In this document: piece by piece, positions 1 through 64,000 of the stretch
How the letters are laid out: each line of letters starts with the position of its first letter
Numbering within the stretch: the first letter of the stretch is position 1
Source of the DNA: an uncultured Pelagibacteraceae bacterium
GTDB lineage: Bacteria; Pseudomonadota; Alphaproteobacteria; Pelagibacterales; Pelagibacteraceae
DNA: 64,000 nt
Direction: 5' to 3'
Assembly (NCBI GenBank): GCA_902636025.1
Contig: CACPQG010000001.1
Coordinates: 371,636 to 435,635 of the forward strand
The notes under the pieces: model-generated
The model's database searches: none
Told to the model about the DNA's origin: nothing
What the model saw: the letters and a program-made list of their open reading frames with translations, nothing else
Program-made: the position numbers and the translations under genes

Positions 1-26
1 AATATAGATAGATCCTTACTTGTCAT
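1..26 (-). CDS. 5' end of an unidentified CDS running off the left edge (starts MTSKDLSI...)
   Basis: Reverse complement reads AAAGGAGGAAAAATGACAAGTAAGGATCTATCTATA: strong Shine-Dalgarno followed by ATG. Product cannot be identified from 8 codons. Confidence 0.55.
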
Positions 27-119
27 TTTTCCTCCTTTGTTAGCAAGGTTTATTACAAGCCCCAATAAGGCGACTTATAAACTTTATGTAGGTATTAATT
101 AAAATCTTTCAAGTATGGA

Positions 120-2204
120 CTAAATTTTTTCTGCTATTTTTAAAATAAATGCATAGTCGAACGCTATTTCTTCAATAGCACCATCTCTGCCTGACTTACC
201 TCCGTGGCCTGCATTCATTTCAGTCTTAAGTAATAAAAGATTGTTATCAGTTTTATAATCTCTTAGTTTAGCTGTAAACTTTGCTGGTTCATCAAATAAA
301 ACTCTATTATCGCTTAAACTTGTTGTAATTAAAATATTTGGGTAATCCATTTTTCTTATATTGTTATATGGCGCATAAGAATAAATATAATCAAAGTGAT
401 CTTTATTATCTTTTGCGTTTCCAAATTCATCAAATTCTCCAATTGTTAACGGTAAAGAATGGTCTAGGTTGGTTGTTAGACTGTCAACAAATGGAACAGC
501 CATAATCATCCCTAAAAATAAATCTGGAGCCTTGTTAACAACTGCGCCCATCAGTAACCCTCCAGCTGAACCACCCATTCCTATAATCTTGCCCTTTGAA
601 GTATATTTTTTTTCTATCAAAAATTTTGCTGCAGCAATGTAATCATTAAAGGTATTTTTCTTATTAAGAAGTTTTCCTTCTTTCCACCACTTCATTCCTC
701 TTTCCATTCCCCCTCGTATATGAGCGGTTACCCAAATTATATTTCTATTAATTAGACTTAATCTCGTAGAAGAAAATGATGGAGACATTGAAGCACCATA
801 AGAACCATACCCATATAAAAGAAGATTTGCAGATCCATCCAAAGGAGTATCTTTGTGCCTAGTTATTGTTAAAGGTACTTTTCTTCCATCATCAGAACTA
901 CATTCAATTCTTTGCACTATATAGTTTTTTGGATCATGTCCTGTTGGAATAACTTGTTCCTTTACTAATTTTTTTTCTTTAGTCTTTAAATTATATAAAT
1001 AGGTCCTCGCTTGAGTTTTTGGAGTAGAATATGAAATATAAATTAGATCAGTATTTCTATCTTTTTGTGTATGTGAAATACTACCATCATAAACTTCTTC
1101 ATCAGTAAAAATAAGCTCTTCCTCCTTATTTGAATTGATATCTCTTACAAAGATTTTATCTAAAGCGTTATTAAGTTCAGATCTAATAATCCAATTTTTT
1201 AAAAATGTTAGTCCACCAATCATTGTTTCATTTTTAGCTGGGATAAATACTTCCCATTTAGATGCCTCGATATCTCTCGATCTTTCTATTTTGAAATCTT
1301 CTGCACCTTTGTTGGTGTGAATATAAAAATAACCACCCCAAGAACTTACGCTATATATAATTCCTTTTTCTCTTTTTCTTACTATTTTTGGTTTAGGTAA
1401 ACTCTCATTACTTTTAAAATAATATTTCTCAGAGGTGTTATGATCAGAGGAATTAATAAAATAGTATTTTTCATCTGCGCTAATACCAATGCTTACAGTA
1501 AATGCTGGGGTTCTTTCCTCAAAGATCAATAGATCTTCTTTGATTGATTTACCAATTTCATGCCTGAAAATTTTTTTAGGTCTGTGATTTTCATCAAGCT
1601 TAGAATAAAAAATAAATCTGTCATCTAAACTAAACAAGATAGAACCTGAGGTATTTTCAATTTTATCTGTAATAATCTTATTTGTCTTAATATCTCTTAC
1701 ATGAATAGTGAAATACTCAGAACCTTTCAAATCTAATGAATACGCTAAATATTTATCGTTGTAGCTTACTTCTAAATCACCAACCCCAAAATATTTAGTT
1801 TTAAGTTTTTCTTTCTCTTTATCTCCATTCCAAATTTCCTCAATATTATTAGAACCAATTTTTTTTCTTAATTTAATTGAATAATTTCCTTTTGTTGTTG
1901 TTTTAGTCCAATATTCATAATTTTTATCTTTGAACGGCAAAGACTCATCATCTAATTTAATTCTTCCCTTGATTTCATCAAAAAGTTTTTTTTGATATTC
2001 TTTCGTATCCTTTAAATTCTCCTCTGTATATTTATTTTCATCTTCTAGATATTTTCTTACCTCTGGTAAGAGTTTAGAGCTGTCTTTTAAAACCTCTAAA
2101 ATATTATTTTGATGAATCCAGCTATAATTATCTTCCCATGTCACATTGTGACAAGATTTTAGTTCTGGTTTTTTCTCAAGTTGTGGTATTTTCATTTTTA
2201 ACAT
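120..2204 (-). CDS. ptrB: Oligopeptidase B / prolyl oligopeptidase family S9 peptidase
   Basis: 694-aa ORF; GGSAGGLLMG nucleophile motif, LLLYGYGSYG and C-terminal NAGHGGKSGR catalytic His context. Confidence 0.9.
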   Translation of the reverse strand: MLKMKIPQLEKKPELKSCHNVTWEDNYSWIHQNNILEVLKDSSKLLPEVRKYLEDENKYTEENLKDTKEYQKKLFDEIKGRIKLDDESLPFKDKNYEYWTKTTTKGNYSIKLRKKIGSNNIEEIWNGDKEKEKLKTKYFGVGDLEVSYNDKYLAYSLDLKGSEYFTIHVRDIKTNKIITDKIENTSGSILFSLDDRFIFYSKLDENHRPKKIFRHEIGKSIKEDLLIFEERTPAFTVSIGISADEKYYFINSSDHNTSEKYYFKSNESLPKPKIVRKREKGIIYSVSSWGGYFYIHTNKGAEDFKIERSRDIEASKWEVFIPAKNETMIGGLTFLKNWIIRSELNNALDKIFVRDINSNKEEELIFTDEEVYDGSISHTQKDRNTDLIYISYSTPKTQARTYLYNLKTKEKKLVKEQVIPTGHDPKNYIVQRIECSSDDGRKVPLTITRHKDTPLDGSANLLLYGYGSYGASMSPSFSSTRLSLINRNIIWVTAHIRGGMERGMKWWKEGKLLNKKNTFNDYIAAAKFLIEKKYTSKGKIIGMGGSAGGLLMGAVVNKAPDLFLGMIMAVPFVDSLTTNLDHSLPLTIGEFDEFGNAKDNKDHFDYIYSYAPYNNIRKMDYPNILITTSLSDNRVLFDEPAKFTAKLRDYKTDNNLLLLKTEMNAGHGGKSGRDGAIEEIAFDYAFILKIAEKI

Positions 2205-2211
2205 CTATTAC

Positions 2212-2721
2212 ATGAATATTTTTTTCTTAACACTAATTATTTTTGTCCTAGTCTATTTATTACTTAATTGGTTTGTAAAGACATCAAGTGCTAAAATTTC
2301 TAAAGGAATTAGAACTTTTACTATTATTTTATCTATAGTTCTTGCTGTGATAATGGCCTTTGCCGGAAGGTATATATTTTCTTTACCATTTTTACTTATG
2401 ATTTTGCCATTAATAAAGACCAAAGCTGGTTTGACCTTACTTCAATTAGTAAGAATTTGGGGCCTAGTAAGATTCTTAAAAAATTCAGGAAGGTTTAATT
2501 TTAATAATATGGGATCAGCACCTAATACACAGTCTATATCATTAGATGAGGCTTACAAAATACTAAATTTAAATCCAAAAAAAAAGTATTCTAAAGAAGA
2601 AGTTATGAAATCTTATAAAAATATTATGAAAAAAATTCACCCAGATGTAAGTCCCGATTTATCTAGATTAGCAGCAATAGTAAATGAGGCTAAGGAAATA
2701 GTTTTGAAAGATGTTAGTTAA
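2212..2721 (+). CDS. Membrane-anchored J-domain protein
   Basis: N-terminal TM segments; C-terminal J-domain-like segment with HPD (KKIHPDVSPD). Confidence 0.75.
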   Translation: MNIFFLTLIIFVLVYLLLNWFVKTSSAKISKGIRTFTIILSIVLAVIMAFAGRYIFSLPFLLMILPLIKTKAGLTLLQLVRIWGLVRFLKNSGRFNFNNMGSAPNTQSISLDEAYKILNLNPKKKYSKEEVMKSYKNIMKKIHPDVSPDLSRLAAIVNEAKEIVLKDVS

Positions 2722-3679
2722 TTAATTCATTAAATTTATAAAATATCTTTTGTGGATCAATTTTCTCTTTACCTAAAGTATCATGTTTGACTGTAACCTC
2801 CCCGTCAGGAATTATTGGAAACATTTTTGAACTATAACTCCCATATAGCAAAGGTGTATCTGCCATTAAAACTATAGTTGGTATACCAATTGCAGCGGAT
2901 AAGTGACTAAAGCTAGAGTCATTACAAACTGCTACATCGCAATTAGCAATTATAGGCAAGATTTGAAACAAACTCATTTTATCTAAAGTTAAACATTTAG
3001 AATTATATTTTGAATTCAATATATCCTTTAAAATAATTTGCTCTTCTTCATTAGTTCCTGTGGCTAAAAAAAATCTACAATTATGTTTGTTTTCACACAT
3101 TTCCATAAATCTCAAAAATATTTTTGATGGTATTCTTTTAGTATTTCCAGACCCCCCTATACCTAATATTATATTTTTTTCACTCTTTGTTATTTTTAAC
3201 TTAATTGCTGTTTCAGAAATACTTTTTTTATCTACGTTGATTACGGGTTCACTTTTTACAGTTTCACCAATAGAATTTTTTAGAAAATTTTGTGCTGCTA
3301 AAATAATATGCTGGTTTTTTTTTTTAAACAATGGATATTGATGTATCTCTTTGATAGATGCCAATTTACATATTAACTTGTATCTTAAAGACGAATTAAA
3401 AATAAATACTTTTTCAAAATTATATTTTTTTAATTGATTTGCTAAACTGATTGATCCAAAAATTCCATCATGTGTCCCTTTTTTATTCTTATTAGTTCTG
3501 TCTAAATTTATAATTTCTCTAATATATTTGTTATTCTTCAAAATTTCTGAGGCTTTAGAGTTTTCTTTAACTAGAATGTCAACTTTTGTATTATATTTTT
3601 TTGATATCGCTTCTATAAAAGGTAAATATATTATCATATCACCAATACCCATTCTGTTTTGAATAGCTAGAATTTTCAT
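2714..3679 (-). CDS. Glycosyltransferase family 9 (heptosyltransferase-like)
   Basis: 321-aa ORF with N-terminal GIGDMIIYLPFIEAI and C-terminal CNDSSFSHLSAAIGIPTIVLMADT typical of GT9. Confidence 0.75.
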   Translation of the reverse strand: MKILAIQNRMGIGDMIIYLPFIEAISKKYNTKVDILVKENSKASEILKNNKYIREIINLDRTNKNKKGTHDGIFGSISLANQLKKYNFEKVFIFNSSLRYKLICKLASIKEIHQYPLFKKKNQHIILAAQNFLKNSIGETVKSEPVINVDKKSISETAIKLKITKSEKNIILGIGGSGNTKRIPSKIFLRFMEMCENKHNCRFFLATGTNEEEQIILKDILNSKYNSKCLTLDKMSLFQILPIIANCDVAVCNDSSFSHLSAAIGIPTIVLMADTPLLYGSYSSKMFPIIPDGEVTVKHDTLGKEKIDPQKIFYKFNELIN

Positions 3680-3726
3680 TTTTTTATCAACTTTACTAAA
3701 ATTTTATTTTTATATAAGTTTTTATT

Positions 3727-4611
3727 ATGAGTAAAATTAATGGCATTTATGCGGCTTCGGTATCTGTGTTAGATAAAGAATTGAATCTAAATATAGATAA
3801 AACAATTAAACATGCAGAAAATTTAATATTACAAGGCTGTCATGGAGTTGTGATTTTTGGTAGCACGGGACAAGCTCAATTAATTTCTGTTTCAGAAAAA
3901 ATTAAATTAATTGAGAAACTTTCAAAAAATAAATTTAAAAATAATTTTATAATTGGCACTGGTTTTAATTCACTTAAAGAAACTATTTCATTTCTTAATG
4001 TATGTAAAAATTTTAATTTTGAGAATTTTCTTATAATGCCACCAGCGTATTACGTTTATGCAGATAATGATGCGATTAAATTTTACTCTGAGATAATCAA
4101 AATTCACCCATGGTGTAAAATCGTTTTATATAATTTTGAAAAATTATGTGGATATAAATTTTCAGTAGAATGTGTTGAGGAGCTTGTAAAAATTTACCCA
4201 GATCAAATCATAGGAGTTAAAGACAGCACATATAATTTGTACAAAAACTTAAAATTAAAAAATTTTTCTATCTTACCTGGCTCAGAAACAAAATTATTAA
4301 ATGGTTTAGAATTGGGATGTTCAGGAATAATTACTGCAACCTGCAATGTTACAGCAGAATTATCAAGAAATGTTTATGATAACTTTATTAATAAAATAGA
4401 TCAAACTAATAACCAAAAATTATGTAATGTACGAGAGGAATTTGATAAATACAATTTAATATCTAGTATCCATACAATTTTATCAATTTCAGATAATTCT
4501 TATACTAATTTATTGCCGCCACTTTCGTTATTAAATCAAGATAGCAAAAAAAAATTACTTGATGAATTAGCCAAATTAGATTTTAATTATAACTTTTTAA
4601 AGGTAGCTTAA
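3727..4611 (+). CDS. Dihydrodipicolinate synthase family (DapA/NanA-like) aldolase
   Basis: GxTGQ-type motif (FGSTGQAQLIS), Schiff-base lysine context IIGVKDST. Confidence 0.8.
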   Translation: MSKINGIYAASVSVLDKELNLNIDKTIKHAENLILQGCHGVVIFGSTGQAQLISVSEKIKLIEKLSKNKFKNNFIIGTGFNSLKETISFLNVCKNFNFENFLIMPPAYYVYADNDAIKFYSEIIKIHPWCKIVLYNFEKLCGYKFSVECVEELVKIYPDQIIGVKDSTYNLYKNLKLKNFSILPGSETKLLNGLELGCSGIITATCNVTAELSRNVYDNFINKIDQTNNQKLCNVREEFDKYNLISSIHTILSISDNSYTNLLPPLSLLNQDSKKKLLDELAKLDFNYNFLKVA

Positions 4612-4612
4612 A

Positions 4613-5806
4613 ATGAAACTAGCAAAGTTCTTAAATAGCTTATTTATTAAAAATGGATTTATTTTAATCGATGCTGATAGCAACAAGTATAAGATTGGAA
4701 ATCCTAAAAAAGAAAATCCAATTATTCTTAGACTTTTGGATAGAAGTTTACATTCAAAATTACTTTTTCATCCAGATCTTTATTTTGGAGAAGCTTATTC
4801 AAATGGATCAGTTGTTATTGAAAATGGATCAATAACAGACTTTTTAGAAATTGCATTTGAAAATATCGGAAGGGGTGAGATAAATAATTATGGAATGATA
4901 ATAAATAAACTCAGAGGATTCTATAAAACCCTAACAAGTTTCAACTTTATAAAAAAATCGAAAAAAAATGTTGCACATCATTATGATATATCTGAAAAAC
5001 TTTATGATTTATTTTTGGATGAGAAAAGACAATATTCTTGCGCGTATTTTAAAGATGAAAAAAATACTTTAGAAGAAGCTCAAAATAATAAGATCGACCA
5101 TATAATTAAAAAACTTAAATTAGAAAATGATCAAAGAGTTTTAGACATTGGAAGTGGATGGGGGACATTAGCCTTAGAAATAGCAAAAAAAACCAAATGT
5201 TCCGTACTTGGCATTACTCTTTCAGAAAACCAGTTGCAATATAGCAAACAAAAAGCAAAAGAGATGAACTTAGAAAATCAAGTTGATTTTAGACTTGAGG
5301 ATTATAGAAATTTAAATGAAAAGTTTGACAGGATAGTGAGTGTTGGAATGTTTGAACATGTAGGAAAGAAGTTTTATAGGAAATACTTTAATACAGTATC
5401 AAAACTACTTTCCGAAGATGGTATTGCATTGATACATACGATCGGATCAATAAATCCACCACGTGATCCACAGCCATGGATAAATAAATATATTTTTCCT
5501 GGAGGATATACACCAAGTTTAAGTGAAGTAGCTTTACCAATTGAAAAATCTGGATTAATACTTTCTGATATTGAAGTTTTAAGAAAGCATTATGCTTACA
5601 CCTTAAGACACTGGAAAGAACGATTTCTCAGTAAAAAAAGTCAGGTTTTAGAAATGTTTGATGAAAAATTTTTTAGAATGTGGGAATTTTATCTTGCAAG
5701 TTGTGAAATGGCTTTTAAATGGGGAGACCAGGTTGTATTTCAATTCCAATTATCTAAAAAATTAGATTCTGTACCGAACACAAGAGACTATATTTATCAA
5801 CAATAA
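4613..5806 (+). CDS. Cyclopropane-fatty-acyl-phospholipid synthase family methyltransferase
   Basis: 397 aa; HHYDISEKLYDLFLD, VLDIGSGWGTLALEIA, SVGMFEHVG motifs. Confidence 0.88.
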   Translation: MKLAKFLNSLFIKNGFILIDADSNKYKIGNPKKENPIILRLLDRSLHSKLLFHPDLYFGEAYSNGSVVIENGSITDFLEIAFENIGRGEINNYGMIINKLRGFYKTLTSFNFIKKSKKNVAHHYDISEKLYDLFLDEKRQYSCAYFKDEKNTLEEAQNNKIDHIIKKLKLENDQRVLDIGSGWGTLALEIAKKTKCSVLGITLSENQLQYSKQKAKEMNLENQVDFRLEDYRNLNEKFDRIVSVGMFEHVGKKFYRKYFNTVSKLLSEDGIALIHTIGSINPPRDPQPWINKYIFPGGYTPSLSEVALPIEKSGLILSDIEVLRKHYAYTLRHWKERFLSKKSQVLEMFDEKFFRMWEFYLASCEMAFKWGDQVVFQFQLSKKLDSVPNTRDYIYQQ

Positions 5807-5832
5807 ATTGATAAATCTCTAAAACCCACTAA

Positions 5833-6990
5833 ATGAAAAAAAAGAAAAAAAAAAATAAAAAAGTTAAAAGAGTCTCTAAAATCAAAAAGACTAAAAAATC
5901 CTCAATAAAGTCGAAAAAACGAAAAAAAACAAAAAAGAGAAAGAAAAATATAAAAAAAAAATTTAAAGTTGATAATAAAAATAAAAAAAATCAAGTCCTT
6001 TTAAGATTAATAAGATTTCAAAGCTCTTTGAAGCCTGACATTAAAATAAGCTTTAATCCTTTTGTAGCTATCGATACCTTCCTTCAAAAATTCTTTACAA
6101 AAATTTCAGATACAATCAATGAGTACAAGGTATTACAAAAAGATGAAACGAGAAGAAAAAAAATTGAGGAAATGGAAAGAATTGAAAAAGAGAAAATCGA
6201 TAAAAAATTACGTCTAGAAGAAGAAAAGCAAGCTAATTTAAAACTCAAAGAACAACTATTAAAAGATGAGATAAAATTAGAGAAAGAGAGAGTTAAAGAT
6301 ATCAAATCATTTTTAAGAAAAGAACAGGCGATAATAAGACAAGAACAAGCTGAAAAGCAGAGAAAATTCCTTGAACAACTAAAATTAGAAAAACAAATTG
6401 AAAAATTTAGAATAAGAGAAATAAAAGAATTAGAACAATTAGAAAAAATCTCACTAAAAGAAAAAAGAGAGGACTATGCTGGTCTTCAGGAGAGAATAGA
6501 TAAATTAAGAGAAAAATATAGAATTATAAGAGACCAAAAAATTCGAGAGCGAGTAGAGGCTCTTGGGGTAAAAATACAAGGTGACGAAGATAGGGAAACG
6601 CTACTTCAAAAAGAAAAAGATTATACATTAGCAAGACAAAAAATTGAGTTTGCTTTAGAGAGTTTTTATAGAAGCGCAAGCAGTTTGGTTTTCCAATTAA
6701 ATAAAAGACATATCACAAGACAGATGTCTATTTTAAGATGTATAGATCGAAGATTTGAAACTGGAGAAATTTTCATTAAATGGGATGAAAATGAAGATGA
6801 TAATTGGCTGATATTAATTTATATTAAAAATAATTCGCCTGATGAAGGAATAATAATAGAAGATAAAACTAATCCAGAAAAAAATTTATCTTACGATTAC
6901 AAAACTACAGAAATTTTTAAAGCTTCAGATCAAATGGTTGACTCGTTAACACAGTTAATTGCAAGAGTAAGAAAAAAAAAGGAAAATTAA
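5833..6990 (+). CDS. Hypothetical protein: lysine-rich N-terminus, charged coiled coil, C-terminal domain
   Basis: 385-aa ORF starting MKKKKKKNKKVKRVSKIKKTKK; central E/K/R heptad-like region; less biased final ~130 aa. Confidence 0.7.
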   Translation: MKKKKKKNKKVKRVSKIKKTKKSSIKSKKRKKTKKRKKNIKKKFKVDNKNKKNQVLLRLIRFQSSLKPDIKISFNPFVAIDTFLQKFFTKISDTINEYKVLQKDETRRKKIEEMERIEKEKIDKKLRLEEEKQANLKLKEQLLKDEIKLEKERVKDIKSFLRKEQAIIRQEQAEKQRKFLEQLKLEKQIEKFRIREIKELEQLEKISLKEKREDYAGLQERIDKLREKYRIIRDQKIRERVEALGVKIQGDEDRETLLQKEKDYTLARQKIEFALESFYRSASSLVFQLNKRHITRQMSILRCIDRRFETGEIFIKWDENEDDNWLILIYIKNNSPDEGIIIEDKTNPEKNLSYDYKTTEIFKASDQMVDSLTQLIARVRKKKEN

Positions 6991-6994
6991 TTTT

Positions 6995-7675
6995 TTAATT
7001 ATATTTCTTTAATTTATATTCCCATCTGCCCATTCTTTCATATGCAACTTTTAAAATTATATTTGTGCTAGGGTCTATCCATATTATAAAATCAAGCTTT
7101 TTATCTTCAGGGAGGTTTTGGTTTTTTGATTTCAAACTAAATTTTTTTGTTTCTATTTTTCTGTCCAAAATTTTTATTAATTCATCGCCTATATATTTTA
7201 CCTCTTGTTTTTTTACACTTCCTGATAAAGGGCTTATTTGGGTATCAGTCTGTAAAATTTGATAGTTCCACCAGTTTCCTATAACATTATTTAGAGCAGC
7301 ACTTCCTTTATACGATGAACCGTTTATTAAATATTGAGTTTTATCCTCTGAAAGTTTTAAATTTACATATTTTACTTTTTTATTTTGAAAAGTTTCAGAT
7401 TCAAATGAAACTAACTTATTATTCTCGTAAAATTCAATACCCAAGCTATCAATTTTGAATAAATTTACCCCTAAAACATCGACTTTGAATTTTGTTTCAT
7501 TTTCAACTTTCAAAAAATTATTTTCTTTTGAGAATTTGTAATTAGAAAAACCAATTACATCCCCATTTCTTAATACTTCCATTTCTATAAACTTTAAATC
7601 AATTAGTTCTTTGGAGACAGAAGTTTTAAAGATACCTAAAGTTAATATTATAGCAGTAATGAAGATTTTTTTCAT
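6995..7675 (-). CDS. Exported protein, DUF6134-like
   Basis: Start moved to MKKIFITAIILTLG (signal peptide-like); ends FIIWIDPSTNIILKVAYERMGRWEYKLKKY. Family assignment from memory. Confidence 0.6.
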   Translation of the reverse strand: MKKIFITAIILTLGIFKTSVSKELIDLKFIEMEVLRNGDVIGFSNYKFSKENNFLKVENETKFKVDVLGVNLFKIDSLGIEFYENNKLVSFESETFQNKKVKYVNLKLSEDKTQYLINGSSYKGSAALNNVIGNWWNYQILQTDTQISPLSGSVKKQEVKYIGDELIKILDRKIETKKFSLKSKNQNLPEDKKLDFIIWIDPSTNIILKVAYERMGRWEYKLKKYN

Positions 7676-7774
7676 AAAAGTAAGTTTATAGATTTTTTTA
7701 ATTACTAAAATAAGATTATTTATTTGCAAATTATTTTTTATTAGGATTTATTAAGTTTTATTACTAAATAAACT

Positions 7775-8422
7775 ATGTTTCTAAAAATTAAAAATATTCC
7801 ACAGGTTTCATGGAGTTCTAAAAATCCTCTTAATTTAAAACCAAAATTATCAACTTTTTTCTTTTTATGCTTTGGGCTAAGTTTATTTGGTATAGGTGAA
7901 GGTTTACTGCTTGTATCTTATACCGGTGCTTCTCCATGGAGTGTATTAGCTCAAGGTATTTCATTGAAAGTAAATGCTTCAATTGGAATTATAACTTTTT
8001 TTATTAGTATTTTCGTTATCTCTCTTTGGGTATTTTTGAGCCAAAAACCAGGAATTGGTACAATCCTTAATGCAGTAATTATAGCAACAATGATAGATCT
8101 CTGTTTAAATTATGTTTCCACTCCCGAAGGCTTTCTTTTAAAAATGATCTTAGCAGTAGCAGCTGTCCTGCTCGTTGGAATAGGAAGTGGTATTTATCTT
8201 GTAGCTAATTTAGGCCCCGGTCCTAGAGATGGTTTGATGACTGGACTTCAAAAAAAAACACATTTGCCAATAGCAGCAGTTAGAGCATTTTTAGAAATAA
8301 CAGTAGTTAGTATTGGTTGGTATTTAGGTGGGACAGTTGGTATTGGAACCATACTTTTTGCCTTTGGTATTGGACCATCAGTGGCACTTGGTTTATTTAT
8401 TGTTGGTAGAATTTTTAAATAA
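7775..8422 (+). CDS. YitT/YczE-family integral membrane protein
   Basis: 215 aa, multiple TM; YTGASPWSVLAQGIS and NLGPGPRDGLMTGLQ motifs. Confidence 0.75.
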   Translation: MFLKIKNIPQVSWSSKNPLNLKPKLSTFFFLCFGLSLFGIGEGLLLVSYTGASPWSVLAQGISLKVNASIGIITFFISIFVISLWVFLSQKPGIGTILNAVIIATMIDLCLNYVSTPEGFLLKMILAVAAVLLVGIGSGIYLVANLGPGPRDGLMTGLQKKTHLPIAAVRAFLEITVVSIGWYLGGTVGIGTILFAFGIGPSVALGLFIVGRIFK

Positions 8423-8463
8423 TTTCTTGTATTTTAGTAATCGAATCATTATTTTAAAATTGT

Positions 8464-8847
8464 ATGAGAGATCTTGTAAAATATTTACAACTTGGCTTAC
8501 TTGGAATAATTTTAGTTAGTACTATCATTGCTGTAGTTTTAGAGATTAAACTAATGTTCATAAATACATCAGTAACTCTTGCTGATTTACTTTTAATGTT
8601 CCTATACTTAGAGGTGCTTGCAATGGTTAGAGTGTTTTGGGATCAACAGTCAATTAGTATTACTTTACCACTTTTAATTGCAATTACTGCTCTTTCACGA
8701 TTCATAATTTTGCAAGGAAAGGAAATGGATCCTTCAGCACTAGTCTACGAAGCGGTAGCCATTGTATTAATTGCTGGGGCAATTGTTATATTAAGGTTAA
8801 GACATAGCGATAAGCTAGGAATATCAAAAAAAAAGAAAAGTAAGTAA
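8464..8847 (+). CDS. PsiE-family (phosphate-starvation-inducible E-like) membrane protein
   Basis: 127 aa, four TM segments, FLYLEVLAMVRVFW context. Confidence 0.65.
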   Translation: MRDLVKYLQLGLLGIILVSTIIAVVLEIKLMFINTSVTLADLLLMFLYLEVLAMVRVFWDQQSISITLPLLIAITALSRFIILQGKEMDPSALVYEAVAIVLIAGAIVILRLRHSDKLGISKKKKSK

Positions 8848-8970
8848 ATTTAATTTTCAACAAATTAGTGATTTATACAACTTATTAAGAAGCGTATGAT
8901 TTTAATATGTGGTTTGTTAGAATTAGACTACATAAATTTGTTAGATTGACTTTTCATCCACCATGAAGAG

Positions 8971-9009
8971 GATAGGCAAAAAAAAGGGCAGTAAAAACCG
9001 CCCTTTTTG
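8971..9009 (-). terminator. Rho-independent terminator downstream of groEL
   Basis: 9-bp perfect stem AAAAAGGGC (8981-8989) / GCCCTTTTT (9000-9008), 10-nt loop; on the minus strand it is followed by a T-tract. Confidence 0.8.
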
Positions 9010-9034
9010 AATTTTTGTTTGAGAACAATGGGGA

Positions 9035-10705
<1,671 letters not shown>

Positions 10706-10999
10706 TTATTTTCCTGTTGAAATACCCATAATGTCCGACTCTTTCATTATGCTGTATTCTTTTCCATCAATTTTAACTTCTGTACCAGACCATTTACCGA
10801 AAAGAACTTTATCTCCAACTTTAACATCCATTGGGATTATCTTTCCGTCTTCAGTTTTTGCTCCTCCGCCTACAGCAACAACTTTACCTTCTTGCGGTTT
10901 TTCCTGAGCCGTGTCTGGTATGATTATTCCACCCGCAGTTTTTTCACTGCCATCTAGAACTTCAATAAGCACTCTATCGTGCAAAGGTTTAAATTTCAT
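10706..10999 (-). CDS. groES: Co-chaperonin GroES
   Basis: Start at [17 protein letters not shown] with upstream AGGAGT; the ORF track extends 9 codons too far. Confidence 0.98.
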
Positions 11000-11024
11000 A
11001 AAAACTCCTATAAATATGTGGATC

Positions 11025-11053
11025 ATATAAAGATGCTTGGCTATTATTTCAAG
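11025..11053 (-). promoter_or_regulatory. Candidate sigma-32-type heat-shock promoter of groES-groEL
   Basis: Minus strand: CTTGAAA (11053-11047), 15-nt spacer, TTTATAT (11031-11025), about 25 nt before the groES ATG. No CIRCE inverted repeat seen. Confidence 0.5.
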
Positions 11054-11119
11054 ATATCATCAAGAAATTTAAACCTAAAAAACCAAGAAATATTGATTTT
11101 TTTAAGCTATATCTCCTAA

Positions 11120-11935
11120 ATGCCAAAAAATTTAGATGATTTAGGACTGAAGACAGTAGCGAACAGCTACGATGTCTTCTTTATTGATATTTGGGGAGTA
11201 CTTCATAACGGAATAAGTCTTCATCAAAATTCTGTTAATGTTTTAAACGAATTAGAAAAATTAAATAAGAAATATATTTTGCTCACTAATGCACCAAGAC
11301 CAAATAGTACAGTAATTGAATTCTTAAAAAAGATGGGATTAGATGAAAATAAATGTAGCAAAGTTTATACATCTGGGGAATCTGCACTGAAACATTTAGA
11401 AAAAAATTATAAAGAGAAGAAATTTTATCATATTGGACCCTCAAGAGATTTTGATCTTTTTAAACTGTTTGAAAAAAATAAAATTGATAATTTAGAACAA
11501 TCAAATTTTATATTATGCACAGGACTTTTCGAGGAATATGAAGAAGACTTAAAATATTATAAAGAAATATTTAAAAATGTAATTGGTAAAATAATGATAT
11601 GTACAAATCCTGATTTAATTGTAGATAGAGGCAATGTTACAGAGTATTGTGCAGGCTCGGTAGCAAAAATATTCGAGGATCTTGGAGGAAAGGTTGAATA
11701 TTTTGGAAAACCTTATCCACCAGTATATCGACAAGCTGCGGACATAAAAAATAAAAAAATATTATGTATCGGAGATAATCTTAATACGGATATCAAAGGA
11801 GCTAATATTCAAAATTTCGACTCTATGCTAATATCATCGGGTATACATAAAAAAGAAATAGATAAAAATATTGAAAAAGTTCAATTAAAATACAATGTAA
11901 AGATTAATTATTATCAATCACACTTAAAATGGTAA
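11120..11935 (+). CDS. TIGR01459-type HAD-superfamily class IIA hydrolase
   Basis: FIDIWGVLHNG, LLTNAPRP, CIGDNLNTDIKGA motifs. Confidence 0.85.
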   Translation: MPKNLDDLGLKTVANSYDVFFIDIWGVLHNGISLHQNSVNVLNELEKLNKKYILLTNAPRPNSTVIEFLKKMGLDENKCSKVYTSGESALKHLEKNYKEKKFYHIGPSRDFDLFKLFEKNKIDNLEQSNFILCTGLFEEYEEDLKYYKEIFKNVIGKIMICTNPDLIVDRGNVTEYCAGSVAKIFEDLGGKVEYFGKPYPPVYRQAADIKNKKILCIGDNLNTDIKGANIQNFDSMLISSGIHKKEIDKNIEKVQLKYNVKINYYQSHLKW

Positions 11936-12861
11936 ATAAAATAAAATATTACAAAAATTTTGACGTACAAAAGAAACACAAAAACTCAATTATATTAATT
12001 GGTAATTTTGATGGTGTTCATTTAGGACATCAAAAATTATTTAAAAAAGCGCTGATATTAAAAAAAAGGAAAAAATATAAAATTGGGGTAGTGACATTTG
12101 ATCCAATTCCTAAAATGTTTTTTTTTAAAAAAATTAAAAATTATAGAATATCCAACTTTGATCAAAAGTTGGATATTTTAAAAAGGTTTAAGGTTGATTT
12201 TGTTATTAACAAAAAATTTGATTTAAAATTTTCAAAGATAAAATGTAATCAATTTATTGAAAAATTCCTTTACAAAAAATTATCTGCAAAATTAATTTTT
12301 GTAAGTAATAATTTTAGATTTGGAAATAAGCGTGAGGGAGATGTAAAATTATTAAAATTTTTTGAAAAAAGATTCAAATATAGAATAATAAATCCATCAC
12401 CTTTAAAAAAAAGGAAAAAGATTATATCTTCAACGTCTATAAGGAAACTTTTAGAGAAAGGACAAATCTCTACTGCCAATAAATACTTAGATAGAAATTG
12501 GTCGATACAGGGAATTGTGCAATACGGAAGAAGATTAGGAAAAACTATTGGATTTCCAACTTGCAACATAGACATTGGAAATTATGTGATAGCTAAACCA
12601 GGAGTTTATGCAGTTAAAATCTTAATTAATAAGACAAAAAAAAAACTGAGTGGTATTGCAAACTTGGGTTATAGGCCTACATTTAACCAAAATAAAATTC
12701 TTCTTGAGGTAAATATTTTTAATTTTAAAAAAAATCTTTATAATAAAAAGCTAACGGTTGAGTTTTTGAAGTTTATAAGAGGTGAAAAAAAATTTAATAG
12801 TATAGATGAATTAAAAAAACAGATAAAAAAAGATGTAAAAATGGCTAAAAAATTAAAATGA
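11929..12861 (+). CDS. ribF: Bifunctional riboflavin kinase/FAD synthetase
   Basis: IGNFDGVHLGHQ, RVxQ-like kinase domain GKTIGFPTCNI, GIANLGYRPTF. Confidence 0.95.
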   Translation: MVNKIKYYKNFDVQKKHKNSIILIGNFDGVHLGHQKLFKKALILKKRKKYKIGVVTFDPIPKMFFFKKIKNYRISNFDQKLDILKRFKVDFVINKKFDLKFSKIKCNQFIEKFLYKKLSAKLIFVSNNFRFGNKREGDVKLLKFFEKRFKYRIINPSPLKKRKKIISSTSIRKLLEKGQISTANKYLDRNWSIQGIVQYGRRLGKTIGFPTCNIDIGNYVIAKPGVYAVKILINKTKKKLSGIANLGYRPTFNQNKILLEVNIFNFKKNLYNKKLTVEFLKFIRGEKKFNSIDELKKQIKKDVKMAKKLK

Positions 12862-15596
12862 GCAAAGATCAAATAAACCTTCCAAAAACAGCTTTTTCGA
12901 TGAAAGCAAATCTCCCATTGAAAGAACCTAAGATCGTTGAACATTGGAATAAAATCGATCTTTACAATTTATTAAGAGAAAATAATAAAGGCAAAGAAAA
13001 GTTTGTTCTTCACGATGGGCCTCCTTATGCAAATGGTAATATTCATATGGGAACAGCTTTTAACAAAATTCTTAAAGACATAATTACAAAATTTCATCAA
13101 ATGGATGGCAAAGACTCTGTATATGTTCCAGGATGGGATTGTCATGGTTTGCCGATTGAATGGAAAATAGAGGAACAATATAAAAAAAATAAAAAAAATA
13201 AAAATGACGTGCCAGTCGTTGAATTTAGAAAAGAATGCAGAGAGTTTGCTAATAAATGGATCAAAGTTCATAAAGAGCAATTTAAGAGGCTTGGAGTTGT
13301 TGGAGATTGGGAAAATTACTATTCTACAATGAGTTATGATGCTGAGGCTCAAATAGTAAGGGAATTAGGTAAATTTTTAAAAGAAGGTAGTTTATATAGA
13401 GGCTACAAGCCAGTTTTGTGGTCCACTGTAGAAAAAACTGCTTTAGCTGATGCAGAGGTTGAATATATGGATCATACATCAGATACAATTTATGTTTCGT
13501 TTCATATTCAAAAATCAAAATTAGAAAATCTTTTAGGCGCAGAAGTAATTATCTGGACAACCACACCATGGACGATACCAGCAAATAAAGCTTTAGCTTA
13601 CAACAAATCTTTAAAATATGTTGTAATACAAGTTAATGACAAAGGTGATTTTAACACTAGAAAAATTATAGTTGCAAAAGATCTTTTAAAAAGTGTAATT
13701 GAGGATTGTAAAATTAACGACTACAAAATTATAAGTGAAATAAATGGATCCGATTTTGATGGAGTAGTTTGTTCCCATCCATTCAAGAACGTAGGCTACA
13801 ATTATGATATACCGATGCTCGAGGCAAGGTTTGTTACGACAGAACAAGGCTCAGGAATAGTACATTGCGCTCCAAGCCATGGTCCAGATGATTTTAATTT
13901 ATGTTTAAATAATAATATTAAAGCTGTCGAAACCGTTGATGATGATGGAAAGTATACAAAACATGTTTTAAATTTTGAAGGTATTCATATTTTTAAAGCA
14001 AACCCCATTGTTATTGAGAAGCTTAAAAATGAAAAAAATTTATTAGCAAATGGAAAACTAAACCACTCATATCCTCATTCGTGGAGATCTAAAGCTCCAT
14101 TAGTTCATAGAGCTACACCTCAATGGTTTATTTCTATGGAAAGCCATAAATTAAGAGATAAAGCTTTAAAAGCTATAGATGATACAGAATTTTATCCTGC
14201 AAAAGGGAAAGAAAGATTGAGATCAATGATCGAAACAAGACCAGATTGGTGTGTTTCTAGACAAAGAGTTTGGGGCGTACCATTGCCTATATTTATTTCT
14301 AAATCAGATGGTAAAGTTTTAGTAGATGAAGATGTTTTTGAAAATATTGCGTCTATCTATGAAAAAGAAGGATCAGATTGCTGGTTTTCAGATGACCCAC
14401 AAAAGTTCTTAGGAGATAAATATAAAGCTGAAAATTTTGTTAAACTAAAAGATATTGTTGAGGTTTGGTTTGATAGTGGATCCACACATTCATTTGTTTT
14501 AGAAAAAAGAGGAGATTTAAAATGGCCTGCATCTATGTACCTAGAAGGATCTGATCAACATAGAGGATGGTTTCACTCATCATTATTAGAATCTTGTGGA
14601 ACAAGAGGCAGAGCTCCATTTGAAAGTATCTTATCTCACGGATTTGTGATGGATGGTAAGGGTTTGAAAATGTCAAAATCTTTAGGGAACCAGATCTTTC
14701 CCGAGGATATTTTAAAAAAATATGGAGCAGATATCCTTAGAGTTTGGGTGACTGCATCCGATTACTCTGAAGATTTGAGAATAGACTACTCAATTTTAGA
14801 GCAACATGCTGAAGCATATAGAAAGATAAGAAATACATTTAGATACTTAATGGGAAATATAAATGACAATTATTCAGAGCATGAATATGCTAATATTGAT
14901 ATTAGCAAACTTCCAGAACTCGAAAAATTAATGTTACACAAATTGTATATTTTGAATGAAAAATTTAAAGCAAATTTTAGAGAGTACAACTTTCATGTTT
15001 TGTACAAAGAACTATTAAACTTCTGTACTGTAGATCTTTCTTCATTTTATTTTGATATCAGAAAAGACACTCTATATTGCGATAAAAAAAATTCAGATAA
15101 GAGACAAAGTTGTATTTTAATATTAAATACAATATTGGATGCCTTGCTAAAATGGTTTGCACCAATTTTATCTTTTACGACAGAGGAAATTTTTAGTCTT
15201 TTAAACAAAGATGAAAAAAACAGTATTCATTTAAAAAAATTTCCAGAATTTCCAAAATCTTGGAAAGATGAGGAACTTAATAACAACTGGGAAAAAATTA
15301 ACAAAATAAGAGATATAGCAAATATAAGTATTGAAGAAAAAAGAGCAGCCAAAACAATAGGATCTAGCTTAGAAACTGCAATTGATATCAGATTGAGTAA
15401 GGAACTTTATGATCTTGCAAAAAAATATGATTTTTCAGAAATATGTATAACTTCACTTGCAAATACTATTTTGGATGAAAATGCAAAAGACAACATAGAA
15501 GTAAAAACTTCAAAAGCAAACGGAAAAAAATGTACTATTTGTTGGAAAATTAGAGAAACAGAGTGTGAAAGACACCCAACATGCAATTTTAAATGA
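12858..15596 (+). CDS. ileS: Isoleucyl-tRNA synthetase
   Basis: 912 aa; HDGPPYANGNIHMGTAFNKILKD, KMSKS, GWFHSSLLES. Confidence 0.98.
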   Translation: MSKDQINLPKTAFSMKANLPLKEPKIVEHWNKIDLYNLLRENNKGKEKFVLHDGPPYANGNIHMGTAFNKILKDIITKFHQMDGKDSVYVPGWDCHGLPIEWKIEEQYKKNKKNKNDVPVVEFRKECREFANKWIKVHKEQFKRLGVVGDWENYYSTMSYDAEAQIVRELGKFLKEGSLYRGYKPVLWSTVEKTALADAEVEYMDHTSDTIYVSFHIQKSKLENLLGAEVIIWTTTPWTIPANKALAYNKSLKYVVIQVNDKGDFNTRKIIVAKDLLKSVIEDCKINDYKIISEINGSDFDGVVCSHPFKNVGYNYDIPMLEARFVTTEQGSGIVHCAPSHGPDDFNLCLNNNIKAVETVDDDGKYTKHVLNFEGIHIFKANPIVIEKLKNEKNLLANGKLNHSYPHSWRSKAPLVHRATPQWFISMESHKLRDKALKAIDDTEFYPAKGKERLRSMIETRPDWCVSRQRVWGVPLPIFISKSDGKVLVDEDVFENIASIYEKEGSDCWFSDDPQKFLGDKYKAENFVKLKDIVEVWFDSGSTHSFVLEKRGDLKWPASMYLEGSDQHRGWFHSSLLESCGTRGRAPFESILSHGFVMDGKGLKMSKSLGNQIFPEDILKKYGADILRVWVTASDYSEDLRIDYSILEQHAEAYRKIRNTFRYLMGNINDNYSEHEYANIDISKLPELEKLMLHKLYILNEKFKANFREYNFHVLYKELLNFCTVDLSSFYFDIRKDTLYCDKKNSDKRQSCILILNTILDALLKWFAPILSFTTEEIFSLLNKDEKNSIHLKKFPEFPKSWKDEELNNNWEKINKIRDIANISIEEKRAAKTIGSSLETAIDIRLSKELYDLAKKYDFSEICITSLANTILDENAKDNIEVKTSKANGKKCTICWKIRETECERHPTCNFK

Positions 15597-16090
15597 CAAA
15601 ATTTTTAAACAAAAAAATTTTTTTTTATTTTTTAATTACATTATTAATTTTTACTTTAGATAGAATTTCAAAGATTTATATTATAAATATTGCTGAAACT
15701 TATGGCGAAGTAGATATTTATCTAAATCAATTTATAAATATAATTTTAGTTTGGAATACAGGAATAGGTTTTGGATTATTGTCATTTGAAAAACAATTTG
15801 TTTATAATTTAATTACATTAATAATCGTATTAGTTAATTTTGTAATTTTATACCTTGGTGTAAAGGCGAGTAATTTTAAAGGACTTATATTTTTTGTCAT
15901 TTTGGGTGGATCACTTGGCAACCTATTCGATAGACTTTATTATTCTGCAGTTCCTGATTTTATAGATTTAAATTATAATGATTTTCATTGGTTTATTTTC
16001 AATGTAGCTGATATATTTATTTCTACTGGAATCGTTTGCCTTATTTTTGTTGAATTATTTTTTAATAAAGAGGAAAAACTTAATGCATAA
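15593..16090 (+). CDS. lspA: Lipoprotein signal peptidase
   Basis: LDRISKIY, GGSLGNLFDRL, VPDFIDL, FNVADIFIS. Confidence 0.95.
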   Translation: MTKFLNKKIFFYFLITLLIFTLDRISKIYIINIAETYGEVDIYLNQFINIILVWNTGIGFGLLSFEKQFVYNLITLIIVLVNFVILYLGVKASNFKGLIFFVILGGSLGNLFDRLYYSAVPDFIDLNYNDFHWFIFNVADIFISTGIVCLIFVELFFNKEEKLNA

Positions 16091-16397
16091 AAATATTTTT
16101 TTTTTAGTTTGTACATTTTTTCTATTAAACGCTTGTCAAGCTGTACAAGATGGTTTAGCTGGTAACAAAAATAAAAATAGTGACGAATTTTTAATTGAAA
16201 AGAAAAACCCATTAGAAATACCACCAGATTTTGGCTTACTTCCAAAACCTAACCCAGAAAATGAGGAAGTTAATCAAGCTGATAAGATAGATCAAGATAT
16301 AGAAAAATTATTACAAAATAGTGATATTGATAATAGCTTGGAAAATAAAGATAATTCAGCTGAAGATTTTGTTCTTAAACAAATCAAAAAAAATTAA
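16083..16397 (+). CDS. DUF3035 (BamF-like) lipoprotein
   Basis: Start at MHKNIFFLVCTFFLLNAC (lipobox LNAC); NPLEIPPDFGLLPKP typical of DUF3035; next to lspA as in other alphaproteobacteria. Confidence 0.7.
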   Translation: MHKNIFFLVCTFFLLNACQAVQDGLAGNKNKNSDEFLIEKKNPLEIPPDFGLLPKPNPENEEVNQADKIDQDIEKLLQNSDIDNSLENKDNSAEDFVLKQIKKN

Positions 16398-17557
16398 TGT
16401 TTACTAAAAATATTCGTCTTAAAGGTTTTGGAGCTATTAAGAATAAAAAAAAAAATAAAGCCAATATTCTAAAGTCTCTTAATAATTATAAAAAGCTCAA
16501 ACTTGTAGAAAGTTTTTCAAAAAACTATACCTATAATTTTTCTCAGACCCAAATAAAAAAATATAAAAAATTTAATAATTATAATTTAATTGGTATGGGT
16601 GGATCTTCTCTTGGAGCTAAGGCTATCTATAATTTTTTGAAACCAAAAATAAAAAGAAATTTTACCTTTTTTGATAACCTGTACTCCAAAAAAAAAATTC
16701 TCAAGAAAACAAAGACTCTAAATATTATAATTTCAAAGTCAGGTAATACTCTTGAAACAATTTCAAATTATTCTGCAATTAAAGGAAATAAGAGAAACCT
16801 ATTTATATGTGAAAATACTGATAATTATATTAAATCTTTAGCAAATAAACTTAATTGTGAAATTATTGCTCATAAAAACTATATAGGCGGCAGATACTCA
16901 GTGCTTTCCGAAGCTGGAATGTTGCCAGCAATATTTATGGGACTTAAGGAAGAAAGATTTAAAAATTTTAACAATTTAATAAAAAATAAAAATTTTATTA
17001 ACTCCCTGTTGGATAGCGTATTATCGACTAAATATTTTTTGGAAAAAAAAAAATTTAATTCTATAATTTTAAACTATGACGAACTTTCAATAAATTTATT
17101 TCAATGGTACCAACAACTTATAGCTGAAAGCTTAGGTAAAAATTCAAAAGGTATCTTGCCTTTGATTTCGAGTATGCCAAAAGATAATCACAGTTTAATG
17201 CAGTTATATCTTGATGGACCTAAAAATTCTTTTTTTACTTTTTTTGATGTAAATGATCATGATAAACAAAAAATTAACAATTCTGAGATATTGCATTCGT
17301 TCAGGTTTTTAAAAAATAAAAACTTATATCAGGTTAAATATGCACAAAAAAAAGCTACAGAGAATATATTCAGAAAAAAAAATATACCATTTCGAAGTTT
17401 TAAGGTTTTACTTCGTTCAGAAGAGTCATTAGGTGAATTGTTTACCTTCTTTATGCTGGAAACTATTCTTTTAGGAGATTTAATGAAAGTCAATCCTTTT
17501 GACCAACCATCAGTGGAACTAATTAAAACTGAAACAAAAAGAATTCTAGTAAATTAA
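16397..17557 (+). CDS. pgi: Glucose-6-phosphate isomerase (divergent)
   Basis: GMGGSSLGAKAIYNF, IISKSGNTLET, GRYSVLSEAGMLPA. Confidence 0.85.
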   Translation: MFTKNIRLKGFGAIKNKKKNKANILKSLNNYKKLKLVESFSKNYTYNFSQTQIKKYKKFNNYNLIGMGGSSLGAKAIYNFLKPKIKRNFTFFDNLYSKKKILKKTKTLNIIISKSGNTLETISNYSAIKGNKRNLFICENTDNYIKSLANKLNCEIIAHKNYIGGRYSVLSEAGMLPAIFMGLKEERFKNFNNLIKNKNFINSLLDSVLSTKYFLEKKKFNSIILNYDELSINLFQWYQQLIAESLGKNSKGILPLISSMPKDNHSLMQLYLDGPKNSFFTFFDVNDHDKQKINNSEILHSFRFLKNKNLYQVKYAQKKATENIFRKKNIPFRSFKVLLRSEESLGELFTFFMLETILLGDLMKVNPFDQPSVELIKTETKRILVN

Positions 17558-18117
17558 AATTTTCCAAAGTATATTTTTGATGAACCATACGTTCTCTCTT
17601 CAAGTATTTGAAAATTACTAGGAAATTCGTCTTTAGTTTTCTTATTTCTATGTAAGATAAGTAAACTATTTTGTTTTAAAATTTTTTTTTCGAAAATAGA
17701 ATTTAACAACTCTATAATCTCACTTTGTTTATATGGAGGGTCCATAAAAATGATATCATACTTTCTTTCATTAATTTTTAGTCTTTTAATAAATTTTAAA
17801 ACTTTTTCATTTGATAATTCTATTTGATTATTGAGATCTAAATAAACAATATTTTTTTTTAGTACTTCAAATGCAGGTGAATAGTTTTCACAAAATAATA
17901 CCTTGGACGCTCCTCTGGATAAACATTCAAGGCCAAATGAACCTGACCCTGAATAAAGATCTAGAACAGAGGAATTTAAAATTTTTCTTTCTATAAGATT
18001 CGAGTGTTCAATAATATTAAATATAGATTCCCTTACAATGTCCTTTAGTGGTCGTGTTGTTTTATTAGTTGGTAAAAAAATTTTTTTGTTTTTCAATTTA
18101 CCGCTAATTATTCTCAT
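17554..18117 (-). CDS. rsmD: 16S rRNA (guanine(966)-N(2))-methyltransferase
   Basis: Start at MRIISGKLKNKKI; VLDLYSGSGSFGLECLSRGA, IFMDPPY. Confidence 0.93.
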   Translation of the reverse strand: MRIISGKLKNKKIFLPTNKTTRPLKDIVRESIFNIIEHSNLIERKILNSSVLDLYSGSGSFGLECLSRGASKVLFCENYSPAFEVLKKNIVYLDLNNQIELSNEKVLKFIKRLKINERKYDIIFMDPPYKQSEIIELLNSIFEKKILKQNSLLILHRNKKTKDEFPSNFQILEERTYGSSKIYFGKF

Positions 18118-18118
18118 G

Positions 18119-19378
18119 TTAAGCAACTTTATAAGCAATATCTTTTCGGAAAAAACCTTCTTTCCAGTCAATATCATTTAAAATTTTTAAAGCTTGTTCT
18201 TTTGATTGTTTAAAATCTTTTGTTGTAGTGACCACATTTAATACTCTCCCTCCGACTGCAATATAATCTTCATTTTCAGCTTTTGTCCCTGCATGAAATA
18301 AATATTCATCTTTATTTAGCTTAATATTTTTTAATTGATTAATTTTAATATTTTTTTGATAATCATCTGGATATCCGCTAGAACACAAAACAATACATAC
18401 ACTTTTTTTTTCTTTCCATTTGATTTCAATATTATTTAATTTTTTGTCACAACAAGCTAAAACTATTTTTCCGAAATCTGTTTCTAACATTGGGAGTATG
18501 GTTTGGCATTCTGGATCACCCATCCTAACATTAAATTCTATAAGGTAGGGATCGTTATTTATAATCATTAATCCAATATATAAAAATCCACAATAAGTCG
18601 TACCAAGATCTTTAATACCACTCATGGTTGGTTTTATGATTTTTTCATTAATTTTTTTATCAAGTTCTTTACTATAAAGTCTTGAAGGAGAATATGCCCC
18701 CATACCTCCAGTATTTTTACCAGTATCATTTTCACCAACGCGTTTATGGTCTTGAGCAGTTTGAAAAAATTTATGAGTAATGCCATCGGAAATAATAAAG
18801 TAACTCATTTCTTCACCATCTAAAAATTCCTCAATAAGCACACAGTCAGCCTTGCCAAAACGTCCGTTGAATATTTCTTGAACTGCAAACTTTGCATCAC
18901 TTTCATTTTTGCAAATATAAACTCCTTTTCCTGATGCCAGGCCATCAGCCTTTACTACGACTGGATAATTTAAAGATTTTATGTAATTTAAAGCTAACTT
19001 TTCTTCATTAAAAATTTCAAAATTTGACGTAGGTATTTTATATTTCTTGCAAAGTTTTTTCGTAAAGGTTTTTGATCCTTCTAATTGTGCACTTACCTTG
19101 TCAGGGCCAAAAATTTTAATTTTTGTTTTTTTAAAATATTCAACGATACCCTCTACCAAAGGTTTTTCTGGTCCTACAATTATTAACTCAATGTTTTTTT
19201 CATCGCAAGTTTTGTGAATTTTTTTGAAATCTGAGGTATCTAGATTTATATTTTCAGCAATTAATCCTGTACCAGCATTTCCAGGAAAACAGAATATCTT
19301 ATTGACGACACTTGATTCTTTAAGCTTAAAACAAAGTGAGTGTTCTCTTCCACCACTTCCAATAATTCCAATGTTCAT
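18119..19378 (-). CDS. purD: Phosphoribosylamine-glycine ligase
   Basis: Start at MNIGIIGSGGREHSL; VVKADGLASGKGV, EFNVRMGDPECQ. Confidence 0.97.
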   Translation of the reverse strand: MNIGIIGSGGREHSLCFKLKESSVVNKIFCFPGNAGTGLIAENINLDTSDFKKIHKTCDEKNIELIIVGPEKPLVEGIVEYFKKTKIKIFGPDKVSAQLEGSKTFTKKLCKKYKIPTSNFEIFNEEKLALNYIKSLNYPVVVKADGLASGKGVYICKNESDAKFAVQEIFNGRFGKADCVLIEEFLDGEEMSYFIISDGITHKFFQTAQDHKRVGENDTGKNTGGMGAYSPSRLYSKELDKKINEKIIKPTMSGIKDLGTTYCGFLYIGLMIINNDPYLIEFNVRMGDPECQTILPMLETDFGKIVLACCDKKLNNIEIKWKEKKSVCIVLCSSGYPDDYQKNIKINQLKNIKLNKDEYLFHAGTKAENEDYIAVGGRVLNVVTTTKDFKQSKEQALKILNDIDWKEGFFRKDIAYKVA

Positions 19379-19400
19379 ATATATTTTATACAACTAAATA

Positions 19401-19580
19401 ATGAAAAATAAATTAGCTAAATTAAAATATTTGCCTAATAACTTTGAAATATTAGAAAATGGAGATCATGTTATTTGTGCAGTATCAGGAAAGAAAATAC
19501 AACTTGAAAATCTCAATTACTGGAATGTGGAACTACAGGAGGCCTATTTTTCTTATTTAGAGGCATCAAAAAAAAGGTAA
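19401..19580 (+). CDS. DUF2093-family small protein (59 aa), absent from the supplied ORF track
   Basis: Read directly: MKNKLAKLKYLPNNFEILENGDHVICAVSGKKIQLENLNYWNVELQEAYFSYLEASKKR*; CAV(S/T)G..I.L..L.YW.VE.QEAY matches my recollection of DUF2093. Confidence 0.75.
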   Translation: MKNKLAKLKYLPNNFEILENGDHVICAVSGKKIQLENLNYWNVELQEAYFSYLEASKKR

Positions 19581-19594
19581 GAACTTCTTACCAG

Positions 19595-20458
19595 TTACAG
19601 CTTCCATTTATTATGTGTCCATATCCACTGATCAGGGTTTAGAGATATTTTACTTTCAAGCCAATTATTTAATTTTAATGTAATACTCTTAACATCATCA
19701 TTTTCACTAAAGTATATTGGTTTTTCAACAGTCATATCAAAAAAAATATCATTGCTTCTTTGAATATAAATCGGCACGACTGGACACTTATACTTTTTAA
19801 CCAGTTGTGCTGGAATAGTAGTTGTGTAAGTAGATTTTTTGAATAAGATAGATTTTTCTCCTTCAGTAACACGTTGATCAATCATCAATGCTATAGATAT
19901 ATTTTGAGAGAATGCTTTAATAATTTCTCTCACACCACCCAATCCCTTTTTAATTTGATTTTTACAAATATAACTTTTTCTTAAATTTTCCATTGTTCGA
20001 TTCAAAAATATATTATTCAAAGGTCTATAAACCGCTGATAGCTCAATTCCAGATAATTCAATTTTCATAGCCATTAATTCAAAATTATTAAAATGGCCTG
20101 ATATAAAAATTACAGGCTTTCCCTCATTTTTAATTTTTTCTAGAATTTCAATTCCATTGATAACAATGTATTTTTGTAATTTTTTTGATCTAAATTGATC
20201 GATAAATACGTAATCAGAAAAAATCCTTCCATAATTTCTCCACATGTTCTTTATCAGAATGTCAATCTCTTTATCTGTAATACTTGGAAAACTATTCTTT
20301 AGATTGTTTCTTATCAATTTTCTTGATCTAAAGAATGGACCCAAAATTGATCCTAGTTTTGCACCTAAATTTGAAGCGTTTTTGTATCCAATCAATTTAA
20401 AAATTAAAAAAAATAACTTTATTAATAAAAATTCTATGAAATATCTTAATTGTTTCAT
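19595..20458 (-). CDS. LpxL/HtrB-family lipid A acyltransferase
   Basis: GHFNNFELM (H-x4-D/E-type), AVYRPLNNIFLN, ALMIDQRVTEG. Confidence 0.88.
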   Translation of the reverse strand: MKQLRYFIEFLLIKLFFLIFKLIGYKNASNLGAKLGSILGPFFRSRKLIRNNLKNSFPSITDKEIDILIKNMWRNYGRIFSDYVFIDQFRSKKLQKYIVINGIEILEKIKNEGKPVIFISGHFNNFELMAMKIELSGIELSAVYRPLNNIFLNRTMENLRKSYICKNQIKKGLGGVREIIKAFSQNISIALMIDQRVTEGEKSILFKKSTYTTTIPAQLVKKYKCPVVPIYIQRSNDIFFDMTVEKPIYFSENDDVKSITLKLNNWLESKISLNPDQWIWTHNKWKL

Positions 20459-20461
20459 TCT

Positions 20462-21388
20462 CTATGAAATTAAATCTAAAAATGTTTTTTTATCACTTAT
20501 ATCCAGGTTCATTTTAATATAATCAATATCGTTTCTCAATTCTTTGCTTATTCTGAGGTAATCTTTCTCAGTGGTTACTATTTTTAAATTATTAGTATTT
20601 GCAAACTTTTTGATACTTTCAATTTCATTTTTTTTATAATTATAATGATCTGGAAAAGAAAAATCCCTTGTTATTTTAAACTTATTTTCTTTTAGAGTAA
20701 GATAAAAATTTTCTGGGTTTCCTATACCAGAAAATGCAATATAGTTTTTAGACAAGTCAAACTTTTCAATATTTTCTATCTCATATCTTCCTTCAAAAAT
20801 TTTAATTTTTTTCTTAATTTTTAAAATTTTTTCTTTTATTTCTTCATTATTAATATCTGGCCCATTTAAAAAGACTATATCAACATTTTTTAATGAGGAA
20901 ATTTTTTCTCTTAAGGGACCAGCAGGTATTACACAGCCATTTCCAATCCAATTATTAGAATTAAAGCAACAAATCTTTATATCATATTTAATAGACTTAT
21001 CTTGTAACCCATCGTCAAATACTGCATATTTAAAATTTTTGTTTATAGCCTCATTGCTACATTCTTTTCTAGATTTTTTACTTATCAAATTAGTTCTACT
21101 TTTAATTAATAGTTGTTCATCCTTTTGCTCACTGTAAAACTTTTTTAAAACTGTTGTTTTAATACCTTTTGAATTTAACATTTCGCTTATTTTGATCGAT
21201 AAAGGTGTTTTTCCAGTGCCTCCGATATAAATATTTCCTACACAAATTGTTCTTATTTTAGGAAATTCTAAAACATTTTTGCTTCTAAGAAGACTGTAAA
21301 TAGTTACAATGTTGGATAACGGAGTTAACAAATAGGCAAAAAAGTTGGGTTTTTTTTGATCCCAAAATTTAGGTTTTTTAATAAACAT
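20462..21388 (-). CDS. lpxK: Tetraacyldisaccharide 4'-kinase
   Basis: VGNIYIGGTGKTPL, FDDGLQD, GIGNPENFYLTL, FPDHYNY. Confidence 0.95.
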   Translation of the reverse strand: MFIKKPKFWDQKKPNFFAYLLTPLSNIVTIYSLLRSKNVLEFPKIRTICVGNIYIGGTGKTPLSIKISEMLNSKGIKTTVLKKFYSEQKDEQLLIKSRTNLISKKSRKECSNEAINKNFKYAVFDDGLQDKSIKYDIKICCFNSNNWIGNGCVIPAGPLREKISSLKNVDIVFLNGPDINNEEIKEKILKIKKKIKIFEGRYEIENIEKFDLSKNYIAFSGIGNPENFYLTLKENKFKITRDFSFPDHYNYKKNEIESIKKFANTNNLKIVTTEKDYLRISKELRNDIDYIKMNLDISDKKTFLDLIS

Positions 21389-22635
21389 TAATTTAATACT
21401 CTTTCAATCTCTTTAACTGTACTTATTAAAATTTTATCTCCAAATTTCTTTACTTTTCTCACAACTAGTTTGGATTTATTTTTATTTTTAAACAATATTT
21501 TAATTTTTTTATTCAAGTTTTGAATGTTGTTTACTTTCTTTGATAAATTAATTTTATCAAGATAATTATAAATATTTTTGAAGTTATTCACATAAGGACC
21601 ATACAAAACAAAACAGCCGTGCCTTACTGGCTCTAAAGGATTTTGTCCACCATGTTTTACAAAAGAACCACCAACAAAAACTATTTTAATTAAATTAAAA
21701 AATTTTTCTGTTTCACCATAGGTGTCAACTAGGTATATATCGGTTTTTTCAGGTATTTTGGATTTCCAACTATGGCAATGAACATTTAATTTATGGTGAT
21801 TAAACATTTCTATAAGTTCATTTGATCTTTCTACGTGTCTTGGAATAATAACACTAAGTAAATTATTATGTTTTCTTTTTAATATTTTATGTGTCTTGAT
21901 GGATATAAGCTCTTCACCTCTATGGGTACTTGAGGAACACCATGAATTTTTCTTTAAAATAAATTTTCTCAAGTTTTTTGACAAAGAAAGATTTTTATAT
22001 CTATTTTGGATAAATTTCAAATTACCAACTGACTTAACATTTTTAACACCAAAATATTTTAGATATTTAATTGTTTCAACATTGGATACTAAAGTTTTAT
22101 CAATGCATTGGAAAACGTCATTGCTAAAACTACCTAACATTTTCCATCTTCGAAAAGATCTATTCGTTATTCTTGCATTCAATAGTAAAATAGGAATAGA
22201 TTTTTTTTTCAAATTAAAAACCATATTAGGCCAAATTTCTGAGTCAATGAAAACAGCTAATGATGGTTTCCAGTAATTTAAAAATTTGTTTGACAATTGA
22301 TTTGTATCAATAGGAAAGAATTGATGTATTGTTTTTTTGAATTTAAATTGTTTTAATATATTTGAAGAACTTAATGTAGATGATGTGATTAATATTTGAT
22401 CTATTTCTCTATTTTTTTCTAATTTAAAAACAAGAGGAATTATACTTAATATCTCACCAACACTAGCTCCATGAAACCAAATAAGCTTTTTTTTTATTTT
22501 TTTCTTTGAATAAAAACAAAGTTTTTCTTTAAATCTTTTTGGATCCTCTTTATTTCTAAAAATTCTATATAAAATTATTATAGGAGATAATAAAAAAATT
22601 AAATTAATTATTAACCTGTAAATGAATAAAAACAT
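21388..22635 (-). CDS. waaA: 3-deoxy-D-manno-octulosonic acid transferase
   Basis: WFHGASVGEILSIIPL, FFPIDTNQL, GGSFVKHGGQNPLEP. Confidence 0.95.
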   Translation of the reverse strand: MFLFIYRLIINLIFLLSPIIILYRIFRNKEDPKRFKEKLCFYSKKKIKKKLIWFHGASVGEILSIIPLVFKLEKNREIDQILITSSTLSSSNILKQFKFKKTIHQFFPIDTNQLSNKFLNYWKPSLAVFIDSEIWPNMVFNLKKKSIPILLLNARITNRSFRRWKMLGSFSNDVFQCIDKTLVSNVETIKYLKYFGVKNVKSVGNLKFIQNRYKNLSLSKNLRKFILKKNSWCSSSTHRGEELISIKTHKILKRKHNNLLSVIIPRHVERSNELIEMFNHHKLNVHCHSWKSKIPEKTDIYLVDTYGETEKFFNLIKIVFVGGSFVKHGGQNPLEPVRHGCFVLYGPYVNNFKNIYNYLDKINLSKKVNNIQNLNKKIKILFKNKNKSKLVVRKVKKFGDKILISTVKEIERVLN

Positions 22636-24377
22636 TATTTAGGTTTAAGTTGGTTTTGATAAAAATTTTTATAGATTTTTGAGTTTTCAATTAGCTCAGT
22701 ATGAGTGCCATCAGCAACAATAGATCCCTTATCTATTACAAAAATTTTATGAGCATTAATAATTGTAGATAACCTATGAGCAATAACAAGTGTTGTTTTA
22801 TTTTCAGTAAGTATTTCCATAGCATTCTGTATTTTGCTCTCAGTTTCTGCATCTAACGAAGATGTAGCCTCATCTAATAAAATTATTGGTGTTTTTTTTA
22901 GCATTGCTCTTGCAATTGAAATTCTCTGTTTTTCTCCGCCAGACAGGCGAACACCATTCTCACCAATAATTGTATCAAACTTATTTGGTAATTTTTCAAT
23001 AAACTCTAGAGCAAAGGAGTTTTTTGCAACCTCCAAAATTTCTTTTTCTGTAGCATATGGATTTGCATAAATTATATTATTTCTTATTGTGTCGTCAAAA
23101 AGTGTTATGTCTTGAGTAACTATAGAAATATTTTTTCGTAAATCTTTGACCTTTAATGTATAAATGGATTGACCATCAATCTGAATATCTCCCTTTTCAC
23201 AATCATAAAACCTTGGTATTAAATTTAATATTGAAGATTTGCCAGCACCAGTATAACCGATAAGCGCTGTAGTTTTACCCCCCTCTATTGTCAAATTCAA
23301 ATCATCTAAAATTAAATTTTTAGAAGAATCATATTTAAAATTACAGTCTTTAAATTTAATAGTACAATTTTGAATTTTAAGTTCTTTAGCATCATGCTTT
23401 TCAATAATTTTATTTTTTGTATCTATAATTGGTATAATTCTTCTAGCAGCTGATAAACCTGTGTTAATACTTAGATTTAGTGTAGCTAAAGCCCTGACTG
23501 GTTGATATGCGAGCATCATCGCAGCCAAAAAAGAAAAAAAATTATTTATTTCCAATTCGTCATTTATAATTAATTTTCCTGAGTAAAAAATTAACAAAGC
23601 TATCATGATACCAGTTAATACCTCCATTATTGGAGAAGCTCTCACAAAAACAATTGCAATTTTTTTTGCTTTTTCTTTTAGATTAACAAGAAAATTATCA
23701 GTCCTCTCGATTTCAAAAATTTCTTTCTGAAAAATTTTTATTAATTTATGATTTTTAAATATTTCCATTAAATGTTTATTCAACTCACCAGATTTAATCT
23801 GAGCCTCTGTAGTTACTTTTCCAATTCTTTTACCAAGAGTTTTGGCAGCAGCTGAAGCCAAAGGTATCATGATAATTGCAATTAGTGATAATTTCCAATT
23901 TTGATAAAACATAACAATTAATAGTCCAAGCAAAGTAATAGAATCTTTAAATAAACTTAATAAAGCTGTGCTGACCAAACTTACTATAAGAGAAGTATCA
24001 TAAGTAAGGTTAGAAATAAATTTCCCAGTATGCTTGTTATCAATAGCTGTAATATCAGCCTTTACCAAACTTGTGATCATATCTTTTTGAATATCTTTCT
24101 TAATATCTTCAGCAACGCCAATCATAAGAACCTTTGCCAAATATAGAGAAATACCTTTTGCAGAAAAAGCTAGAATTATAGCCAAAGGAATTATTAAAAT
24201 TAATGTTTGATCCTTTTCAATAAATAATTTTTTTATTGCTGGATCTAAAAGCCAAGCTATCGCTGAGGTGGCTGCCGCTACAATCATAGAAAGTAAAATT
24301 GAAATAATAATTTTACCTAAAAAACGTTTTGTATAACTATGGTAAAGCCTAAGAATTGCGTCTTTATTTGAAATCAT
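22635..24377 (-). CDS. msbA: MsbA-type lipid A/ABC exporter (fused TM and ATPase domains)
   Basis: GYTGAGKSS Walker A, LSGGEKQR, ILLDEATSSLD. Confidence 0.9.
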   Translation of the reverse strand: MISNKDAILRLYHSYTKRFLGKIIISILLSMIVAAATSAIAWLLDPAIKKLFIEKDQTLILIIPLAIILAFSAKGISLYLAKVLMIGVAEDIKKDIQKDMITSLVKADITAIDNKHTGKFISNLTYDTSLIVSLVSTALLSLFKDSITLLGLLIVMFYQNWKLSLIAIIMIPLASAAAKTLGKRIGKVTTEAQIKSGELNKHLMEIFKNHKLIKIFQKEIFEIERTDNFLVNLKEKAKKIAIVFVRASPIMEVLTGIMIALLIFYSGKLIINDELEINNFFSFLAAMMLAYQPVRALATLNLSINTGLSAARRIIPIIDTKNKIIEKHDAKELKIQNCTIKFKDCNFKYDSSKNLILDDLNLTIEGGKTTALIGYTGAGKSSILNLIPRFYDCEKGDIQIDGQSIYTLKVKDLRKNISIVTQDITLFDDTIRNNIIYANPYATEKEILEVAKNSFALEFIEKLPNKFDTIIGENGVRLSGGEKQRISIARAMLKKTPIILLDEATSSLDAETESKIQNAMEILTENKTTLVIAHRLSTIINAHKIFVIDKGSIVADGTHTELIENSKIYKNFYQNQLKPK

Positions 24378-25243
24378 ATAATTATTTTTCCAATTAAAAT
24401 ATTTATAAAAACCATAAATCCTAAAAAATTATTTGATTTAAATATTTCAAGACAATTTCTTTCTGAATTAATATTTAATTTAAATATTTGGTAAACAAAT
24501 AGATGCAAAGAAATTATAACAATTCCAAAAAAATAAATATTAGCAAAATTCATTTTAAAACCGATATAAACCTGAGATATAATAAATATTAAATAACATA
24601 TTAAAATAAATTGCTTTGGATTATTCTTAAATTTAATTGATGTTGATTTAACTCCTATTATTTCATCATCTTTTATATCCTGAAACCCATAAATAGTGTC
24701 GTAACCTAATGTCCAAAATATGGCCCCAAAATAAAATATTAGAGGCACAACGTTTAGATCAGCATAAATTGCAGTCCAACCAAGAATAAGACCATAATTA
24801 AACGTAATACCCAAAAAAAGTTGCGGCCAATAAGTGAACCTTTTCATGTAAGGATATGAAAATGCTAAGAACATAGAGCACATTGCCAGTATTATGGTAA
24901 AAATATTAAATTGAATTAAAACTAAAAAAGCAATTAGGCAAAGAAATGCCGAATAAAATAGACCAAGTCTAATAGAAATTTTACCTGAAGCTATGGGTCT
25001 TGATTTAGTTCTCGAAACTTTTGCGTCAAAATCCTTATCTACAATATCATTAATAATGCATCCAGCTGATCTCATTAATATTGAGCCACATAAGAATAAT
25101 ATTCCGTATTTTAGATAAATTTGTATGTTGTTTGAAAAATCATAAGCTATCGTTAGACCCCAAACACAAGGCCAAAATAAAAGCATATAACCTATTGGTT
25201 TCTTTAATCTAGTTAATTCAAAAAAATGATTAATTTTTTCCAT
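24374..25243 (-). CDS. ubiA: 4-hydroxybenzoate polyprenyltransferase
   Basis: NDIVDKDFDAKVSRTKSRPIASG; DTIYGFQDIKDDEIIGVKST. Confidence 0.93.
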   Translation of the reverse strand: MEKINHFFELTRLKKPIGYMLLFWPCVWGLTIAYDFSNNIQIYLKYGILFLCGSILMRSAGCIINDIVDKDFDAKVSRTKSRPIASGKISIRLGLFYSAFLCLIAFLVLIQFNIFTIILAMCSMFLAFSYPYMKRFTYWPQLFLGITFNYGLILGWTAIYADLNVVPLIFYFGAIFWTLGYDTIYGFQDIKDDEIIGVKSTSIKFKNNPKQFILICYLIFIISQVYIGFKMNFANIYFFGIVIISLHLFVYQIFKLNINSERNCLEIFKSNNFLGFMVFINILIGKIII

Positions 25244-25286
25244 CAGAATTTACTTGTAAATAGCAAAGGGTAGTTTCATAATCAAA

Positions 25287-25700
25287 TTGATTCGTATGAA
25301 TATAGATTATACAGTAACCGCATTGATGTTTCCCGCTATTCCACTACTTATGGGAGTTTATAGCAATCGATTTCACACATTAAGTAAATTAATAAGGGAA
25401 TTGCATGATGAGCATGTCTATGAAAAACATGTCCCACCTGAATGGAAAAAGCAATTTTTGAATTTAAGTAATAGAATTTCAATTTTAAGATGGACTATAA
25501 TGTTTGCAGCTTTTGGTTTTTTATTTAATATGCTAACTGTTTTTGCTCTTTATTTGGATGAATTATTTGTGGCAAGAGTTATTTTCGGTTCTTGTTGTTT
25601 GTCTATGATTGTTTCGATTGTTTTCTTCATCAGAGAAATACAAGTTTCTACCAACGCATTAAACCTTCATATGTCTGATATGGATGTAAAAATTGATTAA
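25287..25700 (+). CDS. DUF2721-like membrane protein
   Basis: FPAIPLLMGVYSNRFHTLSKLIRELHDEH; three TM segments. Start may be the second Met at 25296. Confidence 0.6.
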   Translation: MIRMNIDYTVTALMFPAIPLLMGVYSNRFHTLSKLIRELHDEHVYEKHVPPEWKKQFLNLSNRISILRWTIMFAAFGFLFNMLTVFALYLDELFVARVIFGSCCLSMIVSIVFFIREIQVSTNALNLHMSDMDVKID

Positions 25701-26671
25701 TTAGGAACTATAATCGCGGGTCCAATAATTTTTCTTCCTTCTAGATCTTTATGAGCATTAACCACGTCCTCAAGAGAATATTTTTTAAAAATATCAATTT
25801 TTACTTTTTGTGTTTTTACCATCTCAAATAATTTATTAGCAGCTTCATCTAGTTCTTTTCTAGTTGAAGTATAGTGCGCTATACTCGGACGTGTTAAAAA
25901 TAATCCTTTAGGTGCAATTAATTTTCCAACATCTAGGAGATCAAGTTTTCCAGATGCATTTCCAAAAGAGACAAAAGTTCCTCTCATTTTTAAGCATCCT
26001 AATGATTTTTCCATTGTCTCCTTTCCAACACCATCATAAACAACTGGCAAACCTTCCTCATTGGTTATCTCCATAACTTTTTTCTGAAAATCGTCTTTAG
26101 AGTAATTAATTACATGAGTACAACCAAATTTTTTTGCAATTTCGATTTTTTCATCAGACCCAACAGTTCCTATCACATCACAACCTAAGCTTTTTGCCCA
26201 TTGACAAAAAATTTGGCCAACCCCTCCTGCTGCAGCGTGAAATAATATTTTTTGACCTGATTTTACAGCGTATGTTTTATGCAATAGATAAAAGGTTGTC
26301 AGACCCTTAGTCATTAATGTTGCAACAATCTCAAGATCTATTCCATCTGGAACCTTTACTAAACTTTTGACAGGATAAATTCTGTGTGATGAATATGAGC
26401 CAATCGGTGCAGCAGCATAAGCAACTTTATCTCCTTCTTTAAAATGACCAACATTTTTTCCAATTTTTTCTATAATACCTGATGCCTCTAATCCTATCCC
26501 AGATGGTAGTGGAAGAGGATATAAACCTGATCTGTGATATGTATCTATATAATTTAAACCAATAGCTGTATGCTTAATAAGAACTTCACCGTCTTTAGGA
26601 TCTTCAAGTTTGATATTTTTTAGCTCTAAAACTTCAGGACCACCAGTTTTTTTTATTTCAATTGCTTGCAC
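25697..26671 (-). CDS. Quinone oxidoreductase (zinc-less MDR family)
   Basis: GLNYIDTYHRSGLYPLPLPSGIGLEASG, AAAGGVGQIFCQWAK. Confidence 0.9.
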   Translation of the reverse strand: MQAIEIKKTGGPEVLELKNIKLEDPKDGEVLIKHTAIGLNYIDTYHRSGLYPLPLPSGIGLEASGIIEKIGKNVGHFKEGDKVAYAAAPIGSYSSHRIYPVKSLVKVPDGIDLEIVATLMTKGLTTFYLLHKTYAVKSGQKILFHAAAGGVGQIFCQWAKSLGCDVIGTVGSDEKIEIAKKFGCTHVINYSKDDFQKKVMEITNEEGLPVVYDGVGKETMEKSLGCLKMRGTFVSFGNASGKLDLLDVGKLIAPKGLFLTRPSIAHYTSTRKELDEAANKLFEMVKTQKVKIDIFKKYSLEDVVNAHKDLEGRKIIGPAIIVPN

Positions 26672-27507
26672 TATTTAACGAAAGTTCCATTATGAAAATC
26701 ATCCACAGCTTGTAAAATTTCAGATTTAGTATTCATAACGAACGGACCTCCTCTAGCAATTTGTTCATTAATAGGTTTTCCAGAAATAAGCAAGAATTTT
26801 GAATTAGAAATACATTTTACTTTAAGATTTTCACCATTGGATAGTAAAATTAAATTTGAATTCCTAATTCTTTCATGCTCTTTTTCTCCAATTTTAATTT
26901 CACCATTTACCAAATAAATAAGAGAATTGTGAGTATTAGGAAGATTAAAAACAAACTCTTTATCTTTGTTTAATTCTATATCAAAATAAATTGGTTCTAC
27001 ATTATGACCTTTAATTGGACCTTCAGCTTTTTCAAATTTACCTGCTATTGTTTTCACAGTCTTGTCCTGATCCTTATGTATTTGCATTTCCTTAGAGTCG
27101 ATATAAATGTACTCAGGTTTACTCATTTTTAATTTAGCAGGCATGTTAATCCATAATTGGAAACCTTGAAGTTTTCCATCACTCATTGCAGGCATTTCTG
27201 AATGAATAATGCCGCTTCCAGTTTTCATCCACTGCACATCACCAGCTTTCATTCTACCTTTTCCGCCAGTACTATCTTTATGCTCAAACTCACCGTGGAG
27301 CATGTATGTTACTGTTTCTATTCCTCTATGAGGATGTGGTGGAAAACCACCTATATAATCCTCTTTATCTTCTGATCCAAACTCATCTAACATTAAAAAT
27401 GGATCATAATAATTTGGTTCTACCCCAATACTTCTTTTCAATTTAACACCAGCACCATCTGACGAAAGTATGGGCTTGATTATTTTCTCGACTTCAATGT
27501 TTTTCAT
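26671..27507 (-). CDS. Pirin family protein
   Basis: PHPHRGIETVTYMLHGEFEHKDS, GDVQWMKTGSGIIHSE. Confidence 0.93.
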   Translation of the reverse strand: MKNIEVEKIIKPILSSDGAGVKLKRSIGVEPNYYDPFLMLDEFGSEDKEDYIGGFPPHPHRGIETVTYMLHGEFEHKDSTGGKGRMKAGDVQWMKTGSGIIHSEMPAMSDGKLQGFQLWINMPAKLKMSKPEYIYIDSKEMQIHKDQDKTVKTIAGKFEKAEGPIKGHNVEPIYFDIELNKDKEFVFNLPNTHNSLIYLVNGEIKIGEKEHERIRNSNLILLSNGENLKVKCISNSKFLLISGKPINEQIARGGPFVMNTKSEILQAVDDFHNGTFVK

Positions 27508-27509
27508 AA

Positions 27510-27884
27510 TTACTTACGTTTATTGTCTAAACTGTATTTTTTTGAACCATTAATAACAAGAAACAAAAATCCACCTGCTAATGCAATGTTCTTTAAAAAA
27601 GAGGTTAGTTGCATTTGGTTACTAAATTCATTGTGGAATATAATTGCTGTTAGCAAACAAAATAAACTTAAAAATGCCGCAGTAATTTTTGTTTGATACC
27701 CTACTATTATTAAAATTGGACCTAAAATTTCTATCATTATTGCTGGGATTATAAGAATTCCAGGTACACCATACCCTTCCATCCAGTCTACAGTGCCATC
27801 ATAATTAGTTATTTTAAAAATTCCATTTATTAAAAATAATGTTGAAATTAATACTCTTGCAAAAAGATCTAAAATATTTGTCAT
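27510..27884 (-). CDS. DoxX-family membrane protein
   Basis: 124 aa, four TM; RVLISTLFLINGIFKI ... MIEILGPILIIVGYQTKITA. Confidence 0.8.
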   Translation of the reverse strand: MTNILDLFARVLISTLFLINGIFKITNYDGTVDWMEGYGVPGILIIPAIMIEILGPILIIVGYQTKITAAFLSLFCLLTAIIFHNEFSNQMQLTSFLKNIALAGGFLFLVINGSKKYSLDNKRK

Positions 27885-27908
27885 AATTATTTAAGAAATA
27901 ATACTTAA

Positions 27909-28571
27909 TTAAATAATATCAAGTAATTCATTTAAATTTTTTAATTCATACTTTGGCGAATAATCTAAATTATCAAATACATCTTTAGTTCTATTGACCC
28001 AGAAACAATTGTATCCAAAATTTCCACCTCCAGAAATATCCCATGTATTTGAACTTAAAAAAGCAATCTCTCCTTTATCTATTTTATATTTTATAACAGG
28101 GATTTCGTATACTTTTGAACTTGGTTTAAATATTCCAACCTCCTCTATAGAAAAAATATCATCAAATAAGTTTTTCATGTCATTTTTTTCAACTAACTCA
28201 TTTAGCAGTGAAGGTGTTCCATTTGATAGAATAGCAATTTTATAGTTTTTATTTTTTAGTTGTTTTAAGGTTTCTTTAACCTCTGGGTATGGAGATAAAA
28301 TTTTATACAGGTCTAAAAGCTCGCTTCTCATATTATTTTGTATTTTAAATTTTTTCATAGATTTATCTAAGCTGTCCTCAGTTATTTGCCAGAAATTTTT
28401 ATGTCTACTCATCATACTTCTAAGCCATGTATATTCTAACTGGGTTATTCTCCAATAATTTGCAAAATTTTCCCACTTATCACCAATTTTATTTTTGCAT
28501 TTCTCAGCTGCTGAATTTACATCAAATAAAGTTCCATAAGCATCGAAAATTATTGCTTTAAGATTTTTCAT
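27909..28571 (-). CDS. Haloacid dehalogenase type II-like HAD hydrolase
   Basis: IIFDAYGTLFDVNSA, AILSNGTPSLL, FLSSNTWDISGGGNFGYNCFWVNR. Confidence 0.87.
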   Translation of the reverse strand: MKNLKAIIFDAYGTLFDVNSAAEKCKNKIGDKWENFANYWRITQLEYTWLRSMMSRHKNFWQITEDSLDKSMKKFKIQNNMRSELLDLYKILSPYPEVKETLKQLKNKNYKIAILSNGTPSLLNELVEKNDMKNLFDDIFSIEEVGIFKPSSKVYEIPVIKYKIDKGEIAFLSSNTWDISGGGNFGYNCFWVNRTKDVFDNLDYSPKYELKNLNELLDII

Positions 28572-28587
28572 AAATTAACTTATTTAA

Positions 28588-29289
28588 ATGAGTAATATTA
28601 GATTATTTTTTAATGAAAGTTTATACATAAATTTAAAATCTAAATTAGATAAAACTCAATCACACTATATTCATAAGGTGATGAGAATTAAAGAAGGACA
28701 AAATTTTAGTTTGTTTAATCAATCTGGAGAATTTGAGGCAAAAGTAGAAAATATAATAAGAGGAATTGTAGAGTTTTCAATAAAAAAAAAATTAAGGTCA
28801 GCAGATAATCCAACAGAAATGTGGCTTGCCTTCACACCTATTAAACTAAATTATCTCAACTTAATGATTCAAAAAGCCACCGAGCTTGGAGTAACTAGAT
28901 TTATCCCACTGCTTACCGATCGCACTGTCGTAAGGAAGATAAATGAAAAAAGAATTAAAAAAATTATTGTTGAAGCGTCAGAACAAAGTAATAGATTAAA
29001 TTTACCAACTTTAGATAAATTAAAAAATCTTAGAGAATTTTTAAAAGAAAATATTGATATAACAATTCATTTTGGTGATCTTAATTCAAAAAATAAAAAA
29101 ATTGATATTAAAAGAGATGAGCCGTTATGCATTCTGATTGGTCCAGAGGGTGATTTTTCCATTAAAGAAAGAGAAATAATTTCTAAAATGAAAAATATAA
29201 TTCCTATAAATATTAATAAAAATATTTTAAGATCTGAAACTGCAGCAATATCGATGATTTCTATAATCAGTTATACTTTATTATCGTAA
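28588..29289 (+). CDS. rsmE: 16S rRNA (uracil(1498)-N(3))-methyltransferase
   Basis: LIGPEGDFSIKE, LRSETAAISMISI. Confidence 0.93.
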   Translation: MSNIRLFFNESLYINLKSKLDKTQSHYIHKVMRIKEGQNFSLFNQSGEFEAKVENIIRGIVEFSIKKKLRSADNPTEMWLAFTPIKLNYLNLMIQKATELGVTRFIPLLTDRTVVRKINEKRIKKIIVEASEQSNRLNLPTLDKLKNLREFLKENIDITIHFGDLNSKNKKIDIKRDEPLCILIGPEGDFSIKEREIISKMKNIIPININKNILRSETAAISMISIISYTLLS

Positions 29290-29871
29290 ATATTTATCTA
29301 TCACCTTAAACATATCCTTGTATTTAGCATGATGATTAATTCTGTCTAAATACTTTCCATCTTTTAAAAGTAATACCGACGAACTATGATTAATTAAATA
29401 ATTTCCATCCTCATTAAATATTTTTTCTGATAAGACACCCCAGGATTGAGATAATAGAAAAACTTTTTTTGGATCACCAGTTATCCCAAACATTTGGTTT
29501 TCAAATGTGTCTAGATAATTTTTTATTACACTCGGGCTATCTCTCTCAGGATCTATGCTTACAAAGAAAACCTTAAATTTTTTCTTTTTTTGTTCATTTA
29601 AATTTTTAATAACTAAATCTATATTGCTTAACGTCATTGGACATATATCAGGGCAGTTTGTAAAACCAAAAAAAATTGCTGTTAATGGTCCTTCAAAAGA
29701 TTTTTCAGTTATTGTATTATTATTTACATCTTTAAGTGAAAAAGTTGATCCTTTGAATGATGCGACAAGATCTTCCTTCTGATTTTGAATAGATAAAAAA
29801 ACTGGTAGCATTAAAAACAGAAAAATTACCAGACATCCACTTATGATTGCAATTGATGTTTTTATTTTCAT
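29281..29871 (-). CDS. SCO1/SenC-type copper chaperone
   Basis: FFGFTNCPDICPMTLSNI (CxxxC), FVSIDPERDSP. Confidence 0.92.
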   Translation of the reverse strand: MKIKTSIAIISGCLVIFLFLMLPVFLSIQNQKEDLVASFKGSTFSLKDVNNNTITEKSFEGPLTAIFFGFTNCPDICPMTLSNIDLVIKNLNEQKKKKFKVFFVSIDPERDSPSVIKNYLDTFENQMFGITGDPKKVFLLSQSWGVLSEKIFNEDGNYLINHSSSVLLLKDGKYLDRINHHAKYKDMFKVIDKYLR

Positions 29872-29907
29872 TGTTGATAAATAATTATTATTTATTATAT
29901 AGGATCC

Positions 29908-30588
29908 ATGAGCAATTTTATAAAGAAACTTTTCGGCACACTAACTGAAAAACCTTGGGAGAGTGATAGAGCAAAAATAGATGATGCTCATATAGGTAAG
30001 ACTTTCGACCTTTCAGTTCAGACTTCTGCTGTAATAATTATCTTTGGTATTGCAACTGTTTTGTTTAGCTTAATATTTACAGGTTACATTTATTCTATCC
30101 CACCTGAACAAGACACTAGATATCTTTTAAAACCAAACTTTCTTTGGATAAACACTTTTGTACTTTTTGTTATTGCTTACTTTTTTTCAAAAATAACTAG
30201 CGATTTAAAGCAAAAAGAAACTATGAGAATAAAAAGAAACATAATCTTAGTTGGTGGCCTAAGTTATTTGTTTTTATTTGGGCAATTGTATTTTTGGGTG
30301 CAATTAATGCAAAGTGGAAACTATGTTTCAACTAATTCATATTTCTCATCATTTTATATTTTCACTGCGCTTCATGGAATGCACTTGCTTGGAGGATTAT
30401 TTTTTTGGGGTAGGGTAGCTGGTAGAATTTTAAAAATGGAGCAGAATAAAATTTTAGATGAGGAAAATAATATCTCTGCGTTATCAATGTACTGGATGTT
30501 TTTATTAGTAGTTTGGTTAGCTTTCTTTTTAATGATTTATATTTTTAATGATTCATTTATTGCTTGGTGCAAAACACTTATTTCTTAA
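29908..30588 (+). CDS. Heme-copper oxidase subunit III family protein (second, separate from coxC)
   Basis: 226 aa, 5+ TM; FTALHGMHLLGGLFFWGRV. Confidence 0.75.
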   Translation: MSNFIKKLFGTLTEKPWESDRAKIDDAHIGKTFDLSVQTSAVIIIFGIATVLFSLIFTGYIYSIPPEQDTRYLLKPNFLWINTFVLFVIAYFFSKITSDLKQKETMRIKRNIILVGGLSYLFLFGQLYFWVQLMQSGNYVSTNSYFSSFYIFTALHGMHLLGGLFFWGRVAGRILKMEQNKILDEENNISALSMYWMFLLVVWLAFFLMIYIFNDSFIAWCKTLIS

Positions 30589-30779
30589 TCAAGAAAAAGC
30601 ACAAGTATTGACCCTACAACCGCGATAACAGCTAACAATATTTTTACTGACTTTAAATATTTCTTTGTTTCTGGTTTTGTTTCTCCTTTTGAGAACGCCC
30701 CAGCCCCGAAGGATATGACAACATAAAATAATAAGACCAAAATGAGTAAGACTACAAGAATTCCAAATTTACCGAGCAT
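30585..30779 (-). CDS. Small hydrophobic membrane protein, unknown
   Basis: 64-aa ORF with two TM segments, filling the gap between two oxidase-related genes. Confidence 0.5.
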   Translation of the reverse strand: MLGKFGILVVLLILVLLFYVVISFGAGAFSKGETKPETKKYLKSVKILLAVIAVVGSILVLFLD

Positions 30780-30867
30780 AATTCAATGTATATATAAGTT
30801 TATTTTCTTTAATTTTATGACATTTTGTCATAGGTATTTATACTATTAATAATCTATATAAATAGCC

Positions 30868-31740
30868 ATGCACGCAGGTATAATATTTTTTTTAGTGATT
30901 TTAGGTTCAATACTTTTCCATATTTTTACACCTTGGTATTGGACTGATATTGCATCAAACTGGAAAGGAATGGACGATACTATAACTCTCACCTTTTGGG
31001 TAGGTGGAGGAGTATTTGTAGCTGTTTGTCTTTTCATGATTTATTGCGTTTTTAAGTATTCTTATAAAGAAGATAGAAAAGCAGAGTATAAACCTGAAGA
31101 TAAAAAATTAGAAAAAATTTTAACAGTAGCCACTACACTTGGAGTTGCAGCTCTACTAGCTCCAGGATTAATAATTTGGAACCAATATGTAAACGTTCCA
31201 AAAAACTCAATTGAGATAGATGTCATGGCATGGCAATGGGGCTGGCAATATAGACTGCCTGGTAATGATGGAAAACTCGGCACTACAAAAGTTGTAAATA
31301 TAAATGACGATAACCCATTTGGTATCAATCTAGACGATCCTTACGGGAGAGACGATGTAATGGTGCAAAGTGATATAATTAATTTAGAAAATAATAGACC
31401 AGTAAAAATTTTATTAAGATCTGTAGATGTGCTTCATAATTGGTATGTGCCTCAATTTAGAGCAAAGATGGATGCTGTGCCTGGAGTTGTAACATATTAT
31501 TGGTTTGAGCCTAACAAAGTGGGCGAGTATGAAGTTTTATGTGCTGAATATTGCGGCGTCGGTCATTATGCAATGAGAGGTGGGGTAGAGGTGCAAGATC
31601 CTAATAGTTACCAAGAATGGTTGGGAGAACAAGAAACCTTCTCAGACCTTTTAGCTAAGCAAAACAAGGAAATTGAGACAAAAAAGGTCGCAAAAAATAA
31701 TTCAAATATTGAAAAAGTTATATATAAAGAGGAAAAATAA
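30868..31740 (+). CDS. coxB: Cytochrome c oxidase subunit II
   Basis: CuA site CAEYCGVGHYAM; MAWQWGWQYRLPG. Confidence 0.95.
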   Translation: MHAGIIFFLVILGSILFHIFTPWYWTDIASNWKGMDDTITLTFWVGGGVFVAVCLFMIYCVFKYSYKEDRKAEYKPEDKKLEKILTVATTLGVAALLAPGLIIWNQYVNVPKNSIEIDVMAWQWGWQYRLPGNDGKLGTTKVVNINDDNPFGINLDDPYGRDDVMVQSDIINLENNRPVKILLRSVDVLHNWYVPQFRAKMDAVPGVVTYYWFEPNKVGEYEVLCAEYCGVGHYAMRGGVEVQDPNSYQEWLGEQETFSDLLAKQNKEIETKKVAKNNSNIEKVIYKEEK

Positions 31741-31742
31741 TT

Positions 31743-33578
31743 ATGTCTGACGAATACGAAAATAAATCTGGTTATCAAGCACAATCATCAGAAGCACTTA
31801 CAGGTTCTGCGGGTTCAACTCCAGATATGGACTATGTAAGACCGGCTGAGTTACCAGAACAAGATTTATACCACGGTCATACTTTTTTAACTAAATGGGT
31901 TTTTTGTCAGGATGCAAAAGTAATTGGAGTACAATATTTTTTAACTGCTGTGTTTACTGGAATTGTGGGTTTAATTTTATCTTGGTTAATGAGATTACAA
32001 TTAGGTTTTCCAGGGCTAGCAGGATTTATAACTGCCGAACACTATTATCAGTTTGTAACAATGCATGGAATGATAATGGTAGTTTATTTTTTAACTGCCT
32101 TGTTTTTAGGAGGCTTTGGAAATTATTTAATACCGTTGATGGTTGGTGCAAGAGATATGGTTTTTCCATATGTTAACATGTTAAGTTTTTGGATGTTCTT
32201 TGTTGCGGTAGCTATTTTAATGGCAAGTTTCTTTGTACCAGGTGGTCCAACTGGAGCAGGCTGGACACTATATCCTCCACAAACTATTTTAGAGGGTACA
32301 CCAGGTTCAGGAATGGGTATTCTGCTAATGTTGGTCTCTTTGGCTCTTTTTGTAATTGGTTTCACTATGGGTGGACTAAATTACATGATCACTGTCTTAC
32401 AAGCTAGAACAAGAGGTATGACTTTAATGAGAATGCCTCTAACTGTATGGGGAATTTTTACAGCAACTGTTTTAGCGATGTTAGCATTCCCAGCTTTACT
32501 AGTAAGTGCAATAATGATGACACTGGATAAAGTTATTGGAACAAGTTTCTTTATGCCTACAATTTTAAAAGCTGGTGAAGTTTTGGAATATGGTGGAGGA
32601 AGTCCAATTTTATTTCAACATTTATTTTGGTTTTTTGGTCACCCAGAAGTTTATATTGTGGCATTGCCTGCTTTTGGTATCGTTTCAGATTTAATTTCAG
32701 TTCATGCGAGAAAAAATATATTTGGATATAGAATGATGGTTTGGGCAATTGTTGGAATTGGTGCTTTAAGCTTTTTCGTTTGGGCGCATCATATGTATGT
32801 AAGTGGGATGAACCCATGGTTTGGTTTCTTTTTTGCTACCACAACACTTATAATAGCAGTACCAACCGCTATGAAAGTTTATAACTGGATTTTGACATTG
32901 TGGAGAGGAAACATAAGAATTAATACAGTAATGCTTTGGTGTTTAGGATTTATAGTAACATTTGTTAATGGAGGTATAACTGGTATATTTTTAGGAAATG
33001 TTTCCGTTGATGTTCCATTATCAGACACTTATTTCGTTGTAGCTCATTTCCATATGGTAATGGGTATAGCCCCGGTTATGGTTATCATGGGAGCGGTATA
33101 TCATTGGTTTCCATTAATAACTGGAAGATTATTAAATGAGACTTTAGGTAAATGGCACTTTTGGGCAACATTCTTAGGCGCTTATTCGATATATTTCCCA
33201 ATGCATTATCTAGGATTTATAGGGGTTCCAAGAAGGTATTATGAAATGTATGACAGTCCGTATATGACTTCAGCTGTAGGAATGAATGAATTTATTAGTT
33301 TAGCTGCTTTCTTAGTAGGTGCAGCACAATTTATTTTGATCTTCAATATAATTAAAACTTTAAAGACTGGAAAACCAGCTCCTAAAAATCCATGGAAAGC
33401 AAATTCTTTAGAGTGGCATACTTCAACACAGCCACCTGAACATGGAAATTTTGGTGAAAGATTGCCTGTGGTTCACAGATGGCCGTATGATTTCAGTGTG
33501 CCTGGGGCTAAAGATGACTTTATACCTCAAACTACTCCTCCAAGTGAAGTGGTACATACTAAAGTGGAGAAAACATAA
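31743..33578 (+). CDS. coxA: Cytochrome c oxidase subunit I
   Basis: FWFFGHPEVYIVALPAFG, WAHHMYVSGMNP, TYFVVAHFHMVM. Confidence 0.98.
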   Translation: MSDEYENKSGYQAQSSEALTGSAGSTPDMDYVRPAELPEQDLYHGHTFLTKWVFCQDAKVIGVQYFLTAVFTGIVGLILSWLMRLQLGFPGLAGFITAEHYYQFVTMHGMIMVVYFLTALFLGGFGNYLIPLMVGARDMVFPYVNMLSFWMFFVAVAILMASFFVPGGPTGAGWTLYPPQTILEGTPGSGMGILLMLVSLALFVIGFTMGGLNYMITVLQARTRGMTLMRMPLTVWGIFTATVLAMLAFPALLVSAIMMTLDKVIGTSFFMPTILKAGEVLEYGGGSPILFQHLFWFFGHPEVYIVALPAFGIVSDLISVHARKNIFGYRMMVWAIVGIGALSFFVWAHHMYVSGMNPWFGFFFATTTLIIAVPTAMKVYNWILTLWRGNIRINTVMLWCLGFIVTFVNGGITGIFLGNVSVDVPLSDTYFVVAHFHMVMGIAPVMVIMGAVYHWFPLITGRLLNETLGKWHFWATFLGAYSIYFPMHYLGFIGVPRRYYEMYDSPYMTSAVGMNEFISLAAFLVGAAQFILIFNIIKTLKTGKPAPKNPWKANSLEWHTSTQPPEHGNFGERLPVVHRWPYDFSVPGAKDDFIPQTTPPSEVVHTKVEKT

Positions 33579-33593
33579 TCAAAGATTTATAAA

Positions 33594-34307
33594 ATGTCAG
33601 ATCCTAAAATAGATGGCTTTGAATTAAAACCAGGTTTTAGAGGTATGGCATCTGATACTGGCTCAGACCAGACAATGTTCAAAGGTGTTCATTGGGGTAA
33701 AGCAATGATGTGGATATTCCTTCTGAGCGATACATTTGTATTTAGTTGTTTTTTAATTGCATATATGAAAGGAAGAGGTTCAACTCCAGTCGAATGGCCA
33801 AATCCAAGTGAAGTATTTGCATTAGAAGCATTTGGTGTGCCAGTTCCTTTATTACTGATCGCACTTATGACATTCGTTTTAATTACTAGTAGTGGGACAA
33901 TGGCTCTAGCAGTTAAGTATGGATACGAGAAAAACAGAAAAATGTGCGGCTGGCTTGTTCTTGCAACTGCTATTGGTGGACTGACATTTGTAGGTATGCA
34001 AGCATATGAATGGTCAAAACTTATTCATGAAGGTGTAAGACCTTGGGAAAATCCATTTGGAGCTGCACAGTTTGGTTCTTTCTTTTTTATGATAACTGGT
34101 TTTCACGGCACCCACGTATCAATTGGTGTAATTTTCTTGTTTATATATGCATACAAGGTATTTGCAGGTCATTACGAGAATGGTGGTAAAAGAGGTTGGT
34201 TTACAACTATGAAAGGAGATTATGTTGAAATAGAAATTCTAGGTTTATATTGGCACTTTGTTGATTTAGTCTGGGTTTTTATTTTTGCATTTTTCTACTT
34301 ATGGTAA
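33594..34307 (+). CDS. coxC: Cytochrome c oxidase subunit III
   Basis: 237 aa; TGFHGTHVSIGVIF, LYWHFVDLVWVFIF. Confidence 0.93.
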   Translation: MSDPKIDGFELKPGFRGMASDTGSDQTMFKGVHWGKAMMWIFLLSDTFVFSCFLIAYMKGRGSTPVEWPNPSEVFALEAFGVPVPLLLIALMTFVLITSSGTMALAVKYGYEKNRKMCGWLVLATAIGGLTFVGMQAYEWSKLIHEGVRPWENPFGAAQFGSFFFMITGFHGTHVSIGVIFLFIYAYKVFAGHYENGGKRGWFTTMKGDYVEIEILGLYWHFVDLVWVFIFAFFYLW

Positions 34308-34318
34308 AATAATTTTAT

Positions 34319-34678
34319 ATGGACGATACAAATCAAATAAACGAAAAAGATAAGAAACCCATAGAGTCAACGCATAAAATAGGTATTTATTTATGGATCT
34401 GGGGTCTACTTTTTGTACTAAGTTTTTTCTCTTATATGGTTGACTGGTATCAGTTTCAAGGAATGTTGAGATGGTCTTTGATTTTATTTTTTATGTTTGC
34501 AAAAGCCGGACTAATAATGGCATTCTTTATGCATCTATTTTGGGAAAGATATGCGTTAGTTAACGTATTATTATGGCCGATGACCGCAATAGCCTGTTTT
34601 GTATTTTTAATGGCTGCAGAATTTGAATATACTTTATTTTCAAGAATGTTTTATTTCTTTGTTGGAGGAGGTGCGTAA
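34319..34678 (+). CDS. Cytochrome c oxidase subunit IV-like (prokaryotic COX4 type)
   Basis: 119 aa, three TM, GLIMAFFMHLFWER; immediately after coxC. Confidence 0.8.
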   Translation: MDDTNQINEKDKKPIESTHKIGIYLWIWGLLFVLSFFSYMVDWYQFQGMLRWSLILFFMFAKAGLIMAFFMHLFWERYALVNVLLWPMTAIACFVFLMAAEFEYTLFSRMFYFFVGGGA

Positions 34679-34682
34679 TTAT

Positions 34683-34946
34683 ATGGATGGTTATACAATC
34701 TTAGCAGGATTATTAATATTTTTTGGTTTTTTTATCTACATCACATGGTTTGGATATTCTGTAAAAGTCGAAAACGAAAAAGAAGAGGGACCAAATATTA
34801 AACTTAACCCGTATGATCAGCTTCCATTGCACAGAAAAATAATAGATAAAAAAAATAATAAAGTTGGAATTTTTGATTTAGGAAACCACATCCTTATTAT
34901 TGGTCTTATTTTAATAGTAATTTTTGTATCACTTAATGTCGACTAA
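34683..34946 (+). CDS. Small membrane protein of the cox cluster, unknown
   Basis: Start taken at MDGYTILAGLLIFF, 4 nt after the preceding stop; 87 aa, two TM. Confidence 0.6.
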   Translation: MDGYTILAGLLIFFGFFIYITWFGYSVKVENEKEEGPNIKLNPYDQLPLHRKIIDKKNNKVGIFDLGNHILIIGLILIVIFVSLNVD

Positions 34947-34948
34947 AA

Positions 34949-35860
34949 GTGAGTACAAATATTTTAAAAAAAAAATCTGTTTCATTTAACTTTTCATCTT
35001 ATTTAAAATCTCTAATTTTATTAATGAAGCCAAGGGTAATGTCTTTGGTTATATTCACTTGCGCAGTTGGATTATTGGTATCACCGGTTAAGGTAGAATT
35101 ATTTGACGCTATGATAAGTATTTTTTTCGTTGCTGTTGGAGCTGGCGCAGCGGGTACATTAAACATGTGGTATGAGGCAGATCTCGATAAATTAATGTCT
35201 AGAACATGTTTAAGACCAATTCCAACAGGTAAAATTGAAAAAAAGGATGCATTATTGTTTGGTGTTGCACTATCATTTATTTCAGTTTTTGGTTTGTATT
35301 ATTTTTCAAATTTAATATCTGCATCTTTATTGCTTTTAACGATAGTTTTTTACGTTTTTGTTTACACTGTTTGGTTAAAAAGAAAAACTCCGCAAAATAT
35401 TGTAATTGGTGGAGCTTCTGGCGCCTTACCCCCTGTAATAGGTTGGACAATTGCAACAAATTCACTAACATTTGAACCAATTACATTATTTTTAATTATA
35501 TTTTATTGGACGCCGTCGCACTTTTGGGCATTAAGTTTGTATAAAGCTAAAGATTACGAAAAGGCAAAAATCCCAATGCTTCCAAATACTAATGGAGTAG
35601 AGGAAACTAAAAAGAAAATCTTTATTTATTCACTTTTTATGCTTCCGGTAATAATTTTACCTTATTATATTGGCTTTAGTGGAAAATTATTCTTGATAGC
35701 ATCATTAGTTTTAACAATTTATTATAATTATATTTGTTATGATCTTCTTAAATTTAAAAAGAATAAATTTGAGGTAAAAAAGGCAAAAAAAGTTTTCTCT
35801 TATTCAATATTTTATTTGTTTTTAATATTTGTTTTATTTTTGATAGATAAATTAATCTAA
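34949..35860 (+). CDS. ctaB: Protoheme IX farnesyltransferase (heme O synthase)
   Basis: GTG start; LMKPRVMSLVIFT, NMWYEADLDKLMSRT..RPIPTG. Confidence 0.95.
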   Translation: MSTNILKKKSVSFNFSSYLKSLILLMKPRVMSLVIFTCAVGLLVSPVKVELFDAMISIFFVAVGAGAAGTLNMWYEADLDKLMSRTCLRPIPTGKIEKKDALLFGVALSFISVFGLYYFSNLISASLLLLTIVFYVFVYTVWLKRKTPQNIVIGGASGALPPVIGWTIATNSLTFEPITLFLIIFYWTPSHFWALSLYKAKDYEKAKIPMLPNTNGVEETKKKIFIYSLFMLPVIILPYYIGFSGKLFLIASLVLTIYYNYICYDLLKFKKNKFEVKKAKKVFSYSIFYLFLIFVLFLIDKLI

Positions 35861-35917
35861 TTAAAAAACTACACTTAATATCATAGGAAAATCAGATTTA
35901 TCTGATATAAAAAAATC

Positions 35918-37291
35918 ATGGAATATTTAAGTACTAGAAATGATAAGATTAGTGAGAAATTTGAGCATATATTTATTAAAGGACTCTCTGATGACGGCGG
36001 TTTATTTCTGCCAAAACAAATTAAAAAATTATCTGATAAAGAATTTTTAAATCTTAGAAATTTATCATATGTTGATTTGGCTACAGAAATCATTTCTAGA
36101 TTCACTGGTGATTTTTGCTCTAATGAAAAACTGCACCAAATTGTTAAAAAATCGTATTCTACATTTAACGAGCACAATGTAGTTAAAATTAAAAAAGTAG
36201 AGGATTTACATGTACTAGAGCTTTTTCACGGTCCTACGCTAGCTTTCAAAGATGTTGCAATGCAACTTATTGGAAATTTTTATGAATATTACTTAAGCAA
36301 GAATACTAAAAAAATAAATATCATTGTTGCAACCTCAGGTGATACAGGAGCAGCCGCGATAGATGCAGTCAAAGGAAAAAAAAACATAAATATTTTTGTT
36401 TTACATCCAAACAATCGTATATCACCAGTCCAGAGAATGTTAATGACTACAAATCCATCAAAAAACGTATTTAATATCGCTGTTGAGGGAAACTTTGACG
36501 ACTGCCAAAAACTTGTTAAAGAAATGTTTTCTGACAATGAGTTTTCTAAATCTATAAACATGTCAGGTGTAAATTCAATTAATTGGGCCAGAATAGTTGC
36601 ACAAACAGTCTATTATTTTTTTTGCTATTTTAAATTAGATGTACAAGAAAAAATTTCATTTTCTGTTCCTACTGGAAATTTTGGAGATGTTTACGCTGGA
36701 TATCTGGCTAAGAAAATGGGCCTTCCCATAGATAAGTTGTTAGTAGCAACAAATGAAAATGATATTCTTCACAGAGCAATATCAAAAGGTGATTATAAAG
36801 CAAGTAAGGTTCAAGAGACAATTTCTCCAAGTATGGATATTCAGGTTGCAAGTAATTTTGAGAGATTATTATTTGATATTTATAATGAGGATTCAAACAA
36901 AGTTGTGGAAATAATGAATAATATTAAAAGCAATAAATTCAACTTAGATCAAAGTTCATTAAAAAAAATACAAAACGATTTTATTTCTGAAAGTCTTAAT
37001 GAAAAAGAAATCTTAGATACAATTAAGAATATATATAAAAATAGTGGTATTGTAATTGATCCTCATACTGCTATAGGAGCTGGGGCAGTTAAAAAGCATA
37101 ACGGGAAAAATTACGTTGTTTTAGCAACTGCACATCCAAGTAAATTTCCTGATGCTATTTTCAAAGCAATTGGTAAAAAAGAGGAATTACCAAGTCATCT
37201 TAAGAGCATATTAAATCAAAAAGAACAATATGTAGTATTTAAAAACAATATACAGAATTTGAAATCCTATATAAAAAAAAATTCTGCATGA
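35918..37291 (+). CDS. thrC: Threonine synthase
   Basis: YLSTRND, LFHGPTLAFKDVAMQ, SVPTGNFGDVYAGY. Confidence 0.96.
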   Translation: MEYLSTRNDKISEKFEHIFIKGLSDDGGLFLPKQIKKLSDKEFLNLRNLSYVDLATEIISRFTGDFCSNEKLHQIVKKSYSTFNEHNVVKIKKVEDLHVLELFHGPTLAFKDVAMQLIGNFYEYYLSKNTKKINIIVATSGDTGAAAIDAVKGKKNINIFVLHPNNRISPVQRMLMTTNPSKNVFNIAVEGNFDDCQKLVKEMFSDNEFSKSINMSGVNSINWARIVAQTVYYFFCYFKLDVQEKISFSVPTGNFGDVYAGYLAKKMGLPIDKLLVATNENDILHRAISKGDYKASKVQETISPSMDIQVASNFERLLFDIYNEDSNKVVEIMNNIKSNKFNLDQSSLKKIQNDFISESLNEKEILDTIKNIYKNSGIVIDPHTAIGAGAVKKHNGKNYVVLATAHPSKFPDAIFKAIGKKEELPSHLKSILNQKEQYVVFKNNIQNLKSYIKKNSA

Positions 37292-37773
37292 GGTTAAAGA
37301 TTAAAGACAACATTCCTGATGTTAAAGTTTTTCAACTTATAAACAATGAACCAGTGAAAATTAGAATTAAAAAAATGTTTAAAGAAAAAAAATCTATATT
37401 ACTTGGCATGCCTGGTGCTTTTACATCTGTTTGCTCTTCAAAGCATCTTCCAGGATATTTAAATAATATTGATCGATTTAAATCTAAAGGTATCGAATTA
37501 ATAGCTTGTATTGCTGTAAATGATCCTTTTGTAATGAATGCGTGGGGAAAAAAACAAAATGTTCATGAAAATATTTTAATGTTGGGAGATCCTTTCTTAA
37601 CTTTTACAAAATCTATAGGAGCTGAGGTTGATAAATCTGGAAGAGGTCTTGGAATTCGATCAAATAGATATACCATGTTGATTGAAGATAATAAAATTTT
37701 ACAAATCCAAGAAGAAAAAGAAACAGGAATGTGTGAAATCTCGGCAGCAGAAAATTTTCTAAATTTAATTTAG
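37288..37773 (+). CDS. Peroxiredoxin (Prx5-like)
   Basis: LGMPGAFTSVCSSKHLPGYL (PxxxTxxC), VNDPFVMNAWGK. Confidence 0.9.
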   Translation: MRLKIKDNIPDVKVFQLINNEPVKIRIKKMFKEKKSILLGMPGAFTSVCSSKHLPGYLNNIDRFKSKGIELIACIAVNDPFVMNAWGKKQNVHENILMLGDPFLTFTKSIGAEVDKSGRGLGIRSNRYTMLIEDNKILQIQEEKETGMCEISAAENFLNLI

Positions 37774-38190
37774 GTTTGCTGCTTTTTTAGCAATTAAATC
37801 GACCTCATTATTTAATTGATCTGTTGAGTGACCCTTAACCCAGGACCATTTAATGTTAAAATTTTCAACTAAACTATCTAATTCTTTCCATAGTTCTATA
37901 TTTTTGACTTCTTTCTTGTTTGCAGTTTTCCAACCATTTTTTTTCCAATTATTTATCCATTCTGTAATTCCCGATTTAACGTATTTTGAATCTGTAATGA
38001 TTTCTATCTCTGAATTAATTTCAAGAGTTTTTAAAGCTTCAATTGGTGCTAATAGTTCCATCCTGTTATTGGTTGTATTTTTCTGGTTTCCAGAAATAAT
38101 TTTTTTTTCTTTATTGCTAATAATTATAGCAGCCCAACCCCCGTTGCCTGGATTTTCTAAACATGAACCGTCTGTATAAATCTTTATCAT
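37765..38190 (-). CDS. rnhA: Ribonuclease HI
   Basis: IYTDGSCLENPGNGGWAAII, TTNNRMELLAPIEAL, WVKGHSTDQLNNEVD. Confidence 0.95.
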   Translation of the reverse strand: MIKIYTDGSCLENPGNGGWAAIIISNKEKKIISGNQKNTTNNRMELLAPIEALKTLEINSEIEIITDSKYVKSGITEWINNWKKNGWKTANKKEVKNIELWKELDSLVENFNIKWSWVKGHSTDQLNNEVDLIAKKAANLN

Positions 38191-39155
38191 TTTATATAAT
38201 TTTTAAAATCGTGTAAGTTATTATGAAAAATAAGTTTTTTAAAATATTCTTTTGGGTCTTTTACTTTTATTAATGCTGTTTTCGGAGTGTTAAGAAAATC
38301 ATATGATCTTGTCAACAAATACCTAAGTGCTGAACCTTTACAAAGAATATTAAAATTATTTTTTTCAGATGAATTTAATTTTCTTATTTTTTGATATCCT
38401 TTTAAAAGATTAGAAGATTTATTAAGGTCAAGAAAATATTGATTCTTCTTTTTTTTAAAACATATAGCATTAATACAAGTAGCTAGTTCATATGCATAAA
38501 AATCTGTTGAAGAAAAGTAAAAATCTATAAAACCATAAAATTTTTTTCTAAAAAAGAATATATTATCTATGAAAAGATCAGCGTGTATAACGCCTTTAGG
38601 TAAGTTTTTTGGCCAATTTTTTTCAATATTATAAATATTTTCCTCTATTATATTTTTGAGGTTTTTTGATAGCTTGTTAATTCTTTTATCAATCTTTTTA
38701 TTTAACTTAGACCATGATTTTACATCTAATGAGTTTTTTCTATGCAAGTTTAATTTCTTTGAGTCTCTATGTAAGATCGCTATATTTTTTCCCAAAATAT
38801 AACAATCTTTTGGTGTTAAATTTTTTTTATCATTACCCTGCAAAAAACTTACAAGACAAGCTTTTTTTTTCTTAATATTGAAAAGATAACTATTTTTTTT
38901 TGTTTTTATGGGTCTTGGGCAATTGATGTTTAAGTTTGAAAGCCCTGACATAAGCTTCATGAAAAATGGCAGATCTTTAGTTTTTACCCGTTTTTCAAAA
39001 ATTGTTAAAACAAACTTTGTGCTATTAAATTTGACTATATAGTTAGTATTTTCTATTCCTTTTTTAATGCCTTTTACCTGATTAATTGAGCCAAGATTAA
39101 AAATATTTTCTATTTTTTTTATATCCTTAGAATTTATTTTTGTAAAAACTGCCAT
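38187..39155 (-). CDS. thrB: Homoserine kinase (APH-fold ThrB)
   Basis: GIENTNYIVKF, GVIHADLFIDNIFF, GFIDFYFSS. Confidence 0.88.
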   Translation of the reverse strand: MAVFTKINSKDIKKIENIFNLGSINQVKGIKKGIENTNYIVKFNSTKFVLTIFEKRVKTKDLPFFMKLMSGLSNLNINCPRPIKTKKNSYLFNIKKKKACLVSFLQGNDKKNLTPKDCYILGKNIAILHRDSKKLNLHRKNSLDVKSWSKLNKKIDKRINKLSKNLKNIIEENIYNIEKNWPKNLPKGVIHADLFIDNIFFFRKKFYGFIDFYFSSTDFYAYELATCINAICFKKKKNQYFLDLNKSSNLLKGYQKIRKLNSSEKNNFNILCKGSALRYLLTRSYDFLNTPKTALIKVKDPKEYFKKLIFHNNLHDFKNYIK

Positions 39156-40099
39156 TAATTTAATTTTCCAGGAATTTTGAAAGTTACTTCTTCTTTTACA
39201 ATTTCAACCTCTTCGACAAAAATATTATATTTTTTTTTTATCCGATCTAAAAACTGTTCCACTAATACCTCTGGTGCAGATGCACCAGAGGAGATGCCTA
39301 TGCTCTTACACTTATCAATTTTATCAAATGGTACATCGCTTTCTGAATGTAGGAGGATAGAATTTTCACAACCTGAATTTTTTGCAACCTCTACTAGTCT
39401 TAGAGAATTCGATGAATTTCTACTTCCAATAACAAAAAACATATCACATTTGCTGGCGATTTTTTTAACTGCAGCTTGTCTATTAGTAGTCGCATAACAG
39501 ATATCTTCTTTTTTTGGTTCTCTTATCTCTGGAAATTTTTTCTTTAATCCGTCAACTATATCTTTTGTATCGTCAACGGATAGGGTTGTCTGAGTAATAA
39601 ACGCTAATTTTTTATCATTCTTTTTAGTATACTTATCCACATCTTCTAAACTTTGAATTAGATCTATACCATCAGATGGAATTTGACCCATAGTTCCTAT
39701 TACTTCAGGATGATTTTTATGGCCAATCAAAAGAACATGTGATCCATTTTTATATAAATTTTCAGCTTCTCTATGTACTTTGGTAACGAGCGGACATGTT
39801 GCATCAATATATTCCATATTTAGTTCTTTTGCTTCATTAGGGATTTTTTTTGGTACACCGTGAGCAGAAAATATTACTGGTCTAGATTTGTCTTTGATTT
39901 CATCCAATTCCTCAACAAATATGGCTCCAATTTTTTTTAGGCTCTCAACAACATGTTTATTATGAACAATTTCGTGTCTCACGTATACTGGTGCACCATA
40001 TTTTGAAATACTTTTTTTTACAATTTCAATTGCTCTATCAACACCTGCGCAGAAACCCCTAGGTGATGCCAGGTATATTTTTAAATCGTTAATCTTCAT
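39155..40099 (-). CDS. ispH: 4-hydroxy-3-methylbut-2-enyl diphosphate reductase
   Basis: LASPRGFCAGVDRAIEIV, EIVHNKHVV, VTSFKIPG-like C-terminus (EVTFKIPGKLN). Confidence 0.96.
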   Translation of the reverse strand: MKINDLKIYLASPRGFCAGVDRAIEIVKKSISKYGAPVYVRHEIVHNKHVVESLKKIGAIFVEELDEIKDKSRPVIFSAHGVPKKIPNEAKELNMEYIDATCPLVTKVHREAENLYKNGSHVLLIGHKNHPEVIGTMGQIPSDGIDLIQSLEDVDKYTKKNDKKLAFITQTTLSVDDTKDIVDGLKKKFPEIREPKKEDICYATTNRQAAVKKIASKCDMFFVIGSRNSSNSLRLVEVAKNSGCENSILLHSESDVPFDKIDKCKSIGISSGASAPEVLVEQFLDRIKKKYNIFVEEVEIVKEEVTFKIPGKLN

Positions 40100-40262
40100 C
40101 GCTTTCTTTTCTAAAAAATGGAATAAGAAATATAAGGCATGCTACTAAAAAAAAAAGACTACCAAACATCGCCCAGAAACTACCAATACTTGATATAGTA
40201 AAGCCAATCGCTGATATTATAAACAATATCCATCCTAATAAATTTATGTTTTTATTTTTCAT
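40089..40262 (-). CDS. 57-aa membrane protein between blh and ispH, absent from the ORF track
   Basis: Read directly on the minus strand: MKNKNINLLGWILFIISAIGFTISSIGSFWAMFGSLFFLVACLIFLIPFFRKESDED*; two TM segments. Overlaps the blh 3' end and the ispH 5' end by 11 bp each. Confidence 0.7.
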   Translation of the reverse strand: MKNKNINLLGWILFIISAIGFTISSIGSFWAMFGSLFFLVACLIFLIPFFRKESDED

Positions 40263-41148
40263 TTTTTTCGACTAAATATTCGAGCAATATATGCGGAAAG
40301 GTTAAAGACGCCAAACCAATAAATATAACTTTTGATACTGCTGCATCTAAAATATAATAATTATTCAACAAAAATAGTGATACAAGGAATAAAATAGCAG
40401 TTAAAATAGTTAATGGAACTGCTTTAATTATAAATTTTTTAACACCTTTAACAAAATTATTAGTATTAAGTTCATTAGATAATTTAAATGAATGTCTAAT
40501 TGAGTGTAAAAAACAAAAGTAAATTGTAAACGCTAAAATTGGTTGTAGAAAAAAATTTATTAATAAGACAGATATAAAATCCATCAAAAGAAGAGCCTTT
40601 ATATTAATATCCTTATTTAGTGAAATAACTATATTTGATATAAAGCTTAAACCAATTAAAAAATAAATAAATTCATTAGATACAAAAAAACTTTGAGATA
40701 CATTAAAATTTAAATCCATAAAAATTTTTAGAGTTTCACTTTTATGAAACAATAATGGAGCGGCTATGACTAAACTTCCTTTAAAAAAATAAATTATGTC
40801 ATTTTTAAAATTTAATTTTATAAATTCCGAGTCCTCTTTGCCAAAATGATAAGATGCAATGATTAAAAAAAGTAATAACAAAAATTTAGGTAGAATCATC
40901 CAAGCAAAAATTACAATGAATGCCAATAAAATATAAAAAAAATAAAAAATATAAATTGTTTCATGCTTTAAAATCTTCAATAACCTCATTCCTTTTAAAT
41001 GATCTAACGCTCCGTGTGATATCCCTAAACTTAGTATTAAAAATAAGGATAGAATTAAAAAATCGTTATTATGTAAAAAATCAAATGCTGACAATAGAAT
41101 ACAAATGTTAAAAAAAATTAAAGAGTGTAAATAATTAATTCTATTCAT
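40252..41148 (-). CDS. blh: Brp/Blh-family beta-carotene 15,15'-dioxygenase
   Basis: 298 aa, polytopic; LGISHGALDHLKG, IASYHFGKEDSEF, FCFLHSIRHSF, LTFPHILLEYLVE. Confidence 0.88.
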   Translation of the reverse strand: MNRINYLHSLIFFNICILLSAFDFLHNNDFLILSLFLILSLGISHGALDHLKGMRLLKILKHETIYIFYFFYILLAFIVIFAWMILPKFLLLLFLIIASYHFGKEDSEFIKLNFKNDIIYFFKGSLVIAAPLLFHKSETLKIFMDLNFNVSQSFFVSNEFIYFLIGLSFISNIVISLNKDINIKALLLMDFISVLLINFFLQPILAFTIYFCFLHSIRHSFKLSNELNTNNFVKGVKKFIIKAVPLTILTAILFLVSLFLLNNYYILDAAVSKVIFIGLASLTFPHILLEYLVEKNEK

Positions 41149-41152
41149 ATTA

Positions 41153-42217
41153 TTAAAAAATATTCTTAATAAATAGCATTTTCGGCATTTTGAAAATTAT
41201 TTTTAAATCTTCAAAAAAATTACTTTTATTAGAAAGAAATTTAATCACAACCTCGGATGATCCATTAAACATATCAAAAAATATTTTTGGCATTTTATCA
41301 GGATGTCTCTTTAATACATTCAAGAATACCTTATCAAGAAATTCATATTTTTTTCCAATATGATAAATTTTCGCTTTTTTAATCATTTCAATATTTTTGG
41401 TTATATATTTACTATGCTCTTGAATATTTAAAAAGGTATAACCAGTACTTAGACGTGTCATACATCCAGCTGAGCCAATGTGAAGTTTGTTTTGTTCGAT
41501 TTTATTAATTGGGTAAAAAAGTGGTATTGCACCCTCTTCTTCATATTTAATTTTGTAATTTTTTATTTTAAGCGTTTCTTTAATATAATTTTCTAACTGC
41601 GTATCATAATCATATAGAGTTTTATCATTCATTTTGGACAACCATGTAGTCTCAACTAAAGCCTTATTTTTTGCAAAAGGCAAAGTATAAAAAAAATGTA
41701 CATTATTTCTTTGATCACAATTGAAGTCCATTAAGTTGAAGATTTCATCATCAAAAATATTTTTTTGAGTTTCAATCTCTATACCTTTAAAATGTTGCCA
41801 GAGATTAGAATCATGAATTTGATTAGTTGAAATACTATTAAATATAAAAGAATTTTTAGTATTTAATTGATTTATATCGTTTAGAAATTGAATGTTTTGA
41901 TTCTTTTTTAAACTATCTATTACTTTTTTGTAAAATAAACCACTATCAATAGTTTGGTATGGATATCGTTTATTTACCATTTCATGAGTACCGTGAAGAG
42001 AGTTAATTGTAAAATTATTCCAGCTTTTTATAACACAATCCTCAAAATTATGATCAACCACTTTCCAAAAAGACCAAGTTTTATCTCTTTTATATTTCTC
42101 TCTAATTTCGATAATTGCTAGAGTTTTCTTATCTAACTTTTTGTTTATATTAAGTTCATATGCTAAAGATAAGCCCGCACATCCACCGCCAATAATAATA
42201 TAATCAAATTCTTTCAT
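41153..42217 (-). CDS. crtY: Lycopene beta-cyclase
   Basis: DYIIIGGGCAGLSLAYEL; DKTWSFW; HIGSAGCMTRLSTGYTF. Confidence 0.9.
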   Translation of the reverse strand: MKEFDYIIIGGGCAGLSLAYELNINKKLDKKTLAIIEIREKYKRDKTWSFWKVVDHNFEDCVIKSWNNFTINSLHGTHEMVNKRYPYQTIDSGLFYKKVIDSLKKNQNIQFLNDINQLNTKNSFIFNSISTNQIHDSNLWQHFKGIEIETQKNIFDDEIFNLMDFNCDQRNNVHFFYTLPFAKNKALVETTWLSKMNDKTLYDYDTQLENYIKETLKIKNYKIKYEEEGAIPLFYPINKIEQNKLHIGSAGCMTRLSTGYTFLNIQEHSKYITKNIEMIKKAKIYHIGKKYEFLDKVFLNVLKRHPDKMPKIFFDMFNGSSEVVIKFLSNKSNFFEDLKIIFKMPKMLFIKNIF

Positions 42218-43055
42218 CTAAATTTATTTCCTCTTTAATTAAAGCATGTTCTTTTCTCTGAATTTCATTATCTTTTTTTGAATAATATAAGTTAAACATA
42301 TCTAAAATACTTAAAATTGTTTGGTTAAACTTGCCTAAGGACGAAACATAAATTTTTCCTGCAGATTTGTAATTTTCCATATTTTTCTTTTTTAAAATCT
42401 CGTTCCCGATCTCTCTATAGACTCTTCTTGCAACTAAAATCGCAAATCTACTTAAAAATGGTATTTCACTTATAGCACTAAAAGATCTTTTATAAAAAAT
42501 GTCAGCAAATTTTATTGTATCCTCTATTGTCTCAAAATTTGAATTTATGTACATCCTATTTCTATTTTTATCTTCTAATACATCCCTCGCTATATTGGTT
42601 AATTGCATTGCTATCCCTAAATCTATTGCAGACATTAATGAACTTTTAGATCTAACATTCAAAATCTTCGCCATCATTAGTCCAACGGTACCAGCAACAC
42701 GATAGGAATATATTATTAAATCTTTTTTTGTATCAAAGGTTACCTTTTCTTTTAAATCTGTTTCAACTCCATCGAATAAATCTTTTACAATTTTCCTATC
42801 AATATTAAATTTTTGAATGAGTAAGTATATTTTTTTGATATTTTTATTCTCAAAGTTTTTATTCTCAAAGTCACTTTTAAATGCATTAAATTTTTTAATT
42901 TTTTCGTTAAGTAAAAGATCTTGATCAACAATATCATCTAATGTTCTACAAAAATCATATAAATCAGAACTATCTTTATATTTATTTTTTGGTAAAAAAA
43001 AACCTGCCCAACTAAAAGATTTTGCATGAATAGATAAAAGACTTTTAGTCATCAT
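42204..43055 (-). CDS. crtB: Phytoene synthase
   Basis: LYDFCRTLDDIVD, YRVAGTVGLMMAKI, LGIAMQLTNIARDVLED. Confidence 0.94.
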   Translation of the reverse strand: MMTKSLLSIHAKSFSWAGFFLPKNKYKDSSDLYDFCRTLDDIVDQDLLLNEKIKKFNAFKSDFENKNFENKNIKKIYLLIQKFNIDRKIVKDLFDGVETDLKEKVTFDTKKDLIIYSYRVAGTVGLMMAKILNVRSKSSLMSAIDLGIAMQLTNIARDVLEDKNRNRMYINSNFETIEDTIKFADIFYKRSFSAISEIPFLSRFAILVARRVYREIGNEILKKKNMENYKSAGKIYVSSLGKFNQTILSILDMFNLYYSKKDNEIQRKEHALIKEEINLDERI

Positions 43056-44512
43056 AAAATTTTATCAAGAACTTTTGCGGATGAGAGGACGCCAGGAACA
43101 CCTGCGCCAGGATGTGTTCCAGCTCCTACAAAGTATAACCCATCATAAATTTCTGATTTATTGTGAAATCTAAAATAGGCTGACTGTGAAAATTTTGGCT
43201 GTATTGAAAAACCAGAACCATATTTTGTATTAAGATCTTTTTCGAAATAATCAGGTGTTAGATAAAAATCCTCAACAATGTTTTTTCTCAAATCTGGCAT
43301 TAAATCGTTTTCCATCTTATCTATTACTAGGTCTTTCATTTTTTCTCCTTCAATATTCCAATTAATATTAGATTGGTTGTTAGGAACTGGTACTAAAACA
43401 TAAAAACAATCATGACCCTCTGGAGCCATAGACTTATCCGTGGCAGATGGCCTGTGTAAATAATAACTTATATCATTATTTAATTTTTTATTATCAAATA
43501 TGTCGTCTAAATGTTCTTTATATTTATTGCCAAATTTTATTGTATGATGTTCTATTGAATCATAAGTTTTTTTAGTTCCGAAATAATAAACAAACAATCC
43601 CATTGAATATTCCATTCTATTTTTTTTCCATTCAAATAGTAAAGAACTTCTCTTACTACCATTTAATAAATTTTCATATACCGCAGGTGGATCTGCATTA
43701 CATACTACGTTGTCAGCATTTATGTTTTGTTTATTATCCAATTGGATTCCTGTTATTTTTTTTTCTTTTAAAGTTATTTTATTTACTTCGTGACCTTTAA
43801 TTATTTTAATTCCAACTTCACTCATTAATTTTTCGAGCCCACTTATAATATTTCCGGTTCCACCCATAGAATAATGAATTCCCCATTTCTTTTCTAAATA
43901 TAAAATTAATCCATATATTGATGTCGTCGTAAAAGGGTTTCCACCTACTAATAATGGGTGCATACTCAACATTCTCCTGAGCTTCTCATTTCTAACATAA
44001 GATGAAACTAAAGAATAAACTGATTTATAGCTTTTTAACTTTAATAAAGCAGGCAACTGTTGAATCATTGCAAATGGTTTATTAAATGGTACATCAGCTA
44101 GTTCGGTAAAACCTTTATCAAAAATTTTTTTTGTGAAACTTACTAAGTTCGAATAACCCTCGACATCTTCTTTGCTGAAATTTTCAATTTGCTTTTTCAT
44201 ATCATTTTCATTTCCTGAATAATTAAATTTTGTCTTATCCTCAAAAACAAATTGATACCAAGTCTGGAGAGGTTGCAGTTTTATGTAATTTTCCGGATTT
44301 TTTTTGAACAATTCAAATAGTTCGTTAATAAGGTAAGGAGCAGTGATAACAGTTGGTCCACCATCATATGTGAAACCATTTTTTTTAAATACTCTTGCTC
44401 TGCCACCAAGATCTTTATGTTTTTCTATCAATGTAACGTTATGACCTTTCGCCCTTAGCCGCAGAGCAGCTGCTATGCCACCAAAACCAGAACCAATTAC
44501 AATAGAATCCAT
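43052..44512 (-). CDS. crtI: Phytoene desaturase
   Basis: IVIGSGFGGIAAALRL; YFVGAGTHPGAGVPGVLSSAKV. Confidence 0.96.
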   Translation of the reverse strand: MDSIVIGSGFGGIAAALRLRAKGHNVTLIEKHKDLGGRARVFKKNGFTYDGGPTVITAPYLINELFELFKKNPENYIKLQPLQTWYQFVFEDKTKFNYSGNENDMKKQIENFSKEDVEGYSNLVSFTKKIFDKGFTELADVPFNKPFAMIQQLPALLKLKSYKSVYSLVSSYVRNEKLRRMLSMHPLLVGGNPFTTTSIYGLILYLEKKWGIHYSMGGTGNIISGLEKLMSEVGIKIIKGHEVNKITLKEKKITGIQLDNKQNINADNVVCNADPPAVYENLLNGSKRSSLLFEWKKNRMEYSMGLFVYYFGTKKTYDSIEHHTIKFGNKYKEHLDDIFDNKKLNNDISYYLHRPSATDKSMAPEGHDCFYVLVPVPNNQSNINWNIEGEKMKDLVIDKMENDLMPDLRKNIVEDFYLTPDYFEKDLNTKYGSGFSIQPKFSQSAYFRFHNKSEIYDGLYFVGAGTHPGAGVPGVLSSAKVLDKIL

Positions 44513-44563
44513 AAATATTTAATCTATATTATTTTGAAAAAAAGTAACTAATTTATAGTTAGA

Positions 44564-45061
44564 TTAAGAATTAATCTTTTTAAGTAGACTTTTTGTTTGC
44601 TCTAAATCTTTTGAAAATAAATTATCCAGCTTAGATTTATCTACTGATGTTGATATTGCTTTTTTTACAGATTCAACAGCAATACTGATTGATGCTTTTT
44701 TAATATCATTAAGCGCCGCCTCTTTCATTTGTGAAATTTTAGATTTTGCTAAATTTTTTTTTATATCAGAAATTTTATGAAATTTATCATTCATCTCTAT
44801 AATAAGTTTTTCGCTATCTTGTTTGGCTCTATCTGAGATTTCCTTCACTTCTGATTTAGCACTATCTAATTTGGCTTGTGCATTATCTAGCATGACTTTT
44901 GACTCTTCTCGTAATTTCTCACTTTCATCAATTTCGTTTTTAATATCTGAAATAAGTTTATTTAAAGTTTCATTTACCTTTTGAGGAATTTTAAAGTAAA
45001 CAAGAACAGCTACAAAAATAAAAAAAGATACCGCTACCCAAAATGTTGCATCAATTGCCAT
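44564..45061 (-). CDS. atpF: F0F1 ATP synthase subunit b
   Basis: Start at MAIDATFWVAVSFFIF; one TM then long charged helix. The ORF track adds 25 codons overlapping the upstream gene. Confidence 0.88.
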   Translation of the reverse strand: MAIDATFWVAVSFFIFVAVLVYFKIPQKVNETLNKLISDIKNEIDESEKLREESKVMLDNAQAKLDSAKSEVKEISDRAKQDSEKLIIEMNDKFHKISDIKKNLAKSKISQMKEAALNDIKKASISIAVESVKKAISTSVDKSKLDNLFSKDLEQTKSLLKKINS

Positions 45062-45641
45062 AATATTTACCTTTATTTTTTTTAGAAAGATCTTCAACAA
45101 TAGCAGAAATACTGCTATTATTAATTTCTTCACCAATCAATTGCTTAATTAATTGCGCTGATGTTTCAGTTGCAATTTTGTTAATCTTTTCTGGCGAACT
45201 TTTTTTTAGTTCAACTATTTCTTTTTCAGCATTCTGTATCTCTAAGTTTATCTCCTCTTCAATTTTTTCTCTTTTTTTATCTATATCTTGAATTATTTTT
45301 TTTCTAGCCTCATTGAAATAGTTTCTAGCCTCGTTTTTACTGTTATTAATTAAAGTCTCATATTCTTTTATTTTATTTTCACTTTCAATTTTTTGTTTTT
45401 CGGCTGTTTCTATATTCTCTAAAATTTGTGATTTTCTTAATTCTAAATTATTACTTATTTTTGGAAGTATAAATTTAGATAAAATTACGAACAAAAATCC
45501 AAAGGTTAATATTAGCCAAAAAATTTGTGAAACCCAAAACTCAGGATTCAATTGTGGCATACCTTCTGATTCCGCACCATATGCATTTGAAAAAAATGCA
45601 ATGATCGAAAGGAATAAATATAAAACTAATTTTTTATGCAT
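45051..45641 (-). CDS. atpG: F0F1 ATP synthase subunit b'
   Basis: MPQLNPEFWVSQIFWLILTFGFLFVILSKFILPKI; signal-like N-terminus. Confidence 0.87.
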   Translation of the reverse strand: MHKKLVLYLFLSIIAFFSNAYGAESEGMPQLNPEFWVSQIFWLILTFGFLFVILSKFILPKISNNLELRKSQILENIETAEKQKIESENKIKEYETLINNSKNEARNYFNEARKKIIQDIDKKREKIEEEINLEIQNAEKEIVELKKSSPEKINKIATETSAQLIKQLIGEEINNSSISAIVEDLSKKNKGKYYGN

Positions 45642-45644
45642 TAT

Positions 45645-45872
45645 TTAAAATGCAAATAAAATAATCAATGCTACAACTAGTCCAAATAAACCAGTAGCCT
45701 CAGCTAACGCGAAACCTAATAGTAAATTTGGGAATTGTTTTTGGGCTGCAGACGGATTTCTCATAGCTCCTGAAAGATAGTTACCGAATATAATTCCAAT
45801 ACCCACTCCAGCTCCAGCTAATGCTATTGCTGCTAGACCTGCTCCTATCATTTTTGCTGCTTCTAGTTCCAT
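45645..45872 (-). CDS. atpE: F0F1 ATP synthase subunit c
   Basis: 75 aa hairpin; GAGVGIGIIFGNYLSGAMRNPSA...ALAEATGLFGLVVALIILF. Confidence 0.97.
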   Translation of the reverse strand: MELEAAKMIGAGLAAIALAGAGVGIGIIFGNYLSGAMRNPSAAQKQFPNLLLGFALAEATGLFGLVVALIILFAF

Positions 45873-45887
45873 TATTCCTCCTTTTTG

Positions 45888-46622
45888 TTAATGGTGTAAA
45901 TTTAATGCATCATTTAAATATATGCATGTTAAAATTGCAAATACATATGCTTGAAGAAAAGCAACTAATATCTCCAAACCAGTTAATGCAACCGAAAAAC
46001 CTAGTGGAAGCCATCCACCAACTAATCCGAGGCTTATAACAAATCCCCCGAAAACCTTCATCATTGTATGACCAGCCATCATGTTTGCAAAAAGTCTTAC
46101 AGATAGGCTTATTGGTCTACTTAGATACGAAATAACTTCTATTATTACAATTAAAGGCAATAAAACAATTGGAACTCCACTTGGAACAAATAATTTCAAA
46201 TAACCAAGACCATGTTTTAAAAAACCTATTACAGTTACCCCAATAAATATGAATGCTGCAAGGACAAAGGTAACTATTATATGACTAGTTACTGTAAAAG
46301 CATAAGGCAACATTCCTAACATATTACAAAATAGAACAAACATAAATAATGAAAATATAAATCCAAAATATGGCTTTCCCTTCGAACCAGCAGTATCACT
46401 GATCATTTTTGAAATGAAAGAATAGCTTAGCTCAGCAAGTAACTGAATTTTATTCGGTATGATATTTTTTTTTACAGAACCTAAATTGAATATAATCAAA
46501 ATAAATAATGAGCTTATTACCATAAACAAACTTGCGTTAGTAAATGAAATATCTATTTGATCTATTTTTATCTCAGGGCCAATTCTATAAACATTGAATT
46601 GGTGCATTGGGTTTGTAGCCAT
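45888..46622 (-). CDS. atpB: F0F1 ATP synthase subunit a
   Basis: LSVRLFANMMAGHTMMKVF conserved Arg helix; LQAYVFAILTCIYLNDAL. Confidence 0.97.
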   Translation of the reverse strand: MATNPMHQFNVYRIGPEIKIDQIDISFTNASLFMVISSLFILIIFNLGSVKKNIIPNKIQLLAELSYSFISKMISDTAGSKGKPYFGFIFSLFMFVLFCNMLGMLPYAFTVTSHIIVTFVLAAFIFIGVTVIGFLKHGLGYLKLFVPSGVPIVLLPLIVIIEVISYLSRPISLSVRLFANMMAGHTMMKVFGGFVISLGLVGGWLPLGFSVALTGLEILVAFLQAYVFAILTCIYLNDALNLHH

Positions 46623-46628
46623 AATATT

Positions 46629-46904
46629 TTACTTTTGCATGTTTTTTGCAGATCTTACTACGTTTAAAACTCCCGCTATAACTCCTACAAAAAAAAATGT
46701 TAAAATTAACCATGGTTTAGTACCAAACCAGCTATCAAAAATAAACCCAATAATACTACCCACCAGAACTGCGGCCACAAGTTCAGTGCTCATTTTGAAT
46801 GCTACCCCTAAAAGTGACGTCTTTTTATCGCTATTTTTGTTTTCATCATCAGATAACTTTTTTTTTGCAATTTCTAGGCGAGTTTTAAATTTTTCTTCGG
46901 TCAT
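46629..46904 (-). CDS. atpI: AtpI/AtpZ-like ATP synthase accessory protein
   Basis: AVLVGSIIGFIFDSWFGTKPWLILTFFFVGVIAGVLNVVR upstream of atpB. Confidence 0.85.
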   Translation of the reverse strand: MTEEKFKTRLEIAKKKLSDDENKNSDKKTSLLGVAFKMSTELVAAVLVGSIIGFIFDSWFGTKPWLILTFFFVGVIAGVLNVVRSAKNMQK

Positions 46905-46906
46905 TA

Positions 46907-49480
46907 TTAAGCGACCATACTCTCAGCTTTCTGTAAATCAACAGCTACTAGTTGGCTGATACCTTTTTCAGGCATTGTAACACCGTAAAGTTTGTTCATT
47001 TTTGACATTGTTAAAGCATGATGGGTTACAATTACAAATCTTGTCTGAGTAATTTTCGTAAGTTCCTCAAGTAAATTACAAAACCTTGTAACATTCGCAT
47101 CATCTAGAGGTGCATCAACTTCGTCTAAAACACAAATTGGTGCAGGGTTAGTTAAAAAAACTGCAAAAATAAGTGATAAAGCTGTCAATGCTTGCTCACC
47201 TCCTGACAACAGAGTAATAGATTGAAGTCTTTTTCCTGGAGGGCTTACTAATAATTCTAAACCAGCTTCAAGAGGATCATCAGAATCTACAAGTTCAAGT
47301 TTAGCACTTCCACCATTAAATAATTTTGTATAAACCTCATTAAATTTTCTATTAACTTTTTCAAAAGCCTCCAAAAGCCTTTCCCTTCCTTTTTGATTTA
47401 ATTCACTTATGCTGTCTTTAAGTTTTGAAATTGCTTGAACTAAGTCTTGTCTATCATTTTCCATTTTTTTTATTTCAATTTCGTATTTGCTGGTTTCTTC
47501 ATCTGCTCTTAAGTTTACTGATCCTAATTTTTCTCTTTCTCTCTTTCTAGCGTCCAAAAGTTCTTCTTGTGTGACTGCATCTGGAAATTCATCTTGTTTT
47601 TCAAGATTAGAAAAACCTAACAGATTTTCTTCATTGAGGTTTAAGTCAGTATCTATTCTATCCAATAAATCAGTTCTTCTTTTATCCAGACCCTCTATAG
47701 TTGCAGTTGAGCTTGCTTTTCTCTCTCTAATTTCGATTGATGATTCTTTTGTAACATTTAATTCGTTTCTATAGTCATTTATTTGATTATCAATTTGATC
47801 AATCAAAACTTCATTTTCTTTTTTTTCATTTTCTGAAATTCTTAAACTTTCCGAAATTTGACCTTTTTTTTCAGCCTGAGTTTGTGGTTGTTTATCTAAT
47901 TCTTCTAATTTTTGGTTAAGAGTTTTTTTACGTTCATTCAATTCATTTATTTTTTTTTCAGAATTTATTAATAAATTTTTCCAACTATTAACCTCATTTT
48001 CAATAGTCTTTATTCTCTCATTTCTTTTAATAGATTCTTTTTTTAGATTTTGGTTTTTACTGTAATTATCTGCATATATTTCTTGTAATTTTTTTATATT
48101 TTCGTTTTTTTCAGAAAGATTAGATAACTTTTTATCATCATCATTCTCATTTATTGTCTGGGTTAAATAACCAATAGTTATTTGGCATGACTCTAAAATT
48201 TTAATAGCATCATCGTTATTTCTGTTTTTAACAAGTTTGATAATTTCATCAATGTTATCTTTTATTTCCCTAATTGTGTGTAGATTTTTCTTTAGATTTT
48301 CGGAACCAAAATTACTTATAAGATTATCGACTTTTTCTTGTTCTTGTTTTAAATTCTTTTTTGCAACATCTAAATCCTCGTTTGACTGTTTTTCAGTTAC
48401 ATAATATTTAGAGTCAATATCAATTAGTTCTTGTTTTTCTTCCTTCAGTCTTTTCTCGTTAGATTTAGCGTCTATAATAATACTCTTTTCTCTGTCAGTA
48501 TCACTTTCTAGAATTTTTAAAGAGCTTTTTATTTCCTCTATTTCACTTTTAATTCTCTCATTTTCCTCGTCTAATCCTTTCAATTCAAGATTTAATCTTT
48601 GAATTTTGGATAAAATTTCAAAATTTTTATCTCTTATAGGATTTACTTTCTCAGTTTCGTCATTTATTTTTTTTTCAATTAATTCTAATTTTTCATTAAA
48701 GTCTTTTACTTCGTTGTCTGCTTCGTTATTTATCTCTTTTTCAAGTTTAATTTCATTGTCAATATCTCTTAGTTTTAAATAATAGAGGCCCGCTTCAATC
48801 TTTTTAATATCTTCGGAAATATTTTTATATTTTGTAGCTTCCTCAGCTTGTTTTAATAAATTTTGCAATTGCCTTTCTTGTTGTCTTCGTAACTCATCTG
48901 CTCTCTTTAAATTATTTTCAGCCGCATCTAATCGTAGTTCCGCTTCATGTCTTCTCACATGTAAACCTGCTATACCAGCAGCTTCCTCTAATACTGCTCT
49001 TCTGTCTGTAGGTTTTGCAGTAACAAGCGCTCCTATTCTACCTTGGCTTATTATTGACGGAGAGTGTGCACCAGTAGACAAATCTGCAAAAAACATTTGA
49101 GCATCTTTTGCTCTCACTTCTTTTTCATTAATATAAAACTTTGATCCCTTATCTTTTTCTATTTTACGTTTTACTTCAATGGAATCAAAATCTTTATATT
49201 GATTTGGACCATCTTTGTTTTGATTTGAAAGTGAAATTATAACCTCTGCTAAATTTTTTGAGGGTTTATTGGAAGTTCCAGAAAATATAACATCTTCCAT
49301 CCCGGAACCTCTCATACTTTTTGCTGATGTTTCACCCATGCACCATCTTAAAGATTCTACAATATTTGATTTTCCACAACCGTTTGGTCCAACTATTCCA
49401 GTTAAACCTTTATCTATTATGAATGTTGTATTTTCAGCAAATGATTTGAAACCATTTAACTGGATTTTTTTAAACTCCAT
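46907..49480 (-). CDS. smc: SMC-family chromosome segregation ATPase (857 aa, short)
   Basis: GPNGCGKSNIVESLRWCMGE, LLSGGEQALTALSLIFAVF, CVLDEVDAPLDDANV. Confidence 0.93.
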   Translation of the reverse strand: MEFKKIQLNGFKSFAENTTFIIDKGLTGIVGPNGCGKSNIVESLRWCMGETSAKSMRGSGMEDVIFSGTSNKPSKNLAEVIISLSNQNKDGPNQYKDFDSIEVKRKIEKDKGSKFYINEKEVRAKDAQMFFADLSTGAHSPSIISQGRIGALVTAKPTDRRAVLEEAAGIAGLHVRRHEAELRLDAAENNLKRADELRRQQERQLQNLLKQAEEATKYKNISEDIKKIEAGLYYLKLRDIDNEIKLEKEINNEADNEVKDFNEKLELIEKKINDETEKVNPIRDKNFEILSKIQRLNLELKGLDEENERIKSEIEEIKSSLKILESDTDREKSIIIDAKSNEKRLKEEKQELIDIDSKYYVTEKQSNEDLDVAKKNLKQEQEKVDNLISNFGSENLKKNLHTIREIKDNIDEIIKLVKNRNNDDAIKILESCQITIGYLTQTINENDDDKKLSNLSEKNENIKKLQEIYADNYSKNQNLKKESIKRNERIKTIENEVNSWKNLLINSEKKINELNERKKTLNQKLEELDKQPQTQAEKKGQISESLRISENEKKENEVLIDQIDNQINDYRNELNVTKESSIEIRERKASSTATIEGLDKRRTDLLDRIDTDLNLNEENLLGFSNLEKQDEFPDAVTQEELLDARKREREKLGSVNLRADEETSKYEIEIKKMENDRQDLVQAISKLKDSISELNQKGRERLLEAFEKVNRKFNEVYTKLFNGGSAKLELVDSDDPLEAGLELLVSPPGKRLQSITLLSGGEQALTALSLIFAVFLTNPAPICVLDEVDAPLDDANVTRFCNLLEELTKITQTRFVIVTHHALTMSKMNKLYGVTMPEKGISQLVAVDLQKAESMVA

Positions 49481-49487
49481 TTGGAGA

Positions 49488-50069
49488 CTATATCAGTTTT
49501 TCTAAGGCTTTTTTCAAGTTTTTAAAGTTTAATGCTTTTTCAAACTTTTTATCGTTAATTATTATCGTAGGAGTAGCATTTATTTTAAATTTTTTCGCTC
49601 CCTCGATTCGATCTTCCAGTATGTGATCTTCAATATTCTTGTCTGCTATGCAACTGTCAAAATTTAAATTAAAATTTTGATTTTTAATTACATCTTTTAG
49701 ATTTGAATTTAATTTTTCAATAGTATTTCCTTCCATCCAATCCTCTTGCTTTAAGTATAAAAAATGAAGAATATTTGCTTTACCATCATTTTTACAATGA
49801 GCCAATTTTGATGCGTTTAAAGCTGCAATATCCAACGGAAAATTTTTAAATTCTATCGACACCAAACCTTTATCTAAAAATTCATCTTTCAGTTTTGGAT
49901 AGACGTTTTTATGAAAGTTAGCGCAATGTGAGCAGGTTAGGGACTCATAAACTATAATTTTTACTTTTGCATTTATATTTCCCTCTATAATAGGCTTTAT
50001 TTTTTCACTTGCACTTAGACTATGATTTAAAAAAAAAAATAGAAATAAAGTGAAAATTTTATTTTTCAT
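49488..50069 (-). CDS. DsbA-family thiol:disulfide interchange protein
   Basis: Signal peptide; YESLTCSHCANFHKNVYP (CxxC), INATPTIIIND. Confidence 0.87.
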   Translation of the reverse strand: MKNKIFTLFLFFFLNHSLSASEKIKPIIEGNINAKVKIIVYESLTCSHCANFHKNVYPKLKDEFLDKGLVSIEFKNFPLDIAALNASKLAHCKNDGKANILHFLYLKQEDWMEGNTIEKLNSNLKDVIKNQNFNLNFDSCIADKNIEDHILEDRIEGAKKFKINATPTIIINDKKFEKALNFKNLKKALEKLI

Positions 50070-50547
50070 TATCTTTAAATAATTTACTTAATTCTAAAAG
50101 TGAGTTTTTTATTTTCTCGTTTTTAATGTTTGTGATTTTTTTTGTATATTGGTTTTTTGTCACATCTTTTATTATTTCTTTTTTGAAAACTTTTTGGTTA
50201 CCATCAAAAGTTATTAATCTTATTTTTTCGACTATTGTGTCGTTAAAGTATGTATTAATTTTTTTAATAATTTCATTTTTTGAATACTCCATTTCAACCT
50301 CATGACCCCTTTTGACCATTATGTTAAGAGTTCTTGAACTAAATTTATTAGAACTTTTGAAAGATTTTGGGTAGCATACTTTGAATAATTCATCACCAAC
50401 AATGTACCTCCAATTATCAAGAGTTTCTGAAAAGATATGACCTTTCTTTTTTAAAATCTTTTTGACTTTTGTTGGTAAAGTATCTTTAAAAGATCTTAAT
50501 CCTTGAATGGATCTGTATCTCTGCTTAGAATTGGATTTATATTGCAT
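50059..50547 (-). CDS. DUF721 (DciA-like) protein
   Basis: WRYIVGDELFKVCYPKSFK, TLNIMVKRGHEVEMEY; between dsbA and mutY as in other alphaproteobacteria. Confidence 0.75.
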   Translation of the reverse strand: MQYKSNSKQRYRSIQGLRSFKDTLPTKVKKILKKKGHIFSETLDNWRYIVGDELFKVCYPKSFKSSNKFSSRTLNIMVKRGHEVEMEYSKNEIIKKINTYFNDTIVEKIRLITFDGNQKVFKKEIIKDVTKNQYTKKITNIKNEKIKNSLLELSKLFKDNEK

Positions 50548-51534
50548 ATGAATAAACAGAACATACCAAAAAAAATTCTACATTGGTACGATAATAATAA
50601 AAGACCTTTACCGTGGAGAAGAAATAATACAAAAAAGCAACATGAATATTTTACTTTAGTAAGTGAGTTTATGCTTCAACAAACTCAAGTAAAAACAGTT
50701 ATTCCATTTTTTAATAGATTTATTAAAAAATTTCCAAATCTCAAATCTTTAGCTAATGCAGATGAAAATAGTATACTTAAATATTGGGAGGGTCTCGGTT
50801 ATTATTCAAGAGCAAAAAATCTTAAGAAGACAGCTACTATATTAATAAAAGAACATCGTGGAAATTTGCCTAAAGATTTAGAAAAACTCAAAGCCCTTCC
50901 AGGTATTGGAGAATACACATCAAGATCAATTTTATCTATTGCACATAATAAACCCTATATTCCATTGGACGGCAATGTTGAAAGAATATTAAAAAGAGTT
51001 TTCTTATTAAAAAATAAAGTTGAAATATCTAAAGAAAATTTAATTGAAAAAAAAAGTTTTTTTTCAAACTCAAAAAGATCAAGTGATTACGCTCAAGCAA
51101 TAATGGAGATAGGGGCTTTAATTTGTAGACCGTCATTACCAATATGTAATTCGTGTCCATTAACTGCTTATTGTAAAGCTTATAAAAAAAAAGATTTTGC
51201 AATAATTACAAATAATAAATTAAACAAAACTAAATATTTTGAGGCTCAGGTATATAAACGTAAAAATAAATATTTAGTAATAAAAAATAAAAAATTTAAT
51301 TTTTTAAAGAATCTAGTCATTTTTCCAATGGATGAAATTGACAAAAAAAAATATAAATTATCGATCGATAAAAAGATAAACATTAAACTATCTAATATGA
51401 ATATGAAAATAATAATTAACAAAAATAATAGTAGAAAAACAATAAAAAATAGTTTTCTTTTAGATAAATCAAACTTTAGTAAATTTATTTTACCTTCATT
51501 TACAAAAAAAATATTCAATTCGTTACCCACTTAA
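50548..51534 (+). CDS. mutY: A/G-specific adenine DNA glycosylase
   Basis: Start at MNKQNIPKKILHWYDNNKRPLPWR; VSEFMLQQTQVKTVIPFF, LPGIGEYTSRSIL, C-x6-C-x2-C-x5-C cluster CRPSLPICNSCPLTAYC. Confidence 0.95.
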   Translation: MNKQNIPKKILHWYDNNKRPLPWRRNNTKKQHEYFTLVSEFMLQQTQVKTVIPFFNRFIKKFPNLKSLANADENSILKYWEGLGYYSRAKNLKKTATILIKEHRGNLPKDLEKLKALPGIGEYTSRSILSIAHNKPYIPLDGNVERILKRVFLLKNKVEISKENLIEKKSFFSNSKRSSDYAQAIMEIGALICRPSLPICNSCPLTAYCKAYKKKDFAIITNNKLNKTKYFEAQVYKRKNKYLVIKNKKFNFLKNLVIFPMDEIDKKKYKLSIDKKINIKLSNMNMKIIINKNNSRKTIKNSFLLDKSNFSKFILPSFTKKIFNSLPT

Positions 51535-51535
51535 A

Positions 51536-52669
51536 ATGAAAAAAATCGCAATAATAGGTGCAGGCATTTCGGGTTTGTTTTTTGCAAACCTAATAGAAAA
51601 AAATAAATCTTATTCATATAAAATATTTGAACGAAAAAATTCAATTGATCTAAATGATGGATATGGAATACAATTATCTGTTAATAGTATTAAATTGCTT
51701 AATAATATTGGTTTTAAAAAACTTAACAATAATGAACTTTACTTTCCAAAAAAAGTCAATTTTCTAAATGCAAAAGACTCAAAAAAAATATGCGACATTG
51801 ACCTATCAAAGTTCAATAATGAAAATAATCATTATACTACGTTGAAAAGATCGAATTTAATTGAATTTCTACTAAATGGAATTCCAAAAGATAATTTGAT
51901 TTTAAATTATGAGCTTGATGATATTAAGCAAGGATATCAATCATCACTATTATCTTCAAATAATAGAACTGATGAATTTGATTATTTGGTGGCAGCTGAT
52001 GGTGTTTATTCAAAAACAAAACGAATATTATTTAAAAAAGAAGGTTTGCCCAAATACTTTAATAGTATTGCTTTAAGAGGGAACATTAAAGATTTTAATA
52101 ACTTTGATATTTCTTTATACCTTGGGCCAAACTTTCATTTTGTGATATACCCCATTAATCAAAAAAAAGAATTTAATTTTATAGCAATAATTAGAAAAGA
52201 ATTAATTCAAAAGAAAATAATCAACAAAGATTTATTGAATGATAATACTTTTAAGAAAAATTTATTAAACGAAATTTCCTCTAAATCAAATCTAAATCTA
52301 GTTGAAAAGGTCGAAGAGACTAAATGCTTTCCAATTTTTGTTAGCAAAAAATTTCTAATACCTAAATCAAATAATATTTTTTTAACTGGGGACGCATTTT
52401 ATGCATTTCCTCCTTCATTCGCACAGGGTGCATCACAATCAATAGAATCTGCAAACGAGCTTTTTTCGGATTTAAAGAACAATACCTCAAATTATTATAA
52501 AAATAGAGTTTTCAGAACTAAACAAATAATTTCAAGATCTAATCTTAATCATTTTGCATTTCATTTATCAAACCCTTTAAATATTTTTTTTAGAAACATT
52601 TGTTTGAAATATCTCTCGAAAAATGACAAATTTTTAGAAAATTATTTAGGAAAAGTTTATAACAACTAA
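51536..52669 (+). CDS. FAD-dependent monooxygenase (UbiH/COQ6-like superfamily)
   Basis: IAIIGAGISGLFFANLIE; LTGDAFYAFPPSFAQGASQSIESA. Confidence 0.8.
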   Translation: MKKIAIIGAGISGLFFANLIEKNKSYSYKIFERKNSIDLNDGYGIQLSVNSIKLLNNIGFKKLNNNELYFPKKVNFLNAKDSKKICDIDLSKFNNENNHYTTLKRSNLIEFLLNGIPKDNLILNYELDDIKQGYQSSLLSSNNRTDEFDYLVAADGVYSKTKRILFKKEGLPKYFNSIALRGNIKDFNNFDISLYLGPNFHFVIYPINQKKEFNFIAIIRKELIQKKIINKDLLNDNTFKKNLLNEISSKSNLNLVEKVEETKCFPIFVSKKFLIPKSNNIFLTGDAFYAFPPSFAQGASQSIESANELFSDLKNNTSNYYKNRVFRTKQIISRSNLNHFAFHLSNPLNIFFRNICLKYLSKNDKFLENYLGKVYNN

Positions 52670-53739
52670 CTTCTTGGCCTTAATCGTTGCCTAAGATCAT
52701 CTATTGGTTTTAAGATTTTTCCTGACTGATAATGCCAATAGGTCCAACCATTGCAACTTTCAGAACCTAATATTTTAGCAGCCACCTTGTGAATTGATCC
52801 CTCATTTTTTTTATATCTTATACTCCCATCAACCATAACTTTTGCATAAATCTCCTTTTTTTTATCATAAATTTCTACTCCAGGTTTTATTACACCTAAT
52901 TCAATTAAAGATCCGAAAGGAATTCTCGGTTTTGATTTATTATTTTGAATTACATCTAAATATTCATCTTTAATCTCTTTTGTACTTTGTAATCTCTTAC
53001 TTGCAGCTTCATAATAAATTTTTTCTTTCTCAATTCCAAAGTATGATCTGCCTAGTTTTTTTGAAACTACTGCCGTTGTTCCCGATCCTAAAAAAGGATC
53101 GAATATAAAATCATTTTTATTTGAAGAGGCTAATATAATTCGATGAAGCAAGGCCTCTGGTTTTTGAGTAGAATGAACTTTCACTCCATTATTTTTCAAT
53201 CTTTCTTTACCATTACAAATAGGTAAATTCCATGTCGATCTCATCTGCAGGTCATCATTAAAAGATTTCATTGATTGATAATTGAATGTATATTTTGATT
53301 TTTTGCTTTTAGAGGCCCATATCAAAGTTTCATGTGCATTTGTAAATCTTGTACCCCTAAAATTTGGCATTGGATTATTTTTATTCCAGATTACGTCATT
53401 CAATATCCAAAAACCTAAATCCTGAACTATTTTTCCTACTCTAAATATATTATGATAACTTCCAATTACCCAAATAGATCCATTTTTCTTTAATATTCTT
53501 TTACATTCGCTTAACCAATCTGATGTGAATTTATCATATGTTTTAAAACTCTTAAACTGATCCCATTTGTCATTTACAGCATTTACTTTTGATCTGTCAG
53601 GTCTAACTAAACTATTTTGTAATTGTAAATTATATGGAGGATCTGCAAAAATTAAATCAAATGTCTCATCAGGAATTTTTTTTAGCTCTTTTAGACTATC
53701 TGCATTTAAAATTTTATTATGTAAATTTTTCAACATCAT
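52666..53739 (-). CDS. ccrM: Adenine-specific DNA methyltransferase, CcrM-type (GANTC)
   Basis: FADPPYNLQL, FDPFLGSGTTAVVSKKLGRSYFGIE, C-terminal extension SCNGWTYWHYQ typical of CcrM. Confidence 0.92.
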   Translation of the reverse strand: MMLKNLHNKILNADSLKELKKIPDETFDLIFADPPYNLQLQNSLVRPDRSKVNAVNDKWDQFKSFKTYDKFTSDWLSECKRILKKNGSIWVIGSYHNIFRVGKIVQDLGFWILNDVIWNKNNPMPNFRGTRFTNAHETLIWASKSKKSKYTFNYQSMKSFNDDLQMRSTWNLPICNGKERLKNNGVKVHSTQKPEALLHRIILASSNKNDFIFDPFLGSGTTAVVSKKLGRSYFGIEKEKIYYEAASKRLQSTKEIKDEYLDVIQNNKSKPRIPFGSLIELGVIKPGVEIYDKKKEIYAKVMVDGSIRYKKNEGSIHKVAAKILGSESCNGWTYWHYQSGKILKPIDDLRQRLRPRS

Positions 53740-53811
53740 TTTTTAAAATTTAATTAGACTCCAGACCAGAATCTTCGTCAACCAGTGATTGAAAAAAAAG
53801 GACTCTTCTTG

Positions 53812-54396
53812 TTACGAAATTTTTTTGAGACTCAATATATTGTGTATTGGCACGAACGTTTTTCTGTGATGCTTTGTTACACCAAATTTTTTAATCGCTT
53901 CTAAATGCTGTTTTGTGCCGTAGCCTGAATTTTTATTCCAGCCATATTTAACGAACTTTTTTGACATTTTTGAAATAAGTCTATCTCTAGAAACTTTAGC
54001 AATAATAGATGCTGCTGAAATTTCAGCTACTTTTTGGTCACCCTTAATTATAGACTTTAATTTATAACCATTCATTATTGGAGACTTATTACCATCAATC
54101 ATGATTAAAGATGGTTTAGATTTTAGTTTTTTTATAGACCGTTTCATTGCTAGCAGACTTGCTTTTAATATATTTAATTTCTCAATTTCTCTTAACGAAG
54201 CAGAGCCAATCGTCCAAATACTATTTTTTTTAATATATTTTTCTAATAAGTTTCTCTGATTTTTTGAGAGTTTTTTTGAGTCCTTAATTCTTTTTTTATC
54301 CACATGTTTTTTAAATATTACTGTGGCTGCAAAAACTGGTCCTACCAAACTTCCTCTACCAACTTCGTCGACACCAGCAATTACTTTTTTCATCAA
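53812..54396 (-). CDS. rnhB: Ribonuclease HII
   Basis: IAGVDEVGRGSLVGPVFAA; SIIAKVSRDRL. Confidence 0.96.
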   Translation of the reverse strand: MMKKVIAGVDEVGRGSLVGPVFAATVIFKKHVDKKRIKDSKKLSKNQRNLLEKYIKKNSIWTIGSASLREIEKLNILKASLLAMKRSIKKLKSKPSLIMIDGNKSPIMNGYKLKSIIKGDQKVAEISAASIIAKVSRDRLISKMSKKFVKYGWNKNSGYGTKQHLEAIKKFGVTKHHRKTFVPIHNILSLKKIS

Positions 54397-55082
54397 ATTT
54401 TAATTTTCAATTCATCAATTTTTTTTCTTATATTTTTTAAATCTTCCCAGGAATATTTTTTTTGATCAGGTTGTCTTAATAAATAAGCTGGATGGAAAGT
54501 CAGAATGGTTAAAAAAGTTTTTTGATTAATTATTATTTCTTTCCATTTACCTCTCTCTTTTGAAATTTTTAGTTTTTGACCAAATAAAGCTTCCATAGCT
54601 GTACTACCCATTAATATCAATATTTTTGGGTTTATAATTAAAATATGTTCACGTAAAAAAACTGAATATCTTTTGATTTCTGAAATTTCAGGTTTTCTAT
54701 TTTGGGGAGGTCTATAGTTAACAACGTTTGTTATATAAACATCTTCTCTTTTAATTTTAATTGCATTTAACATTTTATTCAGCAGCATCCCAGCGTCGCC
54801 AACGAATGGTTTACCCTGCATATCCTCTTTCTCCCCTGGTCCTTCTCCCACTATCATAACTTGGCTGTTTGGATTGCCGTCACTGAAAACTATATTTTTT
54901 GCAAATTTTTTAAGTTCACAATCCTCAATTGATTTAATTTTTTCTCTAAGCTCTATCAACTTTTTATCAATTCCATCATTTTCTTCATTTTTTTTTAAGC
55001 GATTTATTGGCGCGTTATCAAAAATATATTCAGATTCTATTGATTTTAAAAACGCTTGATTTAAAATTTCTTTATTAACCAT
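54393..55082 (-). CDS. Uracil-DNA glycosylase, family 4-like
   Basis: VMIVGEGPGEKEDMQGKPFVGDAGMLLNKML, LTFHPAYLLRQPDQKK. Confidence 0.9.
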   Translation of the reverse strand: MVNKEILNQAFLKSIESEYIFDNAPINRLKKNEENDGIDKKLIELREKIKSIEDCELKKFAKNIVFSDGNPNSQVMIVGEGPGEKEDMQGKPFVGDAGMLLNKMLNAIKIKREDVYITNVVNYRPPQNRKPEISEIKRYSVFLREHILIINPKILILMGSTAMEALFGQKLKISKERGKWKEIIINQKTFLTILTFHPAYLLRQPDQKKYSWEDLKNIRKKIDELKIKI

Positions 55083-55088
55083 TTTGAA

Positions 55089-56771
55089 ATGATAGCAAAA
55101 AACTTAAAAATAATCTTTAGTATATTTTTCATTTTTTTCCCCATTGAGGCGAAATCCAAAAATATCTATTCCAAAGATTTTAATTCCAAAGAATTGTCGA
55201 ATTATTTTTCAGGAGTTATTTCACATAATAATCAAGAAAATGAACAGGCTCTTAAATATTTAAAATCTTCAAAACAACTATTAAATAAACACGATGAGTA
55301 TTTTAAGAGATTGATTTTCTCACTTGTACTTAATCAAAATGTAGACAGGGCCATTCAAGAAATAAAGTTTTTAAAGAGCAAAAAAAAATCAGAATTTTTT
55401 GAGGCCCAATTGATTTTACTAATAGATAGTATTAATAAAAAAAATTTTGATAAAACTAAAATATACCTAAATAGTATAGCCAAATACACAGAAGAAGGCA
55501 CATTTGAAAAAGTTATTTATGAAACACTAAGAGATTACGCATATACGTTCGAAGAAAAAAAAATGAGTATTTTCAAATCTAATTTCGGTAATTTAATAGC
55601 CATTAATAATGCATTTCAAAGTTGTTACTTAAATAAACCAGAAACTTTAGAGTACTTTGATCAATTAAAAAGTTCAGAGGCCGCTGATTATTCAAGATAT
55701 TTATTTTTTTATGTAAATTATCTTATTCACAAAAAAAGATTTGATTTAGTTCAAGAAATTTCATTTGAAATAGATGAGCTGTCGGGCAACTTAATAACCC
55801 TACAAACAAAATCATGGATTGATAAGAGCAACTTTAACGAAATAAAAGAAATATTTTCTTGTAATAATGAAAATGACCTTTTAGCTGAGTTTTTTTATTT
55901 GGTTTCTAATTTATATTCATCCCAAGATGAATATGAACAATCAAATTTTTACCTAAATATCTCATATTTTTTAAATAAAAAATTTAAAATAAATTTATCT
56001 TTAATGGCAGATAACTATTTCCTTAATGAAAATTATGATCAAAGTTTAAAAGTTTTACAATTATTTAATTCAAAAGATGATCTTTATTACTGGTTTAAAA
56101 TTAAACAAGAAGCAAAAATAATCACAGAAAAAAAAAATAAAGATGAAGCTTTGACGTATATTGAAAAAAATTTTAAAAATATAAAAAATCCATCAATTAA
56201 AGTTTTATTCGATCTTGCAACAATTTATAAAAATTCCAAAAAATATGAGAAGGCAATTGAGTTATATACATCTGTAATGAATATTATGGATAAAGATGAT
56301 TTAAATTATGCAGACTTACTTTACAGGAGAGGCGGGAGTTTTGAAAGGATTGGAAAATATGAAAAATCAGATAAAGATTTACTAGATGCATTAAAAATAA
56401 TACCAAACAATTCATATGTATTAAATTATTTAGCTTACTCATGGTTGGAGCGTAATCAAAATATTAATAAAGCAATATTGATGCTGGAGAAAGCTTATAA
56501 AGAAAATGAAAATGACCCTTATATAATTGATTCAGTAGGGTGGGGGTATTTTCTAGTAGGAAAATATAAAGATGCTGAAAAATATATGCGAAGAGCTTTA
56601 GAATTAATGCCTAACGATCCTATCGTAAACGACCATTATGGAGATATTCTATGGAAACTGAATAGAAAAATTCAAGCACAATATTTTTGGAATAGTGTAC
56701 TAAAAATGGATGATGCTGAAAAAGAAATGATAGAAAAAATTAAGGTAAAATTAATTAATGGCTTATCATAA
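55089..56771 (+). CDS. Exported TPR-repeat protein
   Basis: 560 aa, N-terminal signal peptide, C-terminal TPRs (NYLAYSWLERNQNINKAILMLEKA..., VGWGYFLVGKYKDAEKYMRRALELMPNDP). Confidence 0.85.
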   Translation: MIAKNLKIIFSIFFIFFPIEAKSKNIYSKDFNSKELSNYFSGVISHNNQENEQALKYLKSSKQLLNKHDEYFKRLIFSLVLNQNVDRAIQEIKFLKSKKKSEFFEAQLILLIDSINKKNFDKTKIYLNSIAKYTEEGTFEKVIYETLRDYAYTFEEKKMSIFKSNFGNLIAINNAFQSCYLNKPETLEYFDQLKSSEAADYSRYLFFYVNYLIHKKRFDLVQEISFEIDELSGNLITLQTKSWIDKSNFNEIKEIFSCNNENDLLAEFFYLVSNLYSSQDEYEQSNFYLNISYFLNKKFKINLSLMADNYFLNENYDQSLKVLQLFNSKDDLYYWFKIKQEAKIITEKKNKDEALTYIEKNFKNIKNPSIKVLFDLATIYKNSKKYEKAIELYTSVMNIMDKDDLNYADLLYRRGGSFERIGKYEKSDKDLLDALKIIPNNSYVLNYLAYSWLERNQNINKAILMLEKAYKENENDPYIIDSVGWGYFLVGKYKDAEKYMRRALELMPNDPIVNDHYGDILWKLNRKIQAQYFWNSVLKMDDAEKEMIEKIKVKLINGLS

Positions 56772-56776
56772 AAACA

Positions 56777-57616
56777 ATGAGAGTTTATAGAATTAATTCT
56801 CGAGCAAAGATCAATCTTAATTTAAATATAATCAGGAAATCCAAAAAAAAAAAAGTGCATTTAATCGAGTCTCTTGTTTGTTTTGTGAATCTATCTGATA
56901 AAATTTATATAAATAAGTCTACCTCAAAATATCATAAAGTTAAATTTATAGGAAAATTTTCAAAAAAAATTACAAAAAAAAATACAGTTACAAAGTTACT
57001 TAGCTTGTTGGATAAAGATAATGTTTTGAAAAATAAATATAAAATTCTGGTTAAAAAAGAAATTCCACTTCAATCTGGGATGGGAGGCGGGTCAATGAAT
57101 GCAGCAAACTTATTAAACTATTTCTACAAAAAAAAGATTATAAATTTGAAAAAATTAAAAAAGTATTCTCTAAAAATTGGATCCGATGTTATTCTTGGGT
57201 TGAATACTAAGCCAAAAATTTTATATAGGGATGGATCTATAAAAGAAGTTGCAGATATTAAAAAATATCATGTCTTAATTGTAAAACCTACATTTGGTTG
57301 TTCGACTAAGAAAATATATTCATCAAATAAAACTTTTTCTAAATCTGAGTTTAATATACCAAAAGAAAAAATTGTTAAGAATGTGATTCTTAACGGTAAA
57401 AATGACTTAGAAAAAAGCGCCTTTAATATACATCCAGCCTTAAAAAAAATTAAAAATTTACTTAATCAAAACGAAAAAGCTAATTTTGTTAGAATGACAG
57501 GTTCTGGATCTGCGATAATTATGTACTTTAATTCAAATAAATTTGCAAAAAATGCTTTGAAAATTTATAAAAGGAAATTAAATAATTGTTTGTGTATTAT
57601 AACTAAAATTATATAA
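56777..57616 (+). CDS. ispE: 4-diphosphocytidyl-2-C-methyl-D-erythritol kinase
   Basis: AKINLNLNII, IPLQSGMGGGSMNAANLLN, RMTGSGSAIIMYF. Confidence 0.93.
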   Translation: MRVYRINSRAKINLNLNIIRKSKKKKVHLIESLVCFVNLSDKIYINKSTSKYHKVKFIGKFSKKITKKNTVTKLLSLLDKDNVLKNKYKILVKKEIPLQSGMGGGSMNAANLLNYFYKKKIINLKKLKKYSLKIGSDVILGLNTKPKILYRDGSIKEVADIKKYHVLIVKPTFGCSTKKIYSSNKTFSKSEFNIPKEKIVKNVILNGKNDLEKSAFNIHPALKKIKNLLNQNEKANFVRMTGSGSAIIMYFNSNKFAKNALKIYKRKLNNCLCIITKII

Positions 57617-57644
57617 AAAGTTGCGATATAAAATAGATAATTTT

Positions 57645-57719
57645 TGGGGCGTAGCCAAGTGGTAAGGCAGCGGTTTTTGGTACCGCCATTCCTAGGTTCG
57701 AATCCTAGCGCCCCAGCCA
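57645..57719 (+). tRNA. tRNA-Gln (anticodon TTG), CCA encoded
   Basis: Acceptor TGGGGCG/CGCCCCA, anticodon stem GCGGT-TTTTGGT-ACCGC, T-loop GGTTCGAATCC, followed by G-CCA. Confidence 0.97.
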
Positions 57720-57722
57720 GAT

Positions 57723-58997
57723 ATGCTAAGTATTATAAATAAAATCTTTTCATCAACAAAAAATCTAAACACTATAAATCAAAGATTTATAAGGTTAAGA
57801 AAAGATACAAATGTAGAAAAAATTTTTCATGCAATTGAAAGTTATTCAAGTGAAGCCGAGATAAGATATGTCGGAGGTTGTGTAAGAAAAATAATTAATA
57901 ATGAACAAGTTGATGATATTGACCTAGCAACAAATATAGATCCAACAAAGGTAAAAGAGGCTCTAAAAAACAATAATTTAAAATTTTTTGAGACTGGTAT
58001 TGAACACGGAACAATTACAGCTTTAATAGAAAATGATAAATTTGAAATTACTTCTTTAAGAAGTGATATTAAAACTGATGGACGTCATGCAGAAATAGAA
58101 TTTACGACAGATTGGATTAAAGACGCTCAAAGACGCGACTTTACTATCAACTCCATATATGCAGATATTAACGGAAATTTATTTGATCCTTTTGATGGGA
58201 AAAAAGATTTAGAAAACGGATTAATAAAATTCATAAGAAAGCCAGAACAAAGAATAAAAGAAGACTACTTAAGAATACTAAGGTATTTCAGATTTTTTGC
58301 ATTATATAGCAAAAATGACCACAGTTTAGCAGTTAAAAATATAATTAAAAAAAATATAGTAGGTATAAAAAAACTATCATCAGAGAGATTGCTAGATGAA
58401 TTGAAAAAAACTTTTAAATCAAATTGCTTTATAAAATTATGCGAAGATGAATTTTCTTACAAAATAATTTCTGCAGTCTTTCCTGAATTTAAACAAATCG
58501 AATTATTAAGAAAATTAAATGATTACACAAAATTAAACTTGCATAGTCTAGACTTTGTATTTTTCTTATCACTTTTGATCCTTGATGATACAGATAATTC
58601 TGATTATTTTTTTTTTAAATTTAATGTTTCAAAAAAAAATCAAAAAAGAATAAAATCAATTAAAAATTTTTATTTTAGCAAAAAATTACCTCTTAAATTT
58701 ACATCTCAAAATCTTTGGAAAATATTTTATTTTAACGGTAAGGAAGGATTGATTGATATTTTAAATTACAAAATATTTACCTCTAAAAAATTTGATAAAA
58801 GTTTAGTAAATCAAATTAATTATTTTAAAAATAAAGAGCTACCCAAATTACCCATCACTGGAGGTGATTTAATTAAAGATTTTGGTATTCCAGAGGGAGA
58901 AACTGTAGGCGAGAAACTAAAAGAAATAGAGAATATCTGGATTAATAACAATTTTAAAATCTCTGATAAAAATCTAAAAAAAATATTAAAAAATTAA
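57723..58997 (+). CDS. CCA tRNA nucleotidyltransferase / poly(A) polymerase family
   Basis: RYVGGCVRKI, DIDLATNIDP, RRDFTINSIYADINGNLFDPFDGKKDL. Confidence 0.93.
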   Translation: MLSIINKIFSSTKNLNTINQRFIRLRKDTNVEKIFHAIESYSSEAEIRYVGGCVRKIINNEQVDDIDLATNIDPTKVKEALKNNNLKFFETGIEHGTITALIENDKFEITSLRSDIKTDGRHAEIEFTTDWIKDAQRRDFTINSIYADINGNLFDPFDGKKDLENGLIKFIRKPEQRIKEDYLRILRYFRFFALYSKNDHSLAVKNIIKKNIVGIKKLSSERLLDELKKTFKSNCFIKLCEDEFSYKIISAVFPEFKQIELLRKLNDYTKLNLHSLDFVFFLSLLILDDTDNSDYFFFKFNVSKKNQKRIKSIKNFYFSKKLPLKFTSQNLWKIFYFNGKEGLIDILNYKIFTSKKFDKSLVNQINYFKNKELPKLPITGGDLIKDFGIPEGETVGEKLKEIENIWINNNFKISDKNLKKILKN

Positions 58998-59470
58998 ATA
59001 TATTTAACATCCTTAATTTCAAAATTTTTAGTGCCCGCTGGTGTATTGATTTCTACTGAATCTCCTTTATTTTTTCCTATCAAACCTTTTCCTATGGGTG
59101 ATTTAAAAAAAATTAATTTTTTTTTCAAATCTGCCTCATCTTTTCCAACAATTTTATAATCAATTTTTTCGTCAGTATCTAAATTTATTAAATAAACTGT
59201 TGAACCAAAAATTACCTTACCATCGTTGGTAAGTTTTGTTACATCAATCACATTTGCTCGAGCAATTATATCGTTGATTTCTTCTATTCTTCCCTCATTT
59301 AAAGATTGTTGTTCTTTGGCTGCATGATACTCAGCATTTTCTTTTAAATCTCCATGTGATCTTGCCTCAGATATTGCCGCAACAATCTCTGGTCGTTTTT
59401 TTTCTTTTAAAAAAACCAATTCGGTTTTTAGTTTTTCTAAACCACTTACAGTTATAGGTTCTTTTTCCAT
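58994..59470 (-). CDS. greA: Transcription elongation factor GreA
   Basis: Start at MEKEPITVSGLEKLKTEL; ARSHGDLKENAEYHAAKEQQ. Confidence 0.97.
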   Translation of the reverse strand: MEKEPITVSGLEKLKTELVFLKEKKRPEIVAAISEARSHGDLKENAEYHAAKEQQSLNEGRIEEINDIIARANVIDVTKLTNDGKVIFGSTVYLINLDTDEKIDYKIVGKDEADLKKKLIFFKSPIGKGLIGKNKGDSVEINTPAGTKNFEIKDVKYI

Positions 59471-59471
59471 C

Positions 59472-60293
59472 TTATTTCCATTTGGCAACTGGAGGCAGGG
59501 ACATTAATATTCCTTCTACATTTCCTCCCGTTTGTAGTCCAAATTTAGTGCCTCTATCATATAAAAGATTGAACTCAACGTATCTACCTCTTTTTAAATA
59601 TTGAAGCTCTTTTTGTTTTGTTGTCCATTTCTTTTTTCTTTTTTTTTTTATTATTTCATTAAATATTTTAGTAAATGATAATCCAATATCTCTTACAAAT
59701 GCAAAATCTTTTTCCCAATTTCCTTTTTTGTAATCAAAAAAAATACCACCAATTCCTCTCTCCTCATTTCTGTGAGGTAAAAAAAAATATTTTTCACACC
59801 ACTTTTTATATTTTTTGTAATAATTTTTGTTATGTCTATTACATGCTTTTTTAAGTTCATTATGAAGCCATTTTTTTAAAATTTCATCCCTTAAACACGG
59901 CGTTACGTCCATTCCTCCACCAAACCATCCATGAGAGGTAACAATATATCTTGTATTGAAATGCATAGCAGGTATATGAGGATTTTTCATATGCATAACC
60001 ACCGAAATACCTGATGCCCAAAAATTTGAATGTTTCTTTGTTCCAGGAATTTGTCCTTTAAATTTTTTGGGAAATTTTCCATATACCTCTGAAAAATTTA
60101 CACCAACTTTCTCAAACAACTTACCATTTTCAAAAATTCGAAATTGTCCACCCCCTGCATTTGGGCCTCTTGACCAATTTTTAATTTTGAAAACATTTTT
60201 TTTATTTTCTAATTTTTCAATATCATTTGTGATTATATCTTGTAAAATTACAAACCAGTTTTTAACAATATTTTTCTTTGAAGCAATTTCCAT
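59472..60293 (-). CDS. hemF: Oxygen-dependent coproporphyrinogen III oxidase
   Basis: GGGMDVTPCL, RNEERGIGGIFFDY, RGRYVEFNLLYDRGTKFGLQTGGNVEGILMSLPP. Confidence 0.97.
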   Translation of the reverse strand: MEIASKKNIVKNWFVILQDIITNDIEKLENKKNVFKIKNWSRGPNAGGGQFRIFENGKLFEKVGVNFSEVYGKFPKKFKGQIPGTKKHSNFWASGISVVMHMKNPHIPAMHFNTRYIVTSHGWFGGGMDVTPCLRDEILKKWLHNELKKACNRHNKNYYKKYKKWCEKYFFLPHRNEERGIGGIFFDYKKGNWEKDFAFVRDIGLSFTKIFNEIIKKKRKKKWTTKQKELQYLKRGRYVEFNLLYDRGTKFGLQTGGNVEGILMSLPPVAKWK

Positions 60294-60294
60294 A

Positions 60295-60765
60295 TTAAAT
60301 CTTAAGTTGCCTTATACTTTCGCTCAGAATTATCGCAACTGATGTGGACAAGTTTAGTGATCTTTTTTTATCTACCATAGGAATTTTTATTTTTTTTTTC
60401 AATAAATCATGAACTTTTTTTGGTACCCCGGCACTTTCTTTACCAAAAAGTAAAGTATCTTTTCTATTGAATTTAAAATTAGTATATAATTTTTTCGCTT
60501 TTGTTGTAATTAAAATTACCCTATCATTTGATTTAGCTTCAAAAAATTCCTCATCACTTTGATAAAATTTTATATTTTTAGTGTCCATATAGTCCATAAC
60601 GACCCGTTTAAATCTTTTGTCGCTAAGAAGAAAACCGCATGGCTCAATAATTTCTAATTGAGCACCGAGACAAGCACAAGTTCTAATAATTGCAGCTGTA
60701 TTTTGCGGTATGTCTGGCTCGTATAAGGCTATTTTAGGAGTAAAATTGGCTTTATAATGTGTCAT
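60295..60765 (-). CDS. trmL: tRNA (cytidine(34)-2'-O)-methyltransferase (SPOUT)
   Basis: ALYEPDIPQNTAAIIRTCACLGAQLEIIEPCGF; FGKESAGVPK; RSLNLSTSVAIIL. Confidence 0.93.
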   Translation of the reverse strand: MTHYKANFTPKIALYEPDIPQNTAAIIRTCACLGAQLEIIEPCGFLLSDKRFKRVVMDYMDTKNIKFYQSDEEFFEAKSNDRVILITTKAKKLYTNFKFNRKDTLLFGKESAGVPKKVHDLLKKKIKIPMVDKKRSLNLSTSVAIILSESIRQLKI

Positions 60766-60837
60766 TCTATCAGTGGAAATATTATGCTTTTTTATTATAT
60801 GAAATCATATATTAAATATTATTAATTTATAATTTAA

Positions 60838-61347
60838 ATGTCAGAGAAAAAAGTCAAAAGAAGAGAATTCATTTTTACAGCAACTTATGCAGTTGGAGCG
60901 GTTGGGGTAGGAGCAACTGTTTGGCCTCTAATTGACCAAATGAACCCTGATGCATCAGTAAAAGCTTTAGCCAGCACTGAAGTTGACATTAGCAATGTAG
61001 AGAAGGGTCAGTCCATAACAGTCTTGTGGAGAGGAAAACCAGTTTTTATTAGAAGAAGAACTGAAGAAGAAATTGCAAAAGCAAGAGATGTTAACATAGA
61101 TGAATTAAAGCATCCAGAGAAAGATGAGGATAGAGCAAAAGATCCAGAATGGCTAGTTATGTTAGGTGTTTGTACACACTTAGGATGTGTGCCATTAGGC
61201 GATAAAGGAGAATATGGAGGATGGTTTTGCCCATGCCATGGATCACATTATGATACGTCTGGAAGAATAAGAAAAGGTCCTGCCCCTACAAATATGGAAG
61301 TGCCTAAATACGAATTTGTAAATAGTAACACTATAAAGATAGGTTAA
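60838..61347 (+). CDS. petA: Ubiquinol-cytochrome c reductase Rieske iron-sulfur subunit
   Basis: Twin-Arg-like [19 protein letters not shown]...[13 protein letters not shown]. Confidence 0.97.
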
Positions 61348-61351
61348 GTAA

Positions 61352-62611
61352 ATGAGTGATCACGAATATACTCCTAGTTCAAAATTTGGAAAATGGTTTA
61401 ACGACCGTTTACCCCTTCTAACACTAGGAAAGCACTTAACTGATTATCCAACACCAAAAAATCTTAACTATTGGTGGACGTTTGGAGGAATATTAACTTT
61501 TTGTTTAATTACTCAAATTGTTACAGGATTAATTTTGGCAATGCATTATGTTGCTCATGCAGACTTAGCTTTTGGAAGTGTCGAACATATTATGAGAAAC
61601 GTTAACTATGGATGGCTTATAAGATATGTTCATGCAAATGGTGCATCAATGTTTTTTTTAGCTGTATATATTCATATATTTAGATCTTTGTATTATGGCT
61701 CTTATAAATCACCTCGAGAAATAATATGGATCCTAGGAATGATAATTTACATACTTATGATGGCTGCCGCATTTATGGGGTATGTTTTACCTTGGGGTCA
61801 AATGAGCTTTTGGGGGGCGACAGTTATAACAAATCTTTTTAGCGCAATTCCATTAGTTGGCGAAAGCATAGTAACATGGTTATGGGGAGGATATTCAGTA
61901 GATAACCCTACATTAACTCGTTTTTTTAGCTTGCATTACTTAATTCCATTTTTGATACTAGGTCTTGTGGTTCTTCATATTTGGGCCCTTCACGTACCTG
62001 GCAATAATAATCCTATTGGTATTGATTTAAAAAAACCTTCTAAGGATACTGTTCCTTTTCACCCATATATAGTGATCAAAGATTTATTTGCGTTATTAAT
62101 TTTTTTAATAGTTTTTGCTTTCTTTGTTTTTTATTCACCAAATATTCTTGGTCATGCTGATAATTACATTGAAGCAAACCCAATGGTTACGCCAGCACAT
62201 ATTGTTCCAGAATGGTATTTACTTCCTTTTTATGCAATTCTAAGATCTGTGCCAGATAAGCTTTTAGGTGTAATTGCAATGTTTGGCGCTCTATTTATTT
62301 TAGTAGTACTTCCATGGCTTGATACTTCAAAAACCAGATCAGCTATTTTTAGACCATTATACAAACAATTTTATTGGTTCCTTGTAGCTGATGTTTTGAT
62401 ACTTGGCTACGTTGGGGCAATGCCAGCAGAAGGGGTGTATTTGCTAGTCGCAAGAGTCGCTACGGCATATTATTTTGCTCATTTTTTAATAATTCTACCA
62501 ATTTTAAGCAGGAAAGAAAAAGTGTTAGAGGTACCTTTAAGTATAACAGAACCAGTCCTTGGAGGATCAGTTAGCGCGTCAGTAGCTAAACAAAAAAAAG
62601 ATAAATTATGA
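61352..62611 (+). CDS. petB: Cytochrome b
   Basis: 419 aa polytopic; [34 protein letters not shown]. Confidence 0.98.
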
Positions 62612-63390
62612 AAAAATTAACATTTGTCTTTTTTTTTTTTATAATATTGAATTTAACAAATACTACTTCTTTTTCTGCAGAAAAAGCAGCCAAACCCATG
62701 AGTCCTGGCTGGAGTTTTAAAGGTTTTTTTGGAACTTTTGATAGAGCATCATTACAAAGGGGTTACCAAGTATATACAGAAGTTTGTGCGTCTTGCCATT
62801 CAATGAAACATCTGAGTTACAGAAATCTATCACAACCAGGTGGACCAGAATTTAGCAAAGAACAAGTAAAAATTATAGCTTCGCAATTTGAAATAAGGGA
62901 CGGACCAAATGATGATGGAGAGATGTTTGATAGACCCGCAAGACCGTCGGATAATTTTGTTAGTCCTTATGCTAACGACAAGGAGGCTACTGCTGCAAAT
63001 GGAGGAGCGTACCCACCAGATATGTCAGTGCTTGTCAAAGCAAGGAAAGGGGGAGCAGATTATATATATTCTTTATTGCTTGGATACGATGAACCACCTG
63101 AGGGTATTTCTTTAGACGACGGGGTTTATTACAATAAATACATGGCTGGAAACAAAATTAAAATGTCAAATCCTTTGTCTGAGGGCATAGTTGAGTATGC
63201 TGATGGAACTAAATCAACAGAAGAACAAATGGCTAAAGATGTAACAACTTTTCTCTCTTGGGCTGCAGAACCACATCTAGAGGAAAGACATAAAATTGGA
63301 TTTAGAGCAATTGTCTATTTAATAATAATTACAATTTTAGTTTACTTTAGTATGAAAAAGATTTGGTCACGTGTTGAATCTGAAGTTTAA
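62608..63390 (+). CDS. petC: Cytochrome c1
   Basis: Signal peptide; [17 protein letters not shown]-terminal TM anchor. Confidence 0.96.
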
Positions 63391-64000
63391 AACATCACCG
63401 TCTTTTACGATATAATCTTTACCCTCTAACCTCATATTCCCGTTGTTTTTTGAGTTTAACCATCCACCATTTTTAACAAAATCCTCATATGAAATAGTTT
63501 CCGCTCTTATGAAACCTTTCTCAAAATCAGTGTGTATTACACCAGCAGCATTAGGAGCGATACAGTTTTGTCTGATCGTCCATGCTCTTGTTTCCTCTGG
63601 TCCTGATGTGAAGAAAGTTTCTAAATTTAAAATATTGTAACCTTTACTGATTAGTTTATTAAGTCCAGTTTCTTTAAGGCCAATCATGTCCATATAATTT
63701 TTTTTTTCTTCCTTTTTGAATTGATTAATTTGGTTTTCAATATCTGCAGAAATAATTATTGTATTATCTGGACCAAATTTTTTTATAAATTCAACTGTAT
63801 AATTGTTACCGCTATTAACACTTTTTTCATCTACATTGCATACATAAATCTTAGGTTTAATTGATAATAATCCAGTTTGATTAATTATTTTTTCATCAAA
63901 CTCACTAAGTAATTCAGATAAATCTATACTATTATTAAGCTTTTCAAATGCAATTTCTAAAACTTTTTGCATTTTTTCATCAATATTTTTCTTATTTTTT
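63367..64000 (-). CDS. ychF: Ribosome-binding ATPase YchF, C-terminal part; runs off the right edge
   Basis: ARAWTIRQNCIAPNAAGVIHTDFEKGFIRAETISYEDF; the frame stays open from 63972 to 64000 (KNKKNIDEKMQK), so the track's start at 63972 is internal. Confidence 0.92.
   Translation of the reverse strand, partial: KNKKNIDEKMQKVLEIAFEKLNNSIDLSELLSEFDEKIINQTGLLSIKPKIYVCNVDEKSVNSGNNYTVEFIKKFGPDNTIIISADIENQINQFKKEEKKNYMDMIGLKETGLNKLISKGYNILNLETFFTSGPEETRAWTIRQNCIAPNAAGVIHTDFEKGFIRAETISYEDFVKNGGWLNSKNNGNMRLEGKDYIVKDGDVLNFRFNT

Follow-up and report, generated by a model that had tools for sequence, protein, structure and literature searches.

Background

The literature that we found on tRNA punctuation concerns mainly mitochondria. 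There, as in the SAR11 bacteria considered here, tRNAs abut protein genes and their excision is expected to set near-leaderless mRNA 5′ ends. The Pelagibacteraceae differ from mitochondria in that they are free-living, that most of their genes do not lie behind a tRNA, and that the tRNA has a promoter-like element of its own; at the locus described below the tRNA is presumably excised. Among bacteria, thrT-tufB and metY-nusA of E. coli resemble this locus in joining a tRNA and a downstream protein gene in one transcript, as is predicted here, although these tRNA-mRNA co-transcripts have a longer leader after the tRNA. The usual bacterial leaderless mRNAs arise by transcription that starts at the AUG, whereas the 5′ end predicted for the cca mRNA would come from tRNA processing. 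The predicted mRNA is otherwise like other leaderless mRNAs of bacteria, with an AUG at or near the 5′ end and no Shine-Dalgarno sequence (PMC9031893), and leaderless mRNAs have been mapped by their transcription start sites (PMC4681348). No report of tRNA-derived leaderless mRNAs in SAR11 was found in the literature searched.

We analyzed a 64,000-nucleotide stretch of Pelagibacteraceae (SAR11) DNA, hereafter the window, in which a tRNA-Gln gene almost touches cca, the gene for a probable CCA tRNA nucleotidyltransferase. The nearest named relatives of this cca are from single-cell and metagenome genomes of Pelagibacteraceae and from Ca. Pelagibacter. The arrangement resembles tRNA punctuation in three respects: a spacer of 3-5 nt at 95/95 cca loci, about seven more tRNA-to-gene junctions within about 12 nt in three genomes taken together, and no promoter-like site found between the tRNA and cca. 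On balance, and with modest confidence, we favor a reading in which tRNA-Gln and cca form one unit under the tRNA promoter, excision of the tRNA yields a near-leaderless cca mRNA, no dedicated feedback is involved, and the junction arose through loss of a block of genes.

Structure of the tRNA-Gln/cca locus

The single tRNA called by ARAGORN in the window was tRNA-Gln(UUG) (anticodon ttg; 57645-57719, + strand), which matched the Rfam tRNA model at 64.3 bits and encodes its CCA. The CCA ends at 57719 and is followed by a 3-nt spacer, GAT (57720-57722, + strand), which ends in a T that does not vary within the genus, and then by the ATG of cca at 57723-57725; the junction reads ...GCGCCCCAGCCA GAT ATG.... 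The upstream neighbor ispE (56777-57616, + strand) ends 28 nt before the tRNA, and 24-50 nt before it in relatives; its synteny is conserved and it is a possible source of read-through. A -10-like TATAAA, read directly from the sequence, lies at 57627-57632 on the + strand. The original prediction had placed the CCA end, the spacer, the start codon and the TATAAA at exactly these positions.

The cca open reading frame (57723-58997, + strand) encodes 424 aa. The product matched the PolyA_pol head domain (PF01743, E 4e-31, 108 bits, above cut-off) and tRNA_NucTran2_2 (E 1.6e-8). Its best NCBIfam model was the CCA-enzyme model NF009814 (E 5.5e-54), at 184 bits under the curated cut-off of 290, and the PcnB model scored 88 bits. 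The closest solved relatives were structures of human mitochondrial TRNT1 (8cbm/4x4w, E ~2e-55, phmmer); the DDIDLA and RRDFTINS motifs of Cca align to the human enzyme and the class II signature is present. Judged by these matches, Cca is a class II tRNA nucleotidyltransferase, and CCA-adding activity is likely.

Codons 2-50 of cca contain zero ATG, GTG or TTG, and upstream the frame runs into a TAG in the T arm of the tRNA, with no start codon between this TAG and the ATG at 57723. This ATG is therefore the sole standard start. A start further downstream, for example around residue 20-35, is ruled out by the absent start codons and by the conservation of the N-terminus in relatives; the start is ATG in 95/95 loci. 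Attention had also been drawn to the missing Shine-Dalgarno sequence. No Shine-Dalgarno-like 4-mer indeed precedes the cca start, but its absence is not a distinctive feature of this gene, as such 4-mers occur at just 6 of the 67 starts in the window and are absent from the other 61.

Conservation of the junction

We searched 150 relatives for cca, and 125 had a match. All 70 loci fetched from the genus of the window carried tRNA-Gln(UUG) immediately upstream of cca; no tRNA-Gln lay immediately before cca in 17 loci of the other Pelagibacterales family or in 3 class-level outgroups. The conservation set consisted of 95 distinct complete Pelagibacteraceae cca loci. tRNA-Gln(UUG) stood directly before cca in every one of them, with a spacer of 3 nt in 87, 4 nt in 5 and 5 nt in 3. 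As the abutment holds in 95/95 loci over Cca proteins down to about 40-57% identity to the window protein, the arrangement is not a matter of chance. The spacing on which the original prediction was built is thus confirmed, and it extends to the whole sampled Pelagibacteraceae family.

A Cca protein tree of length 18.8 implied 4 changes of spacer length. Within the 3-nt spacers, base 1 changed 17 times, base 2 changed 11 times and base 3, always T, did not change, compared with a mean of 17 changes for third codon positions of cca. T precedes the ATG in 94/95 loci, the exception being the divergent L181 (spacer AAAAA). Because T precedes 24/67 starts in the window, the spacer T looks selected at the tRNA-Gln/cca junction. 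Two readings of this T are possible. An mRNA U(-1) can extend its pairing to A37 of the initiator tRNA, and the invariant base may serve this pairing; or it may be part of a nuclease site. The RNase E motif RNWU spans the junction in 90/95 loci, but 72% would be expected once the T is fixed, and the motif is hence a weak signal of RNase E. We also rejected the idea that a T ahead of the start codon marks genes behind tRNAs in general, as the base at the hisS junction is usually A.

Two loci were unusual in other ways. At L008 (2776-2849; genome G062, the same as L164 RIS_SAG_41), a different, foreign-looking tRNA-Gln (TGGCCCATGGTGAAG...) lies upstream of cca, while the promoter element, the ispE end and the 3-nt spacer are retained; G062 gave no further match to the usual tRNA-Gln. 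A phage source for the swapped tRNA was considered and set aside, as only distant phage tRNA-Gln matches were obtained (<=80% identity over part of the gene). In L022 (G076), cca appears to differ from its relatives by one base that disrupts the reading frame close to the start, probably an assembly error.

Origin of the junction

In the other Pelagibacterales family, four genomes showed the order ispE - tRNA-Gln - block - cca - greA - hemF, with a block of ~3-4 kb. By Pfam matches in one genome, a carboxymuconolactone-decarboxylase-like gene adjoins the tRNA, and cca is directly preceded by DUF1285 and NUDIX genes. The block is absent in Pelagibacteraceae, where tRNA-Gln meets cca. As the other family has the same synteny with these extra genes, the junction probably arose via deletion of the block in the Pelagibacteraceae lineage. 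Deletion seems likelier than insertion, since DUF1285-NUDIX-cca is a common alphaproteobacterial gene order.

Promoter and shared transcription

The motif TGnTATA, its TATA beginning 15-17 nt upstream of the tRNA, was present in 73/95 loci, against 4.9 expected in shuffles, a comparison that ignores relatedness. In the clade of the window, this promoter-like element takes a shifted and weaker form, TATAAA, 18 nt upstream of the tRNA. Neither a promoter-like site on the + strand nor a terminator-like site was found between tRNA-Gln and the cca start. A separate cca promoter inside the tRNA was likewise rejected, as no promoter-like site was found there. The earlier suggestion that the tRNA and cca share one promoter gains support from the conserved element before the tRNA and from the lack of one between the two genes; such a promoter is plausible, and we infer that tRNA-Gln and cca are co-transcribed.

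tRNA-to-gene junctions elsewhere in the genomes

Genome-wide figures were drawn from tRNA loci in five genomes, four from Pelagibacterales and one from an outgroup. Three of them (G012, G082 and G000) together have about eight tRNAs, that of cca included, with an ATG-started gene within about 12 nt, and each of the three shows most of these junctions. The others were His-hisS, Leu(UAG)-tig (trigger factor), Leu(CAA)-AMP-binding enzyme, Pro-NDUFS4-like, Gly-pterin dehydratase and Glu-GIY-YIG, as well as NAD kinase after tRNA-Leu(UAA) in G082. The His-hisS junction is conserved, mostly at 4 nt and usually as CCA-AAAA-ATG. The sister-family genome G091 had no tRNA-gene junction closer than 9 nt, and none of the 30 tRNAs read in the outgroup G147 had an ATG-started gene less than 23 nt behind it. 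Since the same tight packing is found behind several other tRNAs, it looks like a mitochondria-like habit of tRNA punctuation and not like a special feedback loop. All tRNAs read in G012 (30) and G082 (29) encode CCA. Separately, at L114 (G012) the NAD-kinase-like frame after tRNA-Leu(UAA) is interrupted early, by a sequencing error or a real frameshift.

Processing of the transcript and alternative explanations

In the reading that we favor, the promoter just upstream of the tRNA would mainly drive the tRNA-Gln(UUG)-cca unit, with a possible contribution from ispE read-through. RNase P would cut the 5′ end of the tRNA, and an endonuclease, most likely RNase E, would cut at or 0-3 nt from the encoded CCA. 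This would leave the cca mRNA with a leader of about 0-3 nt, whose 5′-proximal AUG would be translated without a Shine-Dalgarno sequence. With an acceptor stem folded 3 nt ahead of the AUG, the upstream mRNA path of the ribosome should be obstructed; as the folded tRNA would hinder ribosome binding, cca translation probably depends on release of the tRNA. We infer the 5′ end of the cca mRNA, the cutting enzyme and the mode of translation. A near-leaderless cca mRNA is plausible, and would follow from shared transcription, the start codon, the spacing and tRNA excision taken together.

The nucleases encoded by these bacteria bear on the cutting step. RNase E was present in 9/9 genomes searched. 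RNase PH was found in two sister-family genomes and the outgroup, but not in six Pelagibacteraceae genomes (G000, G012, G082, G004, G039 and G086), where the matches were proteins of PNPase length. The sampled Pelagibacteraceae also yielded no convincing RNase Z; the sole match to the RNase Z model was weak, and in G082 it is a beta-lactamase-fold protein that matches Lactamase_B_2. It is possible that a divergent RNase Z or another nuclease was overlooked. With RNase PH not found and no convincing RNase Z, RNase E is likely the 3′ cutter of tRNA-Gln. The three proline tRNAs of E. coli provide a precedent, for SAR11 by analogy only, for an endonuclease whose cut at the encoded CCA itself yields the 3′ end; RNase E cleavage reportedly gives the mature 3′ ends of all three (Mohanty 2016, cited in PMC9841416).

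The tRNA-Gln/cca junction is one of about seven or eight in these streamlined genomes. A broader scheme, which we put forward tentatively and regard as rather doubtful in its full extent, is a bacterial form of tRNA punctuation in which RNase PH and RNase Z were lost, an endonuclease cuts directly at the CCA and thereby frees near-leaderless mRNAs of a fixed set of genes, among them cca, hisS and tig, and tRNA processing gates the translation of these genes. Should tRNA excision prove to generate these mRNA 5′ ends, a gene-expression layout best known from mitochondria would operate in bacteria that are among the most abundant in the sea, and synthesis of several housekeeping proteins would have to await the removal of a tRNA from the transcript. 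The scheme also connects, in a testable way, gene packing with the loss of exonucleases that trim tRNAs. Its consequence for cca by itself would be modest, in that a tRNA promoter drives an enzyme of tRNA-end repair.

Each transcript might instead be committed to one of two fates, tRNA or mRNA. The tRNA 3′ end would then be produced by cleavage within cca and exonucleolytic trimming, at the cost of the mRNA, and cca would be translated from unprocessed transcripts only. The 3′ ends of E. coli tRNAs are usually generated by a cut a few nucleotides downstream and subsequent exonuclease trimming (PMC4681348); just 3 nt are available here, and every Pelagibacteraceae genome sampled encodes a short RNase D-like protein. 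We nevertheless think this unlikely. RNase PH was not found in the six genomes named above, the folded tRNA 3 nt before the AUG would leave no single-stranded landing site on an unprocessed transcript, and genes expected to be essential, such as hisS, would come only from failed processing.

That the junction merely reflects streamlining is, in our judgment, improbable. Small gaps would then occur everywhere, cca would be transcribed separately or by read-through, and the junction would be of no functional consequence. Intergenic regions of Ca. P. ubique indeed have a median length of 3 nt (PMC2704228), and coding sequences in the window are separated by gaps of this size. A tRNA, however, must be excised, unlike a neighboring coding sequence, and the gap thus has consequences; moreover, adjacent spacer bases vary but the T next to the ATG does not, and a separate cca promoter was not found.

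The original prediction had gone beyond a shared promoter to a possible processing-linked feedback in which the state of the enzyme's product, the tRNA 3′ end, controls the cca mRNA; although the enzyme acts on tRNA 3′ ends, its gene lies behind a tRNA in a conserved arrangement, and it has real work in the window genome, whose tRNA-His and tRNA-Phe are without a full encoded CCA, we consider this very improbable, since all 95 tRNA-Gln genes encode CCA and do not need the enzyme for their 3′ end, the same architecture precedes unrelated genes (tig, the AMP-binding, NDUFS4-like, pterin dehydratase and GIY-YIG genes, and also hisS), and no element sensing CCA-enzyme activity was found at the locus. 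The interpretation first offered for this locus is thus partly supported: a shared promoter and a near-leaderless mRNA are plausible, and the feedback is not supported.

The tRNA genes before hisS were themselves variable. The full CCA of the tRNA-Phe/tRNA-His at this place is missing in some relatives as well as in the window genome, and very different tRNA-Phe/tRNA-His sequences occupy the same place before hisS in different Pelagibacteraceae (L144, L139 and L315-L318).
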